From Spiroplasma endosymbiont of Lonchoptera lutea (lineage in GTDB: Bacteria; Bacillota_I; Bacilli_A; Mycoplasmatales; Nriv7), in the NCBI RefSeq assembly GCF_964019715.1, contig NZ_OZ026463.1, positions 310,001 to 374,000 on the forward strand: 64,000 bases of DNA. Direction: 5' to 3'. How positions within the stretch are numbered: the first letter of the stretch is position 1; each line of letters starts with the position of its first letter. The translations under genes and the position numbers were made by a program. This document shows, one piece after another, positions 1 to 64,000 of the stretch. Below the pieces are notes generated by a model. That model was given only the letters and a program-made list of their open reading frames with translations. It did no database searches and had not been told where the DNA came from.

Positions 1-246
1 TTTCATATATCTTGTCGCTGCAATTCTTGCTGCTTCAATTTGTTTTGAAGTAATTCAAAGACCTTGTAATTCAGGTTTTTTTTGTACTTGATCAGTATTG
101 ACAACAATACTTCTTTTAGGCATAACTAATTTGCCAACTGCTTGTAATCCATATTCACCAAACGAAACCTTAGTTCCTCTTGTTGCTTTGCCTTCATAAG
201 AAACACGATGCGGACGGCGATATTTAGTTCGTTTTGGCATTAACAT
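1..246 (-). CDS. rplP: 50S ribosomal protein L16 (partial, runs off the window)
   Basis: N-terminal 82 codons of L16, a large-subunit protein near the peptidyl-transferase centre and tRNA sites. It begins [14 protein letters not shown], matching the family, and an in-frame TGA read as Trp gives the expected [18 protein letters not shown] at 246 is chosen because AAGGAGG lies 10 nt upstream. It starts 2 nt after the rpsC stop, as expected in the S10 operon. The C-terminus lies outside the window. Confidence 0.97.
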
Positions 247-248
247 AA

Positions 249-926
249 TTACTTCGCCTCCTTAACAGAATTTTTCTTTTCTGGTAAAATTTCACCCTTA
301 TAAATTCAAACCTTAATTCCAATCAAACCATAAGTTGTTAACGCTGATGCTTTAGCATAATCAATATCACTTCGCAAAGTTGCCAAGGGAACACTTCCTT
401 CAGCATAACCCTCACTACGAGCCATATCAACACCGCCAAGTCTTCCCGACACTAAAGTTTTAATTCCCTTCGCTCCAGCTTTCATTGCTTTACGGATTGC
501 TAATTTTTGTATCGTTCTAAACGATGCCCGATTAACAATTTGTTGCGCCATATTTTCAGCAACAAGTTGGGCATTCAAATCAGGAACTTTGATATCAACA
601 ACATTAATCTTAATGTCTAATTTACTATTAGTTGTCAAACCAATTGCGCGCCGAATAGCTTTAATAATATTTTCAATATTTAAACCTTCTTGTCCTAAGA
701 CAACACCCGGACGCGAAGAATGAATGAACAGCGTAATATTTTCTTTCGTGCGTTCAATTTCAACTTTAGCAATTGCTGCATTTTTCCATTTTTTCAAAAT
801 TACTTTACGAATTTTAATATCAGAATGTAATCAATTAGCAAAATTTTTATCTTTAGCATATCATCTTGAGTCTCAGTCTTTATTAATACCAAGTCGTAAT
901 CCATGTGGACTTGCCTTTTGCCCCAT
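249..926 (-). CDS. rpsC: 30S ribosomal protein S3
   Basis: 225 residues, full length for S3, which lines the mRNA entry channel of the 30S subunit. The start [13 protein letters not shown] is the family N-terminus. The central region carries the KH-domain signature [12 protein letters not shown], and the C-terminal half has [18 protein letters not shown]. Two in-frame TGA codons (Trp) must be read through at each end. The ATG overlaps the rplV stop (TAATG), indicating translational coupling. Confidence 0.97.
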
Positions 927-1273
927 TATTGATTACCTCCCTTTTTGTCTGTTACGACAATTGTAATGTGACTAGTTCTTTTTAATATTTTATAAGCTTG
1001 TCCATGATCTGATGGTCGAAACCGTTTTAAAGTTGCACCCTCACTCACTAAAACCTCTTTAATTAATAACGCATCCCCATCCATCGCATAATTATTTACC
1101 GCATTAGCAATAGCCGATTTTAGAAGTTTAAGTACTGGCTCACTAGCTTTTTTATTAGTATTCATTAAAATCGCTAAAGCATCAGTAACTGGTTTTCTTC
1201 TTATTAATTCAGCAATTAATTGCACCTTTCTGGGGGCAATTCTAATTGTTCTTAAAATAGCTTTTGCTTCCAT
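926..1273 (-). CDS. rplV: 50S ribosomal protein L22
   Basis: 115 residues, normal length for L22, whose beta-hairpin lines the nascent-peptide exit tunnel. Family motifs [15 protein letters not shown] near the N-terminus and the C-terminal SHITIVV are visible. It lies between rpsS and rpsC in standard S10-operon order and shares one base with the rpsC start. Confidence 0.97.
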
Positions 1274-1288
1274 ATTTTAAACTCCTTA

Positions 1289-1561
1289 CTATTTCTTCTT
1301 CTTATCATTTCCGTGCCCACCAAACGATCTTGTTGGTGCAAATTCACCAAATTTATGACCAACCATATCTTCAGTTACAAAAACCGGAACATGCTTTCTA
1401 CCATCATGAACAGCAACTGTATGATTAATGAAGGCAGGAGAAATAGTAGAGCGACGCGATCAAGTTTTCATTACTTCTCTTTTATTATTACTATTCAACA
1501 ACTCAACTTTTTTCAATAAATGTGACGCAATATATGGTCCTTTTTTTAATGATCTTCCCAT
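1289..1561 (-). CDS. rpsS: 30S ribosomal protein S19
   Basis: 90 residues. It begins [18 protein letters not shown] and contains the S19 motifs [13 protein letters not shown] and [20 protein letters not shown] codon (Trp of TWSRR) interrupts it under the standard code. The protein binds the 30S head with S13. The order rplB-rpsS-rplV is canonical. Confidence 0.97.
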
Positions 1562-1591
1562 CCTTAACGATTTCCTTTCATAAGCATTACC

Positions 1592-2428
1592 CTATTTTTT
1601 CTTTCTTCTAATAATTAATTTTGTTGAAGCCTTACGAGGATTACGAGTTTTCATCCCCAATGTCTTCTTACCTCAAGGTGTTACAGGAGCTACTCTTCCA
1701 ATCGGCGCTTTTCCTTCACCACCACCATGTGGATGATCATTAGGATTCATAACTGAACCTCTAACCGTCGGACGAATTCCTCTTCAACGATTTCTTCCAG
1801 CTTTTCCTCAATTAACTAAGTTCCGATCTTCATTACCAACTTCACCAATTGTTGCTCGACAAGATGCTAATATCTTGCGAACCTCACCAGAATTTAAACG
1901 AATCGTAACATAACGACCACTTTCATCTTTTCCTAATAATTGAGCACTAGTTCCCGCGCTTCTAGCTAATTGACCACCTTTTAAAGGTCGCAATTCAATA
2001 TTATGAACTACTGTCCCCTCAGGCATTTTTCCCATTGGCATATTATTACCAACTTTAATATCCATCAGCGGACCACTAACAATTTCCATTCCCACTTCAA
2101 GAGTTTTAGGTGCTAAAATATATCTTTTTTCACCATCAAGATAATTAACTAATGAAATAAACGCATTACGATTAGGATCATACTCAATACTTGCTACTTT
2201 ACCAATAATATTGTCTTTATCGCGTTTAAAATCAATAATACGATATTTTCTTTTATGACCGCCACCTTTATGACGCGTAGTAATAATTCCCCGATTATTC
2301 CGACCAGATTTCCTATTTAATGTAGTTAATAACGATTTCTCTGGTTTATCAGTTGTTAAAACTGAATAATCAAGAGTTGTCATATTACGACGACCATTAG
2401 TAACTGGTTTATATTTCTTTATTGCCAT
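1592..2428 (-). CDS. rplB: 50S ribosomal protein L2
   Basis: 278 residues, full length for L2, needed for subunit association and peptidyl transfer. It starts [17 protein letters not shown]. The conserved C-terminal [10 protein letters not shown] region and the [20 protein letters not shown] tail are encoded at about 1592-1720. Several Trp residues in the C-terminal half are TGA codons, so a standard-code translation stops early at 1808. Confidence 0.97.
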
Positions 2429-2446
2429 AACTCTTACTCCTTAATA

Positions 2447-2734
2447 TTATTCGTTATTAAATAACTCTAATTTTTCACCTGGTTTTAAAGTAAAAATCGC
2501 TCTTTTACTAGCATTAGTTAATCCTTCAAACCGTCCCATTTTTTTAGCTTTTGGTTTCTTTTTAATAATATTTACCTTAAGAACTTTTACTTCAAAAATA
2601 GTTTCAAATGCTTTTTTAATTTGTGTCTTATTAGCCTTATAATTAACTTCAAAAGTATATTTACCATCAACATTAATTTTTAAATATGACTTTTCTGTTA
2701 AGACTGGCTTTTTAATTACTTTGGTAATATGCAT
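2447..2734 (-). CDS. rplW: 50S ribosomal protein L23
   Basis: 95 residues. L23 sits at the exit tunnel rim and docks trigger factor and SRP. Family motifs are VIKKPVLTEKSY at the N-terminus, NKTQIKKAFETIFEVKV and the KAKKMGRF loop. Its ATG overlaps the rplD stop (TAATG), so the two are probably translationally coupled. Confidence 0.96.
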   Translation of the reverse strand: MHITKVIKKPVLTEKSYLKINVDGKYTFEVNYKANKTQIKKAFETIFEVKVLKVNIIKKKPKAKKMGRFEGLTNASKRAIFTLKPGEKLELFNNE

Positions 2735-3363
2735 TATGCCAATACCCCCTCAATGTTTACTAACGCCTCTAAAGTTATTAATAACTTATTAGCGTGCAAT
2801 AAATCATAAATATTTAAACTACTAGCAGCAATGACATTAAATTTTGCAATATTACTTGCTGATTTAACAATCATTTCATCAGCTACTTTAGTAATTAATA
2901 ATGTTTTATTATCCACTAACTTTAAATTTTGACAAATTTGTAAAACTGCCTTTGTTGAATATTTTTCTAAACTAATAGTATCAACAATAATAAGTTCATT
3001 ATTTTGTGCTTTTAAAGATAACGCCGATTTTAATGCTAACTTTCTTACTTTCCGATTAACATGCAATTTATAATTTTTCTCAACTGTCGGACCAAATACA
3101 ATTCCCCCACCTTTTCATTGTGGCGAACGAATTGAACCTTGTCTGGCTCGGCCTGTTCCCTTTTGCTTTCATGGTTTTTTACCACCACCACTAACTTCAC
3201 CACGAGTTTTAGTTTGATGTGTTCCCTGTCTTCAAGACGCTTGTTGAGCAATTGTCGCATCAAACATTGCTTGTTGATGAGGCGTAATATTTCAAACTTT
3301 CTCATTTAAACTAACATCTTTAACAACATTACCATTAATATCTAATACTTGTAACTTCATCAT
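2734..3363 (-). CDS. rplD: 50S ribosomal protein L4
   Basis: 209 residues. L4 reaches into the exit tunnel and in other bacteria also regulates the S10 operon. The motif GGGKKPWKQKGTGRARQG is the family signature; its Trp codons are TGA. Two adjacent ATGs (3363 and 3360) follow GGAG at 5 and 8 nt; I take the first, but the second is equally possible. It precedes rplW in canonical order. Confidence 0.95.
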
Positions 3364-3379
3364 TTTTTCTCCTTAATAA

Positions 3380-4087
3380 TTATGCTGCTGGGGCAACGCT
3401 ACTAACATCTACTGTAGTAGTTTCAACAGGTGGTTGATTGTTAACTAAATTTGGTGGTGTTTTTGTTTTTAAGCCCTTAATCGCTTCAGTAATAACAACA
3501 AACTGTTTTTTAGGTCCTGGAATTGAACCTTTAACTAATAGCGCATTCTTAGCAACATCAATATGAATTACTTGCAAATTTTGCATTGTAACTTGTTGAT
3601 GTCCCATTCTTCCTGGCATCTTTTTTCCTTTAAAAATTCGGTTCGGAGCAATCGCACCCATTGAACCAATTTCACGATGAAATCCAGAACCATGAGCCAT
3701 CGGCCCTCTTGAATAATTATGGCGTTTAATAACTCCTGCAAAGCCTTTACCCTTGCTAATGGCTCGCACATCCACTAATTCACCAGGAGTGAAAATATCA
3801 CAATTAATAATATCTCCCATATTAAACCCTGACATTTCACGAATCTCTTTACTAAACCTTTTCGGAGTTGTCTGAGCTCTTTTAAAATGTCCTGTCAATG
3901 GTTTATTAACTAAATTAGCTCTTTTATCTTCTACCGCTAATTGCAACGAAGTATAACCATTTTTTTCTGCTGTTTTAACATCAGTAACAACATTAGGTTG
4001 CACTTCAATAACTGTTACGGGAATTATCTTTCCTTCAACAGTAAAGACCTGACTCATAGCAATTTTTCTGCCTAAAATTCCTTTCAT
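3380..4087 (-). CDS. rplC: 50S ribosomal protein L3
   Basis: 235 residues. It starts [15 protein letters not shown] and carries the L3 signature [20 protein letters not shown] and [19 protein letters not shown]. The C-terminal tail of about 25 residues ([15 protein letters not shown] onward, rich in Pro, Thr and Val) extends beyond the usual L3 end at about residue 210 and is probably disordered. It lies between rpsJ and rplD. Confidence 0.96.
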
Positions 4088-4164
4088 AAGAATTTTACCG
4101 TCCTTTCCAACTTATCATTATTGTGTATATCATTGCCTTTTAAAATATATTTCTAAAAGGTTGA

Positions 4165-4482
4165 CTAGGTAATTGCATTTAATTTAATCTCAATATCCAC
4201 ACCACTCGGTAGTTGTAATCTTGATAAACTATTTACAGTTTTTGGCGTTGGATTAATAATATCAACGATTCTATTATGAGTTCGAATTTCAAACTGTTCA
4301 CGAGCATCTTTATGTTTATGAACAGATCGTAAAACAGTATAAATTTCTCTTTTGGTTGGCAAAGGAATCGGTCCCTTAACTTTTGCTCCCGTCAATTGCG
4401 CTGCTTGAACAATTTTAAAAATTGACTGGTCAACAGTTTTGCTATCATAACCACATAAACGAATTCTAATTTTTTGAGCCAT
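4165..4482 (-). CDS. rpsJ: 30S ribosomal protein S10
   Basis: 105 residues. It starts [13 protein letters not shown] and contains the S10 signature [21 protein letters not shown]. First gene of the S10 operon, transcribed leftwards. The 5' untranslated region is about 80 nt from the proposed promoter at 4573-4601. Besides its 30S role, S10 is the transcription antitermination factor NusE. Confidence 0.97.
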
Positions 4483-4572
4483 AACACGGTCTCCTTCCTG
4501 AATTAAAAATTACTTTTGCTACAACGCTTCTTGGCGTATCAATAATGGTACATATAATATACACAGTTAAAT

Positions 4573-4601
4573 ATTATACACTATTCCTTAGCAATTAAAA
4601 A
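4573..4601 (-). promoter_or_regulatory. Probable S10-operon promoter
   Basis: On the minus strand, TTTTTA (4601-4596), a 17-nt spacer and a perfect TATAAT (4578-4573) lie about 90 nt upstream of rpsJ. The -10 box is strong and the -35 weak, which is common in mollicutes. The left edge of the miniature element lies only 16 bp upstream of this promoter. Confidence 0.55.
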
Positions 4602-4609
4602 TATATTTA

Positions 4610-4929
4610 ACACGCTGGGTCGCGTTTAGTTTTCTTAAGTATTTTTAAAAAAAGAAAAAATAATCATTTACTATAAATTATTTCAATATGCAAATTAAGT
4701 ATATATTTCTTATGTATGATTTTTTTTGTAAAAAATTATTTTAATGTTGTTTTTATAAGCATTTTAGTGAGTTTTTATAACCTTTTATTAAGATTATGTT
4801 TGTTAATATTAAATATTTTGTTTTATTACTTATTTTTTAGATAAAATGATAATTAAATTGTGATTACTTTTTTTTCAAAATTATTTAAACCTTTTCCTAC
4901 CTAACAAAACTTTACGCGTCCACACGCTG
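4610..4929. mobile_element. 304-bp miniature inverted-repeat element, copy 1, with 8-bp target duplication
   Basis: The element spans 4618-4921. Its ends are imperfect terminal inverted repeats: GGTCGCGTTTAGTTTTCTTA on the left, and GGACGCGTAAAGTTTTGTTA read inward from the right. The octamer ACACGCTG is repeated perfectly on both sides (4610-4617 and 4922-4929), showing cut-and-paste type insertion. The interior is AT-rich and encodes nothing. A second copy lies in inverted orientation at 20234-20537 with a different 8-bp duplication. No transposase with these ends is visible in the window, so it is probably non-autonomous. Confidence 0.88.
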
Positions 4930-5414
4930 AGCATGTAAAGTTTATTGGGGTTATTAGATTATGTTTTGAAAATTAATTCTTATATTTAAGAATTAATTGA
5001 AACTATGAGTATTTAACTCATCAGATAACTCATCAGACTTTTATTTTCACAAAAATTATTATAACTGAAAATAATGAATTTTTTTCTAAAATATACATAA
5101 TTATTTTCATATTTATTCGATATGCTTTTACCATTTTAAAAATATCCATTCAGCAACATTAGGTCATAAAATTATATTTTGATTTTTTAATTTGTATTCA
5201 TTATGTAAAATTAAGAAAAGTGCAATAAATAAGGAGTATTTTAAATGTCTTGATTACACAGTCTTATTACACAAATTCACTAATGTTTAACATTAGTGAA
5301 TTGTAAATTATAGTTGTGTAATATCTCTGTGTTACCTTACAAATAAGTTTTCATTTTTTTCTTTGAATTTTTCTTTCACATTTTTTCTCCATTCAATTAA
5401 TTAAAACAAATTAA
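4930..5414. other. AT-rich intergenic region with palindromes and a 12-codon reading frame
   Basis: No convincing gene. It holds a perfect inverted repeat at about 4972-4999 (arms AATTAATTCTTA). A short frame at 5245-5283 (MSWLHSLITQIH, TGA as Trp) follows a good AAGGAG site. Immediately after it comes a 29-bp palindrome, 5274-5302, with 14-bp arms AATTCACTAATGTT. The frame may be a leader peptide or the surviving start of a deleted gene. Confidence 0.4.
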
Positions 5415-5439
5415 AAAATGGCTGTGATAGCCATTTTGT
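5415..5439 (-). terminator. Terminator of the HNH gene
   Basis: On the minus strand, AAATGGCT / AGCCATTT form an 8-bp stem around a short ATCAC-type loop, followed by a run of T. It lies 15 bp after the HNH stop codon. Confidence 0.7.
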
Positions 5440-5453
5440 TAAATTTATGTTTA

Positions 5454-5717
5454 TTAGTAGTTTCTTTTATTGCAATTGCACTCAATATGAACAGCTTGTA
5501 AATTTGTAATATGGTTGCTTCCTCCTCTAGAAAGCGGAACGATATGATCCACATTCCATGCATATCTACTATTAGGTTGATTGCTTTCATGAACCACATA
5601 AAGTATTGTATCTCGGCAAATACCACATAATTTATGGTTACTAAAACAATCATTTACAGAGCAAAAGCAAGAAAGTGCATTATCTCAAACTTGTAAAATT
5701 TTTTCATCTAAATCCAT
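5454..5717 (-). CDS. Small HNH-family endonuclease-like protein
   Basis: 87 residues with one TGA (Trp) near the N-terminus. The C-terminal half reads WNVDHIVPLSRGGSNHITNLQ, the core DH...P..RGG..N of HNH (McrA/5-methylcytosine-type) nucleases. Cysteine pairs CGIC and CNCN could bind a structural zinc. ATG at 5717 follows GGAGAGG. The expected product would cleave DNA or nick it; specificity cannot be told. Single-gene unit with its own terminator, adjacent to mobile DNA. It could be a solitary homing or restriction-type nuclease. Confidence 0.75.
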
Positions 5718-5786
5718 TAGTATCCTCTCCTTTTTAAAATAAATTTGATTTAATTATAAATTTAAATATGATGTTTTTCTAGTTTT

Positions 5787-6822
5787 CCTGAAATGTAAAA
5801 TTAAAAAGGACACTTATATAAAAAACAAATTGTGTTAATTCTATAATTAAGAAAAGAAAGGAATTAGCACAATGTATAAGTATCTGACTATTGAATCAAT
5901 AATAGCAATAAAAGAATATAAAAGTTATGGATTTTCTATTCGTAAAATAGCAAAAGCAATTGATTATAGTAAATCAACTGTACACAGAGTTTGTAAATTA
6001 TTAAATCAAAACTTATTACCATTAGAAATATTGAATCAAGTTCAAAAAAATAAACAAAATGCAGGTAGAAAATTAATAATTTTAACTTTAACAGAAATTA
6101 ATACTATCAATCATTTGTTAATTACTAAAAATTATGCTCTTGATATAATTGCTGATTTTTTAAAGAAAAATAAAATAAAAAATATTTCAACAAAAACTTT
6201 ATATAACATGTTTAAAACAAATCGAATGGGTTTTGATGAAAAAAATTTATTGAGAAAAGGCAAAAATAAACCTCATAAACAAAAAGAAACTAGGGGCAGA
6301 ATTAATAATTGTAAATCTATTCATGAAAGAAATTTAATCATTCCAAATATTAAAAATATACAAGAATTTGGCCATTTAGAGGGAGATACTATTGTTGGTA
6401 AAGATCATAAAAGTTCTATTATTACTTTAGCTGATATATGATCAAAAACCACAATTCCTTTGAAAACTAAAAATCATAAAGCAGAAAGTATTACACAAAG
6501 TATAATAAAATTTATTTCAAAATTAATACCAGGAACAATTAAAACTATTACTTTTGATCGTGGTAAAGAATTTAGTAAATGAAAATTAATTGAAAAAAAT
6601 TGTAATGTTAAAATTTATTTTGCAGATGCTGGCAAACCTTGTCAAAGAGGTTTAAATGAGAACAATAATGGTATTTTAAGAAGATATTTACCAAAATCTA
6701 CTGATTTATCTTCATATAAACAAAAAGACTTAAATTCTATAGCATTTCAAATTAATTCTACACCCAGAAAATCATTATCTTATAAAAGACCAATAGATTT
6801 AATACAATTATTTTAAAAAACT
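5787..6822 (+). mobile_element. IS30-type element A, copy 1 (right end cut by IS3 element)
   Basis: It starts with the left end CCTGAAATGTAAAATTAAAA and runs through a complete transposase gene. The last about 25 bp, including the right terminal repeat, are missing. At 6823 the sequence switches directly to the left end of the IS3-family element. Full copies elsewhere are exactly 1061 bp. Confidence 0.92.
5872..6816 (+). CDS. IS30-family transposase (element A)
   Basis: 314 residues with internal TGA Trp codons. The N-terminus (YGFSIRKIAKAIDYSKSTVHR) is a helix-turn-helix DNA-binding domain. The catalytic DDE core is visible as EFGHLEGDTIVG, ITFDRGKEF and GLNENNNGILRRY. It catalyses cut-and-paste or circle-mediated transposition of the element. 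RBS AAGAAAGG lies upstream of ATG. The frame is intact although the element's right end is lost, so it could still act on other copies. Confidence 0.93.
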
Positions 6823-6893
6823 TGGATAGGCTACAATAAGTTGGACCATAATTATATAGACTTCAAAATTATTAAGAAAGAAGGAATATAAAA

Positions 6894-7172
6894 ATGGGAA
6901 ATAAAATCTCATACTCTGAAGAATTTAAAAAACAAATTGTAATGCTATACAAAAATGACAAAAGTGTTATTAATTTAAGGAAAGAATATAATTTACCAAA
7001 ACCAACTATTTATAGTTGAATTAAAAATTATAATAATTCTGGGTCATTTAAAGCAAAAGATAATCGCACTGTCGAAGAAAATGAATTAATTTACTTGCGA
7101 AAAGAAAACCAACAATTACGAATGGAAAATGACATTTTAAAGCAAGCAGCACTGATAATCGGGAAAAAATAA
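6894..7172 (+). CDS. IS3-family OrfA (DNA-binding subunit)
   Basis: 92 residues. Helix-turn-helix in the first half ([16 protein letters not shown]), then a leucine-zipper-like helix [20 protein letters not shown] that in IS3 elements dimerises the transposase. The end, GGGAAAAAAT, contains an A6 tract suitable for -1 frameshifting into OrfB. It differs from the other copy by G to R (NLRKEYN). Confidence 0.88.
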
Positions 7173-7364
7173 CAATAATTAATAACAACAAAAATAAATA
7201 TTCAGTGAGGAAAATATGTAAGATTTTAGGTTTACTAAAATCAACATATTATTATCAAACTAATAAATGCACCAAGTTTGATGTTAATAATTATGAACAA
7301 GAAGTTATCAGTGCATTTAATAAAAGTCGCAAGATTTATGGTGCTCGTAAAATTAAAGCTGTTT

Positions 7365-8425
7365 CCTGAATTGTAAATATAAATGGGACAGTTTTTTAAA
7401 ATAATTGTATTAAATCTATTGGTCTTTTATAAGATAATGATTTTCTGGGTGTAGAATTAATTTGAAATGCTATAGAATTTAAGTCTTTTTGTTTATATGA
7501 AGATAAATCAGTAGATTTTGGTAAATATCTTCTTAAAATACCATTATTGTTCTCATTTAAACCTCTTTGACAAGGTTTGCCGGCATCTGCAAAATAAATT
7601 TTAACATTACAATTTTTTTCAATTAATTTTCATTTACTAAATTCTTTACCACGATCAAAAGTAATAGTTTTAATTGTTCCTGGTATTAATTTTGAAATAA
7701 ATTTTATTATACTTTGTGTAATACTTTCTGCTTTATGATTTTTAGTTTTCAAAGGAATTGTGGTTTTTGATCATATATCAGCTAAAGTAATAATAGAACT
7801 TTTATGATCTTTACCAACGATAGTATCTCCCTCTAAATGGCCAAATTCTTGTATATTTTTAATATTTGGAATGATTAAATTTCTTTCATGAATAGATTTA
7901 CAATTATTAATTCTGCCCCTAGTTTCTTTTTGTTTATGAGGTTTATTTTTGCCTTTTCTCAATAAATTTTTTTCATCAAAACCCATTCGATTTGTTTTAA
8001 ACATGTTATATAAAGTTTTTGTTGAAATATTTTTTATTTTATTTTTCTTTAAAAAATCAGCAATTATATCAAGAGCATAATTTTTAGTAATTAACAAATG
8101 ATTGATAGTATTAATTTCTGTTAAAGTTAAAATTATTAATTTTCTACCTGCATTTTGTTTATTTTTTTGAACTTGATTCAATATTTCTAATGGTAATAAG
8201 TTTTGATTTAATAATTTACAAACTCTGTGTACAGTTGATTTACTATAATCAATTGCTTTTGCTATTTTACGAATAGAAAATCCATAACTTTTATATTCTT
8301 TTATTGCTATTATTGATTCAATAGTCAGATACTTATACATTGTGCTAATTCCTTTCTTTTCTTAATTATAGAATTAACACAATTTGTTTTTTATATAAGT
8401 GTCCTTTTTAATTTTACATTTCAGG
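7365..8425 (-). mobile_element. IS30-type element A, copy 2 (complete)
   Basis: Exactly 1061 bp between CCTGAATTGTAAATATAAAT (right end, here on the left) and ...ACATTTCAGG. It is inserted in the orfB of the IS3 element, in opposite orientation. Confidence 0.95.
7396..8340 (-). CDS. IS30-family transposase (element A, copy 2)
   Basis: 314 residues, essentially identical to the copy at 5872-6816: helix-turn-helix followed by the DDE core (GHLEGDTIVG, TFDRGKEF, NENNNG). Apparently functional, with its own upstream leader and AAAGG ribosome site. Confidence 0.93.
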
Positions 8426-9093
8426 ATAAGAAAAAATATCATTTTATCACGACGAAAAATCCGATTTATTATGATCAAAAATAATTTGGTTTCTAAATAC
8501 ACCAAGTTAAAATATTGTAATCATAAAAAAACAGTTAATAATGACGAAATTAATAATGTTTTAAATCGTCAATTTAATGACAAAAAACCAAATGAAGTTG
8601 TTGTTAGTGATTTAACATATGTTCAAGTTGGCACTAAATGACATTATATTTGTTTATTAATTGACTTGTTTAATCGCGAAGTAATTGGCTATAGTGCTGG
8701 ACCAAATAAAACTGCTGAATTAGTTCAACAAGCTTTTCACAAGATAACACGACCATTAAATAAAATAACTTTATTTCATACTGATCGTGGTAATGAGTTT
8801 AAAAATAAAATTATTGATGAAATTTTAATAACCTTTAAAATTAAAAGATCATTAAGCTCCAAAGGATGCCCATATGATAATGCTGTTGCTGAAGCAACTT
8901 ACAAAACCTTTAAAACCGAATTTATTAACGGTAAAAAATTTGCAAACTTAACACAACTAAAATGCGAACTATTTGATTTTGTTAATTGATATAACAATAT
9001 TCGAATTCATGGCAGTTTAAATTATTTAACTCCCGTTGAATTTAGAAAATACCAGTCTACATAAAAAGTGTCCTAAAAAGGGTTGCCAATCCA

Positions 9094-9175
9094 TACTTAA
9101 AGATATGAATATAATGTAATTAAGTATTATTCATCAATATTTTTTTAAAAAATTAATGAGTTTGTTTGATTTCAT
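9094..9175 (-). pseudogene. Plectrovirus small membrane protein, 3' end removed by IS3 element
   Basis: Start of a gene found complete at 48871-49143 and 37417-37677. About 27 codons remain (MKSNKLINFLKKYWW, then a hydrophobic stretch) before the IS3 right end. It overlaps the preceding viral gene by 23 bp. It marks the left edge of the first viral remnant. Confidence 0.8.
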
Positions 9176-9545
9176 TTTTCAAGGCTCTTTTTGCTTTAAT
9201 TTTTTGAATAATAAAGCGGATTAATTTTTCAAATTTAATTGCAAAGTATATTGCTGCGCCTCATCAAAAAACAAATATTCCTGCCAGCATAATACCACTA
9301 TTGAACTTGCCAAAGAATTTAACCATTTCTTCATTCATAAAATTATTAAATTCGTCACTTGTTCCAGTTATTCATTTAGTATCGATTGCTGTTAATGTAC
9401 AAATTAATAAGCTTATAAAGATGAAAATGATACTTAATACTATTTTAAACCACTGTTTTTTAAAAGAATTTTTAATTTTTAATTTTAACGGCATTTTTTC
9501 TTTTGAATTATCTTTTTTAAATAATTTTACTAAAAGTTTCTTCAT
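9153..9545 (-). CDS. Plectrovirus membrane protein (130 aa)
   Basis: 130 residues: a basic N-terminus (KKLLVKLFKKDNSKEK), then two transmembrane segments at about residues 40-60 and 90-112, and a basic C-terminal tail. The homologue at 49121-50577 is interrupted by IS30-A, and a shorter relative is at 41457-41819. It sits in the viral cluster downstream of the Zot-like ATPase. Probably a virion or assembly membrane protein; exact role unknown. Confidence 0.72.
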
Positions 9546-9566
9546 TTTAATTTTCCTTTCATATTT

Positions 9567-9815
9567 TTATCGCCCTTTAATCACAATAAATAAGGCAATC
9601 AGCACACAAGTAACACCGAGAATAGTAAAGATTGGGTGTTGCGAAAATGTCCGAGCCATTGGTTTAAATAGTTCTAAAATTGTTAAATTGCTAGTAATAA
9701 ACTTTTGGAAATTCGCAAGACCTTCGCTAATATAGTTTGTTAAAGTTTCAAAATGACTACCAGCTAATAGTCCAAGAACAGTTATTAAGATAAAAATAAT
9801 AATTAGTTTAAACAT
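9567..9815 (-). CDS. Plectrovirus small membrane protein (82 aa)
   Basis: 82 residues: an N-terminal hydrophobic helix (FKLIIIFILITVLGLLAG), an amphipathic middle (FETLTNYISEGLANFQ), the conserved FKPM...FSQHPIF motif, and a C-terminal transmembrane helix. Close relatives are at 50600-50848 and 62626-62871. The motif is conserved across all three viral variants, which supports real coding. Candidate minor coat or secretion component of the filamentous virion. Confidence 0.75.
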   Translation of the reverse strand: MFKLIIIFILITVLGLLAGSHFETLTNYISEGLANFQKFITSNLTILELFKPMARTFSQHPIFTILGVTCVLIALFIVIKGR

Positions 9816-9817
9816 CG

Positions 9818-10102
9818 TTAGTTACCTTGTTTTGTTTTTATTGGTTTTATTTGTTTTTTAACTTTTCCTCACGCACTTAAACGACCACTATTTTTAACTG
9901 CATATTGGCGTTGTTTTTCCAAATTAACTTGTTGACTACCAAATCCAAGAATAATTGCCATAAGAAATTCTACAGCCAGCGTTAAGAACAAAGGAAATAT
10001 TAGTTGAATTTTTGTTCCCGGCACTTCTAAACTTCAAATTAAGTCAAAGACCTTATAAAGCATTTGAGCGAGAAAGTCCGCCATTTTTGCAAGATTTTCC
10101 AT
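9818..10102 (-). CDS. Plectrovirus small membrane protein (94 aa)
   Basis: 94 residues. It starts MENLAKMADFLAQMLYKVFDLIW; one hydrophobic helix at about residues 34-58, then a basic tail (KQRQYAVKN, KKQIKPIKTK). Two Trp residues are TGA. It overlaps nothing and sits 3 bp after the Zot-like stop. Relatives are at 50851-51135 and 62881-63207. Role unknown; position and topology suggest a virion assembly protein. Confidence 0.74.
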
Positions 10103-10105
10103 TTT

Positions 10106-11092
10106 TTATTGTTCCTTTTCTTTCATTTTTCTTAAAAATTTGCTAAATTTATCCATTTTTAAGTATTCCAAGTCTTCTAAATCAATTGCTGTGTCAGTAT
10201 AGTATTTGTCTTCATAGTCGGGATTTACTTTTGAATTTAAATAATCTCTTAAAAATGCTAGGTAAAAAGAATTGTAAGTGTTAAGTATGGGTAGAGGAAT
10301 TTTTAGTTTAAAAAAATAAATATCAAGTTCAGGAATATCGCGATATTTAATGCGACGACCCCTTTTGCTATTTTTAGCATCAATTAAGGTGTTTCGTCAG
10401 CGTTCATATTCTTCGATGCTTGTAAAGGCGCCGTAGATGACTTTTAAGTAAGGACGAAAAATATTAACGGGTTTTTTACGAATTCCCACAATCACATTAT
10501 TAGCAATATCACGAACTTTAACTCAAATATGTTTATCTCTTTGACCGCTAGCCAGCACAATATGACCGAAATGGCGTGCCAGAGCAAAATATTCTTGAAT
10601 ACCAGTTTCTTCGTTTTTGGTATTATTTTTTTCTCAATCAGTTCCTTCTAAAAATAAATTGGTTTCATCTCACAACAGTAAGGTTTTATCCGGCAATACT
10701 GGATAATCAAAGTTTAATAATCCCATATGCCCTAAACTTAATTTTTGGGTTTCTAGTAATGGAAAGGTTGATGCGATGTGATATTTCTTCTTTTTTAGTA
10801 ATTTTGATGCATATACTAGAAAAGCAGTTTTTCCAGTTCCTAATGAACCAATCACAATATTTAATGGTGAATTTTTTAAGAAATTAATAACTTTGTTAAT
10901 TTGTGTTAAATTACCGATTTTAAAAAGAAAAATTAAAATACAACCTGCTAAAAATAAATAGCTTACAATGTTTTTAAAATAACCGTTGTAAATATATCAA
11001 ATTGCTCCGCAATGTCATAAAATTAAAAATGAGGTGCGATTCAATTCAATAAAATGGTTATTTTTTTCTATTATTCATTTGCAAAATTTCAT
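10106..11092 (-). CDS. Plectrovirus Zot-like morphogenesis ATPase
   Basis: 328 residues. A transmembrane segment at about residues 45-65 is followed by a P-loop NTPase: Walker A GSLGTGKT at about 86-93 and Walker B TLLLWDETN with Trp encoded by TGA. This is the architecture of filamentous-phage gene I / zonula-occludens-toxin family proteins, which energise virion extrusion through the membrane. GAGGTG precedes the ATG at 11092. Homologues are at 51142-52125 and 63221-64000. Confidence 0.86.
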
Positions 11093-11116
11093 CTTGCACC
11101 TCACTTTATTTTTTTG

Positions 11117-11362
11117 TTAGCGTACCGCTCCAAGTAATTTTTCAAACATTTTAAAGCAAATAAAGAATATTGCCAAAATAAATGGAAAAATGAATATTCA
11201 GTAGTCAGCAAAGAAGTTACCGACTTGTGGCATATTAACAGCAATAATTTCTCACATTTTAGTAAAAGCCGTTATAATTGCATTTCATAATTTAGTCATC
11301 GCGTCACTAGCTGTTATTTTTTCTACTGTTGCAGGTGCATCGGCCAAGAAAGTTCCAATCAT
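11117..11362 (-). CDS. Plectrovirus probable major coat protein
   Basis: 81 residues: short N-terminal segment (MIGTFLADAPATVEK), amphipathic middle and a hydrophobic helix (DYWIFIFPFILAIFFICF) ending in FEKLLGAVR. The size and single spanning helix match inovirus-type major coat proteins. It lies just upstream of the Zot-like gene with a strong GGGGGTGATG ribosome site, suggesting high expression. Relatives are at 52150-52398 and 40558-40797. The assignment rests on size, topology and position. Confidence 0.7.
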
Positions 11363-11527
11363 ATAATCATCACCCCCTTTCTTTTTAAAACATTCATCAT
11401 TATATAAAGTTTTTCTTAAATTTGTTAAAACCACGATTAACCTTAACACGATTATATTTTTTCCTAATTAATTTTGAATTTCTTTGGGAATGCATCAGAA
11501 TGTAACTTCTTGACATTAATTTTTTCC

Positions 11528-11758
11528 CTATCTAAATACTGATATGGTTTTTCAAACGAGCATTAGAATAAATCACACCATAATCGCTATTAAGAATCAA
11601 AAAGCAATGTTTGCTATTAAAAGTCAAAGTGTTTCTTGAGTTAAATCAATTTCTTTACCACCACTAATATGAGCCGGAATAGTTGTAATTTGAATAAATA
11701 AATCTCAGAAAGTTTGTTTGATTTGTTCTCAATCAAATTCTTTTAAGTTTATTGTCAT
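11528..11758 (-). CDS. Plectrovirus small membrane protein (76 aa)
   Basis: 76 residues with many TGA Trp codons. An N-terminal amphipathic part (FDWEQIKQTFWDLFIQITT), a conserved PAHI.GGKEI motif and a C-terminal transmembrane helix. Relatives are at 52448-52678 and 40840-41073. Probably a minor virion protein; no function can be assigned from sequence. A 165-bp gap separates it from the coat gene and holds nothing recognisable. Confidence 0.72.
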
Positions 11759-11761
11759 TTT

Positions 11762-11923
11762 TTATCTCCCAAAAATCATTTTTATTGGTAAATATATAAT
11801 TGAAATTAATGCGAAAAGAAAAGTAATGATAATAATTAATCCGGCAATAAACGCAACTTGTGCAGGCATTTTTTCTATCGGAACAAACAGTTTTAAGAAC
11901 TCCATAATAATTTCTCAAAACAT
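11762..11923 (-). CDS. Plectrovirus very small membrane protein (53 aa)
   Basis: 53 residues, MFWEIIMEFLKLF followed by one long transmembrane helix and LPIKMIFGR. Its start overlaps the stop of the upstream gene (TAATG), indicating coupling. It ends 3 bp before the next start. Homologues are at 52682-52843 and 41064-41228. Conservation in three viral variants supports a real gene although it is short. Confidence 0.7.
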
Positions 11924-12144
11924 TATTTTTTATCCTTGCTATTTTCTTTTAAATTAGGAGTTTTAACTCATTCTTCAAAGCGGGCAATAAATACTTTTTC
12001 GTCTTTTGTGAAATTACCAGTATTATTTTTAATGGCATTTTTGTATTTAATTCTAATTTTTATTTTGGCATAAATCTTATAAGCAAAATATGCCAGCAAC
12101 ATTATGCAAATGATAATAAATATTAGTCCAATTATAATATTCAT
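11923..12144 (-). CDS. Plectrovirus single-span membrane protein (73 aa)
   Basis: 73 residues: N-terminal transmembrane helix, then a basic cytoplasmic-type tail with the motif GNFTKDEKVFIARFEEWVK. Its stop overlaps the next start. Relatives are at 52843-53064 and 41233-41457. The tail motif (F-T/S-K-x-E-K) is kept in all three while the membrane segment varies. Role unknown. Confidence 0.72.
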
Positions 12145-12146
12145 TT

Positions 12147-12476
12147 TTAAACTCCTTTAAAATAGTTATAATTTGTATCTTTTTTGTTGTTTTCTTTTTC
12201 GGCAATGAAGAAACCTAATAATTCTTGGCCTTTAATTAACTTAGTTTCTTGCTCTTGTTGATTAATTGAAATTACTTGATATTTACTATCTTTTATTATT
12301 ATTCCGATACAAATCGAATTTTCATATTTTCCCTTATAAACAAATCGCTTTGGAAACCAAATGCCGATTTGTTCATTAAATCACGGAATTTTTGGCGCTT
12401 TAATAAGCATTGCGTTTTGTGTTTCTTTTAAGAGATATTTTTCAGTATTTAAGAAAATGTTTTCAATGTTTTTCAT
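12147..12476 (-). CDS. Plectrovirus soluble protein of unknown function (109 aa)
   Basis: 109 residues, no membrane segment, predicted alpha/beta. It contains KAPKIPWFNEQIGIWFPKRF and repeated IINQQEQE-type polar stretches. First gene of this viral transcription unit, with AAGAAAGG before the ATG. Homologue at 53067-53393. Size and position would suit a DNA-binding or replication accessory protein, but I see no diagnostic motif. Confidence 0.65.
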
Positions 12477-12541
12477 AGTAAATTACCTTTCTTATGAATA
12501 AACTAAGTTATATTAACTAAGTTGTTAGTTAACTTAGTTTT

Positions 12542-12576
12542 TTAAACACTTATATATCGCAGATTTAAGTGTTTAA
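12542..12576. other. Conserved viral hairpin (covarying stem)
   Basis: Perfect 11-bp inverted repeat TTAAACACTTA / TAAGTGTTTAA around the 13-nt loop TATATCGCAGATT. The same loop occurs at 53445-53479, where two stem base pairs have changed on both sides. Just downstream of it (12500-12540) are three copies of AACTAAGTT. It lies between the viral gene set and its far upstream region: candidate origin, packaging signal or transcription signal. Confidence 0.7.
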
Positions 12577-12713
12577 CAAGCTTTGTTATTAAATTTTATT
12601 TTTTAATTAGATAAAGATTTTAACAATTTTAAACTTAGTATATCCCCTATATAGAAATTTCTACACTTTAACATCCGCATCCTACCCTTGGAACTAATTT
12701 AATAGCGTGTATA
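12577..12713. other. Viral non-coding segment
   Basis: No gene. It contains a short palindrome AGAAATTTCT at about 12652-12661 and otherwise AT-rich sequence. It has no counterpart in the viral set at 53.5 kb. Confidence 0.4.
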
Positions 12714-12987
12714 TTTTTAGGAAATCCACCCATTCATTTTTTTATTGCAAAACGAAACAAATTGCTATAACTAATAGGGTGTTATCTATTAACTGGTAAA
12801 CTTCTTTTGGTTATGGCGACCACCCACAATTTATCGTGCTTTTAATACATACCAACATTATTAACTCACTTGTATTTAATTTTCAAAGAACAAATTTTTA
12901 ACACCTTATAAAATAAAAAGACAACCATTGCTGACTGTCTTAATACTTATTCAAATCTTTACCCACCTAACAAAACTTTATGCGTCC
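12714..12987. repeat. 274-bp repeat ending in the miniature-element terminal repeat, copy 1
   Basis: Matches 36414-36686 with few changes. Its right end, ACCTAACAAAACTTTATGCGTCC, matches the terminal repeat of the 304-bp miniature elements. Non-coding; it contains a stem AAGACA / TGTCTT at 12918-12941 followed on the minus strand by T-rich sequence (possible terminator). The left boundary is unknown because no matching inverted end is visible. Confidence 0.7.
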
Positions 12988-13214
12988 TCGTTGCTAGTAT
13001 TTGTTTTATTTTAACAATTAGTATTCCGATATATTTTTATATTTGGGCAATGCAACCCGTATATAAGTTTGCGCAATCATTGTTAACTGCTAATGAAGCT
13101 AAATTAATTAAATGAATTTATTTAGTTCGAATTTTATATTTAATTTTTATGACAATTTATGAAACACTAAAAACCGTAGCATATGGTATTGTTAAAATCC
13201 ATGAAGGTACATAA
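12988..13214 (+). pseudogene. C-terminal fragment of an integral membrane protein
   Basis: An open frame of about 75 codons with one TGA (Trp), entering directly from the terminal repeat at 12987 and stopping at 13212. It encodes two hydrophobic segments (ICFILTISIPIYFYIW, IYLVRILYLIFMTIY) and ends KIHEGT. No start is present, so this is the surviving 3' end of a gene cut by the element. The N-terminal part is not seen elsewhere in the window. Confidence 0.6.
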
Positions 13215-13738
13215 TATTTATAGTTTATTCTTTTGTTATTTTATTGCATAATAGGTTTAGAGAAATTAATTAAGTAAAATCGAGCAGTTCAGGAATGTAC
13301 TCTGCAATAAAAAAGTTTAATTTTGAAAATAGTTTTTTCTTATATTGATAATCAAATTAATTAATTTGCTGAATTATACTTGTAAGTGCAAGTAAATAAA
13401 ATTGCAAAAGATTTCATATAAAAATTTCATGATGCTAAGTTTATTTTAGAAAAAGTAAATTTAAGGAGTTTTTATATGGGATACAAACATCTTGGCATAG
13501 ATGAAAGAATTTATATTGAGAATCAATTGAAATTTAAAGTAAAAATTAGTGAAATAGCTAAAAATCTTAATCGAAGTATTAGTACTATTAATCGAGAAGT
13601 TAATAGAAATAAAGATAATAATCATTATTTTTCATTAATTGCACAAAATAAAGCAGAAAATAGAAAACAATTACATGTTTATTTTCATAAATTTAAAAAT
13701 AGAGAATTAGTAAAATATGTACAACAAAAATTATTATA

Positions 13739-14799
13739 CCTGAATTGTAAATATAAATGGGACAGTTTTTTAAAATAATTGTATTAAATCTATTGGTCTT
13801 TTATAAGATAATGATTTTCTGGGTGTAGAATTAATTTGAAATGCTATAGAATTTAAGTCTTTTTGTTTATATGAAGATAAATCAGTAGATTTTGGTAAAT
13901 ATCTTCTTAAAATACCATTATTGTTCTCATTTAAACCTCTTTGACAAGGTTTTCCGGCATCTGCAAAATAAATTTTAACATTACAATTTTTTTCAATTAA
14001 TTTTCATTTACTAAATTCTTTACCACGATCAAAAGTAATAGTTTTAATTGTTCCTGGTATTAATTTTGAAATAAATTTTATTATACTTTGTGTAATATTT
14101 TCTGCTTTATGATTTTTAGTTTTCAAAGGAATTGTGGTTTTTGATCATATATCAGCTAAAGTAATAATAGAACTTTTATGATCTTTACCAACGATAGTAT
14201 CTCCCTCTAAATGGCCAAATTCTTGTATATTTTTAATATTTGGAATGATTAAATTTCTTTCATGAATAGATTTACAATTATTAATTTTGCCCCTAGTTTC
14301 TTTTTGTTTATGAGGTTTATTTTTGCCTTTTCTCAATAAATTTTTTTCATCAAAACCCATTCGATTTGTTTTAAACATGTTATATAAAGTTTTTGTTGAA
14401 ATATTTTTTATTTTATTTTTCTTTAAAAAATCAGCAATTATATCAAGAGCATAATTTTTAGTAATTAACAAATGATTGATAGTATTAATTTCTGTTAAAG
14501 TTAAAATTATTAATTTTCTACCTGCATTTTGTTTATTTTTTTGAACTTGATTCAATATTTCTAATGGTAATAAGTTTTGATTTAATAATTTACAAACTCT
14601 GTGTACAGTTGATTTACTATAATCAATTGCTTTTGCTATTTTACGAATAGAAAATCCATAACTTTTATATTCTTTTATTGCTATTATTGATTCAATAGTC
14701 AGATACTTATACATTGTGCTAATTCCTTTCTTTTCTTAATTATAGAATTAACACAATTTGTTTTTTATATAAGTGTCCTTTTTAATTTTACATTTCAGG
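13739..14799 (-). mobile_element. IS30-type element A, copy 3 (complete)
   Basis: 1061 bp with both ends intact, inserted in the element-B transposase gene. Comparison with the uninterrupted element-B copy (56081-56100) places it within an ATTATTA run; the exact duplication is obscured by a base difference. Confidence 0.95.
13770..14714 (-). CDS. IS30-family transposase (element A, copy 3)
   Basis: 314 residues, DDE core intact; differs from the common version by R to K at TRGKINN. Otherwise as at 5872-6816. Confidence 0.92.
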
Positions 14800-15606
14800 T
14801 TAGGTTGATCGCCTGAACAAATTTATGGCAGAATTAAAAATTTTCATCAAGAATGAATTATTAGTTTTAAAACAATTTACAATTGAATTTATTCTGGATT
14901 ACTTGAAAAGGTTACTAGTAAAAATTTAAGAAGAAAAGGTAAGAAACGAAAATCTTAAGAAAATCGGGGTAAATTTAATGGTAAATCCATTAAAGAACGA
15001 AATGTTAATAATCGCATAACTCTTGGCCATTGAGAAGGTGATACTGTAGTATCATCACGAGGTAAAAGTAAATCATGTTTAATAACTTTAGTTGAAAGAA
15101 CATCAAGATTTACTTTAGCAATATTAGTTGAAAATAGAACTACTAAAGTTATTAACAAAAATATTAGTCATTATTTATCAATTCTTCCAAATAATCTTGT
15201 TAAGACTATAACATTTGATAGGGGTAAAGAATTTGCTAATTGACAACAACTTGAAAAAAATTTAAATGTGAAAATTTATTTTGCTGATGCATATTCACCT
15301 TGACAAAGAGGTACTAATGAAAATACTAATGGTTTAATTAGAGAAAAATTTCCTAAAAAATTTAATTTTTCAAACACTACTAAAAATGCAGTTCATAAAT
15401 TTATATTGTCTTTAAACCAAAGACCAAGAAAAATACTAAATTATCTTTCGCCAATCGAATATTTGGTTAGAAAAATAATTTAGTTGCACTTAACTTTACA
15501 ATTTGGCATTTCTTTAAATCAATTGAAAGGTAATGAAACATATGGATGAATAATAAAAAAGCAATAAATAAGTTAATAAAAATGTTAGGAGTTAGGAAGA
15601 ATAAGG

Positions 15607-16350
15607 ATGTTAGAAACAAATTTTGATAATAATGAAAATGAAGATAATGAAAAGCAAAGTATTGAAAAACAAAGCAAGTTAAGAAAAGCATTAAAACTAA
15701 TTAAGCATAAAAGAAATATTGAAAAAAAACAAGAACGAATAAAATCCAAAAATGAACAGAAAAAAATCAGAAAAGAATTAAAGTTAATTGAAAAGAAAAA
15801 GAGTAGTGAAAATAAGAAAGCAAGATTAACAATTCAAGAATGATTTGTGTTAAGAAAAAAATTAAAATTAGTTAAACGCAATATTAAAGCTGAAAAAAAA
15901 CAAGAAAAACAAAAATATCAAGCAGAAAGCAAAAAATTAAAGCAAGAACTAAGAATTAATAAAAAGAAAAGAACAAGAGAAATTAAGAAAGAAAAACAAG
16001 ACTGTAAACAAGCACAAATAAATTTAAAAAGAGAAATAAAGTTAATTAAGAAAAGACGAAGTCTTCAAGGTGAAGAAAAAAAACAATTTATTAAAGAACG
16101 CCGAAAAACAAAACAAGCGTTAAAGATAATTAAAAAAAGAGAAAGAATTCAAAATCAAGAGGCAAAGCAAAAATGCTGTGAACAATTAAAACAATTAAGA
16201 AGTGAATTAAAAATAATAAGTAAAAAGCGTAAACAAGAAAATAAGAAAAATGAAAAGAAGTTAATAAAAAAAGCAAAAAAAAATCAACAAAGTAAAAAAC
16301 GAATGTTGAAAAATAGAAAGCAAAAAAACGAAGCTGAAAATCAATTATAA
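15607..16350 (+). CDS. Lysine-rich coiled-coil repeat protein
   Basis: 247 residues including one TGA Trp (EWFVLRK). After an acidic N-terminal 20 residues, seven repeats begin at about residues 25, 54, 82, 111, 140, 168 and 197. The period is 28-29, with core L(R/K)xxLK(L/I)I then a K/R/E/Q-rich stretch. Almost the entire protein is predicted helical coiled coil and it is very basic. No signal peptide or membrane segment, so presumably cytoplasmic: nucleic-acid binding or cytoskeletal. I do not recognise the family. It stands alone between IS30-B and ecfA1. Confidence 0.72.
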
Positions 16351-16480
16351 ATATCAATAAATTATCTTTTATTTAGTAGCGATTAATGTGTGCTTAATGT
16401 TTCCTATTTAACATTCTTTTATTAGTGTGTTAAAATTAAATAGTTAAATATTAATTATTTAGATATTTAGGAGTATATTA

Positions 16481-17356
16481 ATGAGAAAGAAAAAAAAAGC
16501 CCACGAAAAATTGGAAACATTAACAAGAAAAAATAATATTGCTTTAAAAGTACAAGATATTGAATTTAAATATCGGGTGAGTTATCCTAATGCGGTAGAT
16601 GGTGTTAGTTTTAGTATCAATCACGGCGAGTATATAACTATTATTGGTCATAATGGTAGTGGGAAATCAACTTTATCAAAAATTATTATTGGCGTTTTAA
16701 AAGCACAAAAAGGTAGTATTGAAATATTTGGTAATTTAGTAACTAAAGAAAATAGTCAATTAATTTCGCGTAAATTAGGAATTGTTTTTCAAAATCCGGA
16801 TAATCAATTTATTGGTTCAACAGTTCGTGATGATATTGCTTTTGGTTTAGAAAATAAATGTGTTGACCCAAAATTGATGCCGGATATTATTATGAAATAT
16901 TCACAAATGGTAGGGATGGAAAGTTATTTAGATCACGAACCATTATTATTATCAGGTGGTCAAAAACAACGCGTAGCGATTGCTTCGGCTTTAGCATTAA
17001 CTCCAGAATTAATTATTTTTGATGAAGCTACTAGTATGTTAGACCCTAAGGGAAAAAGAGAAGTAAAAGAAATTATGGTGCAATTAAAAGAATTGCGTGA
17101 AAAAACAATTATTTCAATTACCCATGATATGGATGAAATTATTAATGCTGATAAGGTATTAGTAATGAATAAAGGAAAAGTTGTTCGTTTTGGTAAACCA
17201 GAAGAAATTTTAAAAGAAGTTGATTTTTTAAGAAGTATTCATTTAGATATTCCTTTTATTTTAAAAGTATCTTATGGATTAAAAAAGTATGGTGTTAATA
17301 TTGACGAAACATTATATGAAGAGGAATTGGTACAACAAATATGTCAAAAAAAATAA
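16481..17356 (+). CDS. ecfA1: Energy-coupling factor transporter ATPase EcfA1
   Basis: 291 residues. ABC ATPase with Walker [10 protein letters not shown] at about 56-64, Q-loop [10 protein letters not shown], signature [12 protein letters not shown] and Walker [14 protein letters not shown]. The NPDNQ motif is typical of EcfA. With EcfA2 and EcfT it powers uptake of vitamins and metals bound by separate S-components in the membrane. The stop overlaps the ecfA2 start by 16 bp. The basic N-terminal 20 residues precede the usual start. Confidence 0.95.
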
Positions 17357-18237
17357 TTATTGATAATCCATCGAATTTAATTAAATTTAATAATGTTAGT
17401 TACATTTATGCTCCTAAAAGTCCATTTCAATTTCAAGCCTTAAAAGATGTTAATCTGTGAATAAAGGATTCTATTATTACGGCGGTTGTTGGTTCAACTG
17501 GTAGTGGAAAATCAACTTTAATTCAACATATGAATGGATTGTTAATTCCAACAGCTGGGCAAATTATTGTTGGTGATTTTCTGATTAAAGCAAAGCAGAG
17601 AAAAATTAAAAAGCAAAAATTATTACGAAAATCAGTAGGGTTAGTTTTTCAATTTCCGGAATATCAATTATTTGAAGAAACAATTGAAAAGGATATTATG
17701 TTTGGTCCTTTAAACTTTGGAATTAAAAAGGATGAAGCCCGACTTAGAGCTGCTAAGTATTTAGAACTTGTGGGATTAGGTCAAGAATATTTAACGCGTT
17801 CGCCTTTTGATTTATCTGGTGGTCAAAAAAGAAGAGTAGCGATTGCTGGAATTTTGGCGATTGAAGGTCATACTTTAATTTTAGATGAACCAACAGCTGG
17901 GTTAGATCCTGATGGGGAAGAAGAGTTAATGAAGTTATTTTTTAAGTTTAATAAACAAGATAAAAAACGCATTATTCTTGTTACTCATAATATGGATCAT
18001 GTTTTGCAATATGCCGATGAAGTTGTTGTTTTAAAAAATGGTCAATTGTATCATCAAAGTGATCCGGTTAGTCTTTTTGCTAATGCTCAATTAATTAAAG
18101 AAATTAATATTGAACCACCAAAAATTTTTCATTTTTTACAAAAGTTAAAAGATAATGGTTTTGATACTAGTAATATCAATGCTCGGACTGTTGAAGATTT
18201 AGTAACCCAATTAGCACAAAGAATTAATAGTAAGTAG
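17341..18237 (+). CDS. ecfA2: Energy-coupling factor transporter ATPase EcfA2
   Basis: 298 residues with a TGA Trp at about residue 40. Walker [10 protein letters not shown] at about 51-59, Q-loop [10 protein letters not shown] (typical of EcfA2), signature [13 protein letters not shown], Walker [15 protein letters not shown]. It pairs with EcfA1 to drive EcfT. It starts inside the end of ecfA1 and is followed 13 bp later by ecfT. Confidence 0.95.
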
Positions 18238-18250
18238 AAGGAGTTAATTT

Positions 18251-19174
18251 ATGAATATATCATTTGGACGGTATTTACCATATAATTCTCTTGTTCATCG
18301 CCTTGACCCTAGAATTAAAATGCTATCAATAATTGCTTTAATTGCAGCCGTTTTTATTAATACTGGTTTTACCGGTTATATTTTAACCGGAACAGTAATT
18401 ATTAGTATTTTCTTTATTTCTAAATTACCATTGCGATTATTATTTTCTTTGTTTAAGTTTGTTATTTTTGTAACTTTAGTATTATTAGTATTAAATTTTT
18501 TTCTTATTAAACCTGAATTTAATGCGGATAAACAACCACTTTGAGAGACAGTGGGTCTCATATATCAACCAGCTAAGTTTAAGATTCTTATTGTGTCTTG
18601 AAAAGCGATTTTAACGGCATTATATATTTCATTAAGAATTTATTTGATGGTTTTAGTAACAACGATTTTGACATCAACAACAAAACCATTGGATTTAACA
18701 TTAGCTTTGGAAGATTTAATGTGACCTTTGAAGTTAATTAAAATTCCTGTTCATATTATTTCAATTATCATTTCAATGGCATTAAGAATGTTACCAACTT
18801 TATTTGAAGAAGCAATGCGAATTAAAAAAGCACAAGCATCAAGAGGGATGGATTCTAAAAATGGTAAATTTAAAGATAAAATTAAGTCCATCGTTTCTTT
18901 AATTATTCCTTTACTAGTATCATCATTTCAAAAAGCTGAGGATATGGCTTATGCAATGGATGCTCGGGGTTATGACCCCCATCAAAAAAGAACGCGATTT
19001 CGTCAATATCGGATTGGATTTTTAGATGTATTCATTTTAATTTTAATTCTTTGTTTTTTAGCATTAGTGGTGGTGTTATCTACTAATATTGGTAGTGAAT
19101 GATTAAATCATTGTGATGTTTGAAAACCGATGCGTTATGTTGATCAGTTTGTTTGACGCTTAATAGAATATTAA
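18251..19174 (+). CDS. ecfT: Energy-coupling factor transporter transmembrane protein EcfT
   Basis: 307 residues with several TGA Trp codons. Hydrophobic N-terminal half starting GRYLPYNSLVHRLDPR, the conserved EcfT opening. Two coupling-helix motifs, here EEAMRIKKAQASRGMD and YAMDARGYDP, with the A-R-G signature that docks on the two ATPases. Downstream truA starts 6 bp after the stop. A strong SD (GAAGGAG) precedes the start. Confidence 0.95.
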
Positions 19175-19179
19175 AAATA

Positions 19180-19915
19180 ATGGTTTCTTATTTATTATCC
19201 ATTAGTTATGATGGTAGCAAATATTGGGGATGGGCCCATCAAAATAATAAAATTACTGTTGAAGGTTCATTAATGGCAGTTATTACTAGTGCTTTTAATT
19301 GTGAGTTTAAAATTCAAGTAGCAAGTCTGTACCGATAAAAAAGTTCATAGTTATGACCAAAAAGTTAAATTATCATTTAATATTGTCTTAGAACCAAAAC
19401 AATTACAATGAATTTTAAATAATAAATTACCTAATGATATTTATATTACTAATTGTTGCATTGTTGCTAATGATTTTCATGTGCGAAAAAAATGTGTTTT
19501 GAAAACATATCATTATCAGATTAATTGTGGGTCTTACAATGTCTTTCAACAAAGATATATTTATCAATATAACAAACCGTTACGAAAAAGAAATTTACAA
19601 AAGATTGCTAAGATTTTTGTTGGAACTTATGATTTTTCTAATTTTTCTTTATTAAAAGATAAGGAAACTATTAATCGGGTGCGAAATATTAAGAGTATTA
19701 AAATTAAAAAACATCAAGATTTAGTGATAATTATTATTAAAGCCCCAAGTTTTATTCGTCATCAAGTAAGAATGATTGTTGGCAGTATTTTAGCTTGTTA
19801 TGAAGGAAAAATATCGTTAACACAGTTGCAAGAAAAATTATTAAATCCTTTAGCTTTGAAAACTAAATATCAAGTATCTGGTGAAGGGTTGTATTTAATG
19901 AATATTAAGTATTAA
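19180..19915 (+). pseudogene. truA: tRNA pseudouridine synthase A, frameshifted
   Basis: TruA makes pseudouridine at positions 38-40 of the tRNA anticodon arm. The N-terminus (MVSYLLSISYDGSKYWGWA) and the remainder after the shift (FHVRKKCVLKTYHYQI, FIRHQVRMIVGSIL, SGEGLYLMNIKY) are good TruA. At 19327-19330 the sequence is CTGT where CGT is needed to give ASRTDKKVH with the catalytic Asp. One extra T (19328) stops the frame four codons later. With the T removed the protein would be 244 residues. Real pseudogene or base-call error. Confidence 0.88.
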
Positions 19916-19956
19916 ATTTTTATTTTAATTTATCTTTAATTAATTTTCTTAAAGTT

Positions 19957-19962
19957 TATAAT
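19957..19962 (+). promoter_or_regulatory. -10 box of the small acidic-protein gene
   Basis: TATAAT 24 bp before the start codon region, preceded at 16 bp by a weak TTTAAT. It would give a very short leader containing the AGGAGGTGA ribosome site. Confidence 0.45.
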
Positions 19963-19985
19963 TAAGTTTAATAGGAGGTGAAGAA

Positions 19986-20168
19986 ATGATTATTTTAAAT
20001 GATATGATTGATGGTAATGGTAATGGTAATGGTAATGGTACAATGCCAGAAGAAAATAATGAGATGCCAAATTCTAATGAACAACAAGAGCATCATCCAA
20101 ATGATGGACACGATGACCACGATAATCAGGATATGGAAAATGAAAACAGTGAAAAAGAAAATCAATAG
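19986..20168 (+). CDS. Small acidic low-complexity protein
   Basis: 60 residues. MIILNDMID is followed by four to five Gly-Asn units encoded by a perfect 6-bp tandem repeat (GGTAAT), then a tail of Glu, Asp, His and Asn with several HD/HH pairs that could bind metal. No hydrophobic segment. A near-perfect SD (AGGAGGTGA) sits 6 nt before the ATG, and a strong terminator follows 20 bp after the stop, so it is a complete transcription unit. I do not recognise it. Confidence 0.65.
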   Translation: MIILNDMIDGNGNGNGNGTMPEENNEMPNSNEQQEHHPNDGHDDHDNQDMENENSEKENQ

Positions 20169-20187
20169 TGATTTTAAAAAATTTAGT

Positions 20188-20220
20188 AAAAAATACTTCC
20201 TAATTTAGGAAGTATTTTTT
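20188..20220 (+). terminator. Intrinsic terminator after the small acidic gene
   Basis: A 16-bp perfect stem with arms AAAAAATACTTCCTAA and TTAGGAAGTATTTTTT around a 1-nt centre, with T-run. It is symmetrical and could work on both strands. Confidence 0.8.
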
Positions 20221-20225
20221 ACTAA

Positions 20226-20545
20226 AAATTATTGGACGCGTAAAGTTTTGTTAGGTAGGAAAAGGTTTAAATAATTTTGAAAAAAAAGTAATCACAATTT
20301 AATTATCATTTTATCTAAAAAATAAGTAATAAAACAAAATATTTAATATTAACAAACATAATCTTAATAAAAGGTTATAAAAACTCACTAAAATGCTTAT
20401 AAAAACAACATTAAAATAATTTTTTACAAAAAAAATCATACATAAGAAATATATACTTAATTTGCATATTGAAATAATTTATAGTAAATGATTATTTTTT
20501 CTTTTTTTAAAAATACCTAAGAAAACTAAACGCGACCAAATTATT
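20226..20545. mobile_element. 304-bp miniature inverted-repeat element, copy 2, with 8-bp target duplication
   Basis: The element spans 20234-20537, the reverse complement of 4618-4921, at near identity over the full length. It is flanked by a perfect octamer AAATTATT at 20226-20233 and 20538-20545, different from the octamer at copy 1; this confirms the ends. It sits between the acidic gene's terminator and the rplM promoter, whose -35 box begins 8 bp after the duplication. Non-coding. Confidence 0.9.
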
Positions 20546-20552
20546 ATTTTCA

Positions 20553-20581
20553 TTGCATTAGCGAAACATTTGTTATATAAT
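20553..20581 (+). promoter_or_regulatory. rplM-rpsI promoter
   Basis: TTGCAT (20553-20558), 17-bp spacer, TATAAT (20576-20581), about 60 bp before the rplM start. The leader between them can form a TGCATT / AATGCA stem around GCTTCGGTAC, possibly an L13-type autoregulatory leader, which I cannot confirm. Confidence 0.7.
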
Positions 20582-20642
20582 TTTATTGTTTTTATGCATT
20601 ATAGCTTCGGTACAAGAGCAAAATGCAAAGGGAGAGATATAA

Positions 20643-21089
20643 ATGCGACAAACGACAATTATTAATTCACAAGATGTGAAAAAAACATGATACATTATTG
20701 ATGCCAGCGGTTTAATTTTAGGACGCTTAGCAACAAAAGTAGCAAGTATTTTAAGAGGTAAACATAAAGCAACATTTACCAGCCATGTTGATTGTGGTGA
20801 TAATATTATCATTATTAATGCTCATAAAGTAATATTAAGTGGTAATAAGCTGAATAATAAAAAATATTATAATCACTCTGGTTTTGTTGGGGGTATGAGA
20901 GTGCGAACAGCTAAGGTAATGCAAGATAAGTATCCAATTGAGATGGTTGAAAGAACTATTAAAGGAATGTTACCGCATACTAGTTTGGGAAGAAAACAAG
21001 GTAAAAATTTATTTGTTTATGATAGTGAAAAGCACCCGCATAGTGCTCAAATGCCAAAACTATTAGTATTACAAGAAGAAGGGAGTTAA
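20643..21089 (+). CDS. rplM: 50S ribosomal protein L13
   Basis: 148 residues with TGA Trp at KKTWYIIDASG. Family motifs LILGRLATKVASILRGKHK, FVGGMRVRTAKVM and PHTSLGRKQ are present. An early 50S assembly protein. ATG at 20643 follows AAAGGGAGAG. Paired with rpsI as in nearly all bacteria; in related genomes truA usually lies directly upstream, here separated by the acidic gene and the miniature element. Confidence 0.96.
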
Positions 21090-21097
21090 TCGATTTA

Positions 21098-21499
21098 ATG
21101 AAAATAAAAAAAGAAATTATTTATCGTGGTACGGGTAGAAGAAAAAAATCAGTAGCGCAAGTAGTATTAACTTCAGGAAAAGGGAATATTACTATTAATA
21201 ATAAACCGGCACTTATTTTTTTTCCTTATGCAACATTAATCCAAGAGTTAGAACAACCATTATTGGTAACGGATATGAAAGAAAGCTTTGATATTAATGT
21301 TAAAGTTAATGGTGGTGGTTTTAGCGGTCAAGCTGGAGCTACGAGATTAGGTATTGCAAGAGCATTATTAGCATATTCACCAGATTATCGGATGAAGTTA
21401 AGGCAAAAAGGTTTAATAACTTGTGATTCACGAATTAAAGAAAGAGATAAGTATGGATTAAAAGGTCCCCGAGCAGGAAAGCAATTTTCAAAAAGATAA
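21098..21499 (+). CDS. rpsI: 30S ribosomal protein S9
   Basis: 133 residues. YRGTGRRKKSVAQVVL at the start, GGGFSGQAGATRLGIARALL in the middle and the basic tail KERDKYGLKGPRAGKQFSKR that contacts the P-site tRNA; the family ends in KR. It starts 8 bp after rplM. Confidence 0.96.
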   Translation: MKIKKEIIYRGTGRRKKSVAQVVLTSGKGNITINNKPALIFFPYATLIQELEQPLLVTDMKESFDINVKVNGGGFSGQAGATRLGIARALLAYSPDYRMKLRQKGLITCDSRIKERDKYGLKGPRAGKQFSKR

Positions 21500-21537
21500 T
21501 TTATATTTTAGCATATATCTCAAATATATGCTTTAAT

Positions 21538-21614
21538 GGGACTATAGCTCAGTTGGTTAGAGCGCACGCTTGATAAGCGTGAGGTCGGTGGTTCAAGTCC
21601 ACTTAGTCCCACCA
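21538..21614 (+). tRNA. tRNA-Ile (GAT)
   Basis: 77 nt including encoded CCA. Acceptor GGGACTA / TAGTCCC, D-loop AGCTCAGTTGGTTAGAGC, anticodon arm CACGCTTGATAAGCGTG with anticodon GAT, and T-arm GGTGGTTCAAGTCCACT. Confidence 0.98.
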
Positions 21615-21619
21615 TTGAT

Positions 21620-21695
21620 GGGCCCGTAGCTCAGCTGGGAGAGCACCTGCCTTGCACGCAGGGGGTCGGCGGTTCAATCCCGTTCGGGTCCACCA
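21620..21695 (+). tRNA. tRNA-Ala (TGC)
   Basis: 76 nt including CCA. Acceptor GGGCCCG / CGGGTCC, anticodon arm CTGCCTTGCACGCAG with anticodon TGC, and T-arm GGCGGTTCAATCCCGTT. It lies 5 bp after tRNA-Ile. The Ile-Ala pair is usually found in rRNA operons but stands alone here. Confidence 0.98.
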
Positions 21696-21716
21696 TTTTA
21701 ATTTCATTAATGACTT

Positions 21717-21762
21717 AAACTTAATTTTATTGTTTGAATAATAAATAAAATTAAGTTTTTTT
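21717..21762 (+). terminator. Terminator after the tRNA pair
   Basis: A 15-bp stem AAACTTAATTTTATT / AATAAAATTAAGTTT with a 12-nt loop followed by TTTT. Confidence 0.8.
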
Positions 21763-21842
21763 GTTAAAATCATTTACAACAATTTATTTATTGTTAAAAT
21801 TGTTTTATTATTAGATGTAATGTATTTGGGAGACTTGTTGTA

Positions 21843-22892
21843 ATGAAAAAAAGAGTAAAGTTTAAAAAGCCTAGTTTTTCCAAGCAAGTGAAATTATTTT
21901 TTCAAAAAATTCATAATACTAAATTTACTCGCATTATGAGAAGTTTGTTATTGCTAACATTAGCAGCATTACTATTAACTTTAACTTTTAATTATTTTAT
22001 TAATCCCGTAGGTTTTTACAATGGTGGTTTTAGTGGGATATCGCAAATTATTGTTTATTCAATTTTTTCATCACCTAAAGAGCAAGCGATGTGGTTTTAC
22101 ATTGTTGTTTTAATGTTAAATATTCCTTTTGTAATTTTTGGATATTTTAAAGTTGGCCGATATTTTACTGTTTATACTTTATTTTTTATGTTAATGCAAA
22201 CAGCATGAAACTTTATTTTACGAGCAATTCCGATTTTAGATCAATTAAAAATTATGGAAGAATTAATTTTACCTAAGGATACTGATACGGGAAAAGCAGT
22301 GATGACTTTAGCGGCTTTTATTTATGCTTTTATTGGTTCAATTATTTGAGGTTTTGCTATCGCAATTGCTTTTATTGCTGGTGGTAGTTCTGGTGGTTCA
22401 GATTTTTTAGCTGCTTATTTAGCAGTGTGAAAAAAACAAGGTGTTGGTAAATTTCAAAAATATATGAATTATGCAATTATTGTTTTAGCAATTTTAATTA
22501 AATACTTTGTGCAAAAAAATGAAGATAATTTAATTTATGCTTTTTTTAAAAATTTTACTTTATATGTATCAATTATTTTTGCAACGATTAGTACTGTTGT
22601 TACTAATTTTATTTATCCAAAATTTAAATTAGTTAATGTGATGATTTTTACAAAATTACCATTAGATGTTTGTGAATATTTTAAAACTCATGAATATCCT
22701 CATGATACTACTTTAATTAGTTCTAGTGATATTAAGAGTGGTAAGGTTTCGGGAACAATTTTTGCGACAATTTCTTTAATAGAATATAAAAAAGTTAAAT
22801 ATAATGTAACAAGAATTGATAATAAAGCGTTTATTGTTGTTATTCCCGTGACGATGGTTTATGGTACCTTTAATATTCAAAGGTTTAATTAA
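21843..22892 (+). CDS. YitT-family membrane protein (DUF161/DUF2179)
   Basis: 349 residues with TGA Trp codons. Five to six transmembrane segments in the first 260 residues; the YitT hallmark NGGFSGISQ and a second glycine-rich site GGSSGGSDFLAAY. A soluble C-terminal DUF2179-type domain (residues about 265-349, VMIFTKLPLDVCEYF to the end). Function of the family is unknown; members look like transporters. The neighbour at 22923 follows with a 30-bp gap. Confidence 0.85.
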
Positions 22893-22922
22893 TATTCAAA
22901 ATGCTAACCAAGGAGTTGACCA

Positions 22923-23455
22923 ATGAAGCAAGGTTTTCTAAGATTTTTAAAAATAGTTGATTGGAAATTTATTACGATGGCAATTGCGATTATTTTAATA
23001 ATTTTTTCATTACCAATTGTTATTTTAACGGAAAAGGAAACTATTATTCATAATGGTAAACCAGAATTTGTTTTAAGAAATAATTTAACATCGTTATTAG
23101 CAATGGTATTTTTTACTTCTGGTAATAGTCTTTTTTTTCAAAGATTAATGACATCACCAGAGTTTTTAGCTTTAATTGTGCTAATAATTAATATTATTGT
23201 TTATAGTTTAGCTGGGATTTTTTATATGACGAAAGGAATTTCCAAAAAAAGCGTATTATTTCTACAATATCTTTTTTAACAATTATGGTTTTAATTGGTT
23301 TTATTTTGTTAATTTTATTTATTGTTCAAAAAAATCGTGAAATTAGTGGGTGAAATTATGTTTATATTTTCCATCGTATTAATTTACAAAGTGTGTATTT
23401 TTTACCATTTTTAGGTTATATTCTCTATTTTGTTAGTTTTGGTCTATACTTATAA
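22923..23455 (+). pseudogene. Four-helix membrane protein, frameshifted at an A-tract
   Basis: Frame one gives 118 residues with transmembrane segments and stops at 23279. In the tract TCCAAAAAAAGCG (seven A) one more A would restore KKRIISTISFLTIMV and continue through two further membrane helices to TAA at 23455 (about 177 residues). The continuation has a TGA Trp and no other stop, so it was coding until recently. Function unknown. Confidence 0.75.
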
Positions 23456-23470
23456 TAAGGAGGTTTATAA

Positions 23471-23833
23471 ATGCAATTCGTTATTCGTGATAAAAATATT
23501 GAAGTAACTGAGGCGATTCGTGAACGCATTATTAATAGTTTAGAAAAAATTAGTAAATATAAAATTATTAATCTTGATGATACTATTCATGTTGAAGTAA
23601 GAACTTATAAAGAAAATTTAAGTCGAGTTCGTGTTGTTCTTGATTTAAAAGGAAAGAGTAATCATTTACACGCTGAAGGTCAGCATATTGATTTATATGT
23701 TGCTATTGATGAGGTGCGTCATAAGTTAGAAGAACAATTACGAAGAATGAAGGACCGTTGAATTCCACGGGGTAAAGAAAAATTTACGAAAGTAGAATTT
23801 CCGGTTGATTTAACATTAGATGAGGATATCTAA
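23471..23833 (+). CDS. hpf: Ribosome hibernation promoting factor, short form
   Basis: 120 residues. MQFVIRDKNIEVTEAIRERI at the N-terminus and the beta-alpha-beta core (VEVRTYKENLSRVRVVLDLKG, LYVAIDEVRHKLEEQLRR) match the YfiA/HPF fold, which binds the 30S decoding site and inactivates ribosomes under stress. One TGA Trp lies at DRWIPRG. AAGGAGG precedes the start. Only about 20 residues follow the core, so the long-form dimerisation domain is absent. Confidence 0.92.
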
Positions 23834-23871
23834 TGCCATTATTAAATTAGATAAAATATCTTTTATTTTAA

Positions 23872-23930
23872 AAATTTATTGCTATAATTAACCCATAGAT
23901 TTAACTCTTAGTGGAGGTGATGGGTTAATT
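23872..23930 (+). promoter_or_regulatory. Promoter and hairpin leader with a two-codon reading frame
   Basis: GCTATAAT at about 23880-23887 is followed by a stem TTAACCCAT / ATGGGTTAA enclosing a 23-nt loop that contains an excellent SD, GGAGGTG. The SD serves the minimal frame ATG-GGT-TAA whose start lies in the stem itself. It is 130 bp upstream of the lipoprotein gene. It may be a translational regulator or the start of a small RNA. Confidence 0.4.
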
Positions 23931-24056
23931 TAATAAATTAGTATTTGGAAATTAAATGTTTATTTTGTATAAAATAACCAAAGAAGTTATTGTAAAAATA
24001 AAATTTCAAAGTAAAATAACATATATAGTAAAATAAATGAAAAGGGAGAATTAAAT

Positions 24057-24458
24057 ATGAAATTATCAGGATTAAGATTAATAACAGCTTTAGCAGGACT
24101 TCCTGCTATCGTAGCATTACCAATTATTGGTTGTGGCACAAAAAAAGCCGCAGCAACTACAGTTACTGATAAAGCAATTGATAAGATTACGTTTGAAGAA
24201 GCTGATGCTTTTGCAGTTGTTGACGCAGCAGGATGAAAAGATGATGCTATTCTTGCAGCGATTCAGGCAAAAGTTGATACGAAAGTTAAAGCTGCGGATG
24301 AGAGCGCTAAAGCGGCTGAGGCAGCATTAGTTGGAGTACTTCCAGCAGCTCCCGGACCAACTAAAAGTGCTGAAGTTAAATTTAGTGTAAAAGCAAAAGA
24401 TGCTGCTGATGGAACATTTTCAAAAGAATTTACAATTAAAGTTACTCAAACAGGATAG
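24057..24458 (+). CDS. Spiralin-like surface lipoprotein
   Basis: 133 residues. Lipoprotein signal peptide with lipobox LPIIGC (Cys about 26). The mature part has an Ala/Lys-rich helical stretch, then VKFSVKAKDAADGTFSKEFT, which resembles the repeated beta-strand element of spiralin. It would be anchored on the outer face of the membrane. Own RBS (AAAGGGAG) and terminator. The two following lipoproteins share a similar plan (aspartate-rich start, helix, then TVKA-like strand). Confidence 0.75.
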
Positions 24459-24489
24459 TAATATCGTAATTTAGAAAAAGTGTTAAGAA

Positions 24490-24520
24490 AATACACTTAC
24501 AGTTGTAAGTGTATTTTTTT
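24490..24520 (+). terminator. Terminator of the spiralin-like gene
   Basis: Stem AATACACTTAC / GTAAGTGTATT with a 4-nt loop and eight T. A close copy of the stem sequence is used after the third lipoprotein (29218-29243). Confidence 0.85.
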
Positions 24521-24551
24521 TATAAAAATTATTTATTACCTGAATTGTAAA

Positions 24552-25233
24552 CCTGAATTGTAAATATAAATGGGACAGTTTTTTAAAATAATTGTATTAA
24601 ATCTATTGGTCTTTTATAAGATAATGATTTTCTGGGTGTAGAATTAATTTGAAATGCTATAGAATTTAAGTCTTTTTGTTTATATGAAGATAAATCAGTA
24701 GATTTTGGTAAATATCTTCTTAAAATACCATTATTGTTCTCATTTAAACCTCTTTGACAAGGTTTTCCGGCATCTGCAAAATAAATTTTAACATTACAAT
24801 TTTTTTCAATTAATTTTCATTTACTAAATTCTTTACCACGATCAAAAGTAATAGTTTTAATTGTTCCTGGTATTAATTTTGAAATAAATTTTATTATACT
24901 TTGTGTAATACTTTCTGCTTTATGATTTTTAGTTTTCAAAGGAATTGTGGTTTTTGATCATATATCAGCTAAAGTAATAATAGAACTTTTATGATCTTTA
25001 CCAACGATAGTATCTCCCTCTAAATGGCCAAATTCTTGTATATTTTTAATATTTGGAATGATTAAATTTCTTTCATGAATAGATTTACAATTATTAATTC
25101 TGCCCCTAGTTTCTTTTTGTTTATGAGGTTTATTTTTGCCTTTTCTCAATAAATTTTTTTCATCAAAACCCATTCGATTTGTTTTAAACATGTTATATAA
25201 AGTTTTTGTTGAAATATTTTTTATTTTATTTTT
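24552..25233 (-). mobile_element. IS30-A 3' fragment (682 bp)
   Basis: The right-end part of element A, cut at the A/T-rich tract TTTTTATTTTATTTTT, where complete copy 4 begins. A 13-bp relic of the same end (CCTGAATTGTAAA) lies just before it at 24539-24551. The transposase frame is truncated and dead. An identical 682-bp fragment with the same breakpoint occurs at 39870-40551. Confidence 0.92.
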
Positions 25234-26294
25234 CCTGAATTGTAAATATAAATGGGACAGTTTTTTAAAATAATTGTATTAAATCTATTGGTCTTTTATA
25301 AGATAATGATTTTCTGGGTGTAGAATTAATTTGAAATGCTATAGAATTTAAGTCTTTTTGTTTATATGAAGATAAATCAGTAGATTTTGGTAAATATCTT
25401 CTTAAAATACCATTATTGTTCTCATTTAAACCTCTTTGACAAGGTTTGCCGGCATCTGCAAAATAAATTTTAACATTACAATTTTTTTCAATTAATTTTC
25501 ATTTACTAAATTCTTTATCACGATCAAAAGTAATAGTTTTAATTGTTCCTGGTATTAATTTTGAAATAAATTTTATTATACTTTGTGTAATACTTTCTGC
25601 TTTATGATTTTTAGTTTTCAAAGGAATTGTGGTTTTTGATCATATATCAGCTAAAGTAATAATAGAACTTTTATGATCTTTACCAACGATAGTATCTCCC
25701 TCTAAATGGCCAAATTCTTGTATATTTTTAATATTTGGAATGATTAAATTTCTTTCATGAATAGATTTACAATTATTAATTCTGCCCCTAGTTTCTTTTT
25801 GTTTATGAGGTTTATTTTTGCCTTTTCTCAATAAATTTTTTTCATCAAAACCCATTCGATTTGTTTTAAACATGTTATATAAAGTTTTTGTTGAAATATT
25901 TTTTATTTTATTTTTCTTTAAAAAATCAGCAATTATATCAAGAGCATAATTTTTAGTAATTAACAAATGATTGATAGTATTAATTTCTGTTAAAGTTAAA
26001 ATTATTAATTTTCTATCTGCATTTTGTTTATTTTTTTGAACTTGATTCAATATTTCTAATGGTAATAAGTTTTGATTTAATAATTTACAAACTCTGTGTA
26101 CAGTTGATTTACTATAATCAATTGCTTTTGCTATTTTACGAATAGAAAATCCATAACTTTTATATTCTTTTATTGCTATTATTGATTCAATAGTCAGATA
26201 CTTATACATTGTGCTAATTCCTTTCTTTTCTTAATTATAGAATTAACACAATTTGTTTTTTATATAAGTGTCCTTTTTAATTTTACATTTCAGG
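25234..26294 (-). mobile_element. IS30-type element A, copy 4 (complete)
   Basis: 1061 bp with both ends, inserted between two truncated copies of itself in the same orientation. Confidence 0.95.
25265..26209 (-). CDS. IS30-family transposase (element A, copy 4)
   Basis: 314 residues; variant G to D at NADRKL. DDE motifs intact apart from a silent-looking change near TTTGATCGTGATAAAGAA, where DRGKEF becomes DRDKEF, which may weaken the catalytic loop. Confidence 0.9.
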
Positions 26295-27031
26295 AATTTT
26301 GAAATAAATTTTATTATACTTTGTGTAATACTTTCTGCTTTATGATTTTTAGTTTTCAAAGGAATTGTGGTTTTTGATCATATATCAGCTAAAGTAATAA
26401 TAGAACTTTTATGATCTTTACCAACGATAGTATCTCCCTCTAAATGGCCAAATTCTTGTATATTTTTAATATTTGGAATGATTAAATTTCTTTCATGAAT
26501 AGATTTACAATTATTAATTCTGCCCCTAGTTTCTTTTTGTTTATGAGGTTTATTTTTGCCTTTTCTCAATAAATTTTTTTCATCAAAACCCATTCGATTT
26601 GTTTTAAACATGTTATATAAAGTTTTTGTTGAAATATTTTTTATTTTATTTTTCTTTAAAAAATCAGCAATTATATCAAGAGCATAATTTTTAGTAATTA
26701 ACAAATGGTTGATAGTATTAATTTCTGTTAAAGTTAAAATTATTAATTTTCTACCTGCATTTTGTTTATTTTTTTGAACTTGATTCAATATTTCTAATGG
26801 TAATAAGTTTTGATTTAATAATTTACAAACTCTGTGTACAGTTGATTTACTATAATCAATTGCTTTTGCTATTTTACGAATAGAAAATCCATAACTTTTA
26901 TATTCTTTTATTGCTATTATTGATTCAATAGTCAGATACTTATACATTGTGCTAATTCCTTTCTTTTCTTAATATAGAATTAACACAATTTGTTTTTTAT
27001 ATAAGTGTCCTTTTTAATTTTACATTTCAGG
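26295..27031 (-). mobile_element. IS30-A 5' fragment (737 bp)
   Basis: The left-end part of element A with transposase start at 26947; the C-terminal third is missing. It overlaps in element coordinates with the 682-bp fragment on the other side of copy 4 by about 358 bp, so the two are not halves of one copy. One base is deleted in the left end (CTTAATATAG). Confidence 0.9.
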
Positions 27032-27102
27032 TTCCTTGAAAAACTAATATTTGTTAGTAAAATATTTATATAACAAAACTTGGAAAGAGGGATTAATTAT
27101 TT

Positions 27103-27516
27103 ATGAAGTGACTTATACCGTTTTTAGCAAGTTTGACATTAACACCACTAATTATTGTGATGCCATTAGTAAGTTGTAGCAATACTGAGATGAAACAGTC
27201 AGGAAGTTTAGATAGTCGGATTAGTAGTTTATCTGATACTGTGGAAATAAAAGATATTTCTCCGGCCAAGTGAAATTCTTTTGGTTTGCAATTATATGCT
27301 GTTATGGATTTGATAGAAAAACTTGGAATGGATTTAAATGAAGCGAGAGCTAATTTAAACTTTGATGAAAGTTCTCCGTTTGATACATCCCATAATGTTG
27401 TGGAGTTAACGATTACTGTGCGAGCAATGCCAAATAAAGGGAAAGCAAAAAAAGAAGTTAAATATATTTTTACAATGAAAGCAGATAAGCAACTCTTTTT
27501 AACTAATATCTTGTAA
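27103..27516 (+). CDS. Lipoprotein, spiralin-like plan
   Basis: 137 residues. Signal peptide ending in lipobox PLVSC (Cys about 26) followed by SNTE. The mature part has LSDTVEIKDI, a helix with AVMDLIEKLGMDLNEARA, and the beta-rich VVELTITVRAMPNKGKAKKEVKYIFT. Clearly paralogous to the interrupted lipoprotein at 27576-29171 (DTVEIKD, TITVKA, KTVKYNFT). Surface-exposed, function unknown. Confidence 0.8.
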
Positions 27517-27757
27517 AATTAGTGATTTCCCAGTAATATAACTTATATAACAATACATGCAAAGGAGAATTAAATATGAAAAAAAGTTTTATATCATTTT
27601 TAGCAACCTTAACATTAACCCCCATGACATTGATGACAGTAATGCCGACCGTATCTTGTAGTTTAAAAAGTATTGATGCTCGTATTTGGATAGGCTACAA
27701 TAAGTTGGACCATAATTATATAGACTTCAAAATTATTAAGAAAGAAGGAATATAAAA

Positions 27758-28036
27758 ATGGGAAATAAAACCTCATACTCTGAAGAATTTAAAAAACAAA
27801 TTGTAATGCTATACAAAAATGACAAAAGTGTTATTAATTTAGGGAAAGAATATAATTTACCAAAACCAATTATTTATAGTTGAATTAAAAATTATAATAA
27901 TTCTGGGTCATTTAAAGCAAAAGATAATCGCACTGTCGAAGAAAATGAATTAATTTACTTGCGAAAAGAAAACCAACAATTACGAATGGAAAATGACATT
28001 TTAAAGCAAGCAGCACTGATAATCGGGAAAAAATAA
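27758..28036 (+). CDS. IS3-family OrfA
   Basis: 92 residues: helix-turn-helix plus leucine-zipper helix [18 protein letters not shown]. Ends with GGGAAAAAATAA, an A6 slippery tract for -1 frameshifting that would fuse it to OrfB. Confidence 0.9.
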
Positions 28037-28068
28037 CAATAATTAATAACAACAAAAATAAATATTCA

Positions 28069-28869
28069 GTGAGGAAAATATGTAAGATTTTAGGTTTACT
28101 AAAATCAACATATTATTATCAAACTAATAAATGCACCAAGTTTGATGTTAATAATTATGAACAAGAAGTTATCAGTGCATTTAATAAAAGTCGCAAGATT
28201 TATGGTGCTCGTAAAATTAAAGCTGTTTTAATAAGAAAAAATATCATTTTATCACGACGAAAAATCCGATTCATTATGATCAAAAATAATTTGGTTTCTA
28301 AATACACCAAGTTAAAATATTGTAATCATAAAAAAACAGTTAATAATGACGAAATTAATAATGTTTTAAATCGTCAATTTAATGACAAAAAACCAAATGA
28401 AGTTGTTGTTAGTGATTTAACATATGTTCAAGTTGGCACTAAATGACATTATATTTGTTTATTAATTGACTTGTTTAATCGCGAAGTAATTGGCTATAGT
28501 GCTGGGCCAAATAAAACTGCTGAATTAGTTCAACAAGCTTTTCACAAGATAACACGACCATTAAATAAAATAACTTTATTTCATACTGATCGTGGTAATG
28601 AGTTTAAAAATAAAATTATTGATGAAATTTTAATAACCTTTAAAATTAAAAGATCATTAAGCTCCAAAGGATGCCCATATGATAATGCTGTTGCTGAAGC
28701 AACTTACAAAACCTTTAAAACCGAATTTATTAACGGTAAAAAATTTGCAAACTTAACACAACTAAAATGCGAACTATTTGATTTTGTTAATTGATATAAC
28801 AATATTCGAATTCATGGCAGTTTAAATTATTTAACTCCCGTTGAATTTAGAAAATACCAGTCTACATAA
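28069..28869 (+). CDS. IS3-family OrfB transposase
   Basis: 266 residues from GTG at 28069, but the open frame extends back to the A6 tract at 28028, so the active product is probably OrfAB by frameshift. HTH_21-type N-terminal part (RKIYGARKIKAVL), DDE core SDLTYVQVG, HTDRGNEF and AVAEATYKTFK. Intact. Confidence 0.9.
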
Positions 28870-29216
28870 AAAGTGTCCTAAAAAGGGTTGCCAATCCAAT
28901 TAATGCGTTACCAGATACTGTGGAAATAAAAGATGTTGATGAGAAATGGTGGGTTTCGCATGACTTAACCGGTCTAATTGTATATGATATAGTGATTAAG
29001 ATAGGATTGCAAATTGATGAAGCGATTGCCCAGATTGATTTTGTTGATCCTGGTGAAATTGATGTAACAGGTACTACTGCCACTGTCGATATTACTGTTA
29101 AGGCATTAGAAGGAAAAGGAACAGCATCCAAAACTGTTAAATATAATTTTACTAAAAAAGTAGCAACTTAGATTTTAGTCATTAGTAATATTTAAATCTT
29201 AATCATATTAATTTTG

Positions 29217-29250
29217 AAATACATTTACAAATGTAAGTGTATTTTTCTTT
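29217..29250 (+). terminator. Terminator after the third lipoprotein
   Basis: AATACATTTACA / TGTAAGTGTATT stem (one T-G pair) followed by TTTCTTTTT. Nearly the same stem as at 24490-24520. Confidence 0.75.
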
Positions 29251-29335
29251 TTAAAAATAATTTTATAAATCCTTTTAAAAATTGGTGTTTTCTAATATAA
29301 TTGCTTATGGAAATTAATATTTCAGGGAGTTTTAA

Positions 29336-31258
29336 ATGGGTGTTATTTTAAAAAATATTAGTATTGATTATGGTGAAACATTAGCGGTCAATAATTTTAA
29401 TATGCATGTGAAAACAGGACAATTAGTTACTTTGTTAGGACCGTCTGGTTGTGGAAAATCAACAACGCTTTATGCGATTGCGGGATTATTACAAGTTAGT
29501 CAGGGACAAATTATTTTTAATGGCAAAGATGTAACCAAACGGTCACCACAAAATCGTAATATTGGTTTAATATTCCAAAATTATGCTTTATATCCGCATT
29601 TAAATGTTTTTAAAAATATTGCTTTGCCTTTATATCAAGATAAAAAATTTAAACGCACTGTTAGAAACAGTAATACTAATATTCGGTTATTAATTAAAGA
29701 TTTGCAAGATAGTGGTTTAAATGTTGAAAAACAGGGATTTAAAGATCAGATTGCAAAATTACTTTTGGAGTATTTAGAAACTTATGATAAGTTAGTTAAT
29801 GAAATGATTGCTGATTATTTAGCAGGTATTTTTAAATTTCATAAGCGTGAAGCAGCAATAATTTATAATGAAAAGCATTTAGAAACATTTCGTAATCGGA
29901 TTCATAGTCAGTGATATGATCAGTCAAGATTAGCAGTTCATATTAAATATTGTGATTTTTTAAATTTAATTTATCGTAATATTTCACAGTTAAAAATAAC
30001 TATTAATAATAATTTAAGTAGTTTTAAAGCAACAAATAAGAATTTTAAAACTCGGGAAATTGATTTTGCAATTAATAAGTTTTTACTGCAAATGAAATAT
30101 AATTATTTAAATCCTGCTAAAAGCAAGTTAAATGCTTTAAAAATAGTAATGAAAGATCATCAAAAAGCATATAATGAATTAGTTAAAAATTTTAAACAAC
30201 AACAAAAAAAAGATCATGCTTTACAATATAGTTTGAGTCATAGTAAGTATGTGAGTTTTTTTAAGAAACATCGGCAATTATGAGATAAAGAAGAACAAAA
30301 GGGACTTGATAAGTATCAAAAGAAAATTGGTAATAATTTATTAGCAGCTTATGATGAGATGTTAATAAAGTTAACAGCAATTGCTAATGAATATTATCAG
30401 TTGTCACCCGAATTAATAACAATGAAAACTGCTGAGCAGTTAAATACTGAACTACAAGCATTAAAACAACAATTAACTTCATTTAGAAAAGAAGTTAATA
30501 AGAGTGTTAATCTTGTTGCTCAGCAAGTAGAAATTACTAATCAATTAAAGAAACGACCAGGTAATTTATCTGGTGGTCAACAGCAAAGAGTAGCAATTGC
30601 AAGAGCCATTGTTAAAGCTCCAGATATTTTATTGTTAGATGAACCGTTATCTAATTTAGATGCCAAGTTACGAGTAACAACAAGAGAGTGAATTCGGCGT
30701 TTTCAACAAAAATCACAAATGACAGCAATTTTTGTAACTCATGATCAAGAAGAAGCAATGTCAATATCTGATTATATTTATATTATGAAGCAAGGAGTAT
30801 TGCAACAGGTCGGAACACCACATGAAGTTTATAATCAACCAGTTAATAAATTTGTTGCACAATTTATTGGTAATCCGGCAATGAACTTTTTTAATGGCGT
30901 AATTGATAAGCAACATAATATTTGAATTGATGAAATTAAGATTGGTAAAGCCATAAAAGCAAAACCTGGTTATATTACTATTGGGATTCGCCCTGAAGAT
31001 TTAAAATTAAATAGTGATGCCTTAAATACTAAGTTTGTTAATAAAGAACCTTTAATTGGTGAAATTTCTTTGTTTGAAGAATTAGGTCGCAGTGCTTTTG
31101 TAACTATTAAGATTAGAAATAATGAATATGTTAAAGCAGTTTATGATATGGATGAAGATAAATTTTATGAACACGGTGAAAAGGTAAAAATTAATTTTGT
31201 TAAAAAGACGATTTTTTTATTTGATCTAGAAACTGAATTAACAGTGGAGGTTATTTAA
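29336..31258 (+). CDS. ABC transporter ATPase with large internal insertion (UgpC/MsmK type)
   Basis: 640 residues; sugar-importer ATPases are about 370. Walker [10 protein letters not shown] at 35-43 and Q-loop FQNYALYPH at about 80-88. Then comes an extra segment of about 275 mostly helical, Lys/Gln-rich residues before the signature [14 protein letters not shown] at about 411. Walker [15 protein letters not shown] and H-loop VTHDQEEAM follow. The C-terminal TOBE-like regulatory domain contains [11 protein letters not shown] comparable insertion is known in mycoplasma homologues such as MG187. Operon with the next three genes; the stop overlaps the permease start. Confidence 0.92.
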
Positions 31259-32226
31259 TGGCTAGTAAAAAACCGATTGAAAAATCTTTACAAACAAAAT
31301 ATTCCCAAAATTTTTTTAATTATTTAAAGCGATATTACAAAAAACCTAATAGTGCTCAAAAACGCGATAGTACTCTTATTTCATTAATTTGATTAACACC
31401 AGCATTAGCATTATTAGGAATATTTATGTTTTATACAATTTTTATTGTTGCTAGAACAGCTGTTAATGGTGGTCCGGAAATTGCTTTTAAATTTTCATGA
31501 AAGCATTTTGAATTAGTATGAAAAAATCGTGAATTTCAAATTGCTTTAAAAAATTCTTTAATTTATTCAACAGCAGTTGTACCTTTATCATTAATTATTT
31601 CATTAATAGTTGCTAAGTCGTTAACTAGCATTATGTCAAAACGAATTTTTAATTTTTTGCAAGGTATTTTCTTTTTGCCATATGTTACTAGTGCGATGGC
31701 TGTTGCTATGACTTTTGCTTTTATTTTTAGTCCTGAAGGAGTGATGAATACTTTATTTGCACTTTTTGGTTTGGAAAAACGACCTTGATTAAATGATGCT
31801 AATTATGCGATTTGAGTTTTAATTATTTATGGAATATGAAAATCATTACCTTTTAATATCATTATGTTAACAACAGCGTTATTAAAAATAAATAATCAAT
31901 ATTATCAAGCTGCTGCTATTGATGGGATGCGTAAAAGTAAGCAGTTATTTAAAGTGACAGTACCTTTAGTTATTCCGATGTTAATTTACTTATTTACTAT
32001 TGGGTTAATTGATTCGTTTAAAATATTTCCTTTAGGATTATATGCTAATTATATTCAAGCATCTACTTATCAGATTCAAACAGTTGTTTTTTGAATTTTT
32101 CAACGTCGAATGAATGCTAGTTACAATGAAGCCGCGGCAGCTTCAATAATCTTAATGATAATTATTTTATTAATTACAATTGTAACGCGAATTATTAGTA
32201 AACAATTATCAAGAAAATATAGTTAG
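31258..32226 (+). CDS. Sugar-type ABC transporter permease (UgpA/MalF-like)
   Basis: 322 residues with many TGA Trp codons. Six predicted transmembrane segments. EAA loop AAAIDGMRKSKQLFKVTVPL at about 220-240, which docks on the ATPase. The start overlaps the stop of the ATPase gene (TAATG). The substrate is likely a sugar or glycerol-3-phosphate; it cannot be resolved here. Confidence 0.9.
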
Positions 32227-32239
32227 GAGATTTTTATTG

Positions 32240-33250
32240 ATGAATAATTTGGGCAAGAAAATTAATGAATTGTTAAAGATGCGTTGCAATAAAATTGGTT
32301 TGTGATTTAAAACTTGAGTCAGTCGTCAAACTATTGTGCGTAAAATCAATTTTACACAACAAATGGCGGGAAATAAAGGTTGAGAAAAATGAATTAGCAT
32401 TGCAATTCGCTTCTTATTTTTATTAGTTATGGCTATTATTGTTGTTTTTCCATTTTACTGAATGATTATTACTTCATTTAAAACTGATGCTGATTTAGAT
32501 CCAACAAAACCACAAGGATTATGACCTGAAATTTGAACTTTTAAGTGGTATACATATCTTTTAGAAAATTCACAAATTAATGTTGGCAAGTATTTATTTA
32601 ATTCGTTTTTAGTAGCATTTCTTTCCACAATATTGAAATTATTTATTTGTGCTTTAGCGGGATTTGCTTTAGCGCATTATCGGACAAAGTTTCGCGAAGC
32701 AATATTTATTTTGTTGTTATCAACATTAATGATTCCTGGGGAAGCGATTATGATTGGGCAGTATTTGCTAATGTTACGGATTGTATGAGATAATACCTTA
32801 GAAGCATTAGTAATTCCATTTATTGCTTCGGTTTTTACAATTTTTATGTTACGCCAAGCATTTGAAGGGATTCCGAAATCAATTGTTAGTGCTAGTAAGG
32901 TTGATGCGTTATCAACTTTTAAATTTTTTTGAAAAGTAGCGTTGCCATTAGTTCAACCAGTATTATGAACAGCGGGATTAATATCTTTTATTGCTAGTTG
33001 GAATGCAGTATTATGACCCGTAACAGTTTTAGATGCTGATTCAAAATGAGTAACTTTACCAATGTTATTATGAGAATTAATTCAAGTAACAGAACCAGGA
33101 CCTAATAATCCAAGTACGCTAAGAGATCCACAACATTTAAAAATGGCATCTGCTGTTATTTCTATTTTGCCAATGATTGTTTTATATTTACTTACTAAGA
33201 AACGCATTATTAATAGTATTACAAAAGATAGTAGTGGAACTAAGGGCTAG
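32240..33250 (+). CDS. Sugar-type ABC transporter permease (UgpE/MalG-like)
   Basis: 336 residues. A basic cytoplasmic N-terminal extension of about 55 residues, then six membrane segments beginning FLFLLVMAIIVVFPFYWM. The EAA loop is degenerate: VSASKVDALSTFKFFWKVAL. Second membrane half of the importer. TGA Trp codons throughout. Confidence 0.9.
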
Positions 33251-33276
33251 GAATTAATAGGAAGGAATAACAATTA

Positions 33277-34926
33277 ATGAAAAAAATTAAGGTAATGCTA
33301 ACAGCAACAATTTGATTAGGTGCGATTTTAACAACTTTTGCTTGTAGTCATCCGGAACGAAATGTCATTATGACAACTTATTTTAAAAAAGGTCAATTTC
33401 AATGAAATGCTTTAGAAAAGGTTATTAATAATTTTAATGCTGTCAATGCTAATAACTCGGAATTTGATCATCGCAAAATAATTTTAAAATTTCTGCAAAA
33501 TAATGGTGTTGAGAAGGAAGTTAATGCTGGTTATTATGGTGTGAGAAAGTTACCTAATTTGTTTACTAGTTATGCTGATGAGGTTGTTAAATACTCTAAA
33601 ACTTTACAAGAACAGTTAGTTGATGTTAAGATTCCCGATCTTAGTCCTTGTATTGATAAACCAAGCATTATTGATTCTTATTGACAAGAAACAATGTATA
33701 AAGGTAAACAATATACAGTTCCGATTGGAAAGTCATTAGATTTAATGTTTATTAATAAGAAATTATTGTTAGAAGTATTTGCTAAAATTGAGGGTTTAAC
33801 TCCGCAAGCAAATTTGTTATTACCACTGGGCGATAATTTAAGTAATTATCAAGGAATGAATGGACAATGAAAAGTTAATAAAAGTATTGATTGAAGTAAA
33901 TTTCAAACTCAACTTAATGTTTTAAAAGAGTGAAATTCTCTGGAAACAATGAAAGCGGGAATTATTACTTGAAGTAGTTATCTTAGTTTAGTGCAAGTAA
34001 CTAGTCATTTATTAAATAATTTAGCTAATTTAAAGAATCTTAATGAAGTGTATGCAGTAGCGATGGATGATTTGCCTAATGGATTATATGCGCAATATGC
34101 TAATAATGAGGCATTAAATTCTGAAACAAAATCTAATGAATTTCTTTATCGTGAAAATAGTAGTGGTGAATTTGTTTTAAACTTAAAAGGAAAGTCTTTT
34201 GAAATATTGCAGAAACATTTAAGTGGTCTTCAAAAGTTAAAAGATTTAGCTAATCGTACATCTAATGATATTAAGCGCAATACAGGATTGCATGTTAAAG
34301 TACCAACAGCAACATCACCACAAGGGACATTTGCTAGTACCTTGTTTAATCAATCTAAAGCTTTAGTCGGTATTGGTTCAACATCAGGAGTTCAGTTTTT
34401 GTTACAGAAAAAGCGCCTTAAACCTGACGATATTTGAGCGTTACCGTTACCATTTTCTACAGGTGGTAAGTATGTTATTCAACAAGGTCCAGGAATTGCG
34501 ATGTTTAAAATGAATGATCCGATAAAAGATAAAATTTCCGAAGCATTTATTAAATATGTAACATCACAAGAAGCTAATGAAGTTTATGCTTTTGATTCGG
34601 GATATTTGCCAATTAATAAAGCTTCCTATGAAACTGGTTCTTCTTATGGTCAAAAATTACATGATGCTCCAACAGAATCTTATTTACAGGTTATTGCGCA
34701 AGTATGAGAATTGATGAATGCCAAGCAAATAACAACCGCCTCGTCACCATTAACACAATGAGGTGCAATATTTCGTCAAACGGTATTAAAGTCATTAAAT
34801 ATTTTTTATCAAGATTTATTAAATGCATCATATCCTGAAAGACCATTAACTGAGAAAGAATTTTTAAATATTCTTAAAAGGCAAACCAAAGATGATGGGA
34901 TTCATGATTTTATTATTGAACAATAA
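33277..34926 (+). CDS. ABC transporter substrate-binding lipoprotein (family 1)
   Basis: 549 residues. Signal peptide with lipobox TFAC (Cys about 24). The fold is recognisable from TVPIGKSLDLMFINKKLL, the short GTFASTLF / FLLQ region and the late motif KISEAFIKYVTSQEANEVYAFDSGYLPINK, typical of extracellular solute-binding proteins of the sugar/G3P class. Last gene of the importer operon. Followed by a strong terminator. Confidence 0.9.
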
Positions 34927-34956
34927 GGTTTTAGATATTTTTTATTAAAATATTTT

Positions 34957-34990
34957 AAAAATGTAACTAAATATATTTAGTTACATTTTT
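34957..34990 (+). terminator. Terminator of the ABC importer operon
   Basis: A 14-bp stem AAAATGTAACTAAA / TTTAGTTACATTTT, TATA loop and T-run. Symmetric. Confidence 0.88.
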
Positions 34991-35156
34991 TTAAATTGAA
35001 ATATAGTAAAATATAATTCTAGTAAATTTCTGTATGCTATAATAAAATTAAGGTTATTAATTAAGGGGGTTATAGGCTTAAACTATTTATTATTTTATAT
35101 TAATCTAGTATTTTATTAAGTTAGTAATTAATAAAAATATATAAGGATGGTAAAAA

Positions 35157-35352
35157 ATGAACAATTCAAAACAAGGATTAGTAGCTTTATTAGCGGCAAT
35201 ATCAATTTCAATAACACCAGCGTTAAATATTAGTAATATTACTAATAAGTTAGTAAATAAAAATTATGCAAATGATAGTGAACGCGATAAAAAACAAATT
35301 CAATTGTATTCAGGAATGATTGAAAAGAATATTCAAACCCAATTAAAGATTA
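35157..35352 (+). pseudogene. Secreted protein gene truncated by IS30-A
   Basis: 65 codons: a signal peptide (QGLVALLAAISISITPAL, no lipobox) and the start of a mature protein (KLVNKNYANDSERDKKQIQ). The frame runs into the left end of IS30-A at 35353 and no continuation is seen at the right flank, so the 3' part is lost. SD AAGGATGG. A promoter-like TATAAT lies at about 35036. Original function unknown. Confidence 0.75.
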
Positions 35353-36413
35353 CCTGAAATGTAAAATTAAAAAGGACACTTATATAAAAAACAAATTGTG
35401 TTAATTCTATAATTAAGAAAAGAAAGGAATTAGCACAATGTATAAGTATCTGACTATTGAATCAATAATAGCAATAAAAGAATATAAAAGTTATGGATTT
35501 TCTATTCGTAAAATAGCAAAAGCAATTGATTATAGTAAATCAACTGTACACAGAGTTTGTAAATTATTAAATCAAAACTTATTACCATTAGAAATATTGA
35601 ATCAAGTTCAAAAAAATAAACAAAATGCAGGTAGAAAATTAATAATTTTAACTTTAACAGAAATTAATACTATCAATCATTTGTTAATTACTAAAAATTA
35701 TGCTCTTGATATAATTGCTGATTTTTTAAAGAAAAATAAAATAAAAAATATTTCAACAAAAACTTTATATAACATGTTTAAAACAAATCGAATGGGTTTT
35801 GATGAAAAAAATTTATTGAGAAAAGGCAAAAATAAACCTCATAAACAAAAAGAAACTAGGGGCAGAATTAATAATTGTAAATCTATTCATGAAAGAAATT
35901 TAATCATTCCAAATATTAAAAATATACAAGAATTTGGCCATTTAGAGGGAGATACTATCGTTGGTAAAGATCATAAAAGTTCTATTATTACTTTAGCTGA
36001 TATATGATCAAAAACCACAATTCCTTTGAAAACTAAAAATCATAAAGCAGAAAGTATTACACAAAGTATAATAAAATTTATTTCAAAATTAATACCAGGA
36101 ACAATTAAAACTATTACTTTTGATCGTGGTAAAGAATTTAGTAAATGAAAATTAATTGAAAAAAATTGTAATGTTAAAATTTATTTTGCAGATGCCGGAA
36201 AACCTTGTCAAAGAGGTTTAAATGAGAACAATAATGGTATTTTAAGAAGATATTTACCAAAATCTACTGATTTATCTTCATATAAACAAAAAGACTTAAA
36301 TTCTATAGCATTTCAAATTAATTCTACACCCAGAAAATCATTATCTTATAAAAGACCAATAGATTTAATACAATTATTTTAAAAAACTGTCCCATTTATA
36401 TTTACAATTCAGG
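35353..36413 (+). mobile_element. IS30-type element A, copy 5 (complete)
   Basis: 1061 bp with both ends. Flanks are a truncated secreted-protein gene and a viral repeat and share no direct duplication, so a deletion or recombination followed insertion. Confidence 0.95.
35438..36382 (+). CDS. IS30-family transposase (element A, copy 5)
   Basis: 314 residues, consensus sequence with intact DDE core. Confidence 0.93.
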
Positions 36414-36686
36414 TTTTTAGGAAATCCACCCATTCATTTTTTTATTGCAAAACGAAACAAATTGCTATAGCTAATAGGGTATTATCTATCAACTGGTAAA
36501 CTTCTTTTGGTTATGGCGACCACCCACAATTTATCGTGCTTTAATACATACCAACATTATTAATTCACTTGTATTTAATTTTCAAAGAACAAATTTTTAA
36601 CACCTTATAAAATAAAAAGACAATCATTACTGACTGTCTTAATACTTATTCAAATCTTTGCCTACCTAAGAAAACTTTATGCGTCC
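36414..36686. repeat. 273-bp repeat ending in miniature-element terminal repeat, copy 2
   Basis: Counterpart of 12714-12987. Its right end CCTACCTAAGAAAACTTTATGCGTCC abuts the middle of a viral rep gene. It contains the same possible minus-strand terminator stem (AAGACA / TGTCTT, here about 36617-36640). The left end is cut by IS30-A copy 5. Confidence 0.7.
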
Positions 36687-36978
36687 CACGCTTACATTTT
36701 CTAATATCAAATTCATTAACATCAGCATAAGTAAGAGTTAAGAATGTAAGTTTTTTACAGTCTCAAAAATTATGATATGCCTTCCGAATGACATTAGATT
36801 TTGCACGAATATTGCTATTAAGCAGTTTTGTATCACAATTACCTTTATTTTTTAAACCGCTAGCATTGCGGTTATTTGCTTTAATGCGTTCTAAGGGCAT
36901 AACGATATTACGAATATATTGACCGTAATAAATGGTTTTCATATAAAAATCAGTCGGATTTTGAGGTTGTAAATTCAT
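36687..36978 (-). pseudogene. Plectrovirus Rep, N-terminal fragment
   Basis: First about 97 codons of the rep gene that is complete at 41830-42672 (MNLQPQNPTDFYMKTIYYG and onwards), cut immediately next to the element end at 36686. The HUH motif is not included, so it is inactive. Confidence 0.85.
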
Positions 36979-37030
36979 ATTTTATGCTCCAGTTTTAGAT
37001 TTTCGCCAGTTGTGTTATTTAATCAAGTAA

Positions 37031-37096
37031 TAGTCGGCTTCGCCGACTAACCCGCTAGCGAGCGGGGCATACGCCTTCCGCACCGCTTCGCAGACC
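37031..37096. other. GC-rich multi-hairpin upstream of rep (probable viral origin), copy 1
   Basis: AGTCGGC-TTC-GCCGACT, then CCCGCT-AGCG-AGCGGG, then a third GC-rich element CCGCACCGCTTCGCAG. About 65% G+C in a 25% G+C genome and located between rep and the preceding gene. A copy is at 42725-42795. Rolling-circle replicons often keep their nicking site in such hairpins. Confidence 0.65.
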
Positions 37097-37110
37097 AAGA
37101 TGTTTATCAA

Positions 37111-37410
37111 TTAACTGGACAAGTTTTTTTGATTTTTTGATAATTCAATTTTTTGCAAGTTAACTATTTTGGGGTTTTTTTCAAAAGTTAATTCGCAACT
37201 AAAAAATGATTTAACATTTTCTTTTAACAGTTTATAAATTTCTTGTTGTTCTAGATTGTTATCATCAATTCATAAAGCCTTTTGTTCGCCGGTAGGCTCA
37301 AATAAGTCATTTTCATAACGCAAAAATTCGGCAGAATATCCTGACATCGTAGAGCCATCTTTATTTTTAAATATTTTTCTTTTTATACTAACTAATTTAA
37401 CTTTAAACAT
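37111..37410 (-). CDS. Plectrovirus 99-residue protein upstream of rep
   Basis: 99 residues, basic and soluble (MFKVKLVSIKRKIFKNKDGS at the start; one TGA Trp). Nearly identical to 42805-43104. Position just before the origin-like hairpins and rep suggests a replication accessory or single-stranded-DNA-binding protein; this is inference from position, no diagnostic motif. Confidence 0.7.
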
Positions 37411-37416
37411 TATTTT

Positions 37417-37677
37417 TTAAATTCCTTTTATTTTTCTTTTAATTTTAATTTTTTTTAATACAAAGCGAATTAAATAGTTTACTATTTGTGTTATGGTTAC
37501 TCATACTAATGAATAACCTATAATCATTAACCTACCAATTGCTCCAAAATTTTTAATAAATTGTTGCAAATTTTCAATATCTGTATGTAATAATAAAACT
37601 ATACTTAAAGATATGAATATAATGTAATTAAGTATTATTCATCAATATTTTTTTATAAATTTATTTACAGTTTTCAT
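37417..37677 (-). CDS. Plectrovirus small membrane protein (86 aa)
   Basis: 86 residues: KYWWIILNYIIFISLSIVLLL helix, a short loop with DIENLQQFIKNFG, a second helix (LMIIGYSLVWVTITQIV) and a basic tail. Homologous to 48871-49143. It ends 7 bp before the start of the 99-residue gene. Confidence 0.72.
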
Positions 37678-37723
37678 TTTCTTTTTTTATCCTTTTATTC
37701 TTTTTAAAATTAGGAGATTTTAT

Positions 37724-38035
37724 ATGTATTTATTAGATAAATTAGAAGATATTTCAGATAAGATAATTTGCTTTTTAGAAGTTAATCTTAATTATTTTGG
37801 CATAACTATTTGAATAGGTTGAATTTTACAAAGAGTTGTTTATTTTTGAACTCTGGATAAAGATAATTCATTTGGACAAGCATTATATGCTATGGTTTGA
37901 TTTTTTAATTGAAATTTAAAATTTCAAGATTTAAAATGAGTTTATTTATTTAAAGAAGAAGGTTGATTTGTAGTTCAATTTATTATTGGTATTGTTTGAA
38001 TTCTATATTTAATTTTTTATAGGTTTAAAAAATAA
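37724..38035 (+). CDS. Trp-rich membrane protein on the opposite strand
   Basis: 103 residues, eight Trp mostly encoded by TGA, so invisible under the standard code. Hydrophobic segments at about 28-45 and 80-98, basic end YRFKK. SD TAGGAG precedes the ATG. It runs opposite to the surrounding viral genes and has no copy in the other viral sets; perhaps a host or satellite gene captured between them. Confidence 0.55.
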
Positions 38036-38048
38036 ATTTCTTACTTTT

Positions 38049-38183
38049 TTAGTGTGCTTTATTTTTATTTTTTAAAATTTTTTTAATATGATTAATAAAT
38101 TTTTGGTCGCAAACATCGTGATTTCCTAAGTTTCTAATATGCAAGCACCAACGACATATTTTATAATCTATTGTTCCTTTCAA
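38049..38183 (-). CDS. Small zinc-finger-like protein (44 aa)
   Basis: TTG start after AAAGGG. CRWC and H..C (LGNHDVC) could form a zinc site; the C-terminus is Lys-rich (HIKKILKNKNK). A diverged copy lies at about 43097-43245 with a shifted start region. Start codon uncertain. Confidence 0.45.
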   Translation of the reverse strand: MKGTIDYKICRWCLHIRNLGNHDVCDQKFINHIKKILKNKNKAH

Positions 38184-38186
38184 AAT

Positions 38187-38288
38187 TTAAAAACCCTTTT
38201 CATCGCAAGAATTACAGATTCCAACTGTATTTTTATTACCAACAACATAGCTTTCACTGTCGCATTCAATACAAAATATTACTGCCAA
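38187..38288 (-). CDS. Zinc-ribbon miniprotein (33 aa)
   Basis: 33 residues starting at TTG, 8-9 nt after GGGGGT. Two CxxC pairs (FCIECD and ICNSCD) separated by about 17 residues give a minimal zinc ribbon. The same protein with one substitution (V to I) is at 43258-43359. Conservation and the strong SD support coding. IS30-A copy 6 begins 18 bp upstream. Confidence 0.6.
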   Translation of the reverse strand: MAVIFCIECDSESYVVGNKNTVGICNSCDEKGF

Positions 38289-38305
38289 AAGAATATACCC
38301 CCAAA

Positions 38306-39366
38306 CCTGAAATGTAAAATTAAAAAGGACACTTATATAAAAAACAAATTGTGTTAATTCTATAATTAAGAAAAGAAAGGAATTAGCACAATGTATAAGT
38401 ATCTGACTATTGAATCAATAATAGCAATAAAAGAATATAAAAGTTATGGATTTTCTATTCGTAAAATAGCAAAAGCAATTGATTATAGTAAATCAACTGT
38501 ACACAGAGTTTGTAAATTATTAAATCAAAACTTATTACCATTAGAAATATTGAATCAAGTTCAAAAAAATAAACAAAATGCAGGTAGAAAATTAATAATT
38601 TTAACTTTAACAGAAATTAATACTATCAATCATTTGTTAATTACTAAAAATTATGCTCTTGATATAATTGCTGATTTTTTAAAGAAAAATAAAATAAAAA
38701 ATATTTCAACAAAAACTTTATATAACATGTTTAAAACAAATCGAATGGGTTTTGATGAAAAAAATTTATTGAGAAAAGGCAAAAATAAACCTCATAAACA
38801 AAAAGAAACTAGGGGCAGAATTAATAATTGTAAATCTATTCATGAAAGAAATTTAATCATTCCAAATATTAAAAATATACAAGAATTTGGCCATTTAGAC
38901 GGAGATACTATCGTTGGTAAAGAACATAAAAGTTCTATTATTACTTTAGCTGATATATGATCAAAAACCACAATTCCTTTGAAAACTAAAAATCATAAAG
39001 CAGAAAGTATTACACAAAGTATAATAAAATTTATTTCAAAATTAATACCAGGAACAATTAAAACTATTACTTTTGATCGTGGTAAAGAATTTAGTAAATG
39101 AAAATTAATTGAAAAAAATTGTAATGTTAAAATTTATTTTGCAGATGCCGGCAAACCTTGTCAAAGAGGTTTAAATGAGAACAATAATGGTATTTTAAGA
39201 AGATATTTACCAAAATCTACTGATTTATCTTCATATAAACAAAAAGACTTAAATTCTATAGCATTTCAAATTAATTCTACACCCAGAAAATCATTATCTT
39301 ATAAAAGACCAATAGATTTAATACAATTATTTTAAAAAACTGTCCCATTTATATTTACAATTCAGG
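38306..39366 (+). mobile_element. IS30-type element A, copy 6 (complete; head of a three-unit array)
   Basis: 1061 bp with both ends, followed directly by two 3'-only fragments in the same orientation. Confidence 0.95.
38391..39335 (+). CDS. IS30-family transposase (element A, copy 6)
   Basis: 314 residues. Two substitutions near the first catalytic Asp: GHLEGDT becomes GHLDGDT and KDHKSS becomes KEHKSS. The catalytic Asp itself is kept. Confidence 0.9.
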
Positions 39367-39869
39367 AAATATTAAAAATATACAAGAATTTGGCCATTTA
39401 GAGGGAGATACTATCGTTGGTAAAGATCATAAAAGTTCTATTATTACTTTAGCTGATATATGATCAAAACCCACAATTCCTTTGAAAACTAAAAATCATA
39501 AAGCAGAAAGTATTACACAAAGTATAATAAAATTTATTTCAAAATTAATACCAGGAACAATTAAAACTATTACTTTTGATCGTGGTAAAGAATTTAGTAA
39601 ATGAAAATTAATTGAAAAAAATTGTAATGTTAAAATTTATTTTGCAGATGCCGGAAAACCTTGTCAAAGAGGTTTAAATGAGAACAATAATGGTATTTTA
39701 AGAAGATATTTACCAAAATCTACTGATTTATCTTCATATAAACAAAAAGACTTAAATTCTATAGAATTTCAAATTAATTCTACACCCAGAAAATCATTAT
39801 CTTATAAAAGACCAATAGATTTAATACAATTATTTTAAAAAACTGTCCCATTTATATTTACAATTCAGG
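39367..39869 (+). mobile_element. IS30-A 3' fragment (503 bp)
   Basis: Begins inside the transposase gene (AAATATTAAAAATATAC) directly after the right end of copy 6 and runs to its own right end CAATTCAGG. Transposase start absent. Confidence 0.92.
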
Positions 39870-40551
39870 AAAAATAAAATAAAAAATATTTCAACAAAAA
39901 CTTTATATAACATGTTTAAAACAAATCGAATGGGTTTTGATGAAAAAAATTTATTGAGAAAAGGCAAAAATAAACCTCATAAACAAAAAGAAACTAGGGG
40001 CAGAATTAATAATTGTAAATCTATTCATGAAAGAAATTTAATCATTCCAAATATTAAAAATATACAAGAATTTGGCCATTTAGAGGGAGATACTATCGTT
40101 GGTAAAGATCATAAAAGTTCTATTATTACTTTAGCTGATATATGATCAAAAATCACAATTCCTTTGAAAACTAAAAATCATAAAGCAGAAAGTATTACAC
40201 AAAGTATAATAAAATTTATTTCAAAATTAATACCAGGAACAATTAAAACTATTACTTTTGATCGTGGTAAAGAATTTAGTAAATGAAAATTAATTGAAAA
40301 AAATTGTAATGTTAAAATTTATTTTGCAGATGCCGGCAAACCTTGTCAAAGAGGTTTAAATGAGAACAATAATGGTATTTTAAGAAGATATTTACCAAAA
40401 TCTACTGATTTATCTTCATATAAACAAAAAGACTTAAATTCTATAGCATTTCAAATTAATTCTACACCCAGAAAATCATTATCTTATAAAAGACCAATAG
40501 ATTTAATACAATTATTTTAAAAAACTGTCCCATTTATATTTACAATTCAGG
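39870..40551 (+). mobile_element. IS30-A 3' fragment (682 bp)
   Basis: Begins at AAAAATAAAATAAAAAA, exactly the breakpoint of the 682-bp fragment at 24552-25233, and ends with the right end at 40551. An open frame from 39912 encodes only the C-terminal part. Confidence 0.92.
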
Positions 40552-40557
40552 TTACTA

Positions 40558-40797
40558 TTAACGAACTCTTAATAGTAATTTTTCAAACATTCCAAAAGCA
40601 AATAAGAATAATCCAACAATTGCCGGAAATAAAAAAATTCAATAAGTAGCAAAGAAATCTACTACTAATGGCATTTGCCCACTGATAATGTCGCTTCAGA
40701 TTTTTCCAAAAAGTCCTACCATACTATCTCACAAATTACTAATGGCTTGTTTTCCGGTAATTGCTACTGGTGCATCAGCTAAGAAAGTTGTAAACAT
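40558..40797 (-). CDS. Plectrovirus probable major coat protein (diverged variant)
   Basis: 79 residues. Same plan as 11117-11362: MFTTFLADAPVAI, amphipathic middle, hydrophobic YWIFLFPAIVGLFLFAF and FEKLLLRVR. Diverged from the other two coat genes, so it belongs to another viral lineage. It is the last gene before the IS30-A array, which has removed the Zot-like gene expected next. Confidence 0.7.
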
Positions 40798-40839
40798 ATA
40801 ATCACCCCCTTTCTTTTCAAAATATTTATCCTATATTTA

Positions 40840-41073
40840 TTAACAAAAATAAGATTTAACTTTATAAAATAAAATCAACATAAATAAGATAATAACTGTT
40901 GTTAGTAATCAAAAAGCGATGTTGGTTGTTAAAAGTCAAAGCGGTTCTTCAGTTAAATTAATTTCTTTACCACCAGTAATATGAGCTGGAATAGTTGTAA
41001 TTTGGATAAACAAATCTCAGAAAGTTTGTTTAATTTGTTCTCAATTTAAATCTTTTCAAACAACTAGAAACAT
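40840..41073 (-). CDS. Plectrovirus small membrane protein (77 aa)
   Basis: Homologue of 11528-11758, with the conserved DLNWEQIKQTFWDLFIQITT and PAHITGGKEI. C-terminal transmembrane helix. It overlaps the upstream gene by 10 bp. Confidence 0.72.
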
Positions 41074-41228
41074 TGAAATAAACACTTAATCGGAAGAAAG
41101 AGAATACCAATGAAACTGGCAAATAACACAATGATTACAAGAATTGAGAACAAAAATACTACTTGGGGCGGTAAATCGGCAGTTGGATAAATTAATTCAA
41201 TTAATTTAATAATTACATCTTTTAACAT
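41064..41228 (-). CDS. Plectrovirus very small membrane protein (54 aa)
   Basis: 54 residues from ATG at 41228 (AAAGGA site); a longer upstream start is rejected because it would overlap the preceding gene. MLKDVIIKLIELIYPTADLP, then one membrane helix and LPIKCLF. Counterpart of 11762-11923. Confidence 0.68.
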   Translation of the reverse strand: MLKDVIIKLIELIYPTADLPPQVVFLFSILVIIVLFASFIGILFLPIKCLFQCF

Positions 41229-41232
41229 TGCT

Positions 41233-41457
41233 TTATCCTTTCGTTTGGATTTCTTGATTTTGTTTTTCATTTTTTTCAGTTAAATAAGATAATTTAACAA
41301 TGAAGCGTTTTTCTTTTTTGCTAAAATCCCCTTTAATTTCTTTTGCTTGTTTACCATACTTTTTAACATCATTCATTCAACGCCATAAACCCCAAGCGAC
41401 AGCAAAAGCAAGTAATAAGGTTAATAAGATAAAACATATTAGACTAAATATTGCCAT
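41233..41457 (-). CDS. Plectrovirus single-span membrane protein (74 aa)
   Basis: Counterpart of 11923-12144: N-terminal helix (FSLICFILLTLLLAFAVAW), then KGDFSKKEKRFIVKL. The start overlaps the previous stop (TAATG). Confidence 0.7.
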
Positions 41458-41819
41458 TATTTTTCAATTTCCTTTCTATTTAAAGTTTTATTTTTCAAAG
41501 CTCTTTTTTCCTTAATCTTCTTAACAATAAGTCAAACTAATTTTTCAACTTGAAAAGCAATAAATATCGCACTACCAAATCAATAAACAAACAATCCAAG
41601 CAACATAATTGTGGTATTTAAACCAAAAAACTTATACATATCTTTTTCAATAAAATCAATAAATTCACCATTTGTTCCCATTACTCACTTAGTATCCAAT
41701 AAAGTTAAAGCTCAAAGTATTAAGTTTATAAAGATAAAAACAATGCTAAGCAATATTTTTAACCAATGATTTTTAAATCAATTTTTAATTCTTATTTTTA
41801 ATTGCATTTTTTCTTTCAT
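41457..41819 (-). CDS. Plectrovirus membrane protein (120 aa)
   Basis: Two transmembrane segments and basic ends; the motif TKWVMGTNGEFIDFIEKDM corresponds to TKWITGTSDEFNNFMNEEM in 9153-9545. In this virus the gene directly follows rep, whereas in the other sets it lies after the Zot-like gene, so gene order differs. Confidence 0.72.
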
Positions 41820-41829
41820 TTTTTAACTC

Positions 41830-42672
41830 CTAATATTTCGTTTTTCTTAGTTGATTTCTAAATCTTAAACTTTCTAACGAAGTATAATTTTCACTTTCAA
41901 AGCCTACATAATTAATATTTTTAAATTCATAGATTGCTCCGCACATTTTAGTTTTAAATTTATTAACTGTTGATTTTAAGTACTTTACAAATTCAGAATT
42001 TACGGTTCTATTAACAATATTATTCAAAGTATCGGTAAATATTTGTTTTCTAGTAATGGGATTTTGACAATTATATGAGAATTGATAAGCCTTGATATTT
42101 AAGTCATACTGGTTTAATGATTTTTCGTTCAGGACATTTTTAGTTATATATTTAGAGCAATATTTTACAACCATTTCATTAGTATTTTCACGAACTCTAA
42201 TATTTTTATTAATTCCATAAGGTCAAAATTGTAAAATAATTTTATGGGGTATTTTTTCGGTGATTAAAATATGAAAATGAATAACGCCTCTTTTCTGATA
42301 TTCATAGGTATACAAATACTTAATATTTTTATTTTTAACTTTAAATCAGTATTTTAATTTTTTAAAAAATTTATTTAAATCACGCTTACATTTTCTAATA
42401 TCAAATTCATTAACATCAGCATAAGTAAGCGTTAAGAATGTAAGTTTTTTACAGTCTCAAAAATTATGATATGCCTTCCGAATAACATTAGATTTTGCAC
42501 GAATATTGCTATTAAGCAGTTTTGTATCGCAATTACCTTTATTTTTTAAACCGCTAGCATTACGAGTATTTGCTTTGATGCGTTCTAAAGGCATAACAAT
42601 ATTACGAATATATTGACCGTAATAAATGGTTTTCATATAAAAATCAGTCGGATTTTGAAGTTGTAAATTCAT
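41830..42672 (-). CDS. Plectrovirus replication initiator Rep (HUH type)
   Basis: 280 residues with one TGA Trp. Central motif GVIHFHILITEK provides the His-hydrophobic-His pair, and MVVKYCSKYITKN provides the Tyr/Lys motif of rolling-circle HUH endonucleases. It would nick the viral origin and start single-strand replication. Upstream are the GC-rich hairpins and a 99-residue gene. A truncated copy lies at 36687-36978. Confidence 0.85.
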
Positions 42673-42724
42673 ATTTTATGCTCCCGCTTTAGATTTTCGC
42701 CAGTTGTGTTATTTAATCAAGTAA

Positions 42725-42795
42725 TAGTCGGCTTCGCCGACTAACCCGCTAGCGGGCGGGGCATACGCCTTCCGCACCGCTTCGCAGACCGAAGT
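42725..42795. other. GC-rich multi-hairpin upstream of rep (probable viral origin), copy 2
   Basis: Same array as 37031-37096: AGTCGGC / GCCGACT; CCCGCT-AGCG-GGCGGG, where one stem position is G-T instead of A-T; and the third element CCGCACCGCTTCGCAGACC. Conserved although it is non-coding. Confidence 0.68.
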
Positions 42796-42804
42796 GATTA
42801 TCAA

Positions 42805-43104
42805 TTAACTAGACAAGTTTTTTTGATTTTTTGATAATTCAATTTTTTGCAAGTTAACTATTTTGGGGGTTTTTTCAAAAGTTAATTCGCAACTAAAAAA
42901 TGATTTAACGTTTTCTTTTAACAGTTTATAAATTTCTTGTTGTTCTAGATTGTTATCATCAATTCATAAAGCCTTTTGTTCACCGGTAGGCTCAAATAAG
43001 TCATTTTCATAACGCAAAAATTCGGCAGAATAACCCGACATCATAGAGCCATCTTTATTTTTAAATATTTTTCTTTTTATACTAACTAATTTAACTTTAA
43101 ACAT
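42805..43104 (-). CDS. Plectrovirus 99-residue protein upstream of rep (copy 2)
   Basis: 99 residues, nearly identical to 37111-37410 (T to M and N to T changes). Role as inferred there. Confidence 0.72.
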
Positions 43105-43245
43105 TATTATCTAAATTCCTTTTACTTTTATTTTTTAAAATTTTTTTAATATGATTAATAAATTTTTTCTCACAAGCAACATGCAAATATCGTTTATCAC
43201 TAAATAGATGTAAACACCAGCGACATATTTTATATAATTTATCTT
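43097..43245 (-). CDS. Small zinc-finger-like protein (diverged copy)
   Basis: Frame with KICRWCLHLFSDKRYLHVAC and a Lys-rich end (HIKKILKNKSKR), overlapping the start of the 99-residue gene. Compared with 38049-38183 there is an indel upstream of CRWC, so the start is uncertain; the left limit (stop) is firm, the right limit approximate. Confidence 0.35.
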
Positions 43246-43257
43246 TCCTTTCAAAAT

Positions 43258-43359
43258 TTAAAAACCCTTTTCATCGCAAGAATTACAGATTCCAACTGTA
43301 TTTTTATTACCAATGACATAGCTTTCGCTGTCGCATTCAATACAAAATATTACTGCCAA
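43258..43359 (-). CDS. Zinc-ribbon miniprotein (33 aa, copy 2)
   Basis: Same as 38187-38288: TTG start behind AGGGGGTG, CxxC pairs CIEC and CNSC. Confidence 0.6.
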   Translation of the reverse strand: MAVIFCIECDSESYVIGNKNTVGICNSCDEKGF

Positions 43360-43379
43360 AAGAAAACACCCCCTAAAAG

Positions 43380-43424
43380 TTTGTAGAAAACAAAATCTTG
43401 TCATATGTATATGGTTTCTACAAA
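43380..43424. other. Hairpin between the integrase-type gene and the zinc-ribbon gene
   Basis: Arms TTTGTAGAAAAC and GTTTCTACAAA around about 23 nt containing CATATGTATATG. It could be a terminator for the gene on the right or a recombination site; undetermined. Confidence 0.4.
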
Positions 43425-43459
43425 AAATTTTAAAATATGTACTATAGCACAGACATATG

Positions 43460-44551
43460 TTAGTTTCAAGAGGTTTTTAAAAGTTTATTTAAAAAATTGA
43501 ATGGGGTGTCTTTTATTGTTCAATGATTCCTTTGGAAGTTATAAAAGTAATAATATTCATTTAAATAAATTTGTAATTCATTAGTATTAAATCTTTTAAT
43601 ATCATCTAACAATAATAAATTATTATAATTTTTATGAAATCTTTCTATCTTACCGTTACTTTGTGGTGAACGAATTGGAGTAGTTTCGTGTATTATCTTA
43701 TTATCTTTTAAATATTTACTAAAAGGTCTTTCTTTTATCTTATATTCATTTTTATTACTTCAATTAGTAGTAGTGAATTCAGGAGCATTATCAGTTCTAA
43801 TTCGTTTAACTTCTATTCCAAACTTTTTAAAATCATATATTGCTCTTTGTACAGCATTAATAGCATTATTAGTTCCTAAACTATCATAAACATAACCAAA
43901 TACTATGCGTGTCATTTCGTCAATAAAATCATAGACATACATATTTTTTTCTACCGGATATTTTAACTTGGAAAAGTGTTTAGCATCCATTTGTATTAAT
44001 CCTATTTCTTTTACTTCATAACGGTGATAATAGCGTTTGTTTTCCTTATTTTTTTGTCTAATTCTATCATAGCGAGGGTCATTTTTAATTCAACGATAAA
44101 ATGTTCTGATATTTCTTGGTAAATTATATTTATGGGCGTCATGTTCACCTCTAAGGAGATTATTATATAGCGACCAAACACCACCCGCTTTGATATTTTT
44201 GTATTTGTAAAATAAATCACATACTTTTTTACGACTTTCAATGTTAAATTGATAATGTGGATTCAGCGGTTTTGTTGATTTAATTATTAAATTACTAAAA
44301 TCATTTTCATAGTAACCAGTAATAATTTTTTTAGCTCAGCGATAAAAAGTTATGTCAATATTGTGAAAGTGTTTTCTAATTAATGATTTTAAAGTAATTT
44401 TTTCGGTATAAGCTTGCTTGCAGAGGTTTAAATAACTATTAACTCGTTTTTTAGTTTTATGATAGTTTTTATCTCGGTAAAAACTCTTTAATCAGCATTG
44501 TAAGCGTGCTTCTAAATCTGATAATTCGTTTTCAGCGATAATATATTTCAT
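43460..44551 (-). CDS. Plectrovirus-associated integrase-core transposase
   Basis: 363 residues with TGA Trp codons. The N-terminal half is helical and DNA-binding like. The rve/DDE core is at about 190-330: IGLIQMDAKHF, RIRTDNAPEF and SPQSNGKIERFH supply D, D and E. Proteins of this type are carried by SpV1-type viruses and are thought to mediate integration. Intact frame. A homologue of moderate similarity is at 59100-60182. Confidence 0.82.
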
Positions 44552-44617
44552 TGTTTATAATCCTGCTTTCTATTTAATTGTTTTTGTTGATTTTTTAAAG
44601 GTCATATTTAATTTTAG

Positions 44618-44646
44618 TAGACATTTTTATTTAATTATTTTATAAT
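44618..44646 (+). promoter_or_regulatory. Promoter orphaned from the secreted-protein gene by IS30-A
   Basis: TAGACA, 17-bp spacer, TATAAT on the plus strand. A matching TAGACA-16-TAATAT lies upstream of the related gene at 58733 (58629-58656). Here IS30-A copy 7 lies between promoter and gene. Confidence 0.55.
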
Positions 44647-44714
44647 TAATTTATATTAATTAAGCTTTACAAATTTGAGAAAGGTTGTTGATTATTTGGT
44701 AAATTTTATTAATT

Positions 44715-45775
44715 CCTGAATTGTAAATATAAATGGGACAGTTTTTTAAAATAATTGTATTAAATCTATTGGTCTTTTATAAGATAATGATTTTCTGGGT
44801 GTAGAATTAATTTGAAATGCTATAGAATTTAAGTCTTTTTGTTTATATGAAGATAAATCAGTAGATTTTGGTAAATATCTTCTTAAAATACCATTATTGT
44901 TCTCATTTAAACCTCTTTGACAAGGTTTTCCGGCATCTGCAAAATAAATTTTAACATTACAATTTTTTTCAATTAATTTTCATTTACTAAATTCTTTACC
45001 ACGATCAAAAGTAATGGTTTTAATTGTTCCTGGTATTAATTTTGAAATAAATTTTATTATACTTTGTGTAATACTTTCTGCTTTATGATTTTTAGTTTTC
45101 AAAGGAATTGTGGTTTTTGATCATATATCAGCTAAAGTAATAATAGAACTTTTATGATCTTTACCAACGATAGTATCTCCCTCTAAATGGCCAAATTCTT
45201 GTATATTTTTAATATTTGGAATGATTAAATTTCTTTCATGAATAGATTTACAATTATTAATTCTGCCCCTAGTTTCTTTTTGTTTATGAGGTTTATTTTT
45301 GCCTTTTCTCAATAAATTTTTTTCATCAAAACCCATTCGATTTGTTTTAAACATGTTATATAAAGTTTTTGTTGAAATATTTTTTATTTTATTTTTCTTT
45401 AAAAAATCAGCAATTATATCAAGAGCATAATTTTTAGTAATTAACAAATGATTGATAGTATTAATTTCTGTTAAAGTTAAAATTATTAATTTTCTACCTG
45501 CATTTTGTTTATTTTTTTGAACTTGATTCAATATTTCTAATGGTAATAAGTTTTGATTTAATAATTTACAAACTCTGTGTACAGTTGATTTACTATAATC
45601 AATTGCTTTTGCTATTTTACGAATAGAAAATCCATAACTTTTATATTCTTTTATTGCTATTATTGATTCAATAGTCAGATACTTATACATTGTGCTAATT
45701 CCTTTCTTTTCTTAATTATAGAATTAACACAATTTGTTTTTTATATAAGTGTCCTTTTTAATTTTACATTTCAGG
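44715..45775 (-). mobile_element. IS30-type element A, copy 7 (complete, TSD ATT)
   Basis: 1061 bp, flanked by ATT at 44712-44714 and 45776-45778. Removing the element restores TTTATTAATTAG..AAAATTCAC, which is found uninterrupted at about 58690-58710. The element ends 35 bp before the ATG of the secreted protein. Confidence 0.96.
44746..45690 (-). CDS. IS30-family transposase (element A, copy 7)
   Basis: 314 residues, consensus sequence, DDE core intact. Confidence 0.93.
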
Positions 45776-45810
45776 ATTAGTAAAAATTCACGAAAAGGAA
45801 GTTGACTAAT

Positions 45811-46275
45811 ATGAAAAAATTAATAGGATTAATAGGAACAATAACCATCGCCGGAAGCGGAATGGCAGGACTTGTTGGAAACGCACCAGCTATAGCAAAA
45901 AATAATATTAATTATCAACAAACAAATAATTTAGAAAATTTAAGTAGAAATAAAAGAAACATATTTGATGATGTTAAAAATTGATTTGATAACGCTGGTA
46001 AAGATACAGCATATTGAATAAATGATAAAATAAAAATTTACAATGTAATAAAAGAATTTCATCCCGGAGTTAAAAATGTTGACAAAATGCTTTCAGATTG
46101 TTTTGGTAGTGTAGAAGCAGCAAAAAATGTAGGAATTGCCACTGGAGGCGGAGCAGCAGCAGGAGCAAGCGGGGGGGGGGGCTATTGGAGCAGTTGCTGG
46201 TGGCGCTGCTGGTGTTGCTGCTTCTACAATAACTTGTATTGTCAATCATTAATTTATTTATATTGTAATTTATAA
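45811..46275 (+). CDS. Secreted glycine-zipper protein with an 11-G tract (probably phase-variable)
   Basis: Signal peptide MKKLIGLIGTITIAGSGMAG and the block LVGNAPA, then NLSRNKRN, a dibasic motif shared with 58733. The middle is Trp/Lys-rich. At 46171-46181 lie eleven G. As written, the frame continues into an unlikely Cys/Trp-rich end. With ten G it continues as AIGAVAGGAAGVAAST and stops at 46252, a glycine-zipper membrane hel­ix. So the sequenced cell is probably in an OFF or altered state. Start 45811 has AAAAGGAA upstream. Confidence 0.7.
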
Positions 46276-46398
46276 AATAAAATATTTTTTAATAAACTTT
46301 AAAGAATAACAGAAAGAATATTATGAAAAAAATATTAAGTATTTTAGAAATAATGTTTTAAAGTTTAAATTTATTATTTTAAAATAAGAAGAATGTTC

Positions 46399-46428
46399 AA
46401 ACCAGTAATTAATTAAAATTACTGGTTT
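46399..46428. terminator. Bidirectional terminator between secreted protein and viral lipoprotein
   Basis: A 12-bp perfect stem AAACCAGTAATT / AATTACTGGTTT with a 6-nt loop; T-rich on both sides. It separates convergent genes. Confidence 0.8.
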
Positions 46429-46496
46429 CTATTTTGTCAAAATAGAAAAGAGAAAAAAATAAAAATTGCTTATTTGTTTAAGGGTATAGAGTTATT

Positions 46497-46964
46497 TTAA
46501 TTATTTTTTAATTCTGCTTTAAAAGATAATATTTTTATTGGAGTAGTAATTGTTTTGTTGGCAATTTTAACATGAATATTTGAAGCAATAAATTCTGTTT
46601 TATCAAACATTTTGTCATTTTTTATTGTAATTTTTAAGCTTTTAAGTTCGTTTCATACTATATCATTTTTCTCAAAATCTAAATCTTTTAAACCACAATT
46701 AAGTCTTCAATTTTCTTTACAACTGCTAGTTCCGTCATATTTTAATCACTTTGGAATATTAATAATTTCTTCTTCTTTGGTACTATAAAAATTTATTGTA
46801 TATTTATCGTTATATTTATATGTAATTTGAATTTTAACATTTGATAAATTTAATTTGTTAATTATTAACAGTTCGGCCGGTGACAATTGGTCTGGTTTAT
46901 TTGAACAAGCAGTTATAGATAATATTGTTAACCATAAACTAACTATTATATTTAAAATTTTCAT
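46497..46964 (-). CDS. Lipoprotein carrying the N-terminal domain of the adjacent viral adsorption-type protein
   Basis: 155 residues. Lipoprotein signal peptide with lipobox SITAC (Cys about 20), short linker (SNKPDQLSPAELL), then about 114 residues almost identical to the N-terminal domain of the protein encoded at 46999-48855 (NLSNVKIQITYKYND to KILSFKAE), ending LKNN. The 342-bp DNA match is 46512-46853 against 48379-48720. It would be displayed on the outer cell surface. It lies 35 bp downstream of the large gene on the same strand, so probably co-transcribed. Possible superinfection exclusion or receptor masking; an analogous gene is at 60259-60672. Confidence 0.85.
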
Positions 46965-46998
46965 TTTTTAACTCCTTTTATTTGTTTGAATTATAATT

Positions 46999-48855
46999 TT
47001 ACACAAAAATTCTTAATATCATTAAAAAGATGGCAAAACCGATTAAAAATTGAAAGGTGTAATAAAAGGCTGGTACTGTTTTAAAAACTGGAAAAATTGC
47101 GGTTGAAAAGTTAACTGTTGCTTTTGCGATAATTGCTAACGGTCGCAAAATCGTCATGATTTGTGAAGCAGTGAGTATTCAATTTATCATTTTGATGCCA
47201 GCGTTTTGAATGGCACATCCAATATCATTAAAAGTTGGTATTCATCGTCCAGAATATTTGCAATTTGCTGGCGAAATTAAGTCATCTCATTCACTGTTAT
47301 TTAAACTATCGGGGATAAAAGCTGTTGAATTTAATACATTAAAATCATAAATTTTAAAATTGTAGTTATAGATGTTACCTTTGTGATAAAGTGGAAAAGT
47401 TAAGGTAAAAATATTAATACCGTAACGAATATCAATATCGGTGTTGAGATAATTAATACTGTTAGCAGTCTTGCTGGTTGGCAAGGTAATCAGTTTATTA
47501 TCATAAGATTTAAGAACATTAAAATCAATTTGATAAATGCTATTGGTATTGTTAATAGCATTGTAATTATCTTGGTGCATTTTTTTGTCAAAAGTAAAGA
47601 AATAACTTCTTAGTAATAATTCTGAGTTTCCTATAATATTTACTAAGTATTTTTTGGGATAAAAGGTAATTAAGGAACGATAAAAGAAACCGATTTGAAT
47701 AAAGTAATCCTTCTTATAGTTTTCTATACCCTTAAAATCAATTTCAGTATGAGTTTTTTCGTCCATATCAAAAGTAGCATAAAATAAACTAGCAAAGAAG
47801 TTTCCAAGGATTTCATAGATTTCATCAAAAATATTTTTGTAATCACTGTTATTAATACTAGGAATGTTGTTTTTAAAATAAAGGTAAATGTCATTTCGTA
47901 AATCGGGGTCATATCGTAGAAAACTAAATTTAACACTAAGATAATTTAATGTTCCAAAAAGGTACTTAATTAGATAATAATCGTTAGTATTTGCAGTGTC
48001 ATATTTTCAAATTTCGCTTTCACCGTGTAATAATTGTAAATAGTTATTACCTGCAATTAAGGTTTTATTAAAAGCTTTAATTTTTAAAACATTTTCATTT
48101 ATTTTATCTTCACTAGTAGAACTTTTGTGATAAAAATAGCTTTCACTTTTAAAGCCGTGATTTTTAATCGTAAATTCTTTGTAATAACCTTTTTCTAAGG
48201 TGTCAATGAAATTAAATATTGGCGTTCAATATAAATAAGAATAATTGAATTTGTCAAAATCACCACGATGAATCATTAAATAGTTAAGGTTATCAATAAC
48301 ATCGCTATATTTATGTTTGCCATCAAAATTAGTGGTTGTTTCTGGTAAATCAATATCAGTTGTTGGTTTGATTTGTGCTTCTGCTTTAAAAGATAATATT
48401 TTTATTGGAGTAGTAATTGTTTTGTTGGCAATTTTAACATGAATATTTGAAGCAATAAATTCTGTTTTATCAAACATTTTGTCATTTTTTATTGTAATTT
48501 TTAAGCTTTTAAGTTCGTTTCATACTATATCATTTTTCTCAAAATCTAAATCTTTTAAACCACAATTAAGTCTTCAATTTTCTTTACAACTGCTAGTTCC
48601 GTCATATTTTAATCACTTTGGAATATTAATAATTTCTTCTTCTTTGGTACTATAAAAATTTATTGTATATTTATCGTTATATTTATATGTAATTTGAACT
48701 TTAACATTTGATAAATTTAACACATAAGTTTCTTCGCTTTCTCTTTTATTTCTAATTAATGATTGTGTTGTTGTTTCATTATTGTTAATGTTTTGGGGAA
48801 TGGTAAAAATGTTATTGAAACTAATAATTAACACGGTAAATATTTTCATAAACAT
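46999..48855 (-). CDS. Plectrovirus large adsorption-type (minor virion) protein
   Basis: 618 residues across several TGA Trp codons. Signal peptide MFMKIFTVLIISFNNIF, dibasic motif IRNKRES at about 38, variable N-terminal domain to about 160, Pro/Thr linker, conserved region (YLMIHRGDFDKFNYSYLYW, IGFFYRSLITFYPKKYL) and two C-terminal membrane helices. Position and anchor resemble the adsorption protein of filamentous phages. ATG at 48855 is preferred over an upstream GTG because GGAG lies 8 nt before it. A homologue with a different N-terminal domain is at 60726-62601. Confidence 0.82.
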
Positions 48856-48870
48856 TTTTATCACTCCTTT

Positions 48871-49143
48871 TTAAAATATTTTATTTTTCATTGTTCTTTT
48901 GGTTTTAATCTTTTTTAATATAAAACGAATTAAACAGTTCACTATTTCTGTTATGGTTAGTCATACTAAGGAATAACCTATAATCATTAACTTACCAATT
49001 GTTCCAAAATTTTTAATAAATTGTTGCAAATTTTCAATATCTGTATGTAATAATAAAACTATACTTAAAGATATGAATATAATGTAATTAAGTATTATTC
49101 ATCAATATCTTTTTAAAAAATTAATTAACTTGTTTAGTTTCAT
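48871..49143 (-). CDS. Plectrovirus small membrane protein (90 aa)
   Basis: 90 residues: YWWIILNYIIFISLSIVLLL, loop with DIENLQQFIKNFG, second helix and basic tail (KKIKTKRTMKNK). It precedes the adsorption-type gene by 15 bp and overlaps the stop of the gene before it. Homologues are at 37417-37677 and the fragment 9094-9175. Confidence 0.75.
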
Positions 49144-49177
49144 TTTTTAAGGCTCTTTTAAATTTAATTTTTTGAAT

Positions 49178-50238
49178 CCTGAAATGTAAAATTAAAAAGG
49201 ACACTTATATAAAAAACAAATTGTGTTAATTCTATAATTAAGAAAAGAAAGGAATTAGCACAATGTATAAGTATCTGACTATTGAATCAATAATAGCAAT
49301 AAAAGAATATAAAAGTTATGGATTTTCTATTCGTAAAATAGCAAAAGCAATTGATTATAGTAAATCAACTGTACACAGAGTTTGTAAATTATTAAATCAA
49401 AACTTATTACCATTAGAAATATTGAATCAAGTTCAAAAAAATAAACAAAATGCAGGTAGAAAATTAATAATTTTAACTTTAACAGAAATTAATACTATCA
49501 ATTATTTGTTAATTACTAAAAATTATGCTCTTGATATAATTGCTGATTTTTTAAAGAAAAATAAAATAAAAAATATTTCAACAAAAACTTTATATAACAT
49601 GTTTAAAACAAATCGAATGGGTTTTGATGAAAAAAATTTATTGAGAAAAGGCAAAAATAAACCTCATAAACAAAAAGAAACTAGGGGCAGAATTAATAAT
49701 TGTAAATCTATTCATGAAAGAAATTTAATCATTCCAAATATTAAAAATATACAAGAATTTGGCCATTTAGAGGGAGATACTATCGTTGGTAAAGATCATA
49801 AAAGTTCTATTATTACTTTAGCTGATCTATGATCAAAAACCACAATTCCTTTGAAAACTAAAAATCATAAAGCAGAAAGTATTACACAAAGTATAATAAA
49901 ATTTATTTCAAAATTAATACCAGGAACAATTAAAACTATTACTTTTGATCGTGGTAAAGAATTTAGTAAATGAAAATTAATTGAAAAAAATTGTAATGTT
50001 AAAATTTATTTTGCAGATGCCGGAAAACCTTGTCAAAGAGGTTTAAATGAGAACAATAATGGTATTTTAAGAAGATATTTACCAAAATCTACTGATTTAT
50101 CTTCATATAAACAAAAAGACTTAAATTCTATAGCATTTCAAATTAATTCTACACCCAGAAAATCATTATCTTATAAAAGACCAATAGATTTAATACAATT
50201 ATTTTAAAAAACTGTCCCATTTATATTTACAATTCAGG
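49178..50238 (+). mobile_element. IS30-type element A, copy 8 (complete, TSD AAT)
   Basis: 1061 bp. AAT at 49175-49177 and 50239-50241; the empty site at about 9205-9220 reads GAATAATAAAGCGG, confirming a 3-bp duplication for this element. Confidence 0.97.
49263..50207 (+). CDS. IS30-family transposase (element A, copy 8)
   Basis: 314 residues with H to Y (TINYLLI) and I to L near the core; DDE residues intact. Confidence 0.92.
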
Positions 50239-50599
50239 AATAATAAAGCGGATTAATTTTTCAAGTTTAATTGCAAAATATATTGCTCCGCCTCATCAGA
50301 AAATAAATATTCCTGCTAACATAATACCACTATTGAATTTACCAAAGAATTTAACCATCTCTTCATTCATAAATTTATTAAATTCATCCCTTGTTCCAGT
50401 TATTCATTTAGTATCGATTACTGTAAATGCACAAATTAATAAACTTATAAAGATGAAAATGATACTTAATATTATTTTTAACCACTGTTTTTTAAAAGAA
50501 TTTTTAATTCTTAATTTTAAAGGCGTTTTTTCTTTTGAATTGTCTTTTTTAAATAATTTTCCTAAAAATTTTTTCATTTTAATTCTCCCTTCATATTTT

Positions 50600-50848
50600 T
50601 TATCGTCCTTTAATCACAATAAATAAAGCAATAAATACACAAGTGACACCAAGAATGGTAAAGATTGGATGTTGCGAGAATGTCCGAGCCATTGGTTTAA
50701 ATAGTTCTAAAATTGTTAAATTGCTAGTAATAAACTTTTGAAAATTGGCAAGCCCTTCGTTAATATAGTTTGTTAAAGTTTCAAAATGACTACCAGCTAA
50801 AAGTCCAAGAACAGTTATTAAGATAAAAATAATAATTAGTTTAAATAT
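50600..50848 (-). CDS. Plectrovirus small membrane protein (82 aa), ATA in place of ATG
   Basis: Homologue of 9567-9815 with FKPMARTFSQHPIFTIL conserved. The start codon ATG of the other copies is ATA here, with no in-frame ATG nearby. ATA is a rare initiator in the mollicute code; otherwise the gene is silenced. Confidence 0.65.
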   Translation of the reverse strand: MFKLIIIFILITVLGLLAGSHFETLTNYINEGLANFQKFITSNLTILELFKPMARTFSQHPIFTILGVTCVFIALFIVIKGR

Positions 50849-50850
50849 TA

Positions 50851-51135
50851 TTAGTTACCTTGTTTTGCTTTTAATGGTTTTATTTGTTTTTTAGCTTTTC
50901 CTCACGCACTTAGCCGCCCTTTATTTTTAACGGCATATTGGCGTTGTTTTTCTAAATTAACTTGTTGACTACCAAATCCAAGAATAATTGCCATAAGAAA
51001 TTCTACAGCCAGCGTTAAGAATAAAGGAAATATTAGTTGAATATTCGTTCCTGGCACTTCAAGGCTTCAAATTAAATCAAAAACTTTATAAAGCATTTGG
51101 GCGAGAAAGTCGGCCATTTTTGCGAGATTTTCCAT
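50851..51135 (-). CDS. Plectrovirus small membrane protein (94 aa)
   Basis: Homologue of 9818-10102 (MENLAKMADFLAQMLYKVFD; LEVPGTNIQLIFPLFLTLAV; basic tail). Confidence 0.74.
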
Positions 51136-51141
51136 TTTTTA

Positions 51142-52125
51142 TTATTCCTTTTCTTTCATTTTTCTTAAAAATTTGCTGAATTTATCCATTTTTAAGTATT
51201 CTAAGTCTTCTAAATCAATTGCTGTGTCAGTATAGTATTTGTCTTCATAGTCAGGATTTACTTTTGCATTTAAGTAATCTCTTAAAAATGCTAGATAAAA
51301 AGAATTGTAAGTGTTTAATATTGGTAGAGGAATTTTTAGTTTAAAAAAATAAATATCAAGTTCAGGAATATCACGATATTTAATGCGACGGCCCCTTTTA
51401 TTATTTTTAGCATCAATTAAGGTGTTTCGTCAGCGTTCATATTCTTCAATGCTCGTAAAGGTGCCATAAATGACTTTTAAGTAGGGGCGAAAAATATTAA
51501 CTGGTTTTTTGCGAATTCCCACAATCACATTGTTGGCAATATCACGAACTTTAACTCAAATATGTTTATCTCTTTGACCGCTAGCCAACACAATATGACC
51601 AAAATGTCGTGCTAGAGCGAAATATTCTTGAATACCGGTTTCTTCGTTTTTGGTATTATTTTTTTCTCAATCAGTTCCTTCTAAAAATAAATTAGTTTCA
51701 TCTCACAAAAGTAAGGTTTTGTCCGGCAATACCGGATAATCAAAGTCTAACAATCCCATATGCCCTAAACTTAATTTTTGGGTTTCTAGTAATGGAAATG
51801 TTGATGCGATATGATATTTTTTCTTTTTTAGTAATTTTGATGCGTATACTAGAAAGGCGGTTTTTCCAGTTCCTAATGAACCAATAACAATATTTAATGG
51901 TGAGTTTTTTAAGAAATTAATAACTTTGTTAATTTGTGTTAAATTACTAATTTTAAAAAGGAAAATTAAAATACAACCTGCTAAAAATAAATAGCTCACA
52001 ATGTTTTTAAAATAACCGTTGTAAATATATCAAATTGCTCCTCAATGTCATAAAATTAAAAATGAGGTGCGATTTAATTCAATAAAATGGTTATTTTTTT
52101 CTATTATTCATTTGCAAAATTTCAT
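51142..52125 (-). CDS. Plectrovirus Zot-like morphogenesis ATPase
   Basis: 327 residues, nearly identical to 10106-11092: membrane segment, Walker A GSLGTGKTAF, Walker B LLLWDETNLFLEG. The stop has shifted one codon earlier (CAA to TAA). Confidence 0.87.
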
Positions 52126-52149
52126 CTTACACCTCACTTTATTTTTTTA

Positions 52150-52398
52150 TTAGCGTACTGCTCCAAGTAGTTTTTCAAACATTTTAAAGCAAATAAAGAA
52201 TATTGCCAAAATAAATGGAAAAATGAATATTCAATAGTCAGCAAAGAAGTTACCAACTTGTGGCATATTAACAGCAATAATTTCTCACATTTTAGTAAAC
52301 GCTGTTATGATCGCATTTCATAATTTAGTCATTGCGTCACTAGCTGTTATTTTTTCTACTGTTACTGGTGTTTCTCCCACTAAGAAAATTCCAATCAT
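52150..52398 (-). CDS. Plectrovirus probable major coat protein
   Basis: 82 residues; the C-terminal 65 match 11117-11362 exactly while the N-terminus differs (MIGIFLVGETPVTVEK versus MIGTFLADAPATVEK). Strong SD GGGGGTG. Confidence 0.72.
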
Positions 52399-52447
52399 AT
52401 AATCACCCCCTTTCTTTTAATATAACTTCTTGACATTAATTTCGCTT

Positions 52448-52678
52448 CTATCTAAATACTGATATGGTTTTCCAAAGTAGCATTAGAATAAATCACACCA
52501 TAATTGCTGTTAAAAATCAAAAAGCAATGTTTGCTATTAAAAGTCAAAGTGGTGCTTCTATTAATTTAATTTCTTTACCACCAGTAACATGCGCCGGGAT
52601 AGTTGTAATTTGAATAAATAAATCTCAGAAAGTTTGTTTAATTTGTTCTCAATTAAATTCTTTTAAATTTATTGTCAT
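52448..52678 (-). CDS. Plectrovirus small membrane protein (76 aa)
   Basis: Homologue of 11528-11758 (NWEQIKQTFWDLFIQ, PAHVTGGKEI, C-terminal helix). Confidence 0.72.
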
Positions 52679-52681
52679 TTT

Positions 52682-52843
52682 TTATCTCCCAAAAATCATT
52701 TTTATTGGTAAATACATAATTGAGATTAATGCGAAAATAAAAGTAATTATAATAATTAATTCGGCAATAAACGCAACTTGTGTAGGCATTTTTTCTATCG
52801 GAACAAACAGTTTTAAGAATTCCATAATAATTTCTCAAAACAT
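52682..52843 (-). CDS. Plectrovirus very small membrane protein (53 aa)
   Basis: Homologue of 11762-11923: MFWEIIMEFLKLFVPIEKMP and one membrane helix. Start overlaps previous stop. Confidence 0.7.
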
Positions 52844-53064
52844 TATTTTTCATCCTCGTTATTTTCTTTTGAATTAGGAGCTTTAACTCATTCTTTAAAG
52901 CGAGCAATAAATACTTTTTCGTCTTTTGTAAAATTACCAGAATTATTTTTAATGGCATTTTTATATTTAATTCGCATTTTTATTTTGGCATAAATTTTAT
53001 AAGCAAAATATGCCGATAGCATTATGCTGATAATAATAAATATTAGTCCAATTGCAATATTCAT
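52843..53064 (-). CDS. Plectrovirus single-span membrane protein (73 aa)
   Basis: Homologue of 11923-12144 with the GNFTKDEKVFIARFKEWVK tail. Confidence 0.72.
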
Positions 53065-53066
53065 TT

Positions 53067-53393
53067 TTAAACTCCTTTAAAATAGTTATAATTTGTATCT
53101 TTTTTATTGTTTTCTTTTTCGACAATGAAGAAACTTAATAATTCTTGTCCTTTAATTAACTTGGTTTCTTGCTCTGGTTGATTAATTGAAATTACTTGGT
53201 ATTCATTATTCTTGATTATTCCGATGCAAATTGAATTTTCATATTTTCCTTTATAAACAAATCGTTTTGGAAACCAAATACCGATTTGTTTATTAAATCA
53301 CGGAATTTTTGGTGCCTTGATTAAAATTGCGTTTTGAGTTTCTTTTAAGAGATATTTTTTAGTATTTAAGAAAATGTTTTCAATTTTTTTCAT
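53067..53393 (-). CDS. Plectrovirus soluble protein of unknown function (108 aa)
   Basis: Homologue of 12147-12476; one residue shorter. First gene of the second viral transcription unit. Confidence 0.66.
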
Positions 53394-53444
53394 AGTAAAT
53401 TACCTTTCTTATTTGTTATAAACTAAGTTATTTAACTAAGTTTT

Positions 53445-53479
53445 TTAAACATTCATATATCGCAGATTTGAATGTTTAA
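53445..53479. other. Conserved viral hairpin (covarying stem), copy 2
   Basis: TTAAACATTCA / TGAATGTTTAA around TATATCGCAGATT. Relative to 12542-12576 two base pairs are exchanged with compensation; the loop is identical. AACTAAGTT repeats flank it as in copy 1. Confidence 0.72.
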
Positions 53480-53682
53480 CAATTTTTGTTAGTAAACTTC
53501 GTTTACTAATTAACTTAGTTTGATTTCATTGGTGCAAAAAAATATAAAGCATAATTAAAAATAATAAGTGTTAATTTAACCTTATATTTCTTGCAATAAA
53601 TAAATGAGCTCATATTTATTTATTGATTTTGTGTAAAACTAACATAAGTGTGTGCTTTACACAAAAAATTTTAAAATAAGTA
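53480..53682. other. Intergenic region with two further inverted repeats
   Basis: No gene. TAAATAAATGAGCTCAT-ATTTATTTA at about 53597-53622 and TTGTGTAAA / TTTACACAA at about 53634-53664. Either could end transcription from the viral or the ribosomal side. Confidence 0.4.
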
Positions 53683-53711
53683 TTGCATTTGTGTTAAAAA
53701 CATATTATTAT
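53683..53711 (+). promoter_or_regulatory. rplJ-rplL promoter
   Basis: TTGCAT, 17-bp spacer, TATTAT; about 10 bp upstream of the L10 leader and about 200 bp upstream of rplJ. Confidence 0.6.
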
Positions 53712-53717
53712 TATCTT

Positions 53718-53840
53718 ATGCTATCAATAGTCTATAGACAGCAACGGGGAAACCTTAATTATGTTGCCGAGGATTAAAAGGTATAGGATTTTGGATTACA
53801 AAAACTCTTTTAAACTCGGTATTACATACCGAGTTTTTTT
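53718..53840 (+). promoter_or_regulatory. L10 leader with transcription attenuator
   Basis: Between promoter and rplJ: the segment around GACAGCAACGGGGAAACC and TTGCCGAGG resembles the L10/L12-binding kink-turn region of Firmicutes L10 leaders. It ends in a perfect terminator, AAACTCGGTA / TACCGAGTTT with T7 (53812-53840), 65 bp before the gene. Excess L10 complex would be expected to stop transcription there. Confidence 0.72.
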
Positions 53841-53906
53841 ATGTAAGATAGATATTGATTTCAGGATTAAACGGTTATGTTTAAGAAATTAGGAAGGGGT
53901 GGATGA

Positions 53907-54401
53907 ATGCGACCAGCAATAGAAACTAAAAATAATATTGTTCAAGAGATTAAAACAAAGATTGCATCGTCAAAGTCAATAACTATTATTCATTATCATG
54001 GATTTTCTGTTCAAGATTTAACTAATTTAAAGTTACAGTTAAGAAGTGAAGATGCTAGTTTAAAAATTTATAAAAATACATTAGTAAGAAGAGCATTACA
54101 AGAGTTAAGTGTTAATAATTTAGATGATGTCTTATTAGGCCCTAATGCATTAGTGTTTTCGGCAACTGATGAAATTGTAGGCCCAAGATTATTAGCTAAT
54201 TTTGCTAAGGAACATAAAAATTTAGTATTAAAAAGTGCTATTTTGGATGGTAAAGTAGTGTTATATGATGAATTACAAGTATTAGCCACATTGCCTTCAA
54301 AAAACAGCCTTATTTCAATGTTTGCTTCAGCAATTATTAGTCCATTAATTAATGTTGCTTTAGCAATTAAAGCCATTGCTGATAAACAACTAACAGAATA
54401 A
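53907..54401 (+). CDS. rplJ: 50S ribosomal protein L10
   Basis: 164 residues. Matches L10: MRPAIETKNNIVQEIK, SITIIHYHGFSVQDL, KIYKNTLVRRAL and a C-terminal helix that holds L7/L12 dimers. SD AAGGGGTGG. Operon with rplL. Confidence 0.94.
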   Translation: MRPAIETKNNIVQEIKTKIASSKSITIIHYHGFSVQDLTNLKLQLRSEDASLKIYKNTLVRRALQELSVNNLDDVLLGPNALVFSATDEIVGPRLLANFAKEHKNLVLKSAILDGKVVLYDELQVLATLPSKNSLISMFASAIISPLINVALAIKAIADKQLTE

Positions 54402-54436
54402 ACTGATATATAAAAATAAAAGGAGAGAATTATATT

Positions 54437-54895
54437 ATGGCAGAAAATAATCCAATAAAAAAAGATACCCAAGAAGAAATAGAAAATAAAATTAACGAAG
54501 AAAAAACTGGTAGTGTTAAAAAAGGTAATAAAATAACAAAACAAGATATTATCGCTTCGCTAGCAGAGATGAAATTAATTGAACTAAATGAATTAGTAAA
54601 AGCAATTGAAGAACATTTTAATGTTACTGCTAGTGCACCAGTGATGATGCAAGCAGCTTCACAGGGTGATGGTAATGTTGCACCGACAGAGGTAAATGTT
54701 ATTTTAACTAAACTTGGTGATTCTAAAATTGCAGTTATTAAAGCAGTAGCCGAGATTACCGAAAAACCTTTAATGGAAGCTAAAAAATTAGTTGAGGGTG
54801 AAAATCCAGTAATTAAAGAAAAAGTTAAACCAGAAGAAGCCGAAAAAATTAAGGAAAAACTTGTTGCTGCTGGTGCTGGGGTTGAAATTAAATAA
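54437..54895 (+). CDS. rplL: 50S ribosomal protein L7/L12 with N-terminal extension
   Basis: 152 residues, against about 122 usually. A charged extension of about 35 residues (MAENNPIKKDTQEEIENKIN and on) precedes the normal start KQDIIASLAEMKLIELNELVKAIEE. The C-terminal domain VNVILTKLGDSKIAVIKAVAEIT is standard and recruits translation GTPases. AAAGGAGAG supports this start; no SD lies before a shorter one. Confidence 0.93.
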   Translation: MAENNPIKKDTQEEIENKINEEKTGSVKKGNKITKQDIIASLAEMKLIELNELVKAIEEHFNVTASAPVMMQAASQGDGNVAPTEVNVILTKLGDSKIAVIKAVAEITEKPLMEAKKLVEGENPVIKEKVKPEEAEKIKEKLVAAGAGVEIK

Positions 54896-54919
54896 ATTTT
54901 AAAAATAACTAAAAAAGTA

Positions 54920-54949
54920 TTTACATCTTATATTAGGATATGTTAATAT
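54920..54949 (+). promoter_or_regulatory. Promoter of the structured RNA after rplL
   Basis: TTTACA, 18-bp spacer, TAATAT. It would start transcription at about 54955, exactly where the folded region begins. Confidence 0.5.
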
Positions 54950-54952
54950 AAA

Positions 54953-55120
54953 GGTGTCCTATTCAAGGACATTCTACACAAAAATGTCCGATGACTAAGA
55001 TAAAGGCGTGCGATATTAATTCGCACAGCACTGTTTTAAGTAGCTTAGTCCTGTGCGGTATTGGGGTATCCGAAATGTTCCTCACTAAAACCTAGCAAAG
55101 GTATATTTGCTAGGTTTTTT
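54953..55120 (+). ncRNA. Structured RNA or riboswitch-like leader of unknown class
   Basis: About 165 nt ending in a strong terminator (AAACCTAGCAAA / TTTGCTAGGTTT plus T6, 55088-55120). Paired elements: TGTCC/GGACA (54955-54971), GACTAAG/CTTAGTC (54993-55050), GTGCGA/TCGCAC (55008-55026). Two can switch: GGACATT with AATGTCC (54967-54989), and GCACAG with CTGTGC (55023-55056). The pattern suits an attenuator for the secreted-protein gene at 55263 (now truncated) or an independent RNA. It does not match riboswitch cores I know. Confidence 0.55.
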
Positions 55121-55262
55121 GTTTGTCAAATAATGGGCGGATTATCGTTATCTTGAAAAGATGTTTCAACTTTAAATATTATATGATTATTTTGACATTT
55201 TTGTGTCATAATTGTTGTAGTTAAGATTGTATAAATAACTAAATAATTCAAAGTGAGGAATA

Positions 55263-55370
55263 ATGATGAGTAAGTTTTTATTTTATAAACCATTATTAGT
55301 AATTGCTTCGTTATTTATTAGTACTAATGGTACAAAATTTTTATTTGCTAATAAGTTAACTGGAAATAAA
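55263..55370 (+). pseudogene. Secreted-protein gene truncated by IS30-B
   Basis: 36 codons: MMSKFLFYKPLLVIASLFIS signal peptide, then TNGTKFLFANKLTGNK, where the right end of element B starts (55371). GAGG precedes the ATG pair. Upstream at 55193-55208 is the palindrome TGACA-TTTTTG-TGTCA, a possible operator. Confidence 0.7.
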
Positions 55371-56276
55371 TGCCAAATTGTAAAGTTAAGTGTAACTAAA
55401 TTATTTTTCTAACCAAATATTCGATTGGCGAAAGATAATTTAGTATTTTTCTTGGTCTTTGGTTTAAAGACAATATAAATTTATGAACTGCATTTTTAGT
55501 AGTGTTTGAAAAATTAAATTTTTTAGGAAATTTTTCTCTAATTAAACCATTAGTATTTTCATTAGTACCTCTTTGTCAAGGTGAATATGCATCAGCAAAA
55601 TAAATTTTCACATTTAAATTTTTTTCAAGTTGTTGTCAATTAGCAAATTCTTTACCCCTATCAAATGTTATAGTCTTAACAAGATTATTTGGAAGAATTG
55701 ATAAATAATGACTAATATTTTTGTTAATAACTTTAGTAGTTCTATTTTCAACTAATATTGCTAAAGTAAATCTTGATGTTCTTTCAACTAAAGTTATTAA
55801 ACATGATTTACTTTTACCTCGTGATGATACTACAGTATCACCTTCTCAATGGCCAAGAGTTATGCGATTATTAACATTTCGTTCTTTAATGGATTTACCA
55901 TTAAATTTACCCCGATTTTCTTGAGATTTTCGTTTCTTACCTTTTCTTCTTAAATTTTTACTAGTAACCTTTTCAAGTAATCCAGAATAAATTCAATTGT
56001 AAATTGTTTTAAAACTAATAATTCATTCTTGATGAAAATTTTTAATTCTGCCATAAATTTGTTCAGGCGATCAACCTAATAATAATTTTTGTTGTACATA
56101 TTTTACTAATTCTCTATTTTTAAATTTATGAAAATAAACATGTAATTGTTTTCTATTTTCTGCTTTATTTTGTGCAATTAATGAAAAATAATGATTATTA
56201 TCTTTATTTCTATTAACTTCTCGATTAATAGTACTAATACTTCGATTAAGATTTTTAGCTATTTCACTAATTTTTA
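55371..56276 (-). mobile_element. IS30-type element B, copy 2 (left end removed by IS30-A)
   Basis: From the right end TGCCAAATTGTAAAG at 55371 to 56276, where an IS30-A fragment begins. It contains the uninterrupted part of the transposase that is split in copy 1. Confidence 0.88.
55396..56276 (-). pseudogene. IS30-family transposase (element B), start missing
   Basis: About 293 codons from KISEIAKNLNRS to YLVRKII; DDE core complete (LGHWEGDTVV, TFDRGKEFANW, NENTNGLIRE). The first about 24 codons are replaced by IS30-A, so there is no normal start. Confidence 0.9.
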
Positions 56277-56838
56277 CCTGAATTGTAAATATAAATGGGA
56301 CAGTTTTTTAAAATAATTGTATTAAATCTATTGGTCTTTTATTAAGATAATGATTTTCTGGGTGTAGAATTAATTTGAAATGCTATAGAATTTAAGTCTT
56401 TTTGTTTATATGAAGATAAATCAGTAGATTTTGGTAAATATCTTCTTAAAATACCATTATTGTTCTCATTTAAACCTCTTTGACAAGGTTTGCCGGCATC
56501 TGCAAAATAAATTTTAACATTACAATTTTTTTCAATTAATTTTCATTTACTAAATTCTTTACCACGATCAAAAGTAATAGTTTTAATTGTTCCTGGTATT
56601 AATTTTGAAATAAATTTTATTATACTTTGTGTAATACTTTCTGCTTTATGATTTTTAGTTTTCAAAGGAATTGTGGTTTTTGATCATATATCAGCTAAAG
56701 TAATAATAGAACTTTTATGATCTTTACCAACGATAGTATCTCCCTCTAAATGGCCAAATTCTTGTATATTTTTAATATTTGGAATGATTAAATTTCTTTC
56801 ATGAATAGATTTACAATTATTAATTCTGCCCCTAGTTT
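56277..56838 (-). mobile_element. IS30-A 3' fragment (562 bp)
   Basis: Right-end part, cut at CCCCTAGTTT where complete copy 9 begins. One extra T (TTTTATTAAGATAATG) also disrupts the remaining frame. Confidence 0.92.
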
Positions 56839-57899
56839 CCTGAATTGTAAATATAAATGGGACAGTTTTTTAAAATAATTGTATTAAATCTATTGGTCTT
56901 TTATAAGATAATGATTTTCTGGGTGTAGAATTAATTTGAAATGCTATAGAATTTAAGTCTTTTTGTTTATATGAAGATAAATCAGTAGATTTTGGTAAAT
57001 ATCTTCTTAAAATACCATTATTGTTCTCATTTAAACCTCTTTGACAAGGTTTGCCGGCATCTGCAAAATAAATTTTAACATTACAATTTTTTTCAATTAA
57101 TTTTCATTTACTAAATTCTTTACCACGATCAAAAGTAATAGTTTTAATTGTTCCTGGTATTAATTTTGAAATAAATTTTATTATACTTTGTGTAATACTT
57201 TCTGCTTTATGATTTTTAGTTTTCAAAGGAATTGTGGTTTTTGATCATATATCAGCTAAAGTAATAATAGAACTTTTATGATCTTTACCAACGATAGTAT
57301 CTCCCTCTAAATGGCCAAATTCTTGTATATTTTTAATATTTGGAATGATTAAATTTCTTTCATGAATAGATTTACAATTATTAATTCTGCCCCTAGTTTC
57401 TTTTTGTTTATGAGGTTTATTTTTGCCTTTTCTCAATAAATTTTTTTCATCAAAACCCATTCGATTTGTTTTAAACATGTTATATAAAGTTTTTGTTGAA
57501 ATATTTTTTATTTTATTTTTCTTTAAAAAATCAGCAATTATATCAAGAGCATAATTTTTAGTAATTAACAAATGATTGATAGTATTAATTTCTGTTAAAG
57601 TTAAAATTATTAATTTTCTACCTGCATTTTGTTTATTTTTTTGAACTTGATTCAATATTTCTAATGGTAATAAGTTTTGATTTAATAATTTACAAACTCT
57701 GTGTACAGTTGATTTACTATAATCAATTGCTTTTGCTATTTTACGAATAGAAAATCCATAACTTTTATATTCTTTTATTGCTATTATTGATTCAATAGTC
57801 AGATACTTATACATTGTGCTAATTCCTTTCTTTTCTTAATTATAGAATTAACACAATTTGTTTTTTATATAAGTGTCCTTTTTAATTTTACATTTCAGG
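56839..57899 (-). mobile_element. IS30-type element A, copy 9 (complete)
   Basis: 1061 bp between two same-orientation fragments. Confidence 0.95.
56870..57814 (-). CDS. IS30-family transposase (element A, copy 9)
   Basis: 314 residues, consensus sequence with intact DDE core. Confidence 0.93.
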
Positions 57900-58578
57900 T
57901 TTCAAAAGAATTGTGGTTTTTGATCATATATCAGCTAAAGTAATAATAGAACTTTTATGATCTTTACCAACGATAGTATCTCCCTCTAAATGGCCAAATT
58001 CTTGTATATTTTTAATATTTGGAATGATTAAATTTCTTTCATGAATAGATTTACAATTATTAATTCTGCCCCTAGTTTCTTTTTGTTTATGAGGTTTATT
58101 TTTGCCTTTTCTCAATAAATTTTTTTCATCAAAACCCATTCGATTTGTTTTAAACATGTTATATAAAGTTTTTGTTGAAATATTTTTTATTTTATTTTTC
58201 TTTAAAAAATCAGCAATTATATCAAGAGCATAATTTTTAGTAATTAACAAATGATTGATAGTATTAATTTCTGTTAAAGTTAAAATTATTAATTTTCTAC
58301 CTGCATTTTGTTTATTTTTTTGAACTTGATTCAATATTTCTAATGGTAATAAGTTTTGATTTAATAATTTACAAACTCTGTGTACAGTTGATTTACTATA
58401 ATCAATTGCTTTTGCTATTTTACGAATAGAAAATCCATAACTTTTATATTCTTTTATTGCTATTATTGATTCAATAGTCAGATACTTATACATTGTGCTA
58501 ATTCCTTTCTTTTCTTAATTATAGAATTAACACAATTTGTTTTTTATATAAGTGTCCTTTTTAATTTTACATTTCAGG
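57900..58578 (-). mobile_element. IS30-A 5' fragment (679 bp)
   Basis: Left-end part with transposase start at 58493. It overlaps the 562-bp fragment across copy 9 by about 180 bp of element sequence, so they are not two halves of one element. Confidence 0.92.
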
Positions 58579-58628
58579 ATAAAAAATCTTATAAACATGT
58601 TTTCTATAAAAATCAAATTTAATCTCGG

Positions 58629-58656
58629 TAGACATTTTTTACTTATTTATTAATAT
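58629..58656 (+). promoter_or_regulatory. Promoter of the secreted protein at 58733
   Basis: TAGACA, 16-bp spacer, TAATAT; equivalent to 44618-44646. An AAAGGAGG at about 58665 inside the leader has no start codon next to it. Confidence 0.5.
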
Positions 58657-58732
58657 ATTTTGTAAAGGAGGATTGATTGTTCAATAAATTTTATTAATTA
58701 GCAAAAATTCACATAAAGGATTTGATTAAATT

Positions 58733-59080
58733 ATGAAAAAATTACTAGCAATTTTAGGAACAATAACAATATCAGGAAACGCGATAGCATGCCTTGTTGG
58801 TAATGCTCCCGCTCCAACAAAAAATGAAATTAATTCTTTACAAACAAATAATTTAGAAACTTTAAATAGAAATAAAAGAGACTTGGGTGCTACAGCTATT
58901 ATTACCGGTATTGCAATTGGTCTTTCTTTACTTAGTTCTGGTGTTGCTATTACTGATTCTTATAACAAGGATGGCGTAGCAAAAAAAGTTATAGATGGGT
59001 ACGGAGAAAATTATGTTAGAGGTGCTGGTAAAACAACAGATTCAGATGGTTCAACTATTTGATGACCTGATGCATCATAA
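58733..59080 (+). CDS. Secreted small protein with dibasic RNKR motif
   Basis: 115 residues, last part through two TGA Trp codons. Signal peptide MKKLLAILGTITISGNAIAC, then LVGNAPAPTKNEIN and NLETLNRNKRD as in 45811. Next is a Gly/Ala/Ser-rich hydrophobic helix (GIAIGLSLLSSGVAI) and a polar end. It could be processed at NKR to release a membrane-active peptide; that is inference. Convergent with the transposase that follows. Confidence 0.68.
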
Positions 59081-59099
59081 TTATTCAAACTTCTATAAA

Positions 59100-60182
59100 T
59101 TAGGTTGTTAAAAACTTTTGTAATGTTTGAAATGGAGTTTTAGTGTTTAATGACGAATGGCCACGCTCAAAGTTATAAAAATAATAATATTTGTTTAAAT
59201 AATGTTGAAGTTCATTTTGATTTAACTTTTTATTCTTAGCATAAAATAATTTAGTATAGTGTTGATGAAACCGCTCGATTTTACCGTTACTCTGAGGAGA
59301 ACGGATTGGTGTCGTCTCGTGAACAATTCTATTTTTCGAAAGAAAGGTTGTAAAAGGCCTTTCTTTTACTTTGTATGATTTTTTATTACTTCAATTAGTA
59401 GTAGTGAATTCTGGAGCATTATCAGTACGAAGGCGTTTAATGGTTATGCCAAGTTCACGAAAATCTTTCATTGCTCTTTGTACAGCATTAATAGCATTGT
59501 TAGTTCCTAAACTATCATAAACATAACCAAATACTATGCGTGTCATTTCGTCAATGAAATCATAAATATAATATTTTTTATCAACCGGAAAATTTGCTGG
59601 GGTAATAATTTTAGCATCCATTTGTAAAAGACCAATCTCAGAGACTTCATAACGCTTAAAATGGCGTTTAGTTTGTTTGATTTGTTGTTTTAATTCTTTT
59701 CAACGAGGGTCGGATTTAATTCAATGATAAAAAGTTTTGATGTTTTTCGGAACTTCTGAATTTTTAATATCTTGAAAACCAATTTTTAAATTGTTAAATA
59801 AAGACCACATTCCACCGGCTTTGATATTTTTGTAATTAAAATATAAATCGCATACTTTTTTGCGAGAATTTAAACTATATTGATAATTAAGATTTTGTGG
59901 TTTTGTAGTTTTAAACAATAACAAATCTAAATTGTCAGAATAATAAGCGGTCATAATTTTTTCTGCCCAACGATAAAAGGTTTTCGTTGCATTCTTAAAA
60001 TATTTTTTAATAAGTTTTGTTAAAGTTGTTTCTTCTATATAAAAATAAGTGCATAAATTTAAATAGGCAGTAATGCGTTTTTTAGTTTTATAGTAATAAG
60101 GATTACGGCAATTAGCACTTAATCAGCTTTGGATTCTTGCTTTTAAATTCGCTAAATCAGCTTGGGAAATAATATATTTCAT
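59100..60182 (-). CDS. Plectrovirus-associated integrase-core transposase (second variant)
   Basis: 360 residues. Same architecture as 43460-44551: IGLLQMDAKIITP, RLRTDNAPEFTTTN and RSPQSNGKIERFHQH supply D, D, E. The stretch IDEMTRIVFGYVYDSLGTNN is identical in both, the remainder moderately diverged. AAGGAG before ATG. First gene downstream of this viral variant's lipoprotein gene. Confidence 0.82.
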
Positions 60183-60258
60183 TTTTTTAAACTCCTTAAA
60201 TTAAGAAAACCGTATTACAAAAAATACGATTTTCAAAAATATTTATTAAATTACTAAA

Positions 60259-60672
60259 TTAATGAGGCATTTCCGCTGAGAATGAAGTTATATAATGTTT
60301 AAAATCGTGTAGTTTATCCACTAATCCAATTGTAATTTTTACATTGACAATTTCTGATATAGTATAAATATCTGTTTTAAATCCACTACCAGGAGTATTA
60401 AAAGATTGTAATGTTCCATTTTTTTTATAAAAATTAAACGCAGAAATTCAGTTTTTATAACCAAACAAACGAAATCGGTTGGGATATTCAAGCTCAACAT
60501 CACTAGGTCAAGTAAAACCGCTTTCACTTATATCTAATCAATAATCACCATGATGAATTAATTTAGTTTTTTTCAAACTGGGAAATTGCAGTTTTTTTTC
60601 AAAAATACTAGGACTACATCCAAAAATAAACATTATACAAACTGAATTTAAAGCTAATAAAAATTTTCGCAT
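60259..60672 (-). CDS. Lipoprotein carrying the N-terminal domain of the adjacent viral adsorption-type protein (second virus)
   Basis: 137 residues. Signal peptide with lipobox MFIFGC (Cys about 19), short linker, then about 105 residues matching the N-terminal domain encoded at the start of 60726-62601 (NTKLIHHGDYWLDISESGF to HYITSFSAEMP), ending PH. DNA match is 60267-60567 against 62114-62415, almost identical. Unlike the large gene, its A-tract has eight A and the frame is open. Same layout as 46497-46964 but an unrelated domain sequence. Confidence 0.85.
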
Positions 60673-60725
60673 AAAGAAAAATCCTCCTTTCAAAGGAATT
60701 ATATTATAAAAAATAATGGCAATAT

Positions 60726-62601
60726 TTAAGAAAACTTTTTTAATATCATTAATAAGATTGCTAATGGCACTACAAATTCAAATAACATCTGAAATGCTGG
60801 AATAACTTCAAACACCGGAAAGGCGGTTTTGGTAAAATTAATCGTCGTTTTAGCAATATCAGCAATAGGGCGAATTAAAAGATTAATCCCAGAAAGACCA
60901 AGTAATCAATTCAACATACTAACAGAAGCATGCTGAATTCCACACGATACTGCATTAAATAAACCTCAATAAGAACAGCTGGGTATAGGAATTAAGTCAT
61001 CCATATTGCCACTTATTCCGCCACCAATAAAAGCTGTTGAATTCAAAATGTTAAAATCGTATAAAAAATAATGATATTCAGTGCTTTCATTTTTCTTTTT
61101 ATATAGCGGAAAAGTCAGTGTAAAAATATTAATTCCATACATCACATCGACTTTAGCGTTATAAAAATGCAGTTTATTATTAGTGGTGTTTCATAATTGG
61201 TTATCATATGCTTTTAAAACATTAAAATCTATTTGATAAGAACTTTTACCAGTATTAAAACCATTGACAATTTGTTTATCTTTAACAAAGAAATAAGAAC
61301 GAAAAATCATATTCTTACTATTTTCGATTGTTGAACCAAAGTTAATTAAATACTGTTTGGGATAAAAAGTAATTAAGGAACGATAGAAAAACCCCATTTG
61401 TAAAACATTTTCAGGGATTTGTTGCATCCCTTTGTAATCTAATTCTACATAAGTAGAAGCATCTGTATCAAAACTCGCATAAAAGAATTGTACAAAAAAC
61501 TCACCTAAAACTTTATAAATTTTATTAAATAAATCATTAATGAAATCAATAGTTAAATCTTTTTGATAATGAAGCATAAAATCTTTAAAATCAAATTTTA
61601 ATTTATCATCATAGCGTAAAAAATAGAAGGTATTACCATAATAATTAACTTGTCCAAAAAAGGTATTAATAAAATCTCTTCCAAAACTTGTTCGCGAGCC
61701 AGATTTTCAAAGCGATTTACCATTTTCTAAAAACTCATTATGACCCACAATGCTACCGTGCTCCGTTTTTATAGTAATAACATCACCAAAACTAGAAAAG
61801 GAAAGTTCTCTAAAAATAACTTTTTCCATCATATCAGGTTTAGGATACGAATTTTTGCGACTTAAACTAAATTTACTATTTTGTTTAAAACCATTTAATT
61901 TAATTGAAATTTCACTCATATATTTAAAATTATCGTCAAAGAAATTAAAAATGGGTACTCAATATAAATAGCTATAATTAAATTTATCAAAATCTCGGCG
62001 TTGTATCATTAAATAATCTAATTTATCTTGAAACTGATTATATTGATATTCACCATCATTTTTAGTTATTTCCGTAGGCAATGGTTGTTCGTTATCTTTT
62101 TCTGGTAAAGGGGGCATTTCCGCTGAGAATGAAGTTATATAATGTTTAAAATCGTGTAGTTTATCCACTAATCCAATTGTAATTTTTACATTGACAATTT
62201 CTGATATAGTATAAATATCTGTTTTAAATCCACTACCAGGAGTATTAAAAGATTGTAATGTTCCATTTTTTTTTATAAAAATTAAACGCAGAAATTCAGT
62301 TTTTATAACCAAACAAACGAAATCAGTTGGGATATTCAAGCTCAACATCACTAGGTCAAGTAAAACCGCTTTCACTTATATCTAATCAATAATCACCATG
62401 ATGAATTAATTTAGTGTTTTTTAAACTAGCAAACTTTAACTCACAGCTATTACCACATTGATTAGGGTTGGCGGCTCGTTTTTCTCGTTTCATAAAAAAT
62501 TGTTCCATATTAGGTTTTGATGGTTTTTTTGTATCAAAGAAGGCACCTAGAGGGACTAAACCAATAAAAGCGATAACTAACCACGATATAAATTTATACA
62601 T
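60726..62601 (-). pseudogene. Plectrovirus large adsorption-type protein, frameshifted at A9
   Basis: About 620 residues if corrected. Signal peptide MYKFISWLVIAFIGLVPLG, KREKR basic motif, N-terminal domain, Pro-rich linker (PPLPEKDNEQPLP), then the part shared with 46999-48855 (YLMIQRRDFDKFNYSYLYW, MGFFYRSLITFYPKQYL) and C-terminal membrane helices. At about 62267-62275 nine A replace the eight found in the lipoprotein copy and stop the frame after KKKWNITIF. Slippage, inactivation or sequencing error. Confidence 0.82.
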
Positions 62602-62625
62602 ATTTATTTGTCCTTTCTTCTGTGT

Positions 62626-62871
62626 TTAACTTCTTAAAATTAAATATATTGTTGATAAAATACAAATCGTTCCTAAAATTTGGAAAATCGGATGTTGAGA
62701 AAATAACCTTATCATTGGTTTAAACAAATCTAAAATTTTAATATTATTTGATAGAACTTTATTAAAATATTCTAAACCCTCACGCACATAGGCTCATAAA
62801 CCTAAAAAGTCATTTAAAGCAAAAATAGAAAAAACAGCAACAAGAATAAATAAAATTATCAATTTAAACAT
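62626..62871 (-). CDS. Plectrovirus small membrane protein (81 aa)
   Basis: Diverged homologue of 9567-9815: N-terminal helix (FKLIILFILVAVFSIFAL), motif FKPMIRLFSQHPIFQILG and C-terminal helix. It precedes the adsorption-type gene directly; the 130- and 90-residue genes found between them in the other variants are absent. Confidence 0.74.
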
Positions 62872-62880
62872 TTTAAAAAC

Positions 62881-63207
62881 CTACCTTTTTATTCGCCGTC
62901 CATGTTGGTTAACTCACGGTCTATTTTTAGGGCTATTACCACTGAATTTCTTAATTGGACCACTAGATGATTGTTTCTTAGTTCCTCAATTAGCAACTGA
63001 TTTTTGATATTTTTTACGAAAACCAACTTTTGGTCGTTCAATATGAATTCCTAAAATGCCACCAATTACAAGATTGATAACAAGCATAATTAGCGGAAAA
63101 ATAATAATGCGAATATTTGTTCCAGGAATGGTTAAAGTTCAAATTAAATCAAAAACTTTATAAAACATATCGCCAATCAAACTAGCCATTTTTTCTAAGT
63201 TTTCCAT
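62881..63207 (-). CDS. Plectrovirus small membrane protein (108 aa)
   Basis: Diverged homologue of 9818-10102: MENLEKMASLIGDMFYKVFD, hydrophobic helix (IIIFPLIMLVINLVIGGILG) and a longer basic tail (KKQSSSGPIKKFSGN). Confidence 0.73.
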
Positions 63208-63220
63208 TTTTTAAACTCCT

Positions 63221-64000
63221 TTATTTATTTTTTTTATTCAAATTATTTTTTAACTTAGTAAGTATCTTGCTAAATTTTTCCATTTTTAAATATTCTAATG
63301 CTTCAATATCTATCACATTATCATTTCAAAATTTATGCTGATAATTATCATTCAAAGCACGATTACTTAATTCACGCAAGAATGATAAATATTTATTATC
63401 ATAAAGGTTTAAAATTGACATCGGAATTTTCAATTTAAAGAAATAAATGTCTAATTCCGGAATGCTCCGATACTTGATTTTGCGACCTTTTTTATCATTT
63501 TTTGCATTAATTAGCGTTAATCGTCATTGTTCATATTCACTTACCGATTTAAAAGTGCCGTAAATAACTTGTAAATAGGGTCGGAAAATACTAACTGGTT
63601 TTTTTCTAATACCAACAATTATTGAATTCGCAATATCACGAACTTTAACTCATATATGTTCAGCTCGTTGTCCACTTGCTAATACGATATGGGTAAATTG
63701 GCGAGCCGAAGCGAAATATTCTTGTAAACCTTGGGTTACTCTATCATTTTCTTTATAATCAGTTCCTTCTAAAAATAAGTTAGTTTCATCTCATAACAGT
63801 AAATGTTTTTCATCTAAAATCGGATAATTATAATCTAAAAGTGACATATGCCCTAATGAAAGCATTTGTTTATCTGTAATCGGAAAAGTAGAAATCGTTT
63901 TTCAACCACTTAATAAGTAAGAAGCTAAAACCATTAAAGCGGTTTTTCCAGTCCCTAAAGCCCCAATTACTAAATTTAAAGGTGAATTTAATAAGAAATT
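63221..64000 (-). CDS. Plectrovirus Zot-like morphogenesis ATPase (partial, runs off the window)
   Basis: 260 C-terminal codons of a diverged homologue of 10106-11092. Walker A GALGTGKT near the window edge, Walker B LLLWDETNLFLEG, then the conserved EYFASARQFTHIVLASGQRA region. The N-terminal membrane segment lies outside. Confidence 0.84.

What the first reader, a model, noticed from the sequence alone, without database searches (positions are those of the whole stretch)
46168..46185. Eleven-G homopolymer inside a secreted-protein gene
Seen: G11 in a genome of about 25% G+C. With ten G the frame ends as a glycine-zipper helix (AIGAVAGGAAGVAAST...); with eleven it ends in an implausible Cys/Trp-rich tail. 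Known: long G-tracts in surface-protein genes are classic slipped-strand phase-variation switches. Inference: ON/OFF or tail switching of a small exported protein.
Basis: partly seen in the sequence, partly recalled or inferred. Interest (0 to 1): 0.68.

Follow-up and report, generated by a model that had tools for sequence, protein, structure and literature searches.

The report
G-tract switch in Spiroplasma secreted-protein family
A run of eleven G's, far longer than chance allows, sits in the gene of a small exported protein of a Spiroplasma, and near-identical sister loci in the same genome differ in the length of a similar G-run in their promoter, so the bacterium probably switches such proteins by copying slips at G-runs, as some mycoplasmas and Neisseria do.

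Summary
In detail: G11 at 46171-46181, the window's longest homopolymer and one of only three G-runs of 9 or more in the 1.33-Mb genome (0.16 expected; 0.004 for 11 or more). The gene (ATG 45811, code 4) encodes a signal peptide, an RNKR motif and 120 codons up to the tract. A second copy, also G11, lies in a duplicated plectrovirus/IS30 block. As assembled, the tract leads into a Cys/Trp-rich tail with atypical codons (GC3 0.45); another frame, a glycine-zipper tail, has genome-typical codons (0.09); the third is Leu-rich. The strongest evidence lies outside the window: the gene belongs to a large exported-protein family, and the genome's only other G-run of 9 or more (G12) sits in the promoter of another member. 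A near-identical locus (2 mismatches in about 1.75 kb) has G6 there, so such a tract does change length. Sister species carry G-runs in a family promoter and a family signal peptide. MutS was not found. Best reading: slipped-strand contingency loci, a known mechanism that I found unreported for Spiroplasma. For the focal gene itself switching is unproven; both copies are G11, and an IS30 insertion sits 35 bp upstream. Decay or assembly error remain possible.

The parts
45811..46275 (+). Exported-protein gene as assembled (code 4): signal peptide, RNKR motif, tract, Cys/Trp-rich tail
   Evidence: family N-terminus
45811..45897 (+). Signal peptide, likely cleaved after ...NAPAIA; no lipobox Cys
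   Evidence: read from the sequence; NCBIfam lipoprotein model only below cut-off
45946..45957 (+). RNKR motif shared by many family members
46171..46181 (+). G11 homopolymer
46184..46252 (+). Downstream frame with genome-typical codons (glycine-zipper tail, GC3 0.09)
46182..46232 (+). Third downstream frame, Leu-rich tail (GC3 0.71)
45776..45810 (+). Remnant of the family leader (AAAAATTCACG...) before the ATG; the -10 region is replaced by the IS30 end
44746..45690 (-). IS30-type transposase of the element inserted upstream
46497..53393 (-). Plectrovirus-like block next to the gene; about 4.7 kb around the gene recurs at genome position 653037

Best explanation
The G11 is a slipped-strand contingency tract in an exported-protein gene of a Spiroplasma. 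During replication the tract gains or loses G's, uncorrected because mismatch repair (MutS) is lacking. Its length modulo three decides which of three short downstream frames follows the exported N-terminal part: a glycine-zipper tail with normal codon usage, a Cys/Trp-rich tail (the state assembled), or a Leu-rich tail. The effect would be ON/OFF or tail switching. The same process acts on promoters of sister genes, where a G-run lies just upstream of the -10 element and its length sets the spacing. Shown: the tract and its improbability, the frames and their codon usage, the shared family, a length change between near-identical family promoters, no MutS. Inferred: switching of this particular tract, its effect on protein and expression, and any benefit.
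For: Excess of long G-runs only (3 of 11 or more against 0.004 expected). All three lie in this gene family, which covers about 1% of the genome. G12 versus G6 is nearly the only difference between two loci over about 1.75 kb. The same promoter has G5 and G6 in two other species. G8 in another family promoter and in a family signal peptide in sister species. Over five genomes 6 of 48 runs of G8 or more lie in family territory, 0.68 expected, P 8e-5, or 0.005 with near-duplicates merged. A small membrane-protein gene of one sister species has C10 or C12 in copies 99.4% alike. Codon usage marks another downstream frame as the original one. No MutS (genus-wide in PMC8208695).
Against: Both copies of the focal gene have the same length. 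The IS30 insertion has removed the family's -10 region. No isolate, read or transcript data were available. The mature part has no relative, so selection on it cannot be tested. The tract is near the end of the gene, where classic OFF switches are less common.
Confidence: 0.55

Rival explanations
1. Decaying gene: a GC-rich Gly/Ala-coding stretch grew a long G-run by chance, slipped out of frame and was duplicated with its prophage/IS block. The tract has no switching role and the gene is a pseudogene.
For: IS30 insertion in the promoter region of both copies; out-of-frame tail by codon usage; orphan mature part; identical length in both copies.
Against: The 120 codons before the tract are open with normal codon usage; the family-wide clustering and the length change of such tracts in promoters are not explained.
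Confidence: 0.25
2. Assembly or sequencing error in the tract length; the true length keeps the original frame.
For: Long homopolymers are the commonest error of long-read assemblies (general knowledge), and the assembled frame is the atypical one.
Against: An error of a base or so cannot create a tract this long. Fifteen IS30 copies with A7 runs in the window show one gap in all. The G12/G6 difference of six bases is larger than usual errors.
Confidence: 0.15
3. Programmed slippage of RNA polymerase or ribosome at the G-run makes a fixed mixture of tails without change in the DNA.
For: A long G-run at the joint of coding frames would permit it; nothing here excludes it.
Against: Does not account for G-runs in promoters, before any coding frame.
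Confidence: 0.05

Closest known systems
Mycoplasma hyorhinis vlp genes (poly-A tract in the promoter region; as described in PMC10502178)
   Same: Mollicute exported-protein family; homopolymer length change in the promoter region
   Different: Poly-A in all vlp genes; here poly-G and only in some family members; vlp are lipoproteins and their switching is shown by experiment
Mycoplasma mycoides vmm (dinucleotide repeat in the promoter spacer; as described in PMC10502178)
   Same: Repeat length between promoter elements as the presumed switch
   Different: Dinucleotide repeat; single gene; switching shown in clones
Neisseria meningitidis G/C-tract phase-variable genes (PMC5084427)
   Same: G/C homopolymers in coding sequences and upstream regions of surface-protein genes; there, tracts of 8 or more were mostly found variable, and some change the protein's end
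   Different: Variation was measured in reads there; many such tracts per genome, here only a handful in a 26% G+C genome
Exported proteins and toxins of heritable Spiroplasma (PMC10232968)
   Same: Expanding multi-copy secreted repertoire near phage and plasmid genes
   Different: No homopolymer switching described there; the focal mature part carries no known toxin domain

Membership tests
Slipped-strand contingency (phase-variable) locus | Repeat tract far longer than chance in a gene or promoter | tested here: met
   G11 and G12, 0.004 expected per genome
Slipped-strand contingency (phase-variable) locus | Tract length differs between otherwise near-identical sequences, focal tract | tested here: inconclusive
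   Two genomic copies, both G11; no other strain found
Slipped-strand contingency (phase-variable) locus | Tract length differs between otherwise near-identical sequences, family promoter tract | tested here: met
   G12 against G6 with 2 mismatches in about 1.75 kb; G5 and G6 in sister species
Slipped-strand contingency (phase-variable) locus | Length change alters frame or promoter spacing | tested here: met
   Three different tails by frame; tract lies just upstream of the -10-like element in the sister promoters
Slipped-strand contingency (phase-variable) locus | Mixed lengths in a population and reversible change of expression | not testable with these tools
   Needs reads, isolates and expression data
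Spiroplasma exported-protein family (MKKLLGILGTITIAGSG...NLENLxRNKR) | Shared signal-peptide region and RNKR-like motif | tested here: met
   22 places at E 0.01 or better in the own genome, 14 to 39 in each sister genome
Spiroplasma exported-protein family (MKKLLGILGTITIAGSG...NLENLxRNKR) | Conserved leader and -10 region before the ATG | tested here: inconclusive
   Leader kept, -10 region replaced by the IS30 end

The most novel reading that the evidence does not exclude
Spiroplasma of this genus use poly-G tracts in promoters and coding sequences to switch members of a large exported-protein family within one host's symbiont population, which could help explain why Spiroplasma phenotypes come and go spontaneously in fly stocks.
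Probability: 0.3. Interest if true: 0.75.

Novelty: new variant of a known kind. Interest (0 to 1): 0.5.

Why it matters
No paper found in the searched library describes homopolymer phase variation in Spiroplasma. Spiroplasma phenotypes are repeatedly lost spontaneously in Drosophila cultures, and the genus lacks mutS and mutL (PMC8208695). A reversible switch on exported proteins would be a testable cause of such loss besides gene deletion, and tract lengths can be read from existing sequence data.

Tried and rejected
Pfam, NCBIfam and PHROGs gave no family for the focal protein. IMG/VR contigs, phage and plasmid records gave no relative or only weak N-terminal matches. The mature part alone was sought in the five genomes of the genus and found only in the two own copies. 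A single-sequence AlphaFold2 model of the part before the tract is too poor to use (mean pLDDT 43.5), so no fold search was made. A sigma-70 scan found about as many sites as shuffles. A general G-run habit of the family's promoters was considered and rejected: of 85 distinct upstream regions only two promoter groups reach G6 or more, with one more relative at G5. Coding stretches behind some G-tract promoters are withheld by the data source and read as N; I did not pursue them. The tails were searched and described as separate pieces, not joined to the upstream frame.

Full report
Observation. The window comes from a Spiroplasma: TGA is read as Trp, G+C is 26%, and there are many IS30 copies and plectrovirus-like blocks. 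The genome has 1,332,076 bases in one contig; the window is 310001-374000 of it. The G11 is at 46171-46181 and is the longest homopolymer of the window; A and T runs stop at 9. From dinucleotide content, 0.0002 G/C runs of 11 or more are expected in the window and 0.004 in the genome. The genome has 31 runs of G6 or more against about 35 expected, 5 of G8 or more against 0.96, and 3 of G11 or more against 0.004. Only the longest runs are in excess.

The gene. From ATG 45811 an open frame of 120 codons leads to the tract: a signal peptide ending in NAPAIA, an RNKR motif, and a mature part without relatives in Pfam, NCBIfam or PHROGs or in the other four genomes of the genus. Behind the tract the three frames end after 17, 23 and 31 codons including the stop. 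The frame read as assembled is Cys/Trp-rich with GC3 0.45, a second (glycine zipper) has GC3 0.09 and the third (Leu-rich) 0.71; the gene before the tract has 0.13. The glycine-zipper frame is therefore the likely original one, and the assembled tract does not lead into it.

Context. The gene lies between an IS30 element and a plectrovirus-like block. About 4.7 kb including the gene recurs at genome position 653037 with 5 substitutions and a two-base difference in a T-run; the gene and its G11 are identical. In both copies the IS30 end lies about 35 bp before the ATG, where other family members have a conserved -10 region. Expression of this gene is thus doubtful unless the IS end supplies a promoter.

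Family. The N-terminal 50-60 residues are shared with about 20 further places in the genome and with 14 to 39 in each of the four other genomes of the genus. The leader before the ATG is shared too. The only other G-run above 8 in the genome, G12, lies about 57 bp before the ATG of such a gene. A second locus matches this one over about 1.75 kb with two substitutions and one six-base gap, which lies in the tract: G12 versus G6. The same promoter has G5 and G6 in two other species. One other species has two loci with G8 in a different promoter of the family, and another has G8 in a family signal peptide that puts it out of frame. Over five genomes, 6 of 48 runs of G8 or more lie in family territory, expected 0.68 (P 8e-5; 0.005 if near-duplicates are merged); all six have the G's on the coding strand. 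In one of these species a small membrane-protein gene has a C-run of 10 or 12 in copies that are 99.4% alike, again with different protein ends.

Mechanism. Long G-runs plus the lack of MutS (mutS and mutL are lacking across the genus, PMC8208695) favour slipped-strand change. The G12/G6 pair shows that such change has happened in this genome; since the distance to the -10 element is nearly the only difference between the two promoters, an effect on transcription is likely but unmeasured. For the focal gene the effect would be a change of tail or loss of the proper tail. That both copies have the same length is mildly against a fast switch there, unless gene conversion or the assembly evened them out.

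Alternatives. Decay of a prophage-borne gene is the main rival and is favoured by the IS insertion. An assembly error is possible but cannot explain the exceptional length itself; fifteen IS30 copies with A7 runs show one gap in all. Transcriptional or ribosomal slippage is not excluded but would not explain the promoter tracts.

Novelty. The mechanism is known from Mycoplasma hyorhinis vlp and M. mycoides vmm (PMC10502178) and from Neisseria (PMC5084427). In the library searched no paper reports it for Spiroplasma; that is an absence from an open-access library, not proof. I file it as a new variant of a known kind; the evidence at family level is stronger than that for the gene in the window.

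Noticed in passing
window 46497-48864 and 60259-62601, minus strand: In two different plectrovirus-like blocks a short lipoprotein-like ORF next to the phage's large adsorption-like protein carries a near-identical copy (342 bp at 99.7%, 315 bp at 98.7%) of that protein's N-terminal part, although the two blocks differ from each other. A decoy against superinfection or a cassette for domain exchange are possible readings.
   Followed up: partly
L060, L085/L098, L099, L100 (another species of the genus): Small membrane-protein genes (MQEQKNK...) carry a G9 run near the start and, in some copies, a C10 or C12 run near the end; C10 and C12 copies, 99.4% alike, end differently.
   Followed up: partly
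L094, L097 (another species of the genus): G8 runs sit at the ribosome-binding site just before a plectrovirus coat-like gene.
   Followed up: no
L019 (genome position about 92235): Another family gene has an IS30 end directly before its ATG, as the focal gene has 35 bp before.
   Followed up: no
window 45754 and its counterpart in L104: The IS30 end upstream of the two gene copies differs by two T's in a T-run, which changes the spacing of any promoter the IS end may provide.
   Followed up: no

What the first reader, a model, noticed from the sequence alone, without database searches (positions are those of the whole stretch)
46497..48855. Viral lipoprotein that duplicates the N-terminal domain of its own adsorption-type protein (virus 1)
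Seen: a 155-residue lipoprotein (lipobox SITAC) carries about 114 residues nearly identical to the N-terminal domain of the large membrane-anchored viral protein just upstream; 342 bp match with at least one base change. The signal peptide and ending are distinct, so it is not a simple truncated duplicate. Known: temperate phages often encode surface lipoproteins that block superinfection (T5 Llp, TP-J34 Ltp). Inference: the cell displays the virus's own receptor-binding domain, masking the host receptor or titrating it. Alternative: a donor cassette for recombination into the large gene.
Basis: partly seen in the sequence, partly recalled or inferred. Interest (0 to 1): 0.88.

Follow-up and report, generated by a model that had tools for sequence, protein, structure and literature searches.

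The report
Virus lipoprotein copies its own adhesin
Some plectroviruses of Spiroplasma bacteria carry a small predicted surface lipoprotein that copies the variable domain of their own predicted attachment protein, and in nearly every examined virus that has both genes the two copies match, which suggests a virus-specific way of closing the infected cell to its own kind.

Summary
In the window a 155-residue lipoprotein carries 342 bp of the neighbouring large viral protein with one base change; a second provirus there repeats the design with another domain. Among distinct proviral copies from five genomes of the genus, 53 of 64 have a downstream lipoprotein ORF, and 53 of 53 match their own neighbour's domain type (shuffles: mean 7.7, maximum 18). 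Different types share 26-37% identity, the rest of the large protein 92%. In SpV1/SkV1 viruses an antisense lipoprotein, not listed as a CDS in three GenBank records, copies another part of ORF1; 29 of 31 distinct cases match. Thirteen SVTS2/SVGII3-type loci have no self-copy. The large protein is remotely homologous to ORF1, called adhesion protein in SVTS2. Best reading: type-specific receptor interference, working like pIII immunity but through a dedicated lipid-anchored copy. Not shown: expression, receptor binding, protection. Against: concerted evolution could keep copies alike passively, two pairs mismatch (one in SpV1-R8A2B), and types are not over-dispersed within genomes.

The parts
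46497..46964 (-). lipoprotein gene, 155 aa, lipobox LSITA-C, directly downstream of the large gene
   Evidence: the cysteine column is invariant in the 41 lipoproteins aligned
46972..46977 (-). ribosome-binding-site-like AAGGAG, 7 bases before the lipoprotein ATG
46512..46853 (-). lipoprotein copy of the shared 342-bp domain
48379..48720 (-). large-gene copy of the shared 342-bp domain, residues 49-162, hypervariable between proviruses
46999..48864 (-). large protein, 621 aa, with signal region and C-terminal hydrophobic helix; remote homologue of plectrovirus ORF1 in its C-terminal half
48742..48753 (-). RxKR motif (residues 38-41) shortly before the variable domain; R, K and R invariant in the 49 large proteins aligned
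48871..49143 (-). 90-aa hydrophobic ORF upstream of the large gene, same strand
49263..50207 (+). IS30-like transposase gene on the opposite strand, lying within the provirus
   Evidence: another near-identical copy scanned against Pfam
51142..52137 (-). ATPase of the same provirus, homologue of SkV1 ORF2 (33% over 255 aligned columns; both match phrog_11343)
60259..60669 (-). second lipoprotein of the same design, 136 aa (the ORF list starts it at 60693)
60726..62601 (-). second large gene, frame broken inside the variable domain; its domain matches the second lipoprotein

Best explanation
The large protein is the attachment (adhesion) protein of a plectrovirus, and its hypervariable domain decides which host surface structure is bound. 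The lipoprotein is a dedicated membrane-tethered copy of that same domain. Made in the infected cell, it would sit on the outer face of the single membrane and occupy the cognate receptor. That would exclude a second virus of the same specificity and keep newly extruded virions from sticking to the producer cell. The block works only if the copies match, so selection together with DNA exchange between the copies keeps them matched, and the pair changes type together. Shown here: the anatomy, the matching, the hypervariability, the same matched type in diverged backbones, and the lack of a self-copy in SVTS2-type viruses. Inferred: translation, surface location, receptor binding and exclusion.
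For: 53 of 53 distinct A/B pairs match in type; in 39 of 53 the own neighbour is also the best or equal-best score, in 14 another protein of the same type scores slightly higher (shuffled mean 7.7, maximum 18 of 53). In SpV1, 29 of 31 distinct cores match (shuffled mean 1.5, maximum 7). The copied piece is the variable domain: mean identity between types 26% (A) or 37% (B) against 92% for the body, 81-83% for the signal region and 63-70% for the lipoprotein head. One matched type occurs in ORF1 backbones 64-68% identical (L219/L226: domain 92%, lipoprotein core 95%), and in two pairs with bodies 98% identical both copies differ in type. Pair dN/dS is 0.48 (0.41-0.57) for A and 0.39 (0.30-0.50) for B. 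ORFs found by similarity alone have a cysteine before the domain in 53 of 53 (A/B) and 37 of 39 (SpV1) cases. The large protein is homologous to ORF1 (hhalign probability 95.9, E 6e-9); ICTV labels g1 of SVTS2 the adhesion protein. No self-copy in 13 SVTS2/SVGII3-type loci. Precedent: resident pIII blocks Ff superinfection (PMC7070036, passages).
Against: No expression, binding or infection data. The lipoprotein is closer in DNA to its own partner than lipoproteins are to each other in 7 of 8 type groups, so the match is renewed by DNA exchange and could be partly passive. Two SpV1 pairs are mismatched, one of them in the GenBank virus R8A2B. Same-type proviruses are not under-represented within genomes: A 22/124 within against 51/471 between, which leans the other way; B 5/85 against 15/168, not significant. 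SpV1 pair dN/dS is 0.82 with flanks included. 11 of 64 distinct A/B copies and 11 of 47 SpV1-type ORF1s show no lipoprotein ORF of the kind searched. SVTS2, the virus whose integrated DNA was linked to resistance (Sha 1995, seen only as cited in PMC8140453 and PMC1318496), lacks the lipoprotein, so it does not explain that resistance.
Confidence: 0.62

Rival explanations
1. Homotypic capture: the domain binds itself, and the lipoprotein on the cell surface grips the attachment protein of incoming or newly made matched virions instead of masking a host receptor.
For: Predicts the same matching and needs no shared receptor.
Against: No evidence that the domain self-associates; no complex was modelled here.
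Confidence: 0.13
2. Assembly or virion role: the lipoprotein is built into the virion or helps load the attachment protein during extrusion, and matching reflects contact with its partner.
For: In the A/B set the lipoprotein start lies -7 to 72 bases from the stop of the large gene in 53 of 53 cases, same strand.
Against: In SpV1-type viruses the gene is antisense and convergent, in SkV1 with a terminator-like hairpin between the genes, so it is hardly co-transcribed with the adhesion gene; 13 SVTS2/SVGII3-type loci have no self-copy.
Confidence: 0.1
3. Donor cassette: the lipoprotein copy stores a domain for recombination into the attachment gene.
For: R8A2B carries a lipoprotein core identical to the ORF1 domain of another provirus; exchange between copies clearly happens.
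Against: 53 of 53 and 29 of 31 distinct pairs already match, so the donor would change nothing; the lipoprotein head and cysteine are conserved, which a silent donor does not need.
Confidence: 0.08
4. Passive duplication: the repeat has no function and is kept alike by gene conversion.
For: Concerted evolution; SpV1 pair dN/dS 0.82.
Against: dN/dS of 0.39-0.48 in A/B pairs; cysteine kept in 53 of 53 and 37 of 39 ORFs found by similarity alone; two different arrangements whose domains show no detectable homology.
Confidence: 0.07

Closest known systems
pIII-mediated superinfection immunity of Ff filamentous phages
   Same: The resident virus's attachment protein, made in the host, blocks adsorption of the same type of phage by saturating TolA (PMC7070036, passages).
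   Different: There the virion protein itself does it. Here a separate lipoprotein gene carries only the variable domain, in many matched types.
Superinfection exclusion genes of inoviruses
   Same: Small genes of filamentous-type prophages that limit infection (2 of 10 inovirus genes tested limited infection by other phages; PMC6813254, passages).
   Different: Those acted on unrelated phages; the passages do not describe copies of an adhesin.
T5 Llp (recalled, not tested here)
   Same: A phage lipoprotein that blocks a receptor.
   Different: Recalled as unrelated in sequence to the phage's receptor-binding protein; here it is a copy of the predicted attachment protein's domain.
TP-J34 Ltp and related superinfection-exclusion lipoproteins (recalled)
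   Same: Surface lipoprotein encoded by a temperate phage.
   Different: Recalled as acting on DNA injection through the tape measure protein, not as a copy of an adhesin.
Retroviral Env receptor interference (recalled)
   Same: A provirus-encoded receptor-binding protein makes cells refractory to viruses that use the same receptor.
   Different: Eukaryotic viruses and a whole Env protein; no relation in sequence.
ORF1 repeats annotated in plectroviruses SkV1 and C74 (NC_009987, NC_003793)
   Same: The same ORF1 repeat, recorded as repeat_region.
   Different: No CDS is recorded there; the lipoprotein ORF (frameshifted in C74) and its matching are reported here.

Membership tests
Plectroviridae (viral source) | adhesion protein homologous to plectrovirus ORF1 | tested here: met
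   hhalign A2 against A5: probability 95.9, E 6e-9, C-terminal half only; weak tblastn to SkV1, 25% identity, E 0.03
Plectroviridae (viral source) | plectrovirus-type ATPase upstream of the adhesion gene | tested here: met
   33% identity over 255 columns to SkV1 ORF2, both match phrog_11343
Plectroviridae (viral source) | rod-shaped virions with circular single-stranded DNA | not testable with these tools
   sequence only
Bacterial lipoprotein | signal peptide with lipobox cysteine | tested here: met
   cysteine invariant in 41 A/B and 30 SpV1 lipoproteins, which had been picked by a cysteine motif; picked by similarity alone, 53 of 53 and 37 of 39 have it. Lipidation itself not shown
pIII-type superinfection immunity | virus encodes a resident copy of its attachment domain | tested here: met
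   that the domain does the attaching is inferred
pIII-type superinfection immunity | blocks entry of the same virus type | not testable with these tools
   needs an infection assay
pIII-type superinfection immunity | the effector is the virion attachment protein itself | tested here: not met
   separate gene with its own lipoprotein signal; so only 'works like' is claimed
Known anti-phage defence proteins (PADLOC) | match to a model | tested here: not met
   0 families for 4 proteins at E <= 0.1
DUF3688 (PF12461, Spiroplasma phage ORF1-like) | Pfam match of the window's large protein | tested here: not met
   0 Pfam families for P0002 at E <= 1; SkV1 ORF1 matches at 2.3e-259
OB-like fold | clear structural match of the domain | tested here: inconclusive
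   best Z 6.0, 98 residues, rmsd 4.2; Foldseek best E 0.21

The most novel reading that the evidence does not exclude
Plectroviruses use a polymorphic, matched 'key and plug' locus: dozens of attachment-domain types (23 in the A/B proviruses and 22 in the SpV1 set examined here), each with its own lipid-anchored plug that gives type-specific immunity. Matched pairs pass between diverged viruses, the arrangement arose at least twice, and solo plugs left in host genomes serve as inherited antiviral genes.
Probability: 0.35. Interest if true: 0.93.

Novelty: new variant of a known kind. Interest (0 to 1): 0.86.

Why it matters
It offers a gene-level candidate for how provirus-laden spiroplasmas resist, or fail to resist, further plectroviruses, and it predicts from sequence which virus each provirus should exclude. 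It also points to the likely receptor-binding domain of these viruses (none of the papers I opened names a receptor in Spiroplasma), and it provides a large matched series for studying how self-exclusion and receptor choice evolve together.

Tried and rejected
Donor cassette: set back by near-complete matching. Over-dispersion of types within genomes as a sign of exclusion: no support; backbone A leans the other way. Common ancestry of the A/B and SpV1 variable domains: hhalign aligns only the signal peptides, so independent origin is possible but unproven. Viral contigs: no relative found by the one pattern-based scan made. P0001 against the phage collection: no match. Pfam, PHROGs and NCBIfam at E <= 1 and PADLOC at E <= 0.1 on the window pair: no family. 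PDB by sequence: one weak row each (E 0.065 and 0.16). Fold libraries: no match with E <= 0.001; weak OB-like resemblance, not used. The model of the whole large protein is poor (mean pLDDT 48.5). Consensus promoter scans are no more than chance around the SkV1 lipoprotein (12 found, 11.5 expected).

What was dropped before counting. A/B: 113 large ORFs, 21 dropped for lack of an intact N-terminus; 92 collapsed to 64 distinct; of the 53 lipoprotein ORFs two are shortened (L018, 84 aa; L141, 98 aa). The 11 without an ORF: copy over 1.2 kb downstream (L035, L111), broken copies, one of a different type (L059, L060), an inverted stretch with large-protein flanks (L022), no copy in the stretch held (L004, L025, L031, L040, L143, L153). 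SpV1: 36 of 47 distinct ORF1s had a lipoprotein by motif; C74 (L170, frameshifted) was left out; L169, L170 and L228 were left out of the SpV1 dN/dS. A first core parse gave 22 of 26: it misread two ORF1 cores (L176, L177) and dropped 9 of 35; one search replaced it with all 35. The lipobox was part of the first ORF pick, so its invariance is partly by construction; one search repeats the pick by similarity alone.

Full report
CHECK. The lipoprotein ORF (46497-46964, minus strand, code 4, 155 aa) and the large ORF (46999-48864, minus, 621 aa) are there. The shared DNA is 342 bp with one difference, Ile/Val (46512-46853 and 48379-48720). The lipoprotein has its own signal peptide, lipobox and AAGGAG. 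In the same window a second provirus has the same design with another domain: lipoprotein 60259-60669 beside 60726-62601, whose frame is broken inside the domain.

HOW GENERAL. Searches of the window's genome and four others of the genus gave many proviral copies in each; one, G001, has the length of NZ_CP065193.1, the Spiroplasma endosymbiont of Nebria riversi. Not all copies were examined: the counts rest on loci L001-L167, some of which cover the same place. From these, 113 large ORFs spanned the conserved part, 92 of them had an intact N-terminus, and 64 were distinct in domain plus lipoprotein. Of the 64, 53 have a lipoprotein ORF of at least 75 aa whose start lies -7 to 72 bases from the stop of the large gene; two are shortened. 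In all 53 the lipoprotein matches its own neighbour's type: 83-100% identity over the aligned part, scores 182-694 for the own partner against 43-295 for the best foreign type. In 39 of 53 no other protein scores higher than the own partner; in 14 another protein of the same type does. Shuffling lipoproteins within a backbone gave 7.7 matches on average and 18 at most in 10,000 trials. The other 11 of 64 lack an ORF for varied reasons (listed under Tried and rejected).

WHAT VARIES. There are two backbones, A and B. Between types the variable domain shares 26% (A, 9 types compared) or 37% (B, 12 types), while the body shares 92%, the signal region 81-83% and the lipoprotein head 63-70%. An RxKR motif stands shortly before the domain in the 49 large proteins aligned. 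At 60% identity the 64 fall into 23 types; 12 occur in more than one genome, and the window's genome has 15 types among 18 collapsed loci. Over 56 same-type pairs, which are not independent, dN/dS is 0.58 for the lipoprotein, 0.50 for the domain and 0.11 for the body.

A SECOND LINEAGE. The GenBank records of SkV1 and C74 annotate an ORF1 repeat as repeat_region only. The second copy lies in an antisense lipoprotein ORF just downstream of ORF1 (frameshifted in C74); R8A2B has such an ORF too, and none of the three records lists it as a CDS. The annotation of an S. citri plasmid does call a relative 'lipoprotein'. PHROGs matches the SkV1 lipoprotein in two parts, a 46-position family over residues 1-47 and the ORF1 family over residues 46-151. 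In seven genomes of a second genus, whose best copies are 60-98% identical to SkV1 ORF1, and the three phage records, 47 distinct ORF1s of at least 580 aa were examined; 36 have the lipoprotein. Of 35 usable lipoproteins 33 match their own ORF1 at 0.92-1.00 of the core; of 31 distinct cores 29 match, against 1.5 on average and 7 at most in shuffles; the cores form 22 types. The exceptions are R8A2B, whose lipoprotein core equals the ORF1 domain of provirus L220, and L228. One matched type sits in ORF1 backbones only 64-68% identical (L219/L226), and in two A pairs with bodies 98% identical both copies differ. Thirteen SVTS2/SVGII3-type ORF1 loci show no self-copy; a lipoprotein or weak hit lies near three of them (L260, L261, L264), which I read as neighbours, not copies. 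In ten aligned proteins of that type the lowest interior 25-column block has 0.52 majority identity, the others 0.77 or more, so no domain as variable as in SpV1 is seen.

WHAT THE LARGE PROTEIN IS. Its C-terminal half is homologous to plectrovirus ORF1 (hhalign probability 95.9, E 6e-9). The ICTV profile (PMC8295915, whole text) labels g1 of SVTS2 as adhesion protein CoaA. The ATPase of the same provirus is related to SkV1 ORF2. That the variable domain binds the receptor is inference from its place and variability.

MECHANISM. A membrane-tethered copy of the variable domain, matched to the virion's own, is best explained as receptor interference: it plugs the cognate receptor, excluding the same type and preventing re-adsorption of released virions. 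The nearest documented case is pIII of Ff phages, said to saturate TolA and block superinfection (PMC7070036, passages). Domain-domain capture would give the same genetics. A donor cassette predicts differing copies, which are rare. Passive conversion alone does not readily explain dN/dS of 0.39-0.48 in A/B pairs or the kept cysteine (53 of 53 and 37 of 39 ORFs found by similarity alone; the two exceptions are L222 and L227), though concerted evolution is real and the SpV1 ratio is 0.82.

LIMITS. No expression, location, binding or protection is shown. Types are not over-dispersed within genomes, though integrated copies may be local duplicates. Resistance of S. citri lines to SVTS2 has been tied to integrated viral DNA (Sha 1995, seen only as cited in PMC1318496 and PMC8140453, passages), but SVTS2 lacks this lipoprotein, so that case needs another cause. 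Of 11 stretches that I chose from a capped pattern listing for having no intact large gene nearby, six hold a full-length lipoprotein without large-gene sequence in the stretch; beside one of them (L246) a fragment of a large gene lies just outside it. This suggests retention but proves no benefit.

NOVELTY. 'plectrovirus, lipoprotein, adsorption' and 'DUF3688' found no paper. 'SpV1, Spiroplasma, ORF1' found four, of which I saw passages of two. 'Spiroplasma, plectrovirus' found 12 and 'Spiroplasma, prophage, superinfection' 18 (12 listed), seen as listings, with passages of three of them (PMC1318496, PMC8140453, PMC6813254) and one whole text, PMC8295915. 'superinfection exclusion, lipoprotein, prophage, receptor-binding protein' found 20, 15 listed, none opened. 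None of what I saw describes this gene. Only open-licence papers are held, so the subscription papers on SVTS2 and SpV1 could mention the repeat.

STRUCTURE. The lipoprotein model has 10-residue mean pLDDT of 72-93 over residues 31-155 except one block at 61; it is beta-rich with short helices and only weakly OB-like.

Noticed in passing
L169 (SpV1-R8A2B, NC_001365) 3039-3440(-), and L220: R8A2B carries a lipoprotein whose core is identical to the ORF1 domain of another provirus and not to its own, as if one of its two domain copies had been exchanged alone.
   Followed up: partly
window 48742-48753; also ORFs 45802-46275 and 58733-59080: RxKR stands shortly before the variable domain in the 49 large proteins aligned, and RNKR appears at a like place in two other secreted-looking ORFs, which hints at a proprotein-type cleavage in these spiroplasmas.
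   Followed up: no
L059, L060, L062, L148, L149, L152, L153, L155, L156: A longer form of the large protein (about 701-733 aa) has a different stretch after the variable domain; several of its domain types also occur in the short form.
   Followed up: partly
L237, L239, L240, L241, L244, L246: Full-length lipoproteins without large-gene sequence in the fetched stretch, most of them beside transposase-like ORFs.
   Followed up: partly
window, e.g. 5872-6816, 44746-45690, 49263-50207: Nine full-length 314-aa IS30-like transposase ORFs lie in the 64 kb, one of them inside the provirus studied.
   Followed up: no
L022: An inverted stretch with a nearly identical variable domain (99%) and large-protein flanks lies about 200 bp downstream of the large gene.
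   Followed up: no
window 46170-46183, in ORF 45802-46275: A run of G in a secreted-looking ORF, which could vary in length and shift its frame.
   Followed up: no
L060: A broken lipoprotein remnant of a different type (38% identity) from its neighbour's domain: a mismatched pair in backbone A, but decayed.
   Followed up: no
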